A stretch of 45,101 nt of DNA from Clostridiales bacterium DTU053 (GTDB lineage: Bacteria; Bacillota; Clostridia; Oscillospirales; Acutalibacteraceae), in assembly GCA_001512765.1 (NCBI GenBank), contig LFSO01000018.1:1-45101 (forward strand). Reading direction: 5' to 3'. The notes under the pieces are model-generated. The model was not told the DNA's origin, ran no database searches, and saw only the letters and a list, made by a program, of their open reading frames with translations. Each line of letters begins with the position of its first letter. The stretch's first letter is position 1. The translations under genes and the position numbers were made by a program. This document shows positions 1 through 45,101 of this stretch, in pieces.

Positions 1-3
1 AAC

Positions 4-18
4 GCGGCTCTTTTTTTT
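4..18 (+). terminator. Possible 3' half of a terminator entering from the left
   Basis: The window opens with GCGGCTC followed by eight T residues, which is what the descending arm and U-tract of a rho-independent terminator look like. The ascending arm would lie outside the window, so this is inference. It would end a plus-strand transcript converging on the lipoprotein gene to the right. Confidence 0.3.
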
Positions 19-39
19 GTGCTTTGAACGCCCGCAAAA

Positions 40-65
40 AAGCGGTATCCCAAAGGATACCGCTT
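40..65 (-). terminator. Rho-independent terminator of the 72-992 lipoprotein gene
   Basis: An 11-bp perfect stem (AAGCGGTATCC with its complement) encloses a CAAA loop. On the minus strand it is followed by a run of T, and it starts 7 nt beyond the stop codon of the lipoprotein gene. A shorter T-run on the other side means it could also act on the plus strand. Confidence 0.8.
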
Positions 66-71
66 TTATTT

Positions 72-992
72 TTACCAGTTAACTACCCACTTTTCGATGT
101 AGGCAAGACCGACGCTGATGTCCTTAGCGTTTATTAAGGGAACCTTTACTTCACCGAAGTACATAACGCTGGGGAGATATGTTTCAAGCTCGGTGATATT
201 GCCTGTTGCCTTATCAATCTTAGCCTTTACCCATGCGTCAAAATAGCGGTTCTCCAGATTCTTGAACTGAACCATGTTGCCTGCGGCGTCGGTAATCTGC
301 TTTTCTTCAACAACATTTACAAACTGACCAACCTTGCCGCCGCCTGTGGGAGGATTGACATCGGGATTGGATTCACTGGAATTTGCCTTTAGATAAACCT
401 CGTAATATGTACCCTTGTCATCGCATTTTGCCTCTGCGATTGTGGAGGGGTCAATCTTTACATTGCTTACCTTTCTGGGCGGGAAGTTTTCAACGATTGC
501 GGCTGTACCAGCAAAATCATACCTTTTGTCGTCAGCCTTCATAAATGTGCCCATAAGGTTTGATGCAATGCTTTTTAATGCGGAGTAGTTTCCAAGCTCA
601 AGTATGTTCTTGTAGTGCTCGGCGTTGGAATAGACCTTTGCCACGCTCTTTGCCTGAGACTTTACCTTGTTGACGGCTGTTTCATAGTATTTGACTATCT
701 CCTCTTTTGTGGAGGGCTTGCCGCTGACGGGAGTCTCGGATGCGGGAGCTTTTGTTTCGCCGCTGCCGCCGGTGGTGGCTTCGGTTGCCTGAGTGCTTTC
801 GTCTGCCGCTGATGTGTCCGCGGCGGTTTCGCCGTTTACGGGTTCGCTGGTCTCATCTGCGGACTCGCTTTCTGCCGCTGTGGTCTCTTCCGCAGTTGTG
901 GTTTCGCCCTTATCCTTGCCGCATGCGGCAATTCCAAGGAGCATTGCAAGTACAAGAAGTAGGGCAAGCGTTCTCTTTACAGCATTCATCAT
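72..992 (-). CDS. Secreted lipoprotein of unknown function
   Basis: This 306-residue protein begins with a lipoprotein signal: basic start, hydrophobic stretch and a lipobox LGIAAC with the acylated cysteine at about residue 24. A linker of about 75 residues rich in Thr, Glu, Ala and Ser follows, and would hold the folded part away from the membrane. The remaining 210 residues look like one globular domain with several short beta-rich stretches; I do not recognise the family. The ATG has a well-placed GGAGGT. A sigma-A-like promoter lies just upstream and a terminator just downstream, so the gene is probably transcribed alone. Tethering to the outer face of the membrane is well supported; the function is unknown. 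Confidence 0.8.
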   Translation of the reverse strand: MMNAVKRTLALLLVLAMLLGIAACGKDKGETTTAEETTAAESESADETSEPVNGETAADTSAADESTQATEATTGGSGETKAPASETPVSGKPSTKEEIVKYYETAVNKVKSQAKSVAKVYSNAEHYKNILELGNYSALKSIASNLMGTFMKADDKRYDFAGTAAIVENFPPRKVSNVKIDPSTIAEAKCDDKGTYYEVYLKANSSESNPDVNPPTGGGKVGQFVNVVEEKQITDAAGNMVQFKNLENRYFDAWVKAKIDKATGNITELETYLPSVMYFGEVKVPLINAKDISVGLAYIEKWVVNW

Positions 993-1031
993 TAGTTACC
1001 TCCGTAAATGAAGTTAAGAAGACTTGTTTTG

Positions 1032-1060
1032 ATTTTACCTAGTGTATGAGTATTAGTCAA
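1032..1060 (-). promoter_or_regulatory. Sigma-A-type promoter of the lipoprotein gene
   Basis: On the minus strand a TTGACT -35 box and a TAAAAT -10 box are separated by exactly 17 bp, about 40 nt upstream of the ATG at 992. Only sequence similarity supports it. Confidence 0.6.
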
Positions 1061-1083
1061 TAGCGATGTTGTTTTTTACCAGT

Positions 1084-2301
1084 TTACGCATTATCTTCGC
1101 TTTCCACACTATTAATACTATCTTCGACATCATTATATACTTTGCCGGAGGGGACATGGTGCTTTAAAATGCCCTCTCTTGTGAGTATATACAGGCTGCT
1201 GCCGTTCTGCACGATTTTGATGCCGTCGCTGTCGGTAATTATATTTGCGACCTTTTCGCCCTTTTTGTTAAAGCTCTCCGCTCTGTCGGGCAGAAGAACG
1301 CTGACATAGTGTTCCGACGCGGAAAAATGCCTTACCTTTTCTTTAACGGTTGTATCATAAATAGCTCTGCCTTTTTTGTCAAAGACGGTGATTTCATTGT
1401 CGGAGGTGTTGCCGTACTTTGAAAGGCAAAGCGCGGAAATGCCCTTCTTTATCGGGGAATAGCCGCATAGTTCATAGGGCGAATAGGTTTTGACATCTTC
1501 TTTTTTATCGCCGTTTACAAAGCAAAGAAGGCTGTCGCCCGCCGCGGCAAAACGCTTGCCGCCTTTATACTCAACGGAGAAAAGGGACACGCCGTCAAAC
1601 TCAAAAACTGCTATCGGGTCTTTGTATCTTATATCAAATACAAAGAGCTTTGAGTAGATTTCTCCGTCCTTGGCGCCCAAAACAGCGACCGCGACCCGCT
1701 TGCCGTTGTCGGAAAGGGCTATATCCACAATATGCTCTTTTTCGCAGCTCCATTTAAAGATAAGCTCATTTACCGAGTTGTATACGGACAAAACGCTGGT
1801 GGCATAGTCGCCTCTGTGGGCTATGGCGCAGCGGCCTCTTTTGCCTATCTCAGCGGTTATGATGGTGGACTCGGCGGAGGAATCAAATACTATTCCGCTG
1901 TCCTTTTCTATTCTGTAATCCTCGGACTGCCTGTCAAAAAGCAGAAGCCTTGCGCCCTCAATTTTCATGGCGGGAGCTTTGTAGTTGTGGCTGCGCCTGT
2001 CTTTTACATTTGAGGAGCTGTCTATGTAAATAACCTCGGTGTTTGTAAGTACCGCAAGCCCTGAGCCGTAGGGCTTCATATCTATAACATCTTCGTAATT
2101 TAAACCGTAGGGCTGATCCCAGTCTCTCGCGGAACCGAAAAAGGAGGAAATAGCGTCTCCCAAAACGGTAAAGGTATCGGCGCCAAAGCTCTTTGCGGCG
2201 ACAAAAACAACAATCAGCAAAAGCCCCGAAATCATCAGGGTTTTTATAAGAGTATTGACCTTAAACGGTCTGCCGCTTGTCCTTTGATTCGTCTTTGGCA
2301 C
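1084..2301 (-). CDS. DUF5711-family membrane-anchored beta-propeller protein
   Basis: The 405-residue protein has a basic N-terminus, one hydrophobic segment at about residues 20-40, and a long extracellular part built of repeated beta-strand blades of the kind 'LAVLTNTEVIYID' and 'VDIALSDNGKRVAVAVLG'. This matches the clostridial DUF5711 family as I know it; no biochemical function is established. The start is GTG at 2301 with GGGAGG seven bases upstream; the Shine-Dalgarno overlaps the end of truA, so the two are translationally close and probably in one transcript with the ECF genes. Likely role: an extracytoplasmic sensor or scaffold (inference only). Confidence 0.75.
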   Translation of the reverse strand: MPKTNQRTSGRPFKVNTLIKTLMISGLLLIVVFVAAKSFGADTFTVLGDAISSFFGSARDWDQPYGLNYEDVIDMKPYGSGLAVLTNTEVIYIDSSSNVKDRRSHNYKAPAMKIEGARLLLFDRQSEDYRIEKDSGIVFDSSAESTIITAEIGKRGRCAIAHRGDYATSVLSVYNSVNELIFKWSCEKEHIVDIALSDNGKRVAVAVLGAKDGEIYSKLFVFDIRYKDPIAVFEFDGVSLFSVEYKGGKRFAAAGDSLLCFVNGDKKEDVKTYSPYELCGYSPIKKGISALCLSKYGNTSDNEITVFDKKGRAIYDTTVKEKVRHFSASEHYVSVLLPDRAESFNKKGEKVANIITDSDGIKIVQNGSSLYILTREGILKHHVPSGKVYNDVEDSINSVESEDNA

Positions 2302-2315
2302 TCGGATTCCTCCCG

Positions 2316-3050
2316 TCAGTATTCTACCCTGTTAAGATACAGCCCGTGGGCGGGGGCGGTAAAGCCCGCTTTGAGTCTGTCTTTTGCCTCTATAATTTCT
2401 CCTAAGGTTTTTGCCTCTATTTTTCCGTTTTGTATATCAAGAAGTGAGCCGACCATAATTCTGACCATGTTGTATAAAAAGCCGTCGCCCGAAACCGTAA
2501 AGCGGACAAAGTCAGCGTCCCTTTCAACCTTTGCGGAGAATATGGTTCTTACCTTGTCTTCGACCTCGCTGCCCGATGCGCAGAAGGAGGTAAAGTCATG
2601 GGTTCCGACGGCGGATTCTGCCGCCTTGTTCATCTTATCAACATCTATGGGATAGGTGTAGTGATATGCCCTGTCCTTATAAAAGGGGTTGCGGTGACGG
2701 GCGTTCCAGATAAGGTACACATACTCCTTGGACTTGCAGCTAAATCTTGCGTGAAAGCTTTCGTCCACTTCCTCGCAGCTTTTTACCGCTATGGAATAAG
2801 GCAGATAATAGTTTAAAGCCGACACGAAGGAGTCTGTGGAGAGCTTGCTTTCGGTTTTAAAGTTTGCGCAGAACATATTGGCGTGGACCTTTGCGTCTGT
2901 TCTGCCGCAGCCGTGCAAGGTTACTCTCTCGCCGCATGCCTTGAAAATGGCGTCTCCCAGTACCTCCTGAACGGTCACGGCGTTTTTCTGCGTCTGCCAG
3001 CCGTGGAACTCCGTACCGTCAAAGGAGAGGGTGAGAAGTAAATTGCGCAT
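2316..3050 (-). CDS. truA: tRNA pseudouridine(38-40) synthase TruA
   Basis: TruA isomerises uridines 38-40 in the anticodon stem-loop of many tRNAs. The 244-residue length is normal for the family. The catalytic motif GCGRTDAKVHA lies at residues 47-57 with the nucleophile Asp52. The ATG overlaps the ecfT stop codon by one base (TAATG), so translation is coupled to the transporter genes. Gene order ecfA1-ecfA2-ecfT-truA is the common Firmicutes order, normally inside the ribosomal-protein cluster; here no ribosomal-protein gene is adjacent. Confidence 0.96.
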   Translation of the reverse strand: MRNLLLTLSFDGTEFHGWQTQKNAVTVQEVLGDAIFKACGERVTLHGCGRTDAKVHANMFCANFKTESKLSTDSFVSALNYYLPYSIAVKSCEEVDESFHARFSCKSKEYVYLIWNARHRNPFYKDRAYHYTYPIDVDKMNKAAESAVGTHDFTSFCASGSEVEDKVRTIFSAKVERDADFVRFTVSGDGFLYNMVRIMVGSLLDIQNGKIEAKTLGEIIEAKDRLKAGFTAPAHGLYLNRVEY

Positions 3051-3871
3051 TATATCACCGACTCGAAAATTATGTTAAGGGCTATGACTCCGCCGACAAA
3101 GATAAATTCCGCCGCCATAAGGACATAATCCCTTGCGGCAAGCTTTAACTGTTTCATTCTCGTTCTTCCCTCTCCGCCGTTGTAGCAGCGGGCGGACATG
3201 GCAAGGGACAGCTCAAAGGCGTGTCTGAAAGAGTTTACAAGGAGGGGTATGAAAATGGGCAGGAGCGCCTTAGCCCTTTGGACTATGCCGCCAGTTTCAA
3301 AATTCGCGCCCCTTGCTTTCTGGGCGTTTGTAATCTTATCTATTTCGTCAATGAGAGTCGGGATGAATCTGAGAGCAATTGTCATCATCATGGCAAGGGT
3401 GTGCACCCCGTTTTTAAGCCCGAAAACTTTTAGGGGAGATAACAGCCTTTCAATGCCGTCAGTGAGCTGAGTTGGTGAGGTGGTATAGGTTAATAGCGAA
3501 CTTAAAAGCACAAGGCAGATGATTCTTACAACCATAAAAATGGTGGTGAAAATTCCGCCCGTGGTGATGGTGATAAAGCGGCTGACAAACAGCTCTGTGC
3601 CCTGCTTATTGTAAAAAAGCTGAAGCGCCGAGGTAAATATAAGCAGCAAAAGCATGGGTCTGAGGCCCTTGAGAATGACCTTTAAGCTGATGCGGGAGGA
3701 AAGTACCGCCACAACTGTAAAGGCTAAAACAAGGGCAAGGGAATAGAAATTATTGCATACGAATACAAAGACTATGGAAACAAAGGAGAGGACAAGCTTA
3801 AGTCTGGGGTCAGCGTTGTGGAGGACGGAATTGCCCGGAAAATACTGACCTATGGTAATGTCTCTTACCAA
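3050..3871 (-). CDS. ecfT: Energy-coupling factor transporter transmembrane protein EcfT
   Basis: EcfT is the membrane scaffold of ECF-type vitamin and micronutrient importers; it couples the two ATPases to exchangeable substrate-binding S components. The 273-residue protein has hydrophobic segments at about 26-58, 72-88, 105-130, 158-175 and 248-270, and coupling-helix motifs ARG at 186-188 and ARC at 227-229. The start appears to be TTG at 3871: a strong AAGGAGGG sits six bases upstream and no ATG is available there. The reading frame overlaps the end of ecfA2 by 7 nt. No S-component gene is in the window, consistent with a shared (group II) module serving S components elsewhere. Confidence 0.94.
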   Translation of the reverse strand: MVRDITIGQYFPGNSVLHNADPRLKLVLSFVSIVFVFVCNNFYSLALVLAFTVVAVLSSRISLKVILKGLRPMLLLLIFTSALQLFYNKQGTELFVSRFITITTGGIFTTIFMVVRIICLVLLSSLLTYTTSPTQLTDGIERLLSPLKVFGLKNGVHTLAMMMTIALRFIPTLIDEIDKITNAQKARGANFETGGIVQRAKALLPIFIPLLVNSFRHAFELSLAMSARCYNGGEGRTRMKQLKLAARDYVLMAAEFIFVGGVIALNIIFESVI

Positions 3872-4731
3872 GCTATTCCCTCCTTTTGCAAGTATCTTAA
3901 AAGCTCCTTTTCGGCCTGGTCCTTGGTGTAGATATCGGTTCTGATATTAAGTCCCATTTCCTTCAGTTTCAGGAATATGTTCGTAACGGGAGGCACCTCA
4001 AGCCCCAGGGAGGCCAGCTCGCCGCTGTGGGCGAAAATCTCGTGAACATCGGCGTATTTGTAGACTTGACCCTTGTTCATGACAATGATTTTGTCTGCGA
4101 TGGCGGCAACATCCTCCATACTGTGGGAGACGATGATGACCGTGCTGTCGGTTTTCTCCCTATACTCGCAAATCATGCTGAGAATCTTTTTTCTGCCGCT
4201 GGGGTCAAGACCCGCGGTGGGCTCGTCAAGAACCAGCACTTCGGGGCGCATGGCTATAATGCCCGCGATGGCCGCCCTTCTCTTTTCGCCGCCCGACAGC
4301 TCAAAGGGGGATTTATTCAAAAGCTCGTCCGTGAGACCTACAAACTCGGCGGCCTCAAGAACTCTTGCTTTTATTTCTTCTTCTGAAAGCCCCATGTTCG
4401 TGGGTCCGAAAGCTATGTCCTTATAGACGGTGGTTTCAAAAAGCTGATATTCGGGATACTGAAAGCACAGTCCCACCTTAAAGCGTGCCTCGTGGGCGGA
4501 ATGCTTGCTTCTGTTTATGTCCTCGCCGTTTAAAAGCACCTGACCCTCGGTAGGCTTTAATAGGGCGTTGAAGTGCTGCACAAGAGTGCTTTTGCCAGAG
4601 CCTGTATGACCGATTATCCCCACGAAGGAGCCTTTCTCAATCGTGAGGTTGATGTTCTTTATCGCCGTTATCTCAAAGGGCGTTCCCGCCCCGTAGGTAT
4701 ATGACACATTTTTAAGTTCAAGCAAGCTCAT
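3865..4731 (-). CDS. ecfA2: ECF transporter ATPase EcfA2
   Basis: One of two ABC ATPases that power ECF importers. The 288-residue protein has Walker [10 protein letters not shown] at 41-49, the Q-loop Gln at 91, signature LSGGEKRR from 145 and Walker B LVLDEP at 166-171, followed by the C-terminal extension of about 70 residues typical of EcfA proteins. Start ATG overlaps the ecfA1 stop by four bases (ATGA). A1 and A2 were assigned by order in the operon and by signature (LSGGE rather than LSGGQ); the pair acts as a heterodimer. Confidence 0.93.
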
Positions 4732-5612
4732 CTGTTGTTCACCACAAACTGACTGAAGGCAGTCGCGAAATCTTCCGCAGTCAGTATACCTTTACCAAGA
4801 TTTATTCCGCTCTTTTTAAGTCTTTCCGCCATATTGGCGCCGATGGGCAGCTCAAGTCCCGATTCTTTAATGGTCTTTACATCGCTGAAAACCTCGGCGG
4901 GGGTACCGTCCTTGACTATGGTACCATCGTTCATGACTATGATTCTGTCCGCAAGAACCGCCTCGTCCATAAAGTGGGTGACAAGCACAACGGTAATGCC
5001 AAGCTCTTTGTTGAGCCTCTTTATGGTGCCGATTACTTCCCTTCTGCCAACGGGGTCAAGCATAGCTGTGGGCTCGTCAAGGACAATGCAGTCGGTTTTC
5101 ATGGCGAGTATGCCCGCAATCGCCACACGCTGCTTTTGTCCTCCCGACAGCTTATGAGGCTCGTGAAATCTGTACTCGAACATTCCGACGGTTTTTAAAG
5201 CCTCGTCCACCCTTTGCCTTATCTCGGCGGGAGGCACGCCCAGATTCTCGGGTCCGAACGCCACATCCTCCTCGACAATGGTTGAGACTATCTGATTGTC
5301 GGGGTTTTGGAAAACAAGACCTACAAGCTGCCTTATCTTTATTTCAAGCTCCTCGTCGGAGGTGTCCATGCCTTCAACAAAAACCTTGCCGCTTGTGGGG
5401 CGCAGTATCGCGTTTGTCATCTTCGCTATGGTGCTTTTGCCAGAGCCGTTGTGCCCCAAAACAGCAACAAATTCCCCGCGGTAAATGGTAAGGTTAATAT
5501 CCTTTACCGCAGGCGAAAGCTCCGCTCCCATATCTTCCGAATCGTATGAAAAGCAGGCGTTCTTAAATTCAATTATGGGGATAAGGTTTTCTTTAGTGTC
5601 CGTTCCGCGCAT
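4728..5612 (-). CDS. ecfA1: ECF transporter ATPase EcfA1
   Basis: First gene of the ECF operon and partner ATPase of EcfA2. The 294-residue protein carries Walker [10 protein letters not shown] at 53-61, signature LSGGQKQR from 155, Walker B IVLDEP at 176-181 and the switch His at about 211. The ATG is preceded by AAAGGA at seven bases. The N-terminal extension of about 12 residues ahead of the first strand is slightly long but harmless. The transcript probably begins in the 83-bp gap upstream, after the methyltransferase gene; I could not pick a convincing promoter there. Confidence 0.93.
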
Positions 5613-5695
5613 TTTTATGTCCTTTCCGAGTTTGTATCACGAAAGAACATATCGACCGTAAGTAAGCTGCTAACAAACATTCAGTCTATGTCCTT

Positions 5696-6571
5696 TTAAT
5701 CTTCCGCTGTCCAAATCGCGGTTGAGCCGCAAGGGAGATTGAGCCCCGTTGAGGATGCCTTGAGACCTATCTCATCGGAGCTGATTTTGCCGTAGGAGGT
5801 GCCCATGACGCAGCCCAAAATATAAGCCATAACCGCCGGGGAAAGCCCTGCGGTGTAGGAGCTGATCATAAACATAAGCGGGTCGCTGCTTAGCACGCCT
5901 TTTATTAGCTCTGTGAGGTTATAGACTTCCTCCTCCAGCTTCCAGACCTCGCCCCCGGGGCCTCTGCCGTAGGATGGCGGGTCCATAATTACTATATCGT
6001 ATTTATTGCCGCGCCTTATCTCTCTTTGAACAAACTTAATGCAGTCGTCCACCAGCCATCTTACAGGCTTGTCCGCTACCCCGGAGGCTGCGGCGTTTTC
6101 CTTTGCCCAGGAGGTCATGCCCTTTGAGGCGTCAACATGGGTAACTGCGGCGCCCGCTTTCAATGCTGAAACGGTTGCCGCTCCCGTATAGGCAAAGAGA
6201 TTTAAGACCTTGGGGGTTCTGCCCTGCTTTACGGCTTTTTCGATAATGCCCCTTGTAAGGTCCCAGTTGACCGCCTGCTCGGGGAATATGCCCGTATGCT
6301 TAAAGCCCATTGTTTTAATATTGAACTTTAAGTCTTTATATGAAATACTCCAAAAAGGCGGTAGGCTTTTATATACTTCCCACCTGCCGCCGCCTGTGTT
6401 TGAGCGTATATATCTTGCGTCAGCCTTGCCCCAAAGGCGGGCATTTTTAGGCGTTTTCCAGATAACCTGAGGGTCGGGGCGGATAAGTATAATATCCCCC
6501 CACCTTTCAAGCCTTTCGCCCTCGGTGCAGTCTATAAGCTCATAATCCAACCAGTCAGTCGCTATACGCAT
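5696..6571 (-). CDS. RlmI-like class I SAM-dependent rRNA methyltransferase
   Basis: The 291-residue protein has SAM-binding motif I (VLNLFAYTGAA, from 122), the acidic end of strand 2 (VDASKG, from 146) and a DPPSYGRG motif at 197-204. It also has the HTGIFPEQ segment near 92 that marks the RlmI/YccW-like Methyltrans_SAM family, which modifies cytosine in 23S rRNA. It lacks the N-terminal PUA domain of E. coli RlmI, so the exact target nucleotide is unclear. Its ATG overlaps the glmM stop (TGATG), so it is translationally coupled to glmM, although no functional link is obvious. Confidence 0.83.
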   Translation of the reverse strand: MRIATDWLDYELIDCTEGERLERWGDIILIRPDPQVIWKTPKNARLWGKADARYIRSNTGGGRWEVYKSLPPFWSISYKDLKFNIKTMGFKHTGIFPEQAVNWDLTRGIIEKAVKQGRTPKVLNLFAYTGAATVSALKAGAAVTHVDASKGMTSWAKENAAASGVADKPVRWLVDDCIKFVQREIRRGNKYDIVIMDPPSYGRGPGGEVWKLEEEVYNLTELIKGVLSSDPLMFMISSYTAGLSPAVMAYILGCVMGTSYGKISSDEIGLKASSTGLNLPCGSTAIWTAED

Positions 6572-7920
6572 CAGATTAGCCTTTCTTTAATTACTTCTGC
6601 AATTTCCTGTCCCAGCTGATTAATCAGCTTTTCATCCCTGCCCTCAAGCATGACTCTGACAAGAGGCTCGGTGCCGGAGGCTCTGACAAGCACTCTGCCC
6701 GAATCGCCCAGGACTTTCCTTGCGTACTCGACGGCAAGGTTTATCTCCTTGTCAGTGTCAAGACGCAGCTTGCCGAGGGCGGAAACCTCCACATTGATGA
6801 GAACCTGCGGGAATACCTCCATAACGGTGGCCAGCTCTTTAAGGCTCTTGCCCGTTTCGCACATTACATTAAGGAGCTGAACGGCGGTGAGCTGTCCGTC
6901 TCCCGTTGAGGCGAAGTCATGGAAAATTATGTGACCCGACTGTTCTCCGCCAAAATTATAACCGCTTTGGAGCATATTTTCAAGAACATATCTATCGCCG
7001 ACCTTGGTCTGAACGGTGTTTATGCCGTGCTTGCGGCACATCTCGAAAAAGCCCATGTTGCTCATTACGGTGGTGACGACGGTGTTGTTCTTGAGCATGT
7101 TTTTCTCTTTTAAGTGCTTAGCGATTATCGCCATCAGCTTGTCGCCGTCAACGATATTGCCGTCCTCGTCAACGCACAAAAGCCTGTCGGCGTCGCCGTC
7201 GAACGCGAAGCCCACATCGTAGTTGTTGTCCTTTACAACCTTTGAGATATACGCCATGTGGGTGGAGCCGCAATCCTTGTTGATATTGGTGCCGTTGGGG
7301 CTGCAGTTGTAAAAGTCGCAGTCGAGGTTGAGTTTGTAGAACAAATTCCTTGCCGTTGCGGAGGCTGAGCCGTTGGCGCAGTCGATGGCGACTTTGATGC
7401 CGTTCAGTTTGCATCTTGCGGATGAGGCGATGTGGTCCACATAGTTGTCGATTGCCTCATTTGAGATGCTTATGTCGCCTATATCTCCGCCGATTTTAAG
7501 GGGCGGAACTCCAATGTCGTCAAGGATGATTTCTTCGATTTTCTCCTCAAGCTCATCGGGGAGCTTGTAGCCGTCGGATTTGAATATCTTGATTCCGTTG
7601 TATTCACAGGGGTTGTGGGACGCGGAAATCATAATGCCCGCGTCGTAGCCGTAAGCCTTTACCAGATACGCGACGGCGGGAGTCGGCACAACGCCGACAA
7701 GGAGCACATCGCTGCCCACGGAGCAAAGTCCCGACGCTATTGAAGCTATAAGCATCTGCGTGGACCTTCTTGTGTCTCCCCCGATTAAAACCCTTGGTCT
7801 TTTTGAGCTGATGTCGGACAGGACCATCGCTACCGCCCTGCCGACCTTCATTCCAAGCTCGCATGTAATATCGCGATTGGCTATGCCTCTCGCGCCGTCT
7901 GTTCCGAATAGTCTGCCCAT
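6571..7920 (-). CDS. glmM: Phosphoglucosamine mutase GlmM
   Basis: GlmM interconverts glucosamine-6-phosphate and glucosamine-1-phosphate on the way to UDP-GlcNAc and peptidoglycan. At 449 residues it has full family length. Visible motifs are the phosphoserine loop ISASHNP at 98-104 (Ser101), the Mg-binding DGDADR at 241-246 and the phosphate-binding RASGTEPLVRV near the C-terminus (about 416). The ATG has GGAGG at five bases. The leader carries two hairpins (7933-7996), the nearer one ending just above the Shine-Dalgarno. The cyclic-dinucleotide and cell-wall operon partners often found with glmM (cdaA, cdaR) are not here. Confidence 0.97.
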   Translation of the reverse strand: MGRLFGTDGARGIANRDITCELGMKVGRAVAMVLSDISSKRPRVLIGGDTRRSTQMLIASIASGLCSVGSDVLLVGVVPTPAVAYLVKAYGYDAGIMISASHNPCEYNGIKIFKSDGYKLPDELEEKIEEIILDDIGVPPLKIGGDIGDISISNEAIDNYVDHIASSARCKLNGIKVAIDCANGSASATARNLFYKLNLDCDFYNCSPNGTNINKDCGSTHMAYISKVVKDNNYDVGFAFDGDADRLLCVDEDGNIVDGDKLMAIIAKHLKEKNMLKNNTVVTTVMSNMGFFEMCRKHGINTVQTKVGDRYVLENMLQSGYNFGGEQSGHIIFHDFASTGDGQLTAVQLLNVMCETGKSLKELATVMEVFPQVLINVEVSALGKLRLDTDKEINLAVEYARKVLGDSGRVLVRASGTEPLVRVMLEGRDEKLINQLGQEIAEVIKERLI

Positions 7921-7932
7921 AATTCCTCCAGT

Positions 7933-7996
7933 GCGGCAAATAAGCGCTTTACCGCAAAAGATAAAAGTTTAATTTGGCATAAAAGTATATGCCAAA
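7933..7996 (-). promoter_or_regulatory. Two-hairpin leader between ruvB and glmM
   Basis: On the minus strand two stem-loops lie in tandem upstream of glmM. The first pairs 7989-7996 with 7973-7980 (8 bp, ATGCCAAA arm, 8-nt loop). The second pairs 7948-7955 with 7933-7940 (8 bp with one wobble, TTTACCGC arm, 7-nt loop). The second ends 3 nt above the GGAGG. The first could be a weak terminator for ruvB, since T-rich sequence follows; the second could affect glmM translation. Both roles are inference. Confidence 0.45.
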
Positions 7997-8031
7997 ATTC
8001 TCAAATATATTACAAAATCTATTTTTTACGA

Positions 8032-9051
8032 CTAAAAAAGCATTTGCTGACCGTTTGTGGGAATGCCGAGATGATTGTACGCGGCGCTGGTGACTACCCT
8101 GCCCCTGGGTGTTCGGCTTATAAAACCAAGCTGCATCAGATAGGGCTCGTAGACATCCTCTATTGTGATTGCCTCCTCGCCGATTAAAGCGGCGATGGTT
8201 TCAAGTCCCACGGGACCGCCGCCGTAGATTTCGATAATAGACCTTAGCATCCTTCTGTCTATGCTGTCGAGTCCCAGATCGTCAATCTCCATTCTTTCAA
8301 GCGCCATTCTGGCGTCCTCAAGGGTGATGACGCCGCTGCCGACGACCTCGGCAAAGTCCCTTGTACGCTTTAAAAGGCGGTTGGCGATTCTGGGCGTACC
8401 TCTTGAACGGGAGGCGATTTCAAGGGCTCCCTCCTCGTCGATTTCAATACCAAGTATGCCCGCGCTGCGCATTACTATTCTGGCCAGCTCCTCGGGGGAA
8501 TAAAGCTCAAGGCGCAGTATGACGCCGAACCTGTCCCTTAACGGAGCAGAAAGCTGACCCGCCCTTGTGGTGGCTCCCACGAGGGTGAATTTGGGCAAAT
8601 CGAGCCTTATCGACCTTGCCGACGGGCCTTTGCCTATGATTATGTCAATGGCGTAGTCCTCCATGGCGGGATAGAGAACTTCCTCAACGCTTCTGTTGAG
8701 CCTGTGGATTTCGTCTATAAACAGGACATCGCCCTCGTTGAGGTTTGTAAGCAGAGCCGCAAGGTCCCCCGACTTTTCGATTGCGGGACCCGATGTGATT
8801 CTTATCTGAACATTCATCTCATTGGCGATAATGCTGGCGAGAGTGGTTTTGCCCAGTCCCGGAGGTCCGTAGAGCAGCACATGGTCAAGATTCTCTCCTC
8901 TGCTCTTTGCGGCCTCCATATAGATTCTCAGGTTCTCCTTGGGCTTGTCCTGACCGATATATTCATCGAGAGTCTTTGGTCTAAGGGTGGATTCCACATC
9001 CTCGTCCGCGGCGCCGTAGCCGGGAGCTACCATTCTTAAATCCTCAGCCAA
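8032..9051 (-). CDS. ruvB: Holliday junction branch migration DNA helicase RuvB
   Basis: RuvB is the hexameric AAA+ motor that drives branch migration with RuvA. Residues 62-70 form Walker A (GPPGLGKTT), 113-116 are DEIH of Walker B, and the GATTRAG sensor follows near 160; the winged-helix C-terminus is complete at 339 residues. Two starts are possible: TTG at 9051, which preserves the usual short N-terminal tail ('LRMV' before the acidic stretch), or ATG at 9033 with GAGGA at seven bases. I kept the longer form. It starts directly after ruvA ends. Confidence 0.97.
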
Positions 9052-9052
9052 A

Positions 9053-9667
9053 TCATCCTACCCCCTTAGCCAAAATTCTTAGTGCCTGCTTAATAAGCTC
9101 CTGAGTGCTCAAATTCGGGTCAAGGGAGCAGACAGCCCTTGACGCTTCCGCCTGCATATAGCCCAGAGCCACCAGTGCGCTGACCGCGTTGGAGACATTT
9201 TCGTTGTCATTAACGCAGGATACAGCCGCAAGCTCCTGCGGGTCGCCGCCGAAAGAGAAACTTTGGGAGGTGACCTTGTCCTTCAGCTCCATGCAGATTC
9301 TTTGGGCGGTTTTCGCTCCCACGCCCTGAGCTCTTGTGATGGATTTATGGTCGCCCGATGCGATGCAGAGGGAAAGGGCGTCGGGAGTAAACTCCGAGAG
9401 AACCGAAACGGCGACCTTGGGACCTATGCCCGAAACGGAGATAAGGAGCTTGAACATCTCGAGCTCCTGAAGTGAGTGAAAGCCGTAAAGCTCCAAAGCG
9501 TCCTCTCTTACACTCAGATATGTATAAAGGGTGATTTTGTCCCCCTTTTTTCCTGTGCGTTTTAAAGTATTCATGCTGGTGTTGCACTTAAAGCCCACGC
9601 CCGAGCATTCTATGGCGATTGAGCTGTCGTCAAAGTCAATTACTTCACCTGTCAGGGAATAGAACAT
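9053..9667 (-). CDS. ruvA: Holliday junction DNA helicase subunit RuvA
   Basis: RuvA recognises the four-way junction and loads RuvB. The 204-residue protein has the OB-fold N-terminal domain (MFYSLTGEV start), tandem helix-hairpin-helix motifs ([13 protein letters not shown] near 75 and [12 protein letters not shown] near 113) and the C-terminal RuvB-contacting helices. It lies between ruvC and ruvB with gaps of 24 and 1 nt, the standard ruvC-ruvA-ruvB order. Confidence 0.97.
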
Positions 9668-9691
9668 TTTACACTTCCTTTCCGAAAGGAA

Positions 9692-10201
9692 TTAAAGACT
9701 CATTCTGCTTGCCCTTTGAATCAGCTGCGAGGCGGAGCTGGAATGGGCGTGGCAGATTGCGAGGGCAAGGGCGTCCGCTGTATCGTCGGGCTTTGGGACC
9801 TCGTTTAGCTTTAGGATTATCCTTGTCATTTCCTGAACCTGCTTTTTGTCCGCCCTGCCGTAGCCCACAACGCTTTGCTTTACCTGAAGCGGCGTGTATT
9901 CCACAATGTCAAGGCCCTTTACCTGAGCGGCAAGTATAATTACTCCCCTTGCCTGGCTGACATCCATAACCGTCTTGGCGTTTGTGTTGTGAAAGACCTT
10001 TTCTATCGCCATAACCTCGGGCTGCCACAAGTCTATAACCTTTATCAGGCTCTCAAAAATGTGCTGAAGGCGGCAGGGAAAAGACTCTCCCGCCTTTGTT
10101 TTTACAGCTCCGAAGTCAAGCACCTTAAATTTTGATGAATTGTAATCCAGTACACCGTAGCCCACTATGGCGTAGCCCGGGTCAATGCCAAGCACCCTCA
10201 A
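9692..10201 (-). CDS. ruvC: Crossover junction endodeoxyribonuclease RuvC
   Basis: RuvC cuts Holliday junctions symmetrically. The acidic active site is intact: Asp7 in GIDPG, Glu67 in MAIEKVF, and Asp140/Asp143 in DDTADALA. I place the start at TTG 10201 (product begins MRVLGIDPG, 169 residues) because AGAGGTG lies six bases upstream; a GTG at 10210 would sit directly on that Shine-Dalgarno. It is the first gene of the ruv operon, with a promoter about 40 nt upstream. Confidence 0.96.
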   Translation of the reverse strand: MRVLGIDPGYAIVGYGVLDYNSSKFKVLDFGAVKTKAGESFPCRLQHIFESLIKVIDLWQPEVMAIEKVFHNTNAKTVMDVSQARGVIILAAQVKGLDIVEYTPLQVKQSVVGYGRADKKQVQEMTRIILKLNEVPKPDDTADALALAICHAHSSSASQLIQRASRMSL

Positions 10202-10235
10202 GCAAAGCACCTCTTATGTATCTGTTAATTTATGT

Positions 10236-10264
10236 ATTATACCACACACTGTATCAAAACTCAA
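10236..10264 (-). promoter_or_regulatory. Sigma-A-type promoter of ruvCAB
   Basis: On the minus strand, TTGAGT (-35) and TATAAT (-10) are 17 bp apart. The start of transcription would fall near 10230, giving a leader of about 30 nt to the TTG start of ruvC. Confidence 0.7.
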
Positions 10265-10302
10265 TTATTCGCCGAAACGGCGCGGGCGCAAAACGACAAA
10301 GG

Positions 10303-10330
10303 AAAAAGGAGCAGCGGGTTCTGCTCCTTC
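10303..10330 (-). terminator. Rho-independent terminator of fhs
   Basis: A 9-bp stem (AAGGAGCAG and complement) with a six-base loop lies 4 nt past the fhs stop codon. On the minus strand it is followed by a T-rich run, separating fhs from the ruvC promoter. Confidence 0.8.
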
Positions 10331-10333
10331 TAT

Positions 10334-12007
10334 TTAGAAAAGACCTGTGATTTTTCCGTCCTCTGTAATGTCCATATTCACCGCGGCGGGGGTCTTGGGC
10401 AGTCCCGGCATTGTCATAATGTCGCCGAGAAGCACCACCACAAAGCCGGCGCCCGCGGAGAGTCTTACATCCTTGACCTGAATTCTGAAGCCTTCGGGCT
10501 TGCCCAGTTTCTTCGGGTCGTCGGAAAGTGAATACTGGGTTTTAGCGACGCAGACGGGGAGACCGCCGAGTCCCAGCTTTTCAATATTCTCAATAGCCTT
10601 GTTCGCGGCGGGGCTGTAGTCCACGCCGTCGGCTCTGTAAATTTCGGCTGCTATTCTTGAGAGCTTGTCCTTTATTGAAGCGTCAAGCTCATAGATGGGC
10701 TTAAAGTTTTCTGTATCCGCGCTGTCGGCAATTTCGCAAACGGCTTTAGCCAGCTCCGCGGCACCCTCGCCGCCCTTTGTAAAGCCCTCAGAAATAACCG
10801 CCTTTACGCCAAGCTCTTCGCAGTAGGAAATAAGCGTGCTCAGCTCTGCCTGAGTGTCTGTGCCGAAGCGGTTAATTGCCACAATGGGGGTTACGCCGAA
10901 TTTGCGCACATTTTCAATATGAGTCTTAAGGTTCAAAATGCCCTTCTTTAAAGCGTCGATGTTTTCGGCGCTAAGGTCTGCTTTCGGCACTCCGCCGTTG
11001 TATTTAAGCGCTCTGACGGTTGCCACGATAACGGCGCAGGAGGGTTTGAGACCTGCTATTCTGCACTTAATGTCAAAGAATTTCTCCGCGCCCAAATCAG
11101 CGCCGAAGCCCGCCTCGGTAATTGCGTAGTCACCGAGCTTGAGAGCGAGCTTAGTAGCCACAACGGAGTTGCAGCCGTGGGCTATATTGGCGAAGGGTCC
11201 GCCGTGCATGAGCACGGGTGAGCCTTCAAGAGTTTGAACAAGGTTTGGATTAATGGCGTCCTTTAAAAGCAGAGCCATTGCGCCCTCCGCTTTAAGCTGA
11301 CGGGCAAATACCGGCTCGCCCGAATAAGTGTAGGCGACAAGCATGTTGGCGAGCCTGTTTTTAAGGTCGCATAAATCCGATGAGAGGCAAAGTATCGCCA
11401 TAATCTCGCTGGCGACGGTGATTATGAAGCCGTCCTCTCTGGGTACGCCGTTAATCTGACCGCCGAGACCTATAACGATATTTCTCAGCGCTCTGTCGTT
11501 CATGTCAACGCAGCGTTTAATAAGAATCCTGCGGGGGTCTATTCCCAGCTCGTTGCCCTGCTGGAGATGGTTGTCCAGCATGGCGCAAAGCAGATTGTTG
11601 GCGCTGGTTATGGCATGCATATCGCCCGTAAAGTGAAGATTTATATCCTCCATGGGCAGAACCTGAGAGTAGCCGCCGCCCGCTGCTCCGCCCTTGATGC
11701 CGAAAACGGGACCGAGGGAGGGCTCACGCAGGGCTATGACAGCCTTTTTGCCTATGTGCTGCATGGCTTGTCCCAGGCTGACGGTAACCGTTGTCTTGCC
11801 TTCACCCGCGGGGGTGGGGTTAATGGCGGTTACAAGTATCAGCTTGCCGTCCTTTTTATCCTTTAAGGTGTTTAAATATTCAAGGTCGATTTTGGCCTTG
11901 TATTTTCCGTAGGGAATCAAATACTCCTCGTCAATGCCGATTTTTTCGGCTATTTCCGTGATTGGCCTTAATTTCGCGCTCTGGGCTATCTCAATATCCG
12001 TCAGCAT
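10334..12007 (-). CDS. fhs: Formate--tetrahydrofolate ligase
   Basis: Fhs joins formate to tetrahydrofolate using ATP, giving 10-formyl-THF for purine synthesis or for the methyl branch of the Wood-Ljungdahl pathway. At 557 residues it has the usual length. The phosphate-binding loop [10 protein letters not shown] is at 65-74 and the long conserved centre ([15 protein letters not shown], near 268) is intact. The ATG has AAAGGTG upstream, and the gene follows a lipoprotein gene by 18 nt, so both are probably expressed from the promoter at 13292-13320. No other C1-pathway gene (folD, fchA, metF) is adjacent; acetogenesis cannot be concluded. Confidence 0.97.
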
Positions 12008-12025
12008 TTCAGCACACCTTTCGAG

Positions 12026-13261
12026 TTAGACTTTTTCAAAATATCCGTTCATATTGACTATTATAACAAAGCTGCCGCTTTTTTCGCTTTTCTCGCCATG
12101 CTTGCCCGCCACAACAAAGCGTCCCATGGAATCGGGGGCAAAGCAGGTTATATTCCTTTCGGGCAGGGTGAACATGTAGGAAATCCTTTTTTCTCCGCTG
12201 AGATAGAAGCGAAGGGCGTTTTTCATAACCGCCACAAAGCGGTCAGCCGATGCCCTCATGACGCCTTGGAAAATCTCGGATTCCTCGTCGCTGTAATACT
12301 TTAGGGCATCGAGATTCAGAATCCTTGTGACCCATGCTCCGCGTTGGGGAGCTTTGGTTTCCTTCTCGTCGTCCCCTTCGATTTCTTCCTCGTTTTCCTC
12401 GTCGTTCTCCTTATTCTCCTCGTCGGTTTCGACTAATCTGTATCTGTCATACTCGGAGTAGATAAGGAATCTGCCGGTGAGCATGGCGTCCTTTATATTG
12501 TACGCGCCTGTGGGGATAATGGTCTTTTCGGCGTTGAGAATGTCGTAAATCACAAGAACGGGGGTGCCGGAGACCGTGTCGATAAAGAGTAGCCTGCCCT
12601 CGTTTATAGAAAGGCTGACATCGGCTCTGCGGCTGCTTAAAGAGAGAACCTCCGATTTTTCGCCGTTTGCGATATTGTAAGAGCAAAGAGCGGGCTGATT
12701 CTCGCCCCGTTTTTCAATCCAGTAAACCTTCTGATTGTAAAGCACGGGACAAACGGCGTCATCGGCTTTAGCACCGGAGTATATAAGCCTTGTGCTGCCT
12801 GTTTTGAGATTCCTTGCATAAACCCTTTGGCGCGAACCGTCCTGTCTTGAGGTCACATACAAAAGGCAGTCGTCATTTACGCTGAGCTTTGAAATGACGG
12901 TGCTTTTGTCGGGAAGGGTGTAGACGGTCCTTGTCTTTCCCGTTTCGAGATTATACTTTACAATGGCGTTTGCCTTGCGGGCACTTTTTGAAAGAGGGAC
13001 CGCCATGTAAATGTCTTCGGAGTTTATCTCTGCAATCTCTATTGTAGAGTAGGAAAAATCTATTTGAGTCAAATAATCTTTGAAATTGGTAAAGGGCTTT
13101 GCCTCAACGGGAACGGCTGTCTGTGGCTCGGTGGCGGGCTCGTCTGTGGTGGTTTCATCGGCGGTGGTTTCGTTCTTGCCGTTTCCGACGCATGAGGTAA
13201 TTAATAGGAGCGTGGCAACCATAAGCAGGATTGCAGATAAAACCTTTATATTTTTATCCAT
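12026..13261 (-). CDS. Lipoprotein with predicted beta-propeller, unknown function
   Basis: The 411-residue protein starts with a lipoprotein signal (lipobox LITSC, Cys24) and a Thr/Glu/Asp linker to about residue 50. The rest resembles a propeller of the DUF5050/TolB type, with repeated blades such as 'LLYVTSRQDGSRQRVYARNLKTG', here interrupted near residues 280-310 by a highly acidic, Asn/Glu-rich low-complexity loop. It is the first gene of a two-gene unit with fhs and is driven by a perfect consensus promoter. Function is unknown; the outside location is well supported. Confidence 0.8.
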   Translation of the reverse strand: MDKNIKVLSAILLMVATLLLITSCVGNGKNETTADETTTDEPATEPQTAVPVEAKPFTNFKDYLTQIDFSYSTIEIAEINSEDIYMAVPLSKSARKANAIVKYNLETGKTRTVYTLPDKSTVISKLSVNDDCLLYVTSRQDGSRQRVYARNLKTGSTRLIYSGAKADDAVCPVLYNQKVYWIEKRGENQPALCSYNIANGEKSEVLSLSSRRADVSLSINEGRLLFIDTVSGTPVLVIYDILNAEKTIIPTGAYNIKDAMLTGRFLIYSEYDRYRLVETDEENKENDEENEEEIEGDDEKETKAPQRGAWVTRILNLDALKYYSDEESEIFQGVMRASADRFVAVMKNALRFYLSGEKRISYMFTLPERNITCFAPDSMGRFVVAGKHGEKSEKSGSFVIIVNMNGYFEKV

Positions 13262-13291
13262 ATTTATCTCCGTTAAGAAAACATATAGTTG

Positions 13292-13320
13292 ATTATATTT
13301 TCAGAGCGGTATTTTGTCAA
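13292..13320 (-). promoter_or_regulatory. Perfect consensus sigma-A promoter (lipoprotein-fhs)
   Basis: On the minus strand TTGACA and TATAAT are separated by exactly 17 bp, matching the sigma-A consensus at all 12 positions. Transcription should start near 13285, leaving about 25 nt to the ATG at 13261, which includes a GGAGA ribosome binding site. Confidence 0.85.
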
Positions 13321-13327
13321 CAAGGCA

Positions 13328-13996
13328 CTATTTGAACTCCTCAAGGCTCTTGGTTAAAAGCCTTTCGCGGCGTATGTTTTTTACATAGAGCATATTGGAA
13401 AGCCCCTCGTTTTCATCTCCGAAAAGGGCGTCAATCAAAAGCAGGGGGCTGATATTGAAACTGCTGCCGGCGGGAAGGGTGATGCCGAGGATTATGTCGC
13501 CGTCTTGCTGAGTCAGCGAATAGTCCTTTACATATTCGGATATGTCGACTTCCTTTTCAACCTTTTTCCTGCCCGATTTAACCTTTTTATTTGCTCTTAA
13601 ATCCCCGCTGAGCTTTTCCTTTAAATCGTCAAGGCTTACCTTTTCGCCGTCAAAGACAATGCTGTACTCTGCAAAGCTAATATCCCTTACGGACATGACA
13701 GCCTCAGCGCAGGATACTGTCTTTAAATCTTCGGGCAGAACTTCATTCAGCCTTTTAACTATTTCTTCAAGGGGGAAATCGCCCTCCATTTTTATGTCCA
13801 TGCAGTCGTTTACGCTCTCGGCGCCGAGCGGCAGCGGCAGGGCGAAATTGATATAGGGGCGTGGATTAAAACCCTCAGTATACCAAAGGGGTATGCCCGC
13901 ACGCCTGAAGGCTCTTGAAAAGGTGCGGTAAAGGTCCAGGTGGGAGATGTATTTTGCCTTTCCCACTTTATTGAATTTAAGCCTTATTAAGCGCAT
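13328..13996 (-). CDS. TIGR03936 family radical SAM-associated protein (DUF2344)
   Basis: The product begins MRLIRLKFNKVGKAKYISHLD, the conserved opening of the TIGR03936/DUF2344 family, and runs 222 residues. The start at 13996 is chosen over in-frame upstream ATGs because GGAGG sits eight bases before it and the family begins here. It overlaps the end of the TIGR03960 radical SAM gene by 20 nt in another frame. The two families almost always occur together, and in some lineages are fused. The activity is unknown; a role in RNA modification has been guessed from their common association with ribosome and RNase genes, which are not next to them here. Confidence 0.9.
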   Translation of the reverse strand: MRLIRLKFNKVGKAKYISHLDLYRTFSRAFRRAGIPLWYTEGFNPRPYINFALPLPLGAESVNDCMDIKMEGDFPLEEIVKRLNEVLPEDLKTVSCAEAVMSVRDISFAEYSIVFDGEKVSLDDLKEKLSGDLRANKKVKSGRKKVEKEVDISEYVKDYSLTQQDGDIILGITLPAGSSFNISPLLLIDALFGDENEGLSNMLYVKNIRRERLLTKSLEEFK

Positions 13997-15821
13997 CGCA
14001 TTTTCCTCCGTTGAGAGCATTGGCACCGCAGGCTGAGCATTTTTCTCTGCAGTGGGGGCTTGTGCTGCCTTTATGAGCAAGCTCATTTTCTCTTATAAGG
14101 AACTTCTTTGAAATGCCGTAGTCAAGGTGGTCCCAGGGGAGAACCTCGTCAAAATCCCTCTTTCGTAAGATGTAAAAATCGGGGTCAATGTTGCATTCTC
14201 CGAACGCACTTGTCCACTTGTCAAAATCAAAGCTGTCGTCCCACGCGTCAAAGGCGCAGCCCGATTTCCAGGCGGTGTAAAGCACGGAGCAAAGCCGCCT
14301 GTCGCCCCTTGCGAAAACAGCCTCAAGCATGCTCATTTTGGGATTGTGGAAGCTGAGACTTGCCTTTTTGGTTCTGACGGATTCCTTTAGAAGCTTTTGC
14401 TTTCTTTCGATTTCATCCAGTGAGCAGAAGGGCTCCCACTGGAAGGGGGTGAAGGGCTTGGGGACGAAGTTGGAAACGCCCACGCTGACGGTGACGCTTT
14501 TGCCCTTGGGCTTGTCGGGGTTATTGTAGAACTCGTTTACAACCTTTTGGGCAAGGTTCGCTATACCGACTATATCCTCATCGGTCTCCTCGGGCAGACC
14601 CAGCATAAAGTAGAGCTTGACCGCCGTCCAGCCGCCCTGGAACGCCTTTCTGGAGGTGCTGAGGATTTCCTCCTCGGTGATATTTTTGTTTATTACATCT
14701 CTGAGCCTTTGGGTGCCCGCCTCGGGAGCAAAGGTAAGTCCGCTGCGGCGGACTTCATTGAGCTTTTCCATAAGCTCTTTCGGGAAGTTGTCCGCCCTTA
14801 AAGAAGGAAGGGACACATTAATCATATTGCTGCTTGCCCAATCCAGCATTTCGTCAAGGAGCTTTTGAATCTGGGTATAGTCGCTGGTGGAAAGGGAGCA
14901 AAGCGAAACCTCGTCATAGCCTGTGCTGTCGCAAAGCTTACGGCTTTGCTCATAGACCTTTTCGGCGCTCTTTTCCCTTATGGGTCTGTAAATGTAGCCG
15001 GCCTGGCAGAAACGGCAGCCCCTTATGCAGCCGCGGAAAATCTCCGCCACTGCCCTGTCGTGAACGGTGTCCACATAGGGAACTACAAATTTGTCGGGAT
15101 AGTAAACTGAGTCAAGGTCAGAAATTATCCTCTTTTTAACCTTTTCTGGGGCTGTTTCTGTGGGTGTGACGGAGGCTATGGTGCCGTTCTCATTGTACTC
15201 TACCTTATAGAGCGACGGGACATACATACCCTCTATTTTAGCGGCTCTTCTTAAAAACTCCCGCTTTGATACGCCCTCTTTTTTGCACTCTTTTAATAGG
15301 TCAATAAGCTCATGGGTGACCTCCTCCCCCTCTCCGGGAAGGAAAATGTCTATAAAGTCAGCCAGAGGCTCGGGATTGCACACGCAGGGGCCGCCCGCTA
15401 CCACGACGGGCAAAAGCTCCTCTCTGTCCTTTGAGTAAACGGGGAGACCCGCAAGGTCCAGCATATTCAGCACATTCGTGTAGCACAGCTCATACTGAAG
15501 GGTAAAGCCTATAAGGTCAAAATCCGAAATCGGGTCGCCGCTTTCAAGACCAAAGAGCTTTATGCCGTTTTGGCGCATAAGCTCCTCCATGTCCTTTGCG
15601 GGGGCAAAAACCCTCTCGCACCATGTGTCCTCCCTTGAGTTTGCAAGGTGGTAGAGAATCTTCATGCCAAGGTGGGACATGCCGATTTCATATAGGTCGG
15701 GAAAGCAAAAGGCGTAGCGGATTTGCACATCGTCTTTGCTTTTTACAACGGCGTTTACCTCGCCGCCCGTATATCTGGCAGGCTTTTGAACGAGCCTGAG
15801 TATTTCGTCTAATTTAAGCAT
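13977..15821 (-). CDS. TIGR03960 family B12-binding-domain radical SAM protein
   Basis: The 614-residue protein has an N-terminal B12-binding-like Rossmann region (about 30-180), then a radical SAM core with Cys265, Cys269 and Cys272 (CxxxCxxC) for the 4Fe-4S cluster, and a C-terminal region ending in extra cysteines (CREKCSACG). The start at 15821 has AAGGA at eight bases and gives the usual MLKLDEILxxVxKPARYxGGE opening; an upstream in-frame start at 15866 has no such support. The reaction catalysed is not known. It is coupled to the TIGR03936 gene by overlap. Confidence 0.92.
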   Translation of the reverse strand: MLKLDEILRLVQKPARYTGGEVNAVVKSKDDVQIRYAFCFPDLYEIGMSHLGMKILYHLANSREDTWCERVFAPAKDMEELMRQNGIKLFGLESGDPISDFDLIGFTLQYELCYTNVLNMLDLAGLPVYSKDREELLPVVVAGGPCVCNPEPLADFIDIFLPGEGEEVTHELIDLLKECKKEGVSKREFLRRAAKIEGMYVPSLYKVEYNENGTIASVTPTETAPEKVKKRIISDLDSVYYPDKFVVPYVDTVHDRAVAEIFRGCIRGCRFCQAGYIYRPIREKSAEKVYEQSRKLCDSTGYDEVSLCSLSTSDYTQIQKLLDEMLDWASSNMINVSLPSLRADNFPKELMEKLNEVRRSGLTFAPEAGTQRLRDVINKNITEEEILSTSRKAFQGGWTAVKLYFMLGLPEETDEDIVGIANLAQKVVNEFYNNPDKPKGKSVTVSVGVSNFVPKPFTPFQWEPFCSLDEIERKQKLLKESVRTKKASLSFHNPKMSMLEAVFARGDRRLCSVLYTAWKSGCAFDAWDDSFDFDKWTSAFGECNIDPDFYILRKRDFDEVLPWDHLDYGISKKFLIRENELAHKGSTSPHCREKCSACGANALNGGKCDALNKA

Positions 15822-15901
15822 TTTGGAATTCCTTTCGGTCCTTGTTTTCGCGAATAATTTTATCACAACGCGGGGCTGATTACAAATTTTATGTGCTCGG
15901 C

Positions 15902-16198
15902 TTATCTGAAAAAGCTGTCCATGCCCTTTTTGCCCTTTGGGGGCTTAATGCGGCTGCAGCGGTCCATCTTAACAAGTATCGTCTCATCGCCTATGACCAC
16001 AATATCCTCCCAAGGGATTCTAAGGTCATCCTCCCTGCCTCCAAAGCCCCACATCTTGTATTTGCCGAAAAGTATTAAGGCGGTCAGTCTGCCGCTGCAG
16101 ACATTTACCTCCACATCGCAGACGCATCCGTATTTTTTGCCCGAATCTATATCTATGACTTCTTTTCTGAACAAATCGTTTAAACAGCAGTTGTCCAT
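15902..16198 (-). CDS. YlmC/YmxH family PRC-barrel protein
   Basis: A 98-residue protein starting MDNCCLNDLFRKEVIDI, with the PRC-barrel pattern of a 'strand - GxxxG - acidic - strand' repeat (DSGKKYGCVCDVEVN... then EDDLRIPWEDIVVIGDETILV). The YlmC/YmxH family is found in spore-formers and is transcribed during sporulation in Bacillus; its role is not defined. The start at 16198 has AGGA seven bases upstream; the 16 residues upstream in the same frame are not family-like. It probably stands alone, between folK and the radical SAM pair. Confidence 0.78.
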   Translation of the reverse strand: MDNCCLNDLFRKEVIDIDSGKKYGCVCDVEVNVCSGRLTALILFGKYKMWGFGGREDDLRIPWEDIVVIGDETILVKMDRCSRIKPPKGKKGMDSFFR

Positions 16199-16314
16199 AT
16201 GTAAATCCTGACCTTTCGGATAAATTGAGGGAAATAACAATAACACCCCAATCTATTTTATTCCGCCGTCTTTGCGATATGATAAAGTTCGGACAACCGC
16301 TGACGAATAAAAAG

Positions 16315-16338
16315 AAAAAACCGCATTAACCGCGGTTT
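16315..16338 (-). terminator. Rho-independent terminator overlapping the folK stop codon
   Basis: A 7-bp stem (AAACCGC and complement, 7-nt loop) begins inside the folK stop codon on the minus strand and is followed by TTTTTTC and further T. It ends the fol transcript. Confidence 0.8.
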
Positions 16339-16855
16339 AAGCAAGGCTTTCAATTAAGGAGATAAGTTCTTTGTTTTTTAATTTGTACTCATATACCCCG
16401 TCTTTTGAAAGTTTTTCATATTCTGAGGAGAAATCGAATTCGCCGAATTTGAGATTTGCTTTTATATCCGACAAGGGGACAAGGACAAATGCCCTTTCCG
16501 CCATTCTGGGGTGAGGGATAGTCAGTTCCCTTGTGTTCATTCTCTCGTTTTCGTATATCAGAAGGTCCAAATCAAGGGTTCTGGGGCAGTTTGTATAAGG
16601 TCTTTCCCTGCCGTTCGCGGCTTCAATCCCTAAAAGGGCGCCAAGAAGGGCGAGGGGGGAAAGCTCGGTTTCAATTTCTGCGCACATATTAAGATAGGGC
16701 TCAGGGTCAACGCAGCCCACGGGCTCGGTTTCGTATACCTTTGAAACTTTTTTTAGATGAGTTCCGTTCAGTAAAGAAAGGGCTTTCAGCGCGCTGAACA
16801 GATAATGCTCCCTGTCGCCCAAATTGGAGCCCAGGGCGATGTATGCGGTTTTCAC
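16337..16855 (-). CDS. folK: 2-amino-4-hydroxy-6-hydroxymethyldihydropteridine diphosphokinase
   Basis: FolK transfers pyrophosphate from ATP to 6-hydroxymethyl-dihydropterin, the step before dihydropteroate synthase. The 172-residue protein shows LGSNLGDRE at 8-16 and the RPYTNCPRTLDLDLL block near 80-95 that binds Mg and ATP. The start is GTG, overlapping the folB stop (GTGA). It is last in the folE-folP-folB-folK operon. Confidence 0.95.
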   Translation of the reverse strand: MKTAYIALGSNLGDREHYLFSALKALSLLNGTHLKKVSKVYETEPVGCVDPEPYLNMCAEIETELSPLALLGALLGIEAANGRERPYTNCPRTLDLDLLIYENERMNTRELTIPHPRMAERAFVLVPLSDIKANLKFGEFDFSSEYEKLSKDGVYEYKLKNKELISLIESLA

Positions 16856-17235
16856 TCTCTCACCCCATAAAGCTCATCTCTGCTAAGATTTATTTCCACC
16901 GCCATATATTCAAAGTCCGCTTTTACGGGAGCTTCGGGCTTTTTAACCCTGACCGTAACGGCTTTGAGGGTCGGGAACTCTTTTAAAACTCCCCTTGCTA
17001 TCTTCCCCGCCGCCTTTTCTATAAGGTCCCAGCTTCTCTCCAGAAAAATTTTGCGGACCGTTTTTGTTATCTTCGAATAGCTGACGGTGTCGGAAATATC
17101 GTCGGTCATCGAAGCCCGCTTTAAGTCGGTAAAAGCCTCGATATCAATAAAAAAGGGCTGACCCTGAGATTTCTCTTCAGGGTTCACTCCGTGATAAGCA
17201 TAAAGCCTTAGGTTTTTGATTATGATTTTATCCAT
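16852..17235 (-). CDS. folB: Dihydroneopterin aldolase
   Basis: FolB cleaves dihydroneopterin to hydroxymethyl-dihydropterin and glycolaldehyde. The 127-residue length is typical. The opening IIIKNLRLYAYHGVNPEEKSQ holds the conserved HGV(N/L)PEE motif with the catalytic Glu at about residue 21; VSYSKI and the closing VRVKKPEAP are also conserved. The ATG lies five bases after the folP stop codon and the end overlaps folK, so the genes are tightly coupled. Confidence 0.95.
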   Translation of the reverse strand: MDKIIIKNLRLYAYHGVNPEEKSQGQPFFIDIEAFTDLKRASMTDDISDTVSYSKITKTVRKIFLERSWDLIEKAAGKIARGVLKEFPTLKAVTVRVKKPEAPVKADFEYMAVEINLSRDELYGVRE

Positions 17236-17240
17236 GCCCT

Positions 17241-18095
17241 TTACCCTTTTCTTAATAGAAAATCGGCTGCCTTAAAAAAGCGTTTGTGCTCCGCTATGTC
17301 ATGCACTCTTACAATGTCGGCGCCAAGCTCCACAGCCCTGAAATTCGCGGCAAGAGTTCCCTCAAGCCTTTGCGTCGGGTCAACCTCCTCCATCATTGCG
17401 CCGATGAACCTCTTTCTCGAAACGCCCACAAGAAGGGCGATGTCTTCTTTTTTAAATGTGGCGAGGTTTTTCAGAAGCTGAAGGTTTTCCTCAACGCCTT
17501 TCGCAAAGCCAAAGCCGGGGTCAAGGCAGACGCGGCTTTTGTCAATGCCGAAGGCGGTGATTTTCTCAAGCATATCGTCAAAGAAGTCGGCAACCTCACG
17601 CACTACGCCTTTTTCATATATGGGGAATTCGCCGCTGGGCACTCCGCCCGAGTGCATTATAATCCAGCCGGCGTCAAAATCCTTAATAAGCTCAGCCAAA
17701 AGGTGCTTAAACTCGCCGCTGACATCGTTTATAATGTCCGCTCCCGCTCTGAGAGCCTTTTCCGCCACATTGATTCTGTATGTGTCGGCGGAGATTATTG
17801 CGTAGGGGTTTTCCGCCCTCACCTCTTTAATGACGGGGATGAGCCTTTTGATTTCCTCCTCCTCGCTTACCGGCTCGCTGAAGGGGCGGGTTGACATGCC
17901 GCCGATGTCGATAATGTCGGCGCCCTCGGCAAGCATTTGCCTTGCCCTGTTTACAGCCTCTTTTTGCTGATAGTAGAGACCGCCGTCGGAGAAGGAGTCG
18001 GGGGTGACATTGAGTATTCCCATTATGTATGTTCTCTCACCCAAGGTAAGAGATTTGTCTCTGAAACGAAACTTTTTTGTTTCCGCGGTCAGCAT
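17241..18095 (-). CDS. folP: Dihydropteroate synthase
   Basis: FolP condenses hydroxymethyl-dihydropterin pyrophosphate with p-aminobenzoate, the sulfonamide target. The TIM-barrel protein of 284 residues has GILNVTPDSFSDGG at about 26-38, GADIIDIGGMSTRP near 58-71, DVSG near 123 and the closing RVHD. The SRKRF loop near residue 226 is intact. The ATG has GGGGTGAT upstream. It lies between folE (30-nt gap) and folB. Confidence 0.96.
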   Translation of the reverse strand: MLTAETKKFRFRDKSLTLGERTYIMGILNVTPDSFSDGGLYYQQKEAVNRARQMLAEGADIIDIGGMSTRPFSEPVSEEEEIKRLIPVIKEVRAENPYAIISADTYRINVAEKALRAGADIINDVSGEFKHLLAELIKDFDAGWIIMHSGGVPSGEFPIYEKGVVREVADFFDDMLEKITAFGIDKSRVCLDPGFGFAKGVEENLQLLKNLATFKKEDIALLVGVSRKRFIGAMMEEVDPTQRLEGTLAANFRAVELGADIVRVHDIAEHKRFFKAADFLLRKG

Positions 18096-18125
18096 ATAAT
18101 CACCCCATCAGCTAATTTACTGAAA

Positions 18126-18725
18126 TTATTTTCCGCCCTTTAAAAGGGTCATGACCTCCGCCCTTGACCTTGCGTCGCTGCGCATTATGCCTCTGAGCGC
18201 GCTTGTCTGTGTAAGACTTCCCGCGGCCTTTATGCCCCGCATTGTCATGCAAAGGTGCTCGGCCTCTATGACGACCGCCACGCCCTTGGGGCTCAGCTCC
18301 CTTTCAAGAAAGTCCGCTATGTCGGCTGTGAGCCTTTCCTGCAGCTGAGGTCTGCGGGCAAAGGTGTTTACTATCCTTGCAAGCTTTGAGAGCCCTATTA
18401 CCTTGCCGTCGGCTATATAGGCTATATGAGCCTTACCAACAAAGGGCAAAAGGTGATGCTCGCACATTGAGTAAAGGGGTATGTCCCTGACGGTTACCAT
18501 CTCGCTGTGCATGGGCTCGTCAAAGAGCTTTATGTGCATTTTCGGGTCCTCTCTGAGCCCCGAAAAAACCTCCTCATACATCCTTGCGACTCTGGCGGGG
18601 GTGTCAATCAGACCCTCTCTGTCAGGGTCCTCCCCTATCGCCTCAAGAATGTCCCTTACCGCCTTTTTTATCTTTTCGGTATCTATTTTCTGCTCCAAAG
18701 GATAGTTTTTTTGAGCGTCGTACAA
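18126..18725 (-). CDS. folE: GTP cyclohydrolase I
   Basis: FolE converts GTP to dihydroneopterin triphosphate, the entry to folate synthesis. Zinc ligands are present: Cys88 and His91 in MCEHHLLPF and Cys159 in EHLCMTMRG, so this is the zinc-dependent type IA enzyme. The start appears to be TTG at 18725 (AAAGG upstream, spacing rather long); no better start exists before the conserved region. First gene of the fol operon, starting 33 nt after the transglutaminase-like gene ends, so it may be read from that transcript. Confidence 0.95.
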
Positions 18726-18758
18726 TTAAATCACTTGCCTTTCGATACGGGAAAGAGG

Positions 18759-19922
18759 TCAGCTCGCCTTGTCCTCTGCTATAATCACCATTATCATAAG
18801 CCTTTCGTTAAGGCTGTATTTGATTGCGTTTGTGCTGATATTTATGCCGTGCTCAGTATTCACGCTTCTTAAAATATCGTAAATCTCACCCTTGTTTAAA
18901 AGGGAGCTGACCGCCGCGGAGAATGCCTTTTCGTTTTCAAATCGCAGTTCGGTCTGCATTTTGCCCTGCTCGATGTTCTCTTTGAGCTTGAGCGTTATTC
19001 TCGCTCTTGTTCCGTCGTCGTAGCGGTCAAAGCTCTGACCCTGCCTTTTGTAGTAATTGTCGGCGATGTCGTTGCAGGGAATTGAGATATTGAAATCCGA
19101 GTGGGAGACCGCTATGTAGCTGTCGTTTACATTAAAGTACATATGCCTTACATTTCCCTTGGTGTCGGGAACGGGGTCGTTCCATGTGGCGTCAAGGTGA
19201 TAGGGTCTGCCGTCTATGTAAACTATGTTCCACATATGGCTTTGGGGGTGGCCCTGGTCGTCGGTGGCGACGCCCGTAATTATTGTGCTTTTTATGCCCG
19301 CTTTGCTGAGGAGAAGCTGCATGGCGTTCGCGTAGCCTGAGCAGATCGCCTCGCCTTTTATTAAAGCTGAATAAGCGGTGTCCGCCCCCTCTTTGTCCAC
19401 ATAGGTGCAGTTCGCGACAAGATAGTCGTGGAGATAAAGCTCCTTTGAGTATTCGTCAAGACCCTCGGGCATTGAGGAGACAACAGACTCTATTTTGGCT
19501 TTAAGCTCTTGGAGTTTCGCTTTTGCCTCATCCTTGCCCATGGAATAAAGGGGGATAAAGTAGTACCTGCCCGAAACCGCAAGCATTTGACAGGTGTTGC
19601 CTATGTAGATAAGGTCGGGGTTGTCGTAGCGTATGGCTTTGAAAACCCTGTCAAGCTCCGCTTCGGAAAGCTGAGGGATTTCTATTCTTTCGGGGAAATT
19701 GCCTATTTTATTGTAGATGTTTATATACGCCAGTTTTTCGTTCTCGTTAAGTTCATTGAAATAGTGTCTGTAAAAGACATAGGGGTTTTCATTTAACTCC
19801 CTGTCAAAGCGGTCGGACATAATTGAGCTCAAAAAACTGCGGGCATCCGTAAAAAAGAAAAGGGATGCCAAAACAGCTGTGATTAACAATATGGAAATAA
19901 GGGCGTAAGTCTTTCTGCTCAT
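18759..19922 (-). CDS. Secreted or membrane-anchored transglutaminase-like protein
   Basis: The 387-residue protein has one N-terminal hydrophobic segment (about 7-25) and a transglutaminase-like core with an intact Cys194 (AICSGYA), His229 (SHMWNIV) and Asp244 (YHLDATWNDP) triad. A segment of about 150 residues precedes the core and a beta-rich tail of about 130 residues follows. Bacterial members act as proteases or cross-linking enzymes at the cell surface; the substrate cannot be told. It lies 13 nt after the LCP-like gene, so the two are probably co-transcribed. Confidence 0.85.
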   Translation of the reverse strand: MSRKTYALISILLITAVLASLFFFTDARSFLSSIMSDRFDRELNENPYVFYRHYFNELNENEKLAYINIYNKIGNFPERIEIPQLSEAELDRVFKAIRYDNPDLIYIGNTCQMLAVSGRYYFIPLYSMGKDEAKAKLQELKAKIESVVSSMPEGLDEYSKELYLHDYLVANCTYVDKEGADTAYSALIKGEAICSGYANAMQLLLSKAGIKSTIITGVATDDQGHPQSHMWNIVYIDGRPYHLDATWNDPVPDTKGNVRHMYFNVNDSYIAVSHSDFNISIPCNDIADNYYKRQGQSFDRYDDGTRARITLKLKENIEQGKMQTELRFENEKAFSAAVSSLLNKGEIYDILRSVNTEHGINISTNAIKYSLNERLMIMVIIAEDKAS

Positions 19923-19934
19923 TTTTACTCCAAA

Positions 19935-20801
19935 CTATGAACTGAGGTTAGCGTATTGGACGGATTCTCTTGAGAAAAGCTCGAAAACCGGCTTGTTCTC
20001 GTTAAAATCCATTACGGAAATATTGGTTTCAACAAGGTTAATGGTGTCCGAGAAAATGCGGTCAATTTTAGCGGCGCTCTGGGGAGTCAGCAGAGATTTT
20101 ACAATATAGCTGATTACTTTTTCCTGCAAAGGAATGAGGGCGTTTCCCTTTTCGCCGTACTTTATATACTTTAGCAGCGTGTCGGGGGAGAGCTTTTGCT
20201 CCCCTGCTTTAAGCTCCAAAATGACATCTGAGCCGGAAAGGTAAATATCCCTGTGGACATTTACCGTAATATCGCCGATGGCGCGGAGAATCCTTTTGAA
20301 ATTAGCCTCCGTGAAAGAAATATATCTGTCAGCCTTAAAGCCTGTAATGCTTTCGGCGGCAAGGGTCAGCTGCCTTATGCCCGCCCGCTGGTAGTGCTCC
20401 GTAAGCTTTCCCTCAAAGCCGTTTGCGTCGGCGGCTGATGCGGGGTCAAGGGCGGTGACGGTGATTTTTCTGTTTTCAAAATCCGCTTTAATAAAGGCGG
20501 CGAAGGTAATCTCCCCCGAGGTGCCCGTGCAGGAGACAAAAAAAGTCTTGGTTCCATGTAAAGCGTCTGTAATCGAGGTGGTTTCCTCCTGCTCCTCGGT
20601 GGTGTTCGTGATGTCCCCGCCTCCGACCAGATTCGACAAATCGTAGTCAAGGGAGTGAAGGAGCATCAGGAAGGATACGGAGCCGAAAAGCAGAACAAAA
20701 CAGACAAAGCTGATTACAAACGCCTTGACCCGCTTTGCCTTTAAGTTCTTTTCGGTTGTGAATTTCAGCTTCCTTCGCCTTCTCAAGATACGCACCGCCA
20801 T
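19935..20801 (-). CDS. Degenerate LytR-CpsA-Psr-like membrane protein
   Basis: A 288-residue protein with a very basic cytoplasmic tail, one transmembrane segment (about 28-50) and an extracellular domain whose order of elements follows the LCP fold: a strand ending 'ITVTALDPAS' where LCP enzymes have 'SIPRD', then 'LTLAAESITGFKADRYISFTEANFKRILRAIGDITVNV' matching the usual 'vdf..f..lvdaiGGV.v.v' block. The conserved Arg of the IPRD motif is missing, so phosphotransferase activity is doubtful. Assignment is by pattern only. The start is ATG 20801, with GTG 20804 just before it as an alternative. Confidence 0.6.
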   Translation of the reverse strand: MAVRILRRRRKLKFTTEKNLKAKRVKAFVISFVCFVLLFGSVSFLMLLHSLDYDLSNLVGGGDITNTTEEQEETTSITDALHGTKTFFVSCTGTSGEITFAAFIKADFENRKITVTALDPASAADANGFEGKLTEHYQRAGIRQLTLAAESITGFKADRYISFTEANFKRILRAIGDITVNVHRDIYLSGSDVILELKAGEQKLSPDTLLKYIKYGEKGNALIPLQEKVISYIVKSLLTPQSAAKIDRIFSDTINLVETNISVMDFNENKPVFELFSRESVQYANLSS

Positions 20802-20821
20802 CACTTTGACTTCTTAAAACT

Positions 20822-20851
20822 ATTATACCCCAAGCAAAAAGGGAAAAACAA
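20822..20851 (-). promoter_or_regulatory. Possible promoter of the LCP-like/transglutaminase genes
   Basis: TTGTTT and TATAAT on the minus strand are 18 bp apart. The start of transcription would fall only about 14 nt before the ATG, leaving almost no leader, and the ribosome binding site is weak. Confidence 0.45.
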
Positions 20852-20881
20852 TAGTCACAGGCTAAATAAAGATTTATTTAT

Positions 20882-21148
20882 TCACCTGAGGAAATATGCA
20901 AAACATACAATCGCTGTATGCAAAACCGCCATAAGCGGCAGGAGAATCATAAACTTTTTGTGCCTTGTCTTGTGTCTTATAACTATCATTACAAGGTACA
21001 TGGGAAGAGCGCCGCCTAAAAGAGCAATCCATAAAAGGCTGCTTTCGGGGATTCTTCTTTTCCTTCCGATAGCGGCTATTTTATCATACAGCGTTAAAAT
21101 GGCGGAAATTGTCCCTATTAAGGCGATGTAATAAAAAAATGGCTTCAT
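20882..21148 (-). CDS. DUF1294 family small membrane protein
   Basis: An 88-residue protein with three hydrophobic segments. The DUF1294 signature is clear: YDKIAAIGRKRRIPE, then LLGGALPMYLVMIVIRHKTRHKKF. Function is unknown in the family. It is transcribed just downstream of the alkaline phosphatase terminator, with a weak ribosome binding site, and stands in a short minus-strand slot of its own. Confidence 0.85.
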   Translation of the reverse strand: MKPFFYYIALIGTISAILTLYDKIAAIGRKRRIPESSLLWIALLGGALPMYLVMIVIRHKTRHKKFMILLPLMAVLHTAIVCFAYFLR

Positions 21149-21160
21149 ATTCTCTCCTCT

Positions 21161-21190
21161 AAAAAAGACGCACCTTTTTCAAGGTGCGTC
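21161..21190 (-). terminator. Rho-independent terminator of the alkaline phosphatase gene
   Basis: A perfect 10-bp stem (GACGCACCTT and complement) with a TTTC/GAAA loop is followed on the minus strand by six T residues, 22 nt beyond the phosphatase stop codon. Confidence 0.88.
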
Positions 21191-21211
21191 TGATGCGCTT
21201 TCATTTAAGAT

Positions 21212-22327
21212 TTATGCCGCTGCATCAATGGTTCTGGGGAATGCTGACTCAGCAAAGCCGAGTGCCTTAGCGACGCGAACGGGAATTTCCCTGTTCTTTA
21301 TTGCCTGACCGGGCTTAATGAAGTCGTTGCATCCGTAAACTCTGAGCGGGACATTTGCGCCGGAGTGCGAGCCGGAAGTGAACTCATATGCGCCGTTCTT
21401 GTACTTAATAGCGCCTGTCTCGTGGTCGGCGGTTACAACAATAAGGGTGTTGCCTTCTGCCATAGCAAACTCGGTTGCTATCTGGATTGCCTTGTCAAAC
21501 TCAAGGAGAGCTTCCTTCATTTCCTCAGCCTTGTTGCTGTGGGAGTGCTTGTCGATGTGAGCGCCTTCAACCATGAGGAAGAAGCCGTTCTCGTTCTTAA
21601 GAAGGTCGATAGCAGCCTCTGTGAGCTGTGAAAGTGTGGGATAGCTGCTGCCGCCTGCCAGTCTCCAAAGCTCGTTTGTGAACTGACCGAAGCTCTTATC
21701 GCCGTCTTCGAGCGCGAGAATGTCTTCCATGGATTCAACATACTTATAGCCCGTTTCGGCTACGATTTCGGGAGTTACAAGACCTGTTGAAAGGCCCCAA
21801 ATAAGGTCAATTCCGCTTGCAAGCTGCTGCTTGGTAATATCTTCTGTGTACTTTCTCTGGAATACATGAGCGGAGAAGCCTGCGGGGGTTGCGCCTGCTG
21901 TTGAGTCAGAGGTAACTATACCTGTCTTCATTCCTCTTTCCATGCAGAGCTCTGTAAGGTTCATGGGGTAGCTTGCATAGGCAAAGGGGTCGGTAATATA
22001 TACACCGACTCTGCCGTTAGCTGTGCGGATACCGCATGCAAGTGCTGTTGCGCCTGCTGCGCTGTCGGTTACGCCGCCTATGTAGTTGGATGTTTTTGAG
22101 AAGCCCTGAACCGGCAGTGTATCCATGAACAGTTCTTCGCCTGTTTCTGCCTTTGTCTTTTCAAGGTGGTTCGGGCCCATGCCGTCACCGATGAAGAAAA
22201 TGACATTCTTAATTTCGGTTTCGGTGGTCTCGGTACCTGTTCCGCCAATGCCGGCAAAGAGCAGGCTGAGAACGGTGAGCATTGCGAAAAACTTCTTTAG
22301 CAATGTGGGAAGCAGATTAATGTCCAT
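21212..22327 (-). CDS. Secreted alkaline phosphatase
   Basis: A PhoA-type enzyme releasing phosphate from monoesters outside the cell. The 371-residue protein has an N-terminal hydrophobic signal (about 12-29) without a lipobox. All catalytic parts are visible: Asp48 in GDGMG, nucleophile Ser89 in VTDSAAG, ATPAGFSAH at 146-154, Glu254-Asp259-His263 in VEGAHIDKHSH, Asp301-His302 in TADHETG and His321 in SGSHSG. It is shorter than E. coli PhoA (about 450), as is usual in Firmicutes. It is flanked by its own terminator; I saw no clear Pho box upstream. Confidence 0.94.
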   Translation of the reverse strand: MDINLLPTLLKKFFAMLTVLSLLFAGIGGTGTETTETEIKNVIFFIGDGMGPNHLEKTKAETGEELFMDTLPVQGFSKTSNYIGGVTDSAAGATALACGIRTANGRVGVYITDPFAYASYPMNLTELCMERGMKTGIVTSDSTAGATPAGFSAHVFQRKYTEDITKQQLASGIDLIWGLSTGLVTPEIVAETGYKYVESMEDILALEDGDKSFGQFTNELWRLAGGSSYPTLSQLTEAAIDLLKNENGFFLMVEGAHIDKHSHSNKAEEMKEALLEFDKAIQIATEFAMAEGNTLIVVTADHETGAIKYKNGAYEFTSGSHSGANVPLRVYGCNDFIKPGQAIKNREIPVRVAKALGFAESAFPRTIDAAA

Positions 22328-22441
22328 AACGCATCTCCTTGTATTTATATTGCAGCCTGTGGCCGCTGTTTTCCGTAGTTTGTTTTTTTTGAAATCCGCA
22401 GCCTAATTTTCTAAATAATTATAGCACAAATTATAAAAAAA

Positions 22442-22741
22442 TCACTCGAAAAATTCATTATATTCATATAATTTATAACGGTAAAATCTGAGCTTTCCCT
22501 TTTTTTCGGCGTCTTTGAACTCGCCCTTCATTTTTATGACCTTACAGGATGTGTAAAGCTCAAAATCAAGCTCGTCGTAGTGCAGAGCCTCGGTTACCTC
22601 GGGAACGGTGATTTCCAGCACCGCAATGTCATCCTCGGGGAAAACTCGGCAGTTGAGAGCCTTAATCTCCACCCCGCCCGCAACGAGCTTTTGAAAGCGG
22701 TCAATTTGCTTTTTATCTTTTTTCCTCTTTTTAAACAGCAT
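22442..22741 (-). CDS. Hypothetical protein
   Basis: A 99-residue protein beginning with a lysine-rich stretch (MLFKKRKKDKKQIDRF), then a beta-rich body and an aromatic end (YRYKLYEYNEFFE). No signal peptide or known motif is visible. It follows the M15 carboxypeptidase by 16 nt and probably shares the nrdR transcript. No function is proposed. Confidence 0.65.
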   Translation of the reverse strand: MLFKKRKKDKKQIDRFQKLVAGGVEIKALNCRVFPEDDIAVLEITVPEVTEALHYDELDFELYTSCKVIKMKGEFKDAEKKGKLRFYRYKLYEYNEFFE

Positions 22742-22757
22742 TTTGACCTCCCTTTTA

Positions 22758-23684
22758 TTACGGCTTTTCAGCCGTGATTATATAGCAGCCCGTATTGTCG
22801 GGGGATACTCTGACGGATTTCATATTCTGGGGGATTTTCAGACTCTCGCCCGACTGCCGGCTGATGATATAGCCGTTTGCCTCGTAGAATACGCCGACTT
22901 TTAAAGACTCTATGTATTCCTCAAGACAAAGGTCGTTTCTATACATGATTTCCGCGTGGGGAACGCCCACATACCTTAAATGCCACGGCTCGAACTTAAT
23001 GCCGGTGATTTCGGTTTTGTTCTCGGGATAGCGGATAATCAGCCCGTATTTGTAGGCGTTAAGGTTTACATAAACACCCTCGCGGGATTTTATAAACGCC
23101 TCGCCCGCGTAATTATTGACATACACATCAAGGGCAAGACCCGTTCTGTGCTCGCTGGCGTCCGGAGCGGCGGCTGTATCCTTACTTTTCGACGCCGCCA
23201 GTTCCTCCTGCTTTTCTCTGGTTCTGTAAGCTGAAGATATGTAGAGCTTTTTGCCGTACTTTTTATTTATGTACTCCGCCAGCTCCTCATAGGGCTTCAT
23301 TATAGCCTTGTGCATAAAGACATTTTTGTCCTTATACTCTCCCACATACTCGTCCGCGCCTTCGTAAACCTTATGCTCGGAGTTAATAAGGATAAGGCTG
23401 TTATCGTAGTGGATGTTCGGGTCTTTCTTGATCTCGCTGAGCGTGTATTCCTTTAAGGTATAGCGGGACTCGTCCCTTTCTTTAAGGCGAACTTCGGTAA
23501 ATATCCTGTCGAGATTCAGCCTTAACTGATAATAGTATTCGTGCTTTCTGTTTGAAATGGCGTCTTTGTTCTTATAGACAAAAACGCCCGTAACAAGAGT
23601 CAAGGCGACAAGACATAAGGCGAAGATGGCAAGACGCAGCCTTTTGTTTTTGCCGCCGTTTTTCTTTTTTGAGCCTTGCTTCAA
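22758..23684 (-). CDS. VanY-type D-alanyl-D-alanine carboxypeptidase (M15B)
   Basis: These zinc peptidases trim the terminal D-Ala from peptidoglycan stems. The 308-residue protein has an N-terminal anchor (about 17-36) and a complete M15B core: SAYRTREKQ at 151-159, SEHRTGLALDVY with His179 and Asp186, and EPWHLRYVG with Glu232 and His235. The start is TTG with AAGGAG eight bases upstream. A C-terminal addition of about 65 residues follows the core. Vancomycin resistance is not implied: VanH, VanA/B, VanX and VanRS are absent. It lies 26 nt after nrdR. Confidence 0.92.
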   Translation of the reverse strand: MKQGSKKKNGGKNKRLRLAIFALCLVALTLVTGVFVYKNKDAISNRKHEYYYQLRLNLDRIFTEVRLKERDESRYTLKEYTLSEIKKDPNIHYDNSLILINSEHKVYEGADEYVGEYKDKNVFMHKAIMKPYEELAEYINKKYGKKLYISSAYRTREKQEELAASKSKDTAAAPDASEHRTGLALDVYVNNYAGEAFIKSREGVYVNLNAYKYGLIIRYPENKTEITGIKFEPWHLRYVGVPHAEIMYRNDLCLEEYIESLKVGVFYEANGYIISRQSGESLKIPQNMKSVRVSPDNTGCYIITAEKP

Positions 23685-23710
23685 GCCCTCAGCTCCTTAT
23701 TTTTAAGGAT

Positions 23711-24169
23711 TTAGCATTTTTCGGACAAAAGCTTTGTCAGCTCCTCCATAAAGGTGTTAATGTCCTTAAACTGGCGGTAGACCGACGCAAAGCGCACATA
23801 GGCAACCTCGTCGATGTCCTTGAGTTTGCACATTGCAAGCTCGCCTATGCGTCTTGAGGTTATCTCTCTGTCAAGAGAGTTGTGGATTTCGGCAACGATT
23901 TCGTCCACAGCCTGCTCAAGCCTTGAGATGGAGACAGGGCGTTTCTCGCAAGCTTTCAGCATGCCGTTTAAAAGCTTGTCCCTGTCAAAAACCTCTCTGG
24001 ATTTGTCCTTTTTAATGACAACAATGGGTACGCTTTCAATAATCTCGTAGGTGGTAAACCTTTTGGCGCATTTCATGCACTCCCTGCGGCGCCTTATGCG
24101 CTCGCCCTCGTCTGTCGGGCGGGAGTCTATAACCTTGCTCTCTTCAAAGGAACAATAAGGACACTTCAT
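23711..24169 (-). CDS. nrdR: Transcriptional repressor NrdR
   Basis: NrdR senses ATP/dATP and represses ribonucleotide reductase genes. The product (152 residues from ATG 24169) starts [17 protein letters not shown] and has the zinc ribbon Cys3, Cys6, Cys31, Cys34, followed by the ATP-cone domain (about 45-135). The start is fixed by the family and by AAGGGGTG at seven to nine bases; the in-frame ATG 72 bases upstream would add an unrelated tail. Repeated ACAATAT elements lie over its promoter. Confidence 0.96.
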
Positions 24170-24199
24170 CAGTTTACACCCCTTATATCCATTTGAAAA

Positions 24200-24228
24200 A
24201 TAATACAATATTTTGCCACAATATACAA
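24200..24228 (-). promoter_or_regulatory. nrdR promoter overlapped by repeated ACAATAT elements
   Basis: On the minus strand TTGTAT and TATTAT are 17 bp apart. Two copies of ACAATAT (plus-strand 24205-24211 and 24218-24224) lie 13 bp apart over the -10 box, the spacer and the edge of the -35 box. They resemble the core of an NrdR box, although NrdR boxes are usually spaced about three helical turns apart. Confidence 0.45.
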
Positions 24229-24253
24229 GTCGGAAAGGCAAATTTCACGAATT

Positions 24254-24859
24254 TTATCGCTTTGCGCCCGCTCTTGCTATAAGACTTATACCAAGGTATA
24301 TGCTGATGCACAAAAGTGTTATATTATAGCCGCTTTTTACGAGTATTATGAACGACAGAATAAAAAGGGGCATAAGAAAGGCAAGCCCTACCTTGTCGGT
24401 GATTCTCCCCGCATGAGCCTCGGTTCTTTTTTGACAAAGCCAAAAATATAGCGCTCTGCCGCCGTCTAGAGGCTCTATGGGGAGGAGATTTACAACGCCG
24501 AGACCGAGATTCGCGTAAATGGGCATTAAGAGTCTGTTGTCGCCGCCCGCAAAGCAATAAAAAATACTGAGAAGGGAGGCTATGAGGAAATTCACAAAGA
24601 CGCCCGCAAGGGAAACCACCGTCTCCTGACGGTAGGATAGGATTTTGCCGCTCATTTTCATTTTAAAGCCCGCTGCCCCTATTATTATTTCTGATGGCGG
24701 GGCGTCGTATGAAATCAGACATAAAAGATGGCCCGCTTCGTGAAGCAGCGCCGAAACGACAGTTATCATAAAGCTTTCTCCCGCTCCCGAGCCTATAAGA
24801 AAGGCTGCCATCAGAGCAAAAAGAAAGCTGAGTCTAATCTTTATTCCTTTTATTCTCAT
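24254..24859 (-). CDS. M50 site-2 protease, SpoIVFB-like
   Basis: An intramembrane metalloprotease of the family that activates pro-sigma-K during sporulation. The 201-residue protein has about five to six membrane segments, the zinc motif HEAGH at 40-44 and the third ligand in LPIEPLDGGR (Asp132). It lacks the CBS domain of B. subtilis SpoIVFB. It begins 2 nt after the M23 gene ends, matching the spoIVFA-spoIVFB order of Bacillus. Its role in sporulation is inferred from this pairing. Confidence 0.85.
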   Translation of the reverse strand: MRIKGIKIRLSFLFALMAAFLIGSGAGESFMITVVSALLHEAGHLLCLISYDAPPSEIIIGAAGFKMKMSGKILSYRQETVVSLAGVFVNFLIASLLSIFYCFAGGDNRLLMPIYANLGLGVVNLLPIEPLDGGRALYFWLCQKRTEAHAGRITDKVGLAFLMPLFILSFIILVKSGYNITLLCISIYLGISLIARAGAKR

Positions 24860-24861
24860 AC

Positions 24862-25734
24862 CTATTTCAAGGCGTACTTGGGGTCTCTTACTATTCCGTC
24901 TATCTGAACCTCAAAATGCACATGGTTGCCCGTGGAGAGACCCGTGCTGCCCACAAGAGCGATGGCCTCTCCCTTTTTAACCTTGTCGCCCTCGGATTTC
25001 AGCAGCTCAAGGCAGTGGGCGTAGAGGGTTTTTATCCCCCCGCCGTGGTCCACGACTATATAGTTTCCCCTGCCCTTTGTGGAGCCTGTTTCGCATACGG
25101 TGCCGTCATATGCGGACTTAATTTCGGTGCCCTCCATAGCGCCGATGTCAATACCCGTATGAAAGCCCCATTCCTTTGTGATGGGGTGCTCTCTGAATCC
25201 GAAACCCGATGTTATGTAGCCGTCAACGGGGTAAATGAGCTTTATTCCCAAAGTATAGGGCTTGAAAACCACGCTTACAATCTCGCCGTCGACTTCCTTC
25301 ATATCTTCCCCGCCGCCTATGGGCTCATCGTCATCCGGGGCAGTTTCCGCGCCGGGCTTTGTTACCCACTCATCCTCGGAGATGATATTGCCCGCCTCGT
25401 CGGTTTCGTAAGCGTCACGGTAAACATCCTTTTCGTCGACGACTTCGTCGCTTTCGTCTGCTTCTGCGGTCTCCTCCTCAGCGGGCGGTTCCTTGCCCGC
25501 AAGACGGGCGACAGCGGATTTTATGGAGTTTGCGTACTCCTCTCCCATATCCTCCTTCATAAGACGGGAGTATTCGCCGCTCATGCCCCCGAAGATATTC
25601 TTATTGAGCTTAAAAGCGCCGAGAAAGACAAGCATTATTACCGCCGCGACGATTATTTGAACCAAGGTAAGTCTTACAAAAAAGTCCGTACCTTTATTCT
25701 TTGGTTTTAGCTTTCTGTTTTTTAACCTGTTCAT
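24862..25734 (-). CDS. M23 (LytM) peptidase domain membrane protein, SpoIVFA/SpoIIQ-like
   Basis: The 290-residue protein has a short basic tail, one membrane segment (about 21-42), an acidic linker (85-145) and a C-terminal LytM domain. The LytM metal and catalytic residues are all present: His192 and Asp196 in FHTGIDIG, His240 in LYAHC, and His271/His273 in HVHFEV. B. subtilis SpoIVFA has a degenerate domain, so this protein could have real endopeptidase activity. Position directly before the SpoIVFB-like gene suggests a SpoIVFA-type partner. The ATG has AAAGGATAAGG upstream. Confidence 0.87.
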   Translation of the reverse strand: MNRLKNRKLKPKNKGTDFFVRLTLVQIIVAAVIMLVFLGAFKLNKNIFGGMSGEYSRLMKEDMGEEYANSIKSAVARLAGKEPPAEEETAEADESDEVVDEKDVYRDAYETDEAGNIISEDEWVTKPGAETAPDDDEPIGGGEDMKEVDGEIVSVVFKPYTLGIKLIYPVDGYITSGFGFREHPITKEWGFHTGIDIGAMEGTEIKSAYDGTVCETGSTKGRGNYIVVDHGGGIKTLYAHCLELLKSEGDKVKKGEAIALVGSTGLSTGNHVHFEVQIDGIVRDPKYALK

Positions 25735-25816
25735 AAACCTTATCCTTTCATAAATTTCCTCAAAAAATTATATGCGGACGACTTTGTGCCTAAAACCAAA
25801 AGCTTTCCGGCAGGAC

Positions 25817-25845
25817 TTGTCAGACAAAAACCTCAAGTTTATAAT
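25817..25845 (+). promoter_or_regulatory. Sigma-A-type promoter of galM
   Basis: TTGTCA and TATAAT are 17 bp apart; transcription would start near 25852, leaving about 23 nt to the ATG with AAGGAGAG as ribosome binding site. Confidence 0.75.
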
Positions 25846-25874
25846 TGTTCATAGCAAATTAAGGAGAGTTTGTT

Positions 25875-26918
25875 ATGAGCATTGAAAAAAGGCTGTTTGG
25901 AAAAACTCCTCAGGGCGAAGAGGTTTTTGAGTTTGTGCTTGCAAATGACAATGCTGAGGTTTCGCTAATCAGCAGGGGCGCGGCTTTGCGCAGACTTCTG
26001 GTCGCCGATAAAGACGGCGAAAAAAGAGATGTGCTTTTGGGCTTTGATGATTTGGAAGGCTATATCGAGAGGTCCGATTATCAGGGAGTAGCCGTAGGTC
26101 CCTTCGCCAACAGAATTGAGGGCGGAAGGCTCAAAATAGGCGGAAAGGAAATAATAGTCCCCCCCAATGAAAAGGGCAGGAATCTCCTTCACAGCGGCGG
26201 GCTTTACTCTAATGCCGTGTGGAGCGGTGAAGTTTCGGGCGACAACAAGGTAGTTTTCAAAAAGAGATTTAAGGATATGGAAGGGGGCTTCCCCGGAAAT
26301 ACCGATGCCGAAATAAGCTATACTCTGGAGAGCGACGGCACCGTTCTTATGGAGTATAAGGCAGTGTCCGACAGCGATATGTACTTCAATCTCACCAACC
26401 ACGCTTATTTCAATCTGGCAGGCTATGACGGCGGGGATATACTGTCCCACAAGCTGAAAATAAACGCCGACAGCTTTTTGCCCGTTGACGAGAACAGCAT
26501 CCCGACGGGTGAATCAAGAAAAGTTGAAGGCACTCCATTTGATTTCAGAGAATTCAAGGAGATTGGCAGAGACATTGAGGCGGATTATGAGCAGCTAAAA
26601 CTTACCGGCGGATATGACCACTGCTTCTGCCTGAATGATTTCGGCAAGGGCTGCAGACTCGCCGCCTCGGTAAAGTGCGAAAAGAGCGGTCTTTGCCTTG
26701 ATGTGTTCACAGACCTCCCCGGAGTGCAGCTTTATACGGGCAATTTCCTCAGCGGCACTGTCGGAAAGGGCGGAAAGCCGATGAACCACCGCACGGGCTT
26801 CTGCCTTGAAACTCAGTACTATCCCGACAGCCCCAATAAACCGCAGTTCCCTTCCTGCTATGTAAAGGCGGGAGAAGTCTTCTTCACAAAAACTTCATAC
26901 AGAGTTTACAGGTACTAA
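25875..26918 (+). CDS. galM: Galactose mutarotase (aldose 1-epimerase)
   Basis: GalM interconverts alpha and beta anomers of galactose and glucose. The 347-residue beta-sandwich protein has the expected NRIEGGR motif near 75, NLLHSGG near 103, the catalytic His in NLTNHAYFNLAG near 177 and the Glu in CLETQYYPDSPN near 312. It has its own promoter and terminator; no other Leloir-pathway gene is near. It is the first plus-strand gene after a long minus-strand block. Confidence 0.93.
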   Translation: MSIEKRLFGKTPQGEEVFEFVLANDNAEVSLISRGAALRRLLVADKDGEKRDVLLGFDDLEGYIERSDYQGVAVGPFANRIEGGRLKIGGKEIIVPPNEKGRNLLHSGGLYSNAVWSGEVSGDNKVVFKKRFKDMEGGFPGNTDAEISYTLESDGTVLMEYKAVSDSDMYFNLTNHAYFNLAGYDGGDILSHKLKINADSFLPVDENSIPTGESRKVEGTPFDFREFKEIGRDIEADYEQLKLTGGYDHCFCLNDFGKGCRLAASVKCEKSGLCLDVFTDLPGVQLYTGNFLSGTVGKGGKPMNHRTGFCLETQYYPDSPNKPQFPSCYVKAGEVFFTKTSYRVYRY

Positions 26919-26920
26919 AC

Positions 26921-26947
26921 AAAGCCAAGGGGCGACCCTTGGCTTTT
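26921..26947 (+). terminator. Rho-independent terminator of galM
   Basis: An 8-bp stem GCCAAGGG/CCCTTGGC with a GCGA loop (26924-26943), extended by flanking A-T pairs, is followed by TTTTGCGTTTTT. Confidence 0.87.
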
Positions 26948-27013
26948 GCGTTTTTCCGCAGAAATTTTGTCTAATTTTAAAATATGATATTTTCTTAACT
27001 TATCTTTTAACAA

Positions 27014-27042
27014 TTGACACAAAAAAATGGCTGTGATATTAT
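27014..27042 (+). promoter_or_regulatory. Sigma-A-type promoter of the 2-oxoacid oxidoreductase operon
   Basis: TTGACA (27014-27019) and TATTAT (27037-27042) are 17 bp apart, with TG two bases... upstream of the -10 region adding extended character. A TATAAT at 27040 has a 20-bp spacer and is less likely. The leader to the ferredoxin ATG would be about 175 nt. Confidence 0.72.
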
Positions 27043-27127
27043 AATTTTGTGTCATAAGCGATTAATTTTTACAGAAAATAGTGTTTTTGCAACTCATTTG
27101 CACTATACATTATTGAAATTTTTAATC

Positions 27128-27210
27128 GGAGGTGGGTTTAGTGGGTTTAGTTTAATTTAAGTCTTTAAGGACTTAAGCAAAACTGCCAAAACCCTCAAAA
27201 CGATTTTGGG
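27128..27210 (+). promoter_or_regulatory. Leader of the oxidoreductase operon with four-codon reading frame and two hairpins
   Basis: Within the 175-nt leader, GGAGG (27128-27132) is placed eight bases before GTG GGT TTA GTT TAA (27141-27155), a possible leader peptide Met-Gly-Leu-Val. Directly after it comes a 7-bp hairpin TTAAGTC/GACTTAA (27157-27176), then a second weak hairpin CCAAAA/TTTTGG (27186-27209) ending 5 nt before the ribosome binding site of the ferredoxin gene. Whether the small frame is translated is not known. Confidence 0.35.
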
Positions 27211-27226
27211 AATTGGAGGAAAGCAA

Positions 27227-27445
27227 ATGAAAATCGAGATCAATTCGAATCTGTGCAAGGGCTGCGAGTTCTGCATAGCATTCTGCCCGAAAAAGGTCTT
27301 GAAAATGCAAAGCGAAAGAGGACCAAAGGGCTATTTTATCCCTTATTTGACCGACAATGACGGATGCACTTCCTGCGGAATCTGCGCAACCATGTGCCCC
27401 GACGGAGCAATTGAGGTCTTTAAGGAGGTAGAAACTGATGGCTAA
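27227..27445 (+). CDS. Ferredoxin-like delta subunit of 2-oxoacid:ferredoxin oxidoreductase
   Basis: A 72-residue protein with two 4Fe-4S motifs: Cys10, Cys13, Cys16, Cys20 and Cys47, Cys50, Cys53, Cys57. It passes electrons from the thiamine-dependent centre to free ferredoxin. The ATG at 27227 has GGAGGA at six bases. It overlaps the alpha-subunit gene by 8 nt. The delta-alpha-beta-gamma order matches VorDBAC/KorDABC operons of anaerobes. Confidence 0.93.
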   Translation: MKIEINSNLCKGCEFCIAFCPKKVLKMQSERGPKGYFIPYLTDNDGCTSCGICATMCPDGAIEVFKEVETDG

Positions 27446-28508
27446 GGTGCTTATGAAAGGCTGCGAAGCCGTTGCCGAAGCTGCAGTCAGAGCAGGCTGC
27501 CGTTTCTTTGCGGGATACCCCATCACACCGCAAAACGAGATTCCCGAATATCTTTCACGCAGACTTCCCGAAGTCGGCGGCGTATTTATACAGGGCGAAA
27601 GCGAAGTAGCATCCGTAAACATGGTTTACGGCGCAGCAACAATGGGCGTAAGAGCTATGACAAGCTCATCCGGCCCCGGTATCAGCCTTAAGGCTGAGGG
27701 TATTTCATACCTTGCAAGCTGCAAGCTGCCCGCGCTCATAGTCAATGTAAGCCGCGGAGGTCCCGGACTCGGCTCCATTCAGCCCGCTCAGTCGGACTAT
27801 CTGCAGGCGACAAAGGCACTCGGACACGGCGGATTCAGAGTAATGGTCTTTGCTCCCTACACACTCCAGGAGGCTGTTGACCTTACATATCAGGCATTCG
27901 ACTATGCCGAGCGCGACAGGAACCCCGTATTCCTTCTTATGGACGGATGTCTGGGCGCCATCATGGAGCTTGTTGAGCTGCCCGAAATGAAAGAGCCGTC
28001 CGATGAAAACACAAAGAAGTGGAACCTCAGAAAGAGGCCCGATGAAAAAAGGCCCGCAAGAGCATTGACTCCGATTTATCCCGAGATAATCCTCGAGATG
28101 GAAAACAAGACCCGCGGCGAGCTTTATAAGAAGTGGGAGCGAGAGGATGTCAAGGTCGAGGAGTTCATGATTGACGACGCCGAGTATGTGGTAGTGGCAT
28201 ACGGCATTGCGGCAAGAGTCGCGAAAGAGGCGGTCATAACTCTCAGAGAGCAGGGCTACAAAATCGGCATGATAAGGCCCATTACCCTTTATCCCTTCCC
28301 CAAGCAGTCTTTCCACAAGCTGAACTACGACAAGGTAAAGGCAATAATCGATATAGAGCTCACAATTCCCGCTCAGATGCGTGACGACATAGCCCTTGAG
28401 GTTATGGGCAGAGCTCCCATATTCGAGTACGGCCGTTCAGGCGGAAATCTGCTTGACGATGACGGCACATACGACGCGATTATGAAGGTCATCAAGGAGG
28501 TGGGATAA
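27438..28508 (+). CDS. 2-oxoacid:ferredoxin oxidoreductase alpha subunit (VorB/KorA family)
   Basis: The 356-residue subunit carries the pyrimidine-binding domain of the TPP enzyme (GYPITPQNEIPEYL near 20-33, SSSGPGISLKAEGISY near 75-90) and the transketolase C-terminal domain. The family contains the 3-methyl-2-oxobutanoate (VorB) and 2-oxoglutarate (KorA) subunits; separate genes for alpha, beta, gamma and delta favour the branched-chain or 2-oxoglutarate type over pyruvate:ferredoxin oxidoreductase of clostridia, which is one fused protein. Substrate is not provable here. Stop and next start overlap (TAATG). Confidence 0.92.
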   Translation: MAKVLMKGCEAVAEAAVRAGCRFFAGYPITPQNEIPEYLSRRLPEVGGVFIQGESEVASVNMVYGAATMGVRAMTSSSGPGISLKAEGISYLASCKLPALIVNVSRGGPGLGSIQPAQSDYLQATKALGHGGFRVMVFAPYTLQEAVDLTYQAFDYAERDRNPVFLLMDGCLGAIMELVELPEMKEPSDENTKKWNLRKRPDEKRPARALTPIYPEIILEMENKTRGELYKKWEREDVKVEEFMIDDAEYVVVAYGIAARVAKEAVITLREQGYKIGMIRPITLYPFPKQSFHKLNYDKVKAIIDIELTIPAQMRDDIALEVMGRAPIFEYGRSGGNLLDDDGTYDAIMKVIKEVG

Positions 28509-29266
28509 TGGCTAAGGAGTATAAGAAGATTTATTCAAGACCCTACGCTATAATGCCCGTTATGAGCGGCTACTGCCCCGGCTGCCTGCACTCTCTGGCA
28601 ACAAAGATTATCGCTGAGGCTGTTGAGGAGCTTGGTCAGCAGGAGAACGCAATGCATATTCTCCCCGTCGGCTGCTCCGCTCTGGGACTTCTCTACTGGA
28701 GAGGCGACATGGTTGGCGCCGCACACGGCAGAGCTCCCGCTGTGGCAACGGGAATCAAGCGCTGCTGCCCGGACAGGCTTGTATTCGCGTATCAGGGCGA
28801 CGGCGACCTTGCGGCAATCGGTCTTGCTGAAATTATTTCCGCCGCTAACAGGGGCGAAAACTTTACAGTAATATTCGCTAACAACTCTACATACGGCATG
28901 ACGGGCGGTCAGATGGCTCCCACAACCCTTATAGGACAAAAGTCCACCACCACATCAGAGGGCAGAAGGGTCGAGGACGCAGGTTATCCCATCAAGATGG
29001 CAGAGATAATCGCTCAGCTTGAGGCTCCCGCATATGTCGCAAGATTTGCCCTCAACACTCCCAAGGGAGTAAACGAGGCAAGGAAAGGCATAAAGAAGGC
29101 ATTCCGCATGCAGCTTGAGGGCAAGGGCTTTACCTTTATAGAGCTTCTTACAAACTGCCCGACAAACTGGGGAATGTCACCTCTTAAGAGCCTCCAGTAC
29201 ATGACCGAGAATACAATGAAGTATTTCGTACCCGGCGTATATAAGGATGTGGAGGTGGGAGCATGA
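28508..29266 (+). CDS. 2-oxoacid:ferredoxin oxidoreductase beta subunit, TPP-binding
   Basis: The 252-residue subunit binds thiamine diphosphate and a 4Fe-4S cluster. Motifs: GYCPGC near 17-22, the TPP motif YQGDGDLAAIGLAE near 97-110 with the later NNSTYGMTGGQMAPTT near 130, which carries the TPP-site Asn. It overlaps the gamma-subunit gene by 4 nt. Oxidative decarboxylation of a 2-oxoacid with CoA would occur at the alpha-beta interface. Confidence 0.93.
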   Translation: MAKEYKKIYSRPYAIMPVMSGYCPGCLHSLATKIIAEAVEELGQQENAMHILPVGCSALGLLYWRGDMVGAAHGRAPAVATGIKRCCPDRLVFAYQGDGDLAAIGLAEIISAANRGENFTVIFANNSTYGMTGGQMAPTTLIGQKSTTTSEGRRVEDAGYPIKMAEIIAQLEAPAYVARFALNTPKGVNEARKGIKKAFRMQLEGKGFTFIELLTNCPTNWGMSPLKSLQYMTENTMKYFVPGVYKDVEVGA

Positions 29267-29814
29267 AACAGAGCATATTAATTTCAGGTTCAGGCGGACA
29301 AGGCGTTCTCAGCGCAGGCATGCTGCTTGCCCAGAGCGCGGCTGACTCCGGCAAATACGCCAGCTTCCTTCCCGAATACGGTCCCGAGCAGAGAGGCGGC
29401 AGCGCAAAGTGCACCGTCCTCACAAGCGACAAGGAAATAATCTCTCCCCTGCCGAAAAAGTGCATGTACTGGATTTGCATGAACGAGCAGTCCTTTAAGA
29501 AATTCGGCACTCAATTAAAAGAGGGCGGCGTCCTTGTTTACAACTCCAACAGAGTTACATCTCCCATTACAAGGACAGACATCACCGCCATTCCCGTTCC
29601 GTCGGACCAGCTTGCCGACCAGCTCGGCAACCCCAAGGCCGCGAACATTATTCTCATAGGCGCTCTGCTTGCCGCAAGAAAGGCAATAGTTGACCCCGAG
29701 CACTTCCTTAAAAGCCTTGAAGAGAAATTCGCCAGCAAGTCCGACGAAATCAGGGAGCTTAACGCAAAGGCCTTCAAAATCGGCGGCGACATCGGCAAAG
29801 ATTATGCGGAATAA
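29263..29814 (+). CDS. 2-oxoacid:ferredoxin oxidoreductase gamma subunit
   Basis: The 183-residue subunit begins KQSILISGSGGQGVLSAGML, the glycine-rich opening of the gamma family thought to take part in CoA binding, and shows the conserved PEYGPEQRGGSAKC segment near 38-50. It completes the four-subunit complex. A 29-nt gap with its own AAAGGAG follows before the 71-residue orphan gene. Confidence 0.93.
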   Translation: MKQSILISGSGGQGVLSAGMLLAQSAADSGKYASFLPEYGPEQRGGSAKCTVLTSDKEIISPLPKKCMYWICMNEQSFKKFGTQLKEGGVLVYNSNRVTSPITRTDITAIPVPSDQLADQLGNPKAANIILIGALLAARKAIVDPEHFLKSLEEKFASKSDEIRELNAKAFKIGGDIGKDYAE

Positions 29815-29843
29815 GTAAAATTTAAAATAAAGGAGACATTGCT

Positions 29844-30059
29844 ATGCCCAAGTATTCATTCGAAAACACAATCGGCGAACTTCTTGATACCCCCGAAACC
29901 AGAGCTCTCATCGACGAGCTTTGCCCCGAGCTTCTTGAGCATCCGATGCTCGAGGTCGGCAGACCCTTCAAGGTAAATCAGGCTCTTCCCTTCATCGAGG
30001 GTCTTGCAGACAAGGAGAGAATCGAGAACTTCAGAAGAAGGCTTGAGGCTATCGAATAA
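29844..30059 (+). CDS. Stand-alone small helical domain protein, last gene of the oxidoreductase operon
   Basis: A 71-residue acidic protein, MPKYSFENTIGELLDTPETR..., with the pattern 'F-x3-T-x-GELLD-[ND]P-x-R-x-L-x(5)-P-x-L-x-HPML' then 'LPFIEGLADKERI'. The same module is known to me as the C-terminal tail of diverse Firmicutes hydrolases and glycosidases; here it stands alone. It has a good ribosome binding site and lies upstream of the operon terminator, so it should be made with the complex. Its function is unknown. It carries no cysteine-based cofactor motif. Confidence 0.75.
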   Translation: MPKYSFENTIGELLDTPETRALIDELCPELLEHPMLEVGRPFKVNQALPFIEGLADKERIENFRRRLEAIE

Positions 30060-30074
30060 TCAAACGCCAAAAGC

Positions 30075-30109
30075 ACAAAGCACAGCTTAACGCTGTGCTT
30101 TGTTTTTTT
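30075..30109 (+). terminator. Rho-independent terminator of the oxidoreductase operon
   Basis: A perfect 12-bp stem (ACAAAGCACAGC and complement) with a TTAAC loop is followed by seven T residues. Confidence 0.92.
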
Positions 30110-30157
30110 ATGGGCCGCGGCAGAGCGCTTCCGTCAGCGGCGAACCAATAAAAGAAT

Positions 30158-30184
30158 AAAACCGCCCATGGGAGGCGGTTTTTT
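30158..30184. terminator. Bidirectional terminator between the oxidoreductase operon and cysK
   Basis: A 9-bp stem AAAACCGCC/GGCGGTTTT with a seven-base loop. T-rich sequence lies on both sides, so it can stop cysK transcripts on the minus strand, about 105 nt after the stop codon, and any plus-strand read-through. Confidence 0.7.
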
Positions 30185-30286
30185 GAAAGGAGGTATGGTG
30201 CCCGTTTCATTGGGCTATGGGATGAAGAAAATGTGCGCCAATGTGGCATTGGGAGGAAATATATTACATCTACCGTGTTGTCTGAA

Positions 30287-31216
30287 CTATGAGAAAAGAG
30301 GTGTAGAGAGGTATCTGTCGCCTGTGTCGGGGAGGATGACGACGATATTCTTGCCCTCGTTTTCGGGACGCTTGGAGAGCTGTACGGCTGCCCATGCTGC
30401 GGCACCCGATGAAATGCCAACGAGAATGCCCTCGGTTAACGCTATTTCCTTGCCTGTAGCAAAGGCGTCCTCGTTGTCAACCTTTATGACCTCGTCATAA
30501 ACGGATGTATTAAGAGTATTGGGCACAAAGCCAGCGCCGATGCCCTGAATCTTGTGGGGACCTGCCTTGCCCTCCGAGAGAACGGGCGATGCGGAGGGCT
30601 CTACCGCTACAACCTTAATGTTGGGGTTTTTCTCCTTTAAGAATTCGCCCACGCCAGTAATAGTTCCGCCTGTGCCGACGCCGGCTACGAAAATATCCAC
30701 TTTTCCGTCGGTCTGGTTCCAGATTTCAACTGCTGTCGTAGCCTTGTGGATTGCGGGGTTTGCTGGGTTGTCGAACTGACCGGGGATAAATGAGCCGGGG
30801 ATTTCTTTTGCCAGCTCCTCAGCCTTTGCGATTGCGCCCTTCATGCCGAGAGCGCCGTCGGTGAGCACCAGCTCCGCGCCGTATGCTTTAAGCAGATTTC
30901 TGCGTTCTATGCTCATGGTGTCGGGCATGGTGAGTATGATTCTGTATCCCTTTGACGCTGCGACCGCTGCAAGACCTATGCCCGTATTGCCGCTGGTCGG
31001 CTCAATTATGACCGCGCCGGGTTTTAATACTCCCCTTTGCTCCGCGTCCTCAATCATTGCCTTTGCTATTCTATCCTTTACGCTTCCCGCGGGGTTAAAG
31101 TACTCAAGTTTTGCGAGTATCCTTGCCTTTGCCCCCAGCTTTTCAGCGAATTTGCTAAGCTCTGCTATGGGGGTATTGCCCACCAAATCTAAAAAACCCT
31201 TCTTAATGTCTGCCAT
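30287..31216 (-). CDS. cysK: Cysteine synthase A
   Basis: CysK makes cysteine from O-acetylserine and sulfide with pyridoxal phosphate. The 309-residue product from ATG 31216 ([16 protein letters not shown]) has Lys47 in PAGSVKDRI as the PLP lysine, [10 protein letters not shown] near 77-86 and [12 protein letters not shown] near 180-190. The start was chosen by family length; in-frame ATGs 18 and 66 bases upstream add an unrelated tail. A strong promoter lies 150 bp upstream. No cysE or sulfate-assimilation gene is adjacent. Confidence 0.96.
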
Positions 31217-31367
31217 AATGTCACTGCCCTTCATATAATAGTAGCTGTTTGTATTATAACCGTTTGTAATCTCCGTCCCCATTTTAACATCGTTTTGTAA
31301 GGTTGAATTTCATCTTATCACCTAAACCTAATAAACATATATATTTTCTATGCATTTCCTTGTTATT

Positions 31368-31396
31368 AGTATATAGAGGTGGAAATAAAATGTCAA
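31368..31396 (-). promoter_or_regulatory. Strong sigma-A-type promoter of cysK
   Basis: TTGACA and TATACT on the minus strand are 17 bp apart, giving a leader of about 145 nt to cysK. A TATAAT at 31253-31258 lies closer to the gene but has no -35 match. The length of the leader leaves room for regulation, but I recognise no T-box, S-box or CymR-type site in it. Confidence 0.75.
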
Positions 31397-31427
31397 TAGT
31401 TTTTTTGAATAATTTTTAATTAAGGGC

Positions 31428-31457
31428 AAAAAAAGAGCCGCAGAGTGCCTGCGGCTT
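31428..31457 (-). terminator. Rho-independent terminator of the ireB operon
   Basis: A stem AGCCGCAG/CTGCGGCT with a short loop is followed on the minus strand by seven T residues, a few bases past the stop codon of the 31464-31757 gene. Confidence 0.87.
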
Positions 31458-31463
31458 TGCGTT

Positions 31464-31757
31464 TTAAGGATTAAGGGCTCTTTCAAGCCAAATGGAGGCT
31501 ATGTCCATTGCCTCGTAAAGACCTTTTTTCTCGCTCTTTTTGACTATTCTGTCCTTGGGTCTGACCTCGGGGTCGGTATTGAGAAGCTGTACGCTTACTT
31601 TGTCGGCAAGCTCAAGGTCGCCCATCTGTTTTGTTTCAAGGATTTGCAGCATTATGACAAAGGGGTCTTCGGGATTGCCGTAATAAAGCGTTCTGCCGCA
31701 TCTTACAAGGGGTTTGCCTTTATATGTCAAAAGCTTCTCCTTCTTCTTTTCTGCCAT
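31464..31757 (-). CDS. Conserved small hypothetical protein partnered with IreB
   Basis: A 97-residue protein beginning MAEKKKEKLLTYKGKPLVR, with 'RTLYYGNPEDPFVIMLQILE' and a lysine-rich end. I recall similar proteins as uncharacterised entries in many Clostridia but know no function. The start at 31757 has AAAGGTG six bases upstream; the frame is open nine codons further. It lies 31 nt downstream of ireB in one transcript, in the slot where ruvX is usually found. No membrane or secretion signal is visible. Confidence 0.75.
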   Translation of the reverse strand: MAEKKKEKLLTYKGKPLVRCGRTLYYGNPEDPFVIMLQILETKQMGDLELADKVSVQLLNTDPEVRPKDRIVKKSEKKGLYEAMDIASIWLERALNP

Positions 31758-31788
31758 TAGCATCACCTTTCCCATTTTTAGCAAACTC

Positions 31789-32049
31789 TTAGGGTTTGCC
31801 TTTTACAATGCCCAGATAATCTTTAATCATAGCCTGAAGGATTTCGTCCCTGTCAAGCCTTCTGATAAGGTTGCGGGCATTGTTGTGCGTGGTAATATAA
31901 GTCGGGTCTTCGGAAAGCAGATAACCGACAAGCTGACTGATGGGATTATAACCCTTCTCCTCCAAGGCTCTGTAAACCTGCGCAAGGATTTTTTTCATCT
32001 CCATATCATATTCGTCTCGGATTGAGAATGTAATGGTTTTGTCAGTCAT
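31789..32049 (-). CDS. ireB: IreB family regulatory phosphoprotein (UPF0297)
   Basis: An 86-residue protein with the family pattern: [59 protein letters not shown]. In Enterococcus faecalis IreB is phosphorylated on threonines near the N-terminus by the PASTA kinase IreK and affects cephalosporin resistance; Thr2, Thr5 and Thr7 are candidates here. The ATG has GGAGGTGGCAGC upstream and a good promoter. The usual neighbours ruvX and the DUF1292 gene are absent. Confidence 0.93.
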
Positions 32050-32116
32050 GCTGCCACCTCCAAATCGAATGCTTTGAGACCCTTTACTTATTCGTCCCTA
32101 ATTATATTATACAATT

Positions 32117-32145
32117 ATTATATAACAGGTATATTTTTTTTACAA
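32117..32145 (-). promoter_or_regulatory. Sigma-A-type promoter of ireB
   Basis: On the minus strand TTGTAA and TATAAT are 17 bp apart, with an A-tract in the spacer. A second TATAAT overlaps a few bases downstream. The leader is about 60 nt. Confidence 0.7.
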
Positions 32146-32175
32146 GGATTTTTCCCGTAAAATTCCCTTTTGGCG

Positions 32176-33555
32176 TCAGAATACAAGTTTTTCCGCGATG
32201 TAATCCTTAAGGGAGGCGATGGGAATTCTGACCTGCTCCATGGAATCCCTGTCACGAACGGTTACGCAGCCGTCGTTTTCGCTGTCGAAGTCGTAGGTAA
32301 TGCAGAAGGGTGTGCCGATTTCGTCCTGTCTTCTGTATCTCTTGCCGATGGAGCCGGCGTCGTCGTACTCAACATTGAAGCTCTTTGAAAGCTCATTATA
32401 AATCTTCTCTGCCTGCTCGCCCAGCTTTTTGGAGAGGGGCAGAACGGCTGCCTTGACGGGAGCGAGGGCGGGATGGAGTCTGAGAACAACTCTTACATCG
32501 CCCTTTTCAGCGTCCACGACCTCCTCGTCGTATGCCTCGCAAAGGAATGCGAGGACGACTCTGTCAACGCCGAGGGAAGGCTCAACAACATAGGGCAGGT
32601 ACTTCTCGTTGGTCTCCTGGTCGAAATACTCAAGGCTCTTGCCCGAGGTGTTCTGGTGCTGGGTAAGGTCGAAGTCTGTGCGGCTTGCGATGCCCCAAAG
32701 CTCGCCCCAGCCGAAGGGGAACATAAACTCAATGTCGGTTGTGGCGTTGGAGTAGTGGGAGAGCTCTTCCTTCTCGTGGTCGCGGAGTTTCAGGTTCTCG
32801 TCCTTAATTCCGAGGGATTTAAGCCAGTTTACGCAGTAGTCTTTCCAATAGGAGAACCACTCAAGCTCCGTGCCGGGTTTGCAGAAGAACTCAAGCTCCA
32901 TCTGCTCGAACTCTCTTGTTCTGAATATGAAGTTGCCGGGGGTGATTTCGTTTCTGAAGGATTTGCCTATCTGGCATACGCCGAAGGGAACCTTTTTCCT
33001 TGCTGTTCTTTGAACATTAAGGAAGTTTACGAAAATGCCCTGAGCGGTTTCGGGGCGGAGATAAATCTCGTTCTTTGAATCCTCTGTAACGCCCTGGAAG
33101 GTCTTGAACATGAGATTGAACTTTCTGATTTCGGTAAAGTTAAGGGCGCCGCAGTTGGGGCAGACGATATTGTGCTCCACGATGTACTTGGACATCTCCT
33201 CAAAGCTCCATCCTGCGGGGTTTGCGCCGCTGTCCTCTATGAGCTTGTCGGCTCTGTGGCGGGTTTTGCACTCCTTGCAGTCCATAAGGGGGTCGGAGAA
33301 ACCGCCCACATGACCAGAGGCTACCCAGACGGTGGGGTTCATAAGGATTGCGGTGTCAAGTCCCACATTGTAGGGGCACTCGCGGACAAACTTTTGCCAC
33401 CATGCGCTCTTTACATTGTTCTTAAACTCTACGCCCAGCGGGCCGTAATCCCATGTGTTTGAAAGGCCGCCGTATATTTCGCTGCCTGCATATACAAAGC
33501 CTCTGCCCTTGCAGAGAGCGACGATTTTCTCCATGCTTTTCTCGCTGTTAAGCAT
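32176..33555 (-). CDS. glyS: Glycyl-tRNA synthetase (dimeric class II type)
   Basis: This is the single-chain (alpha2) glycyl-tRNA synthetase found in archaea, eukaryotes and many Firmicutes, not the alpha/beta form of E. coli. The 459-residue product from ATG 33555 has [22 protein letters not shown] near 17-38, motif 2 '[20 protein letters not shown]' near 215, motif 3 '[10 protein letters not shown]' near 333, and the anticodon-binding domain after 360. The start has GGAGG seven bases upstream; the frame extends 20 codons further without support. No T-box was found in the leader. Confidence 0.96.
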
Positions 33556-33613
33556 CAATTTACCTCCGAACAAACTTAATATGTTAAACTTTAGAATTAC
33601 ACTAAAAAATATC

Positions 33614-33633
33614 AAGCCTTGCCGCCAAGGCTT
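33614..33633 (-). terminator. Hairpin between hemW and glyS
   Basis: A perfect 8-bp stem AAGCCTTG/CAAGGCTT with a four-base loop lies about 100 nt after the hemW stop codon and 59 nt before the glyS ATG. On the minus strand it is followed by GATATTTTTTAG, a weak T-tract. It may end the obgE-hemW transcript or be part of the glyS leader. Confidence 0.5.
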
Positions 33634-33736
33634 TTGCCTTAAACGCTTATTTGAGATTTTATCATATATTATGACCGCTTAAAAGTCAAGAATAGCGAAA
33701 ATTCGTTGAAATTCTTAACTTTTCCTTAATTGCTTA

Positions 33737-34864
33737 TTAACTGCTCAGCTCGGCGATTATAGTGTTGGACACAAGAAAGCCCTGTTTGGTAAGTGAGATT
33801 GAGTCCTCACTAATGTTCAATAGATTTGTGCCCTTGTATTTTTTTGCTTTATCTAAAACCTTTTCAAAACAGCCTTTGCCGAAACGCCGCTCTGTGTCAT
33901 GACGGATTAGACCTTCCGCAAGTCTGAGGCGGAGCATAAGGTATTCCTCAAAGTCGCCTCCGCTGCCGTCGGGAATAGGTTTGCTGCCTTTAATATATTC
34001 ATCAATATCCCTTGTGTTGAAAAATCTCTTTCCCTCAAAGAAGGAATGGGCGGAGACGCCGAGACCTATATACTCGTCCAAGTTCCAGTATTTGTAATTG
34101 TGCCTTGAAATATGACCCTTTTTACAAAAGTTTGAGATTTCGTACTGCTCAAAACCCTTTTCCTGAAGATACTCCGCGGCGAAAAGGTACAAATCGCAGA
34201 CGGCGTCCTCATCGGGGAGGTTCATTTTCTTTGCTCCCTCGATACTCAGCTTTTCATAAAATGGAGTGCCCTCCTCAGCTTTGAGGATATACGCGCTTAC
34301 ATGGGTCACTCCCGCGTCGGCGCAGAAATCAATGCTGTTTTTAAGGCTTTCGGTATTCTGAAAGGGAAGCCCCAGCATTAAATCAAGGGAGATATTATTA
34401 AAGCCCGCTTTTTTTGCATTTAGCGCCGCTTGCTTTGCGGCGTCGGCGTCGGTGAGCCTTCCGATTGCCTTTCTTTCCCTCGGGTCTGCGCTTTGAAGCC
34501 CCAGGGAGATGCGGTTAAAACCGCTGTCAATAAGGCGGCTGAAGAAATCGCCGCCGCAGGAGGAGGGATTGCACTCGGCGGTAATCTCCGCGTCGGGGCT
34601 TATATCAAATACTTTTCTGAGATGCAAAAGGATATCGGACAGTCTTTCGGCACCAATGAATGACGGAGTGCCGCCGCCGAAATAGACTGTATCCGCTTTT
34701 ATTTTGTTTTTCCTTTTATATCCCTCCGCCTCCCGCTTTAAGGCGTCTACATACCTATCTATTATATCGCCGGAGGGCACTACGGAGCAGAAGTCGCAGT
34801 AGTGGCATTTGGACTTGCAAAAGGGGATATGAACATATATCCCCTTTTTGTCTTTACTGTTCAT
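33737..34864 (-). CDS. hemW: HemW-type radical SAM protein
   Basis: HemW is a heme-binding radical SAM protein, once annotated as oxygen-independent coproporphyrinogen III oxidase and now viewed as a heme chaperone. The 375-residue product from ATG 34864 has Cys16, Cys20 and Cys23 (CKSKCHYC) for the cluster, YFGGGTPS near 58 and the C-terminal HemN domain. The ATG overlaps the lepA stop by 11 nt; an upstream in-frame start has no family support. No other heme gene is in the window. lepA-hemW order is as in Bacillus. Confidence 0.93.
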
Positions 34865-36662
34865 CGAGCTTGAGCACCGCAAGGAATGCCTCTTGAGGCA
34901 CTTCCACAGAGCCGAACTGGCGCATTCTCTTTTTGCCCTCTTTCTGCTTTTCAAGCAGCTTTTTCTTTCTTGTAATGTCGCCGCCGTAGCACTTCGCGAG
35001 GACATCCTTTCTGAGAGCCTTTACGGTCTCCCTTGCTATGACCTTGCCGCCGATTGCTACTTGAATCGGCACTTCGAACATATGCCTCGGGATGTTTTCT
35101 TTCAGCTTCTCCGCGATTCTTCTTGCCCTCTGGTATGCCTTTTCCTCATGAACCATGAATGAGAGGGCGTCTATAACCTCGCCGTTAAGAAGCACATCCA
35201 GCTTTACTATCTTAGACTGCTGATAGCCCGCCAGCTCGTAGTCAAGGGAGGCGTAGCCCTTTGTGCGGGATTTGAGAGCGTCGAAAAAGTCGTAGATAAT
35301 CTCGTTAAGGGGCAGAATATAACTAATATCCACACGCTCGGGGGTGATGTAAACCATGTCCAGGTACACTCCCCTGCGGTTTTGGCAAAGCTCCATAATC
35401 GCGCCAACATAGTCGGGCGGGGAGAAAATATGCGCCCTTGCGATAGGCTCCTCTATAAAGTCAATGTCCGCGGGGTCGGGGAAGTGGGTCGGGTTGTCGA
35501 CCTCTATTACCCTGCCGTCTCTTAGATGCACCTTGTAAATAACCGCGGGAACGGTGGAGATAAGGTCAAGGTCGTATTCTCTTTCAAGACGCTCCTGAAC
35601 GATTTCAAGATGGAGAAGTCCCAGGAAGCCGCATCTGAAGCCAAAGCCCAAAGCTCCCGAGGTTTCGGGCTCGAAAGATAAAGCGGCGTCGTTGAGCCTT
35701 AGTTTCTCCAAAGCCTCTTTAAGGCTTTCGTAATCGGCGCCGTCGGCAGGGTAAATGCCGCAGAAAACCATGGGGTTTGCCTTGCGGTAGCCTGCCAAAG
35801 GCTCCTTTGCGGGGTTGTTTACTAAGGTAATGGTATCGCCCACGCTTGCCTGACTTACGGTTTTAATGGAGGCGGTTATATAGCCTACCTCACCCGCGGA
35901 AAGTCCCTTGCAGGGCTGCAGGCTGGTGGGGCGCATATAACCTGTTTCAACAACGGTAAAAGTAGCTCCCGTGGACATCATTTTCATGGTGTCGCCAGGC
36001 TTTATTGAGCCGTCCATTATCCTTACATATACGACGACTCCCTTGTAGCTGTCGTAATAGGAGTCAAATATAAGAGCCTTTAAAGGAGCGTTTTCGTCGC
36101 CCTTTGGCGGTGGAACCAGCTTTACAATGTTCTCCAGAACCGCCTCCACATTCTCGCCCGTTTTGGCTGAGATTCTGGGAGCCTCGGAGCAGTCAAGACC
36201 TATAAACTCCTCAATATCCCTTGCCACCCTGTCAGGGTCGGCGGCGGGGAGGTCGATTTTGTTTATAACGGGCACTAATTCAAGGTTATTGTCAAGGGCA
36301 AGATATGTATTTGCCATTGTCTGCGCCTCTATGCCCTGGGTTGCGTCAACGATAAGCACCGCTCCCTCGCATGCGGCAAGGGAGCGTGAGACCTCATAGT
36401 TAAAGTCCACATGACCGGGTGTGTCTATAAGATTCAAAACATAATCATTGCCGTCCTTTGCCTTGTACTCAAGGCGGACAGCGTGCGCTTTAATTGTAAT
36501 TCCTCTTTCTCTCTCCAGGTCCATGGAGTCAAGCAGCTGCTGGGTCATCTCCCTTGACTGCACGGAATTTGTAAGCTCAAGGAGCCTGTCCGCAAGGGTT
36601 GACTTGCCATGGTCAATATGGGCAATAATCGAGAAATTCCTTATAAATTCCTTGTTGCTCAT
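34854..36662 (-). CDS. lepA: Elongation factor 4 (LepA)
   Basis: LepA is a ribosome-associated GTPase that affects initiation or back-translocation. The 602-residue protein has the G1 motif AHIDHGKST at 14-22, DTPGH near 80, NKIDLP near 134, domains II-V and the conserved C-terminal domain ([22 protein letters not shown] near 560). The ATG has AAAGGTACG upstream. It lies 24 nt after yitT in the obgE operon. Confidence 0.97.
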
Positions 36663-37557
36663 ATATCGTACCTTTCATTTTAATTCTCAGATTACATCGC
36701 CCCGGTGGGGTTTAAAGCCGAGTCCGAAAACATCGCCCGCCTGGGATACTATGATAAACGGGTTTTCGTCTATGCTGCGGGCTATTCTCATTATAAGGGC
36801 GACCTCGTTTGCCCTTGTTACGCAAAGGAGCATGCTCCTCTCTTTGCCGGTATAGCCGCCCGTGACGGGGAGAATGGTAACGCCTCGGCTGGTTTCGTTT
36901 GTGATTGCCTTCGCAATCTCCCGACCCTTGTCGGTCACAATCTGAATCATCTTGTTGTTTGTGGTGCCGTACAATAGGTAGTCGATTGCCTTGCTGCTGA
37001 TGTAAAACGCGATTATGGCGTAGAGCACGCTTTCAATGCTCTTGTAAGCTATGCCTGCCACAATGACCACCATCATATCAAGGACCAGCATAAAGCTGCC
37101 CATTGATATGTGGGGGAACTTTAGTTTCATAAGTTTACCGATTATATCCACGCCGCCGGTTGTGGCGCCTCGGATAAAAACAAGTCCCAGACCCGCTCCC
37201 GAGAAAACTCCGCCAAAGAGGGCGGCAAGGAGCTTGTCGCCCGAATAGACGGGGAGAAAGCCCGCCGTAATGTCTATCACTACCGACGCCAAAACCGTCG
37301 CGACAACGGTTCTGAACAAAAACTTTTTGCCAAAGAAGATTAAAGACAAAATGAAAAGAGGGATATTAAGGAGAATGACCGTTGTGCCTATGGGCAAACC
37401 AAAGAGGTAGTTACCGACGGTCGCTAGACCCGTTACTCCCCCGGGAGCAATGTGGTTTGGAGCGGTAAAGCAGTTGACCGAAATCGCGTAAAGCGCGCTT
37501 CCCACAATAAAGAAAAACGCGTCCGCCACAAGCTGCCTCATAGGGTCCTTGGGAGTG

Positions 37558-39370
<1,813 letters not shown>

Positions 39371-39377
39371 TCAGATT

Positions 39378-39406
39378 ATTGTATCATGAGAGGAAGTCTT
39401 TGGCAA
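39378..39406 (-). promoter_or_regulatory. Sigma-A-type promoter of the obgE operon
   Basis: TTGCCA and TACAAT on the minus strand are 17 bp apart; transcription would start near 39371, with a leader of about 35 nt. It lies between obgE and the 76-residue gene, so obgE can be read independently of that gene. Confidence 0.7.
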
Positions 39407-39448
39407 CCGAAAATTATCTCTGCCCTTGATTTATATAGGGAAAGAGCT

Positions 39449-39679
39449 TTATGAAAACTTCTTTTTATATAAGGAATTGAGATATTCGTCCCCGTAATAG
39501 TCGGATAAATCATCTTCATCGGAATCTATATCTGAAACTGCGTCAACAATATGAGCGTAGCTTTCCTCTTCAAATCTGTTTTTAGGAGGCGTTTGATAAA
39601 GACCCGTAGCGTCAAAGAACGAAACGGCACCCATTCTGCTTATATCGGGGTTTTTAAGTTTTTTAATCCTTTTATACAT
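39449..39679 (-). CDS. Hypothetical acidic small protein
   Basis: A 76-residue protein with a lysine-rich start (MYKRIKKLKNPDISRMG), a middle with no known motif and a strongly acidic stretch (DSDEDDLSDYYGDEY) before a basic tail. The ribosome binding site AAAGGAGG is excellent, which supports it as a real gene. It lacks signal or membrane segments. It is upstream of obgE in the same direction and directly downstream of the large AT-rich gene-free stretch. No homologous family is recognised. Confidence 0.65.
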   Translation of the reverse strand: MYKRIKKLKNPDISRMGAVSFFDATGLYQTPPKNRFEEESYAHIVDAVSDIDSDEDDLSDYYGDEYLNSLYKKKFS

Positions 39680-39933
39680 GGTTTTTCCTCCTTTTATATT
39701 TTGTTTAACTTAGTATTTGCACTAAAGGTCCGATTATAAATAGGGCTTATAGTTTCATAAGTTTGCCTTAAGATTAGCGTTTAAATTTTATAATGGATTT
39801 AAAGAGGAAAAACCGAAAATGTTTCTGCGTGACTTTGCCCCAAAAAAATTTATCTATATGCGGCTTGTCCTGTTTTTATGAAAAGAGGACATATATAAAG
39901 CTTTGATTATTAAATACAGTGTTTACTTTTTGT

Positions 39934-39947
39934 TGCATTTAAATGCA
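39934..39947. repeat. 14-bp perfect palindrome
   Basis: TGCATTTAAATGCA reads the same on both strands. It lies 10 bp from a second perfect palindrome. Chance alone makes such a pair unlikely though not impossible in AT-rich DNA; an operator is a natural explanation. Confidence 0.6.
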
Positions 39948-39957
39948 TGAGATAATG

Positions 39958-39973
39958 AACGGTATATACCGTT
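39958..39973. repeat. 16-bp perfect palindrome
   Basis: AACGGTATATACCGTT is a perfect 16-bp palindrome with CG-rich shoulders, of the type bound by dimeric repressors. No regulator gene is nearby and no promoter clearly overlaps it. Confidence 0.6.
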
Positions 39974-40264
39974 GAATATTTTCCCTAAAAATTACATTCA
40001 GAGGGTGTAGAAATTCGTGTAAAGTTTTTTTCTTTACAATTTTTCGGGCTATTTTTCCTAATTGGAAAAACAACGCTGAAATTTTGAACATTTTCAACAG
40101 AGTTTTGAACATACGCAAGTAAATAGCTTTACATTAAAATTTTTGCCCTTATCGCATACGAAAGCAGAGAAGCGCATAATATTTAATTGATTTCGCAAGT
40201 TTTTGTATAAATATACCGAATATTTTCTAATATTTTCCGTATGATTTCTAAATTTTTTAAAACG

Positions 40265-40303
40265 AATCTTGTCGCAAATTGCGTTTTATTTTTGGACAAG
40301 ATT
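40265..40303. repeat. Inverted repeat with inner stem
   Basis: AATCTTGTC (40265-40273) pairs with GACAAGATT (40295-40303), nine perfect base pairs; between them GCAA/TTGC can form a small inner stem (40274-40282). In RNA this is a modest stem-loop; in DNA it could be a binding site. Confidence 0.5.
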
Positions 40304-40394
40304 TCCCCGGAAAAGCATTATTAGAAGATGACGCAACCGAGGAAAACTTGCCGCTAAGAATCGCGCAATAGAAATGATTTTAAATTTAAACGCA

Positions 40395-40422
40395 AAAAAA
40401 GCGGCGCCCGAAAGAGCGCCGC
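40395..40422 (-). terminator. Rho-independent terminator of tyrS
   Basis: A GC-rich stem GCGGCGC/GCGCCGC (40401-40422) with an eight-base loop lies 21 nt after the tyrS stop codon and is followed on the minus strand by seven T residues. Confidence 0.88.
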
Positions 40423-40443
40423 CGTCAATTTTTTAAGTTTGGT

Positions 40444-41673
40444 TTACTTCTTCAGTACAGCCTTGTGGAATACCTTTTTGCCCTTCTTTATAATTACATG
40501 ACCCTTTTCAAAGTCGGAGGCTGAGAGGCTTGCGAAGGTGTCGGAGATTTTTTCGTCGTCAACCGTGATGCCGCCCTGCTGAATAAGTCTCCTTGCCTCG
40601 CCTTTGGAGGGCGCAAGCTTTGTGGCGACAAGCAGGTCGGCGACGGAAATTTTGCCGTCAACGAACAAATCCTCAGTCAGCTCGGTGGTGGGCATGTTAG
40701 CGTCGGAAACGCCCTTTTGGAACAGAGCTCTTGATGCCTCAAGCGCCTTCTGAGCCTCATCCTTGCCGTGGACAAGGGCGGTTACCTCGTAGGCGAGCAC
40801 CTCCTTGACTTTATTCAGCTCGCTGCCCTCGTACTTTTCGTACTCGGCTATCTGCTCCACGGGCACAAAGGTTAGCATCTTAAGGCAGTTGATGACATCG
40901 CTGTCGTCCACATTGCGCCAGTACTGGAAGAACTCATAGGGCGAGGTCTTTTCGGGGTCAAGCCACAGGGCGCCCTTTTCGGTCTTGCCCATCTTTCTGC
41001 CGTCGGAGGTAAGCAAAAGCTTAAAGGTCATGCCGTAAACCTCAGCGCCGTCCGCCCTTCTGTTAAGCTCAACGCCGCCTATGATGTTGCTCCACTGGTC
41101 GTCTCCGCCAAGCTGCATAATGCAGTTGTAATGCCTTCTGAGATGCAGGAAGTCGTAGCTTTGCATTATCATGTAATTCAGCTCAAAGAAGGAAAGTCCT
41201 CTTTCAAGCCTTTGTTTGTAGCACTCTGCGGCAAGCATTCTGTTGACGGAGAAGTGAACGCCCACATCTCTAAGCATATCGACATAGTTAAGTTTCAGCA
41301 GCCAGTCGGCGTTGTTGACTAAAATAGCCTTTCCGTCGGAAAAGTCAACGAGTCTTGACATCTGAGTCTTAAAGCACTCGATATTATGCTGGATTTCTTC
41401 TTTTGAAAGCATTTTGCGCATTTCCGTCTTGCCCGACGGGTCGCCGATAAGACCCGTGCCGCCGCCGAAAAGGATAATGGGGGTGTGACCGGCTTTTTGC
41501 AGATGGGAGATAACCATAATCTGCACAAAGTGTCCCACATGAAGGCTGTCTGCGGTGGGGTCAAAACCGATATAGAACCTGATTTTATCTTTTGTCAGAA
41601 GCTCTTTGATTTTTTCTTCATCGGTCATTTGAGCTATAATGCCTCTTGCCATCAGCTCGTCAAAAACATTCAT
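40444..41673 (-). CDS. tyrS: Tyrosyl-tRNA synthetase
   Basis: TyrS attaches tyrosine to tRNA-Tyr. The 409-residue class I enzyme has the HIGH-type motif in PTADSLHVGHF near 45-55, KMGKT (KMSKS-type) near 230, and a C-terminal S4 RNA-binding domain from about 345. The opening 'MNVFDELMARGIIAQ' is typical. The start has GGGAGG seven bases upstream. Expression is controlled by a T-box leader directly upstream, so readthrough should rise when tyrosine is scarce. Confidence 0.97.
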   Translation of the reverse strand: MNVFDELMARGIIAQMTDEEKIKELLTKDKIRFYIGFDPTADSLHVGHFVQIMVISHLQKAGHTPIILFGGGTGLIGDPSGKTEMRKMLSKEEIQHNIECFKTQMSRLVDFSDGKAILVNNADWLLKLNYVDMLRDVGVHFSVNRMLAAECYKQRLERGLSFFELNYMIMQSYDFLHLRRHYNCIMQLGGDDQWSNIIGGVELNRRADGAEVYGMTFKLLLTSDGRKMGKTEKGALWLDPEKTSPYEFFQYWRNVDDSDVINCLKMLTFVPVEQIAEYEKYEGSELNKVKEVLAYEVTALVHGKDEAQKALEASRALFQKGVSDANMPTTELTEDLFVDGKISVADLLVATKLAPSKGEARRLIQQGGITVDDEKISDTFASLSASDFEKGHVIIKKGKKVFHKAVLKK

Positions 41674-41712
41674 GATATTGTCCTCCCGTATATTAAAAGC
41701 TTATAGTCTATC

Positions 41713-41990
41713 AAAAAAGCCCCCTGCAAAAGCAGAGGGCGAATAACCGCGGTACCACCTCAATTTGATGCGCAAGGCATCCTCTCTGACGGCGTCGAAA
41801 AACCGATTACCGTCGCAGCCTTTAACGGGGCTAATTCGTCTGCTCCTACTGAAACTCTGAGTTTGTTCAGAGCAGCGGCTCGGAAATGTATTTCGCAGCC
41901 GGCTCACGCTTTCTTCCACCAACCGAAAGCTCTCTATGCATCACCCATGCTGTTACTTCTTTTCGTCATCGCCTTTTGCTGTTTAGTTGT
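41713..41990 (-). promoter_or_regulatory. T-box riboswitch, tyrosine-specific, upstream of tyrS
   Basis: The minus-strand leader of about 280 nt contains the T-box core GAGGTGGTACCGCGG (41746-41760), which pairs with the uncharged tRNA acceptor end, followed by the terminator stem GCCCTCTGC/GCAGGGGGC (41719-41740) and six T. In stem I near 41890 the loop GAAATACATTT presents UAC, a tyrosine codon, as specifier, fitting the downstream gene. A GATGA/AGAAG-type kink-turn element lies near 41965. The exact borders are approximate. Confidence 0.93.
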
Positions 41991-41996
41991 AATAAT

Positions 41997-42024
41997 ATTA
42001 TAGCCATGGATTTCCTTTTGTCAA
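41997..42024 (-). promoter_or_regulatory. Sigma-A promoter of the tyrS T-box leader
   Basis: TTGACA and TATAAT on the minus strand, both perfect, are 16 bp apart; transcription would start near 41990 at the head of the T-box. Confidence 0.85.
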
Positions 42025-42062
42025 TATTGTTATAGCCGTTTGGCTCAATGAAGCTTTGCAAA

Positions 42063-42728
42063 TCAGTCATTGAAATAGCTTTTGATTTTTTCGTAGATTT
42101 CGACTATTTTAAAGCGCACCTCGAATTTGGGGTTTTTCTCTATGAGTCTGGCTCCCCCGCTTGTGAGAATCGCGTCGATTTTCACATCTTTGTCGTCATG
42201 CTCCTCGGCGGCGGGGAGACACAGAGGCGGGAACATTACGCACCACCAGTTTTTTCCCTCGCCGGAGCCTATTATAACTTTGACAGCTCTGTATTTTCCC
42301 GCGGGCAGAGTTTTGTCCTCATAGCTTCTGGTGTCAAAATACTCTTCGGTAAGTTCTACCTTAACATCATAATTATAGCCCATTTCCCTTGCGGTATCCT
42401 CGGCAAGGGTCTCAAGGCGCTCGGCGGCGGCTGCGATTTTCTCCGCTGCGCTGTCAGCGTCTTCCGCGCCCGCAAAGATGTCCGCTCCCTCGGTTAAGAG
42501 CTTATCGCGGATTTTGAGTTTAAGAGCCTGGTCCTCCTCGCTGTCGGAGTTGGCAAGGATATGCAGCCTCAACACATTATCCCTTACCTCTTTGCAGTTT
42601 GTGCTGAACGCCGCCGTGCTGATTATGCAGGAAATAAGTATAAGTACAATGACCGCAGCCTGAACAAAGCCGTTTTTGGAAAGCTTTGAGGCGCTTTTAT
42701 TAAATGCCGACAAAACCTTATTTTTCAT
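42063..42728 (-). CDS. spoIIR: Stage II sporulation protein R
   Basis: SpoIIR is made in the forespore and secreted to trigger SpoIIGA, which cleaves pro-sigma-E in the mother cell. The 221-residue protein has an N-terminal signal segment (about 22-42), then the family motifs LRLHILANSDS near 53-63, LKLKIRDKLL near 69-78 and GKNWWCVMFPPLC near 155-167. The ATG has GGAGGA at five bases. A sigma-F-like promoter lies upstream. It is divergent from ypeB. Confidence 0.94.
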   Translation of the reverse strand: MKNKVLSAFNKSASKLSKNGFVQAAVIVLILISCIISTAAFSTNCKEVRDNVLRLHILANSDSEEDQALKLKIRDKLLTEGADIFAGAEDADSAAEKIAAAAERLETLAEDTAREMGYNYDVKVELTEEYFDTRSYEDKTLPAGKYRAVKVIIGSGEGKNWWCVMFPPLCLPAAEEHDDKDVKIDAILTSGGARLIEKNPKFEVRFKIVEIYEKIKSYFND

Positions 42729-42782
42729 AATATCCTCCGATTTTAAACAATATGTACACTGAGAGTATTAACAGAAATAGGT

Positions 42783-42812
42783 AATTTATTCCTGCATTAG
42801 CAAAAATTATGC
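42783..42812 (-). promoter_or_regulatory. Possible sigma-F promoter of spoIIR
   Basis: On the minus strand GCATA (-35) and GGAATAAATT (-10) are 15 bp apart, close to the forespore sigma-F pattern (GYATA, about 15 bp, GGnnAnAnTR) with two mismatches in the -10. spoIIR is under sigma-F control in Bacillus, which fits. Prediction only. Confidence 0.5.
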
Positions 42813-42838
42813 ATAAAGACGCTCCTTAAAAAGAGGGA

Positions 42839-42867
42839 GCATAATTTTTCTTACTGAGGAAAATATA
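42839..42867 (+). promoter_or_regulatory. Possible forespore (sigma-F/G) promoter of ypeB
   Basis: GCATA and GGAAAATATA on the plus strand are 14 bp apart, partly matching the forespore promoter pattern. It lies about 165 bp before the ypeB start. ypeB is a forespore gene in Bacillus. The rest of the 303-bp gap contains an inverted repeat GCTCC/GGAGC (42821-42840) and nothing else I recognise. Confidence 0.35.
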
Positions 42868-43031
42868 AAAACAGAAAATCAGACTAATTTCGGCAAAGCA
42901 ATATTTGGAGTCTGACCTTCTAAAAAAGGCGCAGGGAGAAGATTTGCCAAATTTTAATTCAAGCAAAATTTGCATTATAGGACCTTCGCGGCAAAAAATA
43001 TCAAGGATAATACTCGAAAGGAGTCTTGAAA

Positions 43032-44384
43032 GTGAAACACGGTTTGTCAAGACGAGGCAAAATCAGAATCATCTCATTTTTGTCAATACTGGTGCTCGTT
43101 CTGTCCATTTGGGGCGGCATTGAGACATATAAAAGGCGCACATATCAGCAGCTTGTAAAAATATCTCAGGAGCGCGCTCTGGCAGAGCTGGGCAACTATG
43201 TTACCAATATAAGCGTTGCGCTTCAAAAGGGCAGGTATGCCAATACCCCGCCGATGATAGCGAATCTTGCCTCCTCGCTTTGGAGAGAGGCTACGGGAGC
43301 TAAGACTTGTCTTTCTCAGCTTGAAAGCGGCGGAACTCAGCTTTACAACACCTACAAATTCCTTTCGCAGGTCGGCGAATTCACCATGGCGCTGAACAGA
43401 AAGGTGGCTGCCGATGAGCATATTACCGATGAGGAAAGAAAACAGCTGGACGAGCTGCTTAAATACGCTCAGTCGCTGGCCGACCAGATTAACTATATGC
43501 AGTCCATGTACGAAAACGACGCTTTGACATTTGACGCTAAAAAGCAGGGACTGCTCTTAAGCGACGCGGCGGATACCCAGAAACTGAGCTATGTTGAGGG
43601 TATCGCTAATGCGGAGCAGACAATGACCGACTATCCGACTCTGCTTTACGACGGTCCCTTCTCGGACAATATCGACCAGAAGGAATCCAAACTCTTAAAG
43701 GAATCCGACCCCGTTTCAAGGGAGGAGGCAAGAAAGATTGCGGCGTCCTTCCTGGGAGCTGACCCGTCGCAGGTTGCGGACGCGGGTGATGAGGAAGGCA
43801 AAATGGCCGCGTATCTGTTCTCCTATGAATCAAAGGTTATAAACATCACAAAGAAGGGCGGCTTTATCTCCTATATGCTTTGCAGCGATTTTGCGGGCGA
43901 GGAGAAGATTGACCAGCGTCAGGCGGTTGATATCGCAAAGAAATACCTTGAAAAACACGGCTACAAGAATATGAAGGAGAGCTATTTCTCCACCAACGAC
44001 GGTATTTGCACCATCAACTTCGCCTATATGGAAGACGATGTGGTCTGCTACCCCGACCTTATCAAGGTAAATGTGGCTCTTGACACGGGCAATGTCTGCG
44101 GCATTGACGCAAGAGGCTATATAATGAATCACCACGAAAGAAAGATTCCTGAGAATATCGTAAGCTCCGACAAGGCTAAGCAGTCGCTGAGCAAGAACCT
44201 CACAGTTCAGGATGTTCAGCTTGCATTTATCCCCAAGGACAACGGCGATGAGGAGCTGACCTATGAGTTCCTTTGCAAGAGCAAGGATGACCAGGATGTT
44301 CTTGTTTATATAAATGTTGACTCTCTTGAGGAATCCGAGATTCTGATACTCCTCTACACCGACGGCGGCATGCTGACAAAATAA
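43032..44384 (+). CDS. ypeB: Germination protein YpeB
   Basis: YpeB is needed to place and stabilise the cortex-lytic enzyme SleB in spores. The 450-residue protein has a membrane segment near the N-terminus (about 13-30), a helical domain with repeated conserved stretches (WREATGAKTCLSQL near 86) and C-terminal PepSY-type repeats (two to three copies after 215). I start at GTG 43032 because AAAGGAG lies eight bases upstream; the in-frame TTG at 43026 is only two bases from it. sleB, the usual neighbour, is not in the window. Confidence 0.9.
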   Translation: MKHGLSRRGKIRIISFLSILVLVLSIWGGIETYKRRTYQQLVKISQERALAELGNYVTNISVALQKGRYANTPPMIANLASSLWREATGAKTCLSQLESGGTQLYNTYKFLSQVGEFTMALNRKVAADEHITDEERKQLDELLKYAQSLADQINYMQSMYENDALTFDAKKQGLLLSDAADTQKLSYVEGIANAEQTMTDYPTLLYDGPFSDNIDQKESKLLKESDPVSREEARKIAASFLGADPSQVADAGDEEGKMAAYLFSYESKVINITKKGGFISYMLCSDFAGEEKIDQRQAVDIAKKYLEKHGYKNMKESYFSTNDGICTINFAYMEDDVVCYPDLIKVNVALDTGNVCGIDARGYIMNHHERKIPENIVSSDKAKQSLSKNLTVQDVQLAFIPKDNGDEELTYEFLCKSKDDQDVLVYINVDSLEESEILILLYTDGGMLTK

Positions 44385-44478
44385 CCGCAATTGGTGTCGA
44401 ATTTTGAGAATAAAGAAAATTTAACAGGGCATACTTTGATGGGATATACCCACACACAGAAACGAAAGGAAGAATACA

Positions 44479-44730
44479 ATGAAAAAGACTATTGTGCTTC
44501 TTTGCGCACTTTTAATAGCCTTTGCGGTGCTCTTTACTGCCTGCAACAAAGCCGGCGACAAGGATAAGATGACCATGGACAACCAGACAACCACACAGCC
44601 TGCCGGCAACATCACAACCGCAAACGAAACCACCTCCAAGGGCGCGGTAGAAAGCAAGGCAGAGGAAATCGGCACAACCATTAAGGATAACCTTGAAAGC
44701 ATTGGCGAAGGCGTCTCCACAAACGCATAA
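44479..44730 (+). CDS. Small Thr-rich lipoprotein
   Basis: An 83-residue protein with a lipoprotein signal (lipobox LFTAC, Cys at about 22) and a short mature part rich in Thr, Asn and Lys, ending in a possible amphipathic helix (SKAEEIGTTIKDNLESIGEG). Ribosome binding site AAAGGAAG. It lies 94 nt after ypeB, possibly read from the same transcript. No known domain; function unknown. Confidence 0.75.
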   Translation: MKKTIVLLCALLIAFAVLFTACNKAGDKDKMTMDNQTTTQPAGNITTANETTSKGAVESKAEEIGTTIKDNLESIGEGVSTNA

Positions 44731-44756
44731 AAAAGCCTCCCGTATAAAACGGGAGG
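44728..44756 (-). terminator. Terminator serving the CAP-domain gene (minus strand)
   Basis: An 8-bp stem CCTCCCGT/ACGGGAGG with loop ATAAA (44736-44756) has six T on its minus-strand exit side and none on the plus side. It lies next to the small lipoprotein stop codon, so it best serves the minus-strand gene from the right edge. Confidence 0.65.
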
Positions 44757-44805
44757 TCATCAATTCTATCAGATAAGTCTATAATACTGAAATCTCACTA
44801 AATAT

Positions 44806-44835
44806 AAACCTCCCTTTTCGGGAGGTTTTAATTTA
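44806..44835 (+). terminator. Terminator serving the small lipoprotein gene (plus strand)
   Basis: A 9-bp stem AAACCTCCC/GGGAGGTTT with loop TTTTC is followed by TTTTAATTT on the plus strand. Its CCTCCC/GGGAGG core repeats that of the hairpin 50 bp upstream. Confidence 0.65.
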
Positions 44836-44854
44836 TGCGGTTAAAAACAGATAT

Positions 44855-45101
44855 TTACTTTTGAGGCGAGGCGAAAATCTGAGTCCAGTATGTATCGTAA
44901 ATTGTTGTGGTGTCATTCGTAAAGCCAACGCCGATTGCGGTAAACTCCGCCCGCAGTATGTTGGCTCTGTGACTGGGGGAATTCATCCAGGCGTTTACCA
45001 CATCCTGCGGAGTGTCGGGACCCGCCGCAATGTTCTCGCCCGCCCAGGCGTATTTAAGGTTTCTGTCCTTCATCATCTTCAGGGCGATTCCCTCTGATAT
45101 G
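44855..45101 (-). CDS. CAP-domain (SCP-like, YkwD-type) protein, 5' part outside the window
   Basis: The frame is open to the right edge, so only the C-terminal 81 residues are seen. They contain the CAP family core: AWAGENIAAG, VVNAWMNSPSHRANIL and the closing GVGFTNDTTTIYDTYWTQIFASP, with the family His and Glu in GENIAAG and SPSHRAN. Bacterial CAP proteins are secreted; several in spore-formers (YkwD-type) are linked to spore or cell-surface roles. Target and activity are unknown. It converges with the small lipoprotein gene. Confidence 0.88.
   Translation of the reverse strand, partial: ISEGIALKMMKDRNLKYAWAGENIAAGPDTPQDVVNAWMNSPSHRANILRAEFTAIGVGFTNDTTTIYDTYWTQIFASPQK

Follow-up and report, generated by a model that had tools for sequence, protein, structure and literature searches.

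What does a bacterium keep in several hundred base pairs of AT-rich DNA that encode no protein? The question is raised by a window of 45,101 nt (the whole stretch of DNA that was analysed) from the draft genome of Clostridiales bacterium DTU053, in which a preliminary description had marked a gene-free gap of about 760 bp, richer in A and T than the remainder and holding two perfect palindromes. On all three counts the description holds: by the list of open reading frames and a Pfam search, 764 bp (39680–40443) lack any credible gene; their GC content is 31.4% against 48.2% for the whole window; and both palindromes, of 14 and 16 bp, are present (Table 1).

Contents of the gene-free stretch

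The stretch is bordered on its left by a 76-aa gene (39449–39679, minus strand), with obgE beyond it on the same strand, and on its right by tyrS (40444–41673, minus strand). Both the 76-aa gene and obgE had been placed directly downstream, which is correct for the former only, as it intervenes before obgE. This small gene has no match in Pfam or NCBIfam and, among 60 relatives searched, is absent from all but the two species that make up the genus. Further to the right, an ordinary tyrS T-box leader (RF00230, 41732–41978) is the sole Rfam match at gathering threshold in the window. Within the stretch itself, sigma-70 promoter-like sites are not above the level of shuffled sequence, and the one open reading frame of at least 40 aa that lies fully inside it (59 aa, TTG start, 39939–40118, minus strand) has no match in Pfam.

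Perfect palindromes of at least 14 bp number seven in the whole window, and two or more of them fell within the stretch in 10 of 2,000 mononucleotide shuffles. The suggestion that they are operators, or that the stretch is a DNA-structural site, pointed in the right direction in that the 16-bp palindrome sits at a place conserved in the family, inside a conserved element with the look of a protein-binding region; the 14-bp one is kept within the genus and was not seen as a site outside it. Of the "several longer inverted repeats" also reported, most are imperfect AT-rich pairs, and two go beyond chance, the tyrS terminator and the repeat that we call IR1.

Between 39958 and 40132 lies a composite element, in the order 16-bp palindrome, IR1, three tandem DnaA boxes and IR2. 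The three-box core, which the preliminary description had missed, reads TTTTGAACA TTTTCAACA GAG TTTTGAACA (40082–40111); three such 9-mers arose in none of 5,000 shuffles of the stretch.

Table 1. Features of the stretch 39680–40443, in window coordinates
Feature	Coordinates	Strand	Remark
14-bp palindrome TGCATTTAAATGCA	39934–39947		Conserved within the genus only
16-bp palindrome AACGGTATATACCGTT	39958–39973		Positional equivalent of the family's palindrome TGTATATAC..GTATATACA
IR1, TGTAAAG-N7-CTTTACA	40018–40038		Shares its sequence type with the site at the ylxM-ffh promoter
DnaA box 1, TTTTGAACA	40082–40090	+	Three-box core
DnaA box 2, TTTTCAACA	40091–40099	+	Three-box core
DnaA box 3, TTTTGAACA	40103–40111	+	Matches the boxes of this genome's dnaA-dnaN gap
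IR2, GCAAG-N7-CTTTAC	40115–40132		Weaker copy of IR1
25-base block CTTATCGCATACGAAAGCAGAGAAG	40148–40172	+	Identical in G000 and G001; the TTATCGCATAC part also in G009
tyrS intrinsic terminator	40400–40423	-	Closes the right end of the stretch

Recurrence of the element in related Clostridia

A DNA search of the 60 relatives returned long matches only in G001, the sole further species of the genus; in more distant genera the matches were short, and several covered the three-box core. Alignment of four copies (G000, G001, G009 and G007) revealed a fixed order of a TGTAAAG-N7-CTTTACA-type repeat, the boxes and GCAAG-N7/8-CTTTAC, with the first repeat weaker in G007. A sequence-only model built from these four copies (R1) and run over 398 genomes of the family found matches at E ≤ 0.01 in 276 of them, mostly weak, and 30 loci at E ≤ 9.5e-8, the four seeds included; a second model (R2) was made from the 30 loci minus L115, L133 and L134. 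Much of the family carries weak or partial matches only. The aligned R1 loci add to the element the palindrome type TGTATATAC..GTATATACA, which in the window lies 45 bp upstream of IR1, and the full palindrome pattern occurs only in element-bearing loci within 2.46 Mb of sequence, a collection of non-random and mutually overlapping loci.

A strict pattern comprising IR1 and boxes 2 and 3 alone was also scanned over genome_contigs (84,980 species, with the window's own record possibly omitted). It returned 42 stretches, all from metagenome-assembled genomes titled Clostridia, Clostridiales, Clostridiaceae, Ruminococcaceae, Oscillospiraceae or Bacillota, which overlap the R1 set, some lying on identical contigs. 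Parts of the element that the pattern did not use recur in these copies: box 1 stands in register as ACA in 37 of 42 and as AC[AGT] in all 42; the upstream palindrome half-site is found in 39; and IR2, as CTTTAC right after the boxes, is found in 20, against 2 of 264 control windows, and is missing as such in 22. From IR1 to the boxes the gap measures 36, 42–45 or 52–55 bp, with no values between, and IR1–box spacers that agree in length share only 43% identity. The comparison with related genomes that had been suggested for this interval supports function, the element recurring in related Clostridia with its order, spacing and sites conserved.

Neighbouring genes and their orientation differ widely among genera while the element persists, and with the flanking genes so variable we dropped the idea of a fixed genomic position or target gene. 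A fixed orientation to replication was likewise discarded, the element following the skew in G313, G378 and G404 and opposing it in G343 and G026. No rule emerged for position relative to dnaA, because the 17 mostly closed genomes compared belong to genera whose matches were for the most part weak or partial and in several cases were the dnaA-dnaN region itself. In three genera a three-box core lies beside a gene that by eye resembles an 8-oxoguanine DNA glycosylase (L032:849–881, L030:5855–5889 and L028:5463–5492); G009 has such a glycosylase-side core plus a full element elsewhere.

Box specificity of DnaA and the ylxM-ffh promoter site

Excerpts of a published study name Asp433 among the residues of C. 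difficile and E. coli DnaA that recognize the DnaA box (PMC7561715). We surveyed this position in 57 DnaA proteins together with their flanking DNA, finding 37 of Asp type, 6 of Lys, Ser or Thr type, 7 of His type and 7 of Asn type. Near the dnaA genes of the Asp type, TTWTGAACA accounts for 0 of 78 boxes of the counted kinds; in the Lys/Ser/Thr type it accounts for 11 of 12, replacing TTWTCMACA, while the His and Asn types have one and two such boxes, respectively. (The dnaA loci of the residue-433 switch are L019, L072, L216, L217, L220 and L224.) The element co-varies in the same way: box 3 carries GA in all five Lys or Ser genomes, the window's included, and in none of 14 others; it does so also in the Thr-type G121, and the exception to the rule is G014, an Asn-type genome with a weak partial element and a GA box. 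On a DnaA tree the 19 element genomes all fall within one clade of 24 (support 100/99), and the Lys/Ser/Thr types occupy more than one place with Asn and His types between them, although kinship limits the number of independent switches that can be counted. The boxes of the element match the specificity of the host DnaA, and across these genomes the prediction that DnaA binds them is well supported.

What might bind the flanking repeats? GTAAAG-N7-CTTTAC is rare, occurring 0 to 5 times per genome in 23 element genomes (reversed control, 0 to 2), and its recurrent second place is the ylxM-ffh promoter. We found ylxM in 34 of 34 genomes, 4 of 30 ylxM loci that lacked the search motif being read separately; in 33, a perfect 12-position site with 7- or 8-bp spacing follows the −10 box, and in the 34th, G295, the promoter is cut by a contig edge. 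The promoter in the window genome reads TGTAAAGGAAACAGGCTTTACA, with ffh next after ylxM, and IR1 is a perfect match to the same GTAAAG-N7/8-CTTTAC type. The longer form TGTAAAG-N7/8-CTTTACA is perfect right after the −10 box at L321:1447–1468 and in 32 other genomes, and the promoter site is found as well in G044, which belongs to a different family within the order. When 21 genomes were scanned more widely, G273 showed just two sites, at ylxM and at the element, and G021, which has no R1 match, a single one. Many more sites of the GTAAAG type than in other genomes are present in G313, G363 and G252, and in the parts of G313 examined some lie within coding DNA, so the site may have uses beyond ylxM and the element; the extra GTAAAG-N8-CTTTAC sites (for example, L158–L164) are often paired 100–350 bp apart.

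The YlxM of the window genome matches the NCBIfam "YlxM family DNA-binding protein" and the solved structures PDB 1xsv and 1s7o. Because YlxM is a helix-turn-helix (HTH) protein whose own promoter carries a perfect site, it is the simplest candidate binder and the most likely factor to recognize GTAAAG-N7/8-CTTTAC. In S. mutans, YlxM is described as a signal recognition particle (SRP) accessory that binds Ffh and SRP RNA (PMC8546722, citing Williams 2014, in excerpt), and the literature passages available report no operator for it; the binder proposed here is this same family (UPF0122, PF04297) as the HTH protein encoded before ffh. Excerpts of a further paper list YlxM among genes co-evolving with polC (PMC3814617).

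A putative DnaA control locus and its alternatives

We propose, with a probability of about 0.55, that 39958–40132 is an oriC-remote DnaA control locus, resembling datA, DARS or a Bacillus DnaA-box cluster but employing another co-factor, probably YlxM. DnaA would assemble on the three tandem boxes; YlxM, the first-encoded protein of the ylxM-ffh SRP operon, would autoregulate that operon through GTAAAG-N7/8-CTTTAC and would also bind the repeats that flank the boxes, IR1 and, weakly, IR2; and an unnamed third factor, for which the 16-bp palindrome is a probable candidate site, would join both proteins in one complex. Such an assembly would withhold DnaA from oriC or alter its nucleotide state, a role that we propose by analogy with datA and DARS, and initiation would thereby track ylxM-ffh and with it growth or the targeting of membrane proteins. 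That a protein-targeting operon has sites of the flanking type at its promoter suggests that the element may tie the start of replication to cell growth. Fixed order and spacing, and sites that in compact genomes hardly occur except at ylxM and within the element, suggest a single complex and not a fortuitous neighbourhood. The comparisons show the conserved order and spacing of the sites, the co-variation of the boxes with the recognition residue of DnaA, the match of IR1 to the ylxM promoter site and the separation from oriC; YlxM as the binder, its joint binding with DnaA and an effect on initiation we infer. The most specific version, in which YlxM, as autoregulator of ylxM-ffh, co-binds DnaA at the element and DnaA activity is set by SRP or membrane-protein load, we advance only tentatively. 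Several observations weigh against the proposed locus: the copies that lack IR2 as CTTTAC, the additional GTAAAG-type sites of G313, G363 and G252, the variable neighbours and orientation to replication, the weak or partial matches in much of the family, and the exception G014.

Rather unlikely, in our estimation, is a passive cluster that titrates DnaA, with the flanking repeats left to a different task, for example the organisation of the nucleoid. Precedent exists in B. subtilis, whose DnaA-box clusters are considered to act in this way and where six clusters are described in the literature excerpts available as causing early initiation when jointly deleted, and the scatter of GTAAAG-type sites in G313, some of them in coding DNA, would suit repeats with a separate role. 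Against a passive cluster stand the fixed order of the sites, the discrete and roughly turn-spaced distances from IR1 to the boxes, and the near-absence of such sites elsewhere than at ylxM and the element when the genome is compact. Less probable again is a promoter-regulatory region through which DnaA and a GTAAAG-binding factor control neighbours, in this genome the 76-aa gene and obgE: the element is intergenic, lies upstream of the 76-aa gene and shares its inverted repeat with the ylxM promoter, but about 280 bp or more separate it from the start of that gene, and it stays in place across genera in which the neighbours and their orientation vary.

An AT-rich stretch with DnaA boxes, on a contig (contig 35) whose genes are nearly all on the minus strand left of about 43 kb and mixed to the right, might also be the chromosomal oriC or a spare origin. 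The GC skew, however, shows no switch on contig 35, nor does its sign change at the element of G343, G313, G378 or G404 or at the partial element of G026, setting aside single bins near zero or of opposite sign. In the draft window genome, dnaA is on a different contig from the element, and the dnaA-dnaN gap holds two TTTTGAACA boxes and an unwinding-type motif, TACTACTACTA, that we take to be a DnaA-trio; G001 has a similar motif in its gap, and none of this type is found in the element. Because the skew is unswitched in five relatives and dnaA-dnaN appears to be oriC, we dropped the element as a replication origin, a reading that we regard as very improbable, and place the element outside oriC. 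The dnaA contigs of both species of the genus break off at most 550 bp upstream of the gene (start of L025 on C23 of G000; start of L072 on C150 of G001), and neither piece upstream of dnaA contains an exact DnaA box. Scarcely credible is a noncoding RNA or relic gene, both raised in the preliminary description and favoured by the gap alone, given that the stretch has no credible open reading frame or Pfam match, no Rfam match at gathering threshold (chance-level ones at a lax threshold) and no compensatory pairs in an alignment fold of four relatives, and that the absence of compensatory changes, the discrete gaps and the diverged, unconserved spacers argue for proteins on DNA, not RNA.

How does the proposed control locus compare with known systems? 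Like DARS1 and DARS2 of E. coli, the element is intergenic, remote from oriC and built on a three-box core with partner-protein sites at set spacing. In DARS, however, boxes I and II are head-to-head (PMC5742627, in excerpt), whereas those of the element are all head-to-tail on the plus strand, and GTAAAG-type repeats and a palindrome stand in place of IHF and Fis sites; because of these two differences we do not file the element under DARS. It resembles datA in being intergenic and oriC-remote, with DnaA boxes and a partner site, but datA needs IHF and has a different box spacing. By analogy, the element might promote ADP release from DnaA, as DARS does, or stimulate DnaA-ATP hydrolysis, as datA does. 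According to excerpts of a 2026 review (PMC13220808), B. subtilis lacks IHF, datA and DARS, has six DnaA-box clusters outside oriC, and may or may not possess regulators of the DnaA-ADP/ATP balance, a point given there as unknown. The element resembles those clusters as a Firmicute chromosomal group of DnaA boxes outside oriC and differs in having candidate partner operators, dedicated ones not being mentioned for B. subtilis in the literature passages available. We found no composite of DnaA boxes and ylxM-type sites in the literature searched, which covers subscription journals only in part and so leaves room for an earlier description.

A DnaA element that is conserved in Clostridia, remote from oriC and furnished with dedicated partner sites offers a concrete locus and concrete proteins for testing, and the switch of residue 433 and box type offers a second testable result, with TTTTCCACA and TTTTGAACA as contrasting box probes. 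The shared site gives YlxM a candidate DNA target and suggests that replication may be linked directly to the SRP operon. If true, the element would represent a new class of the datA/DARS type, in which an SRP protein takes the place of IHF and Fis.
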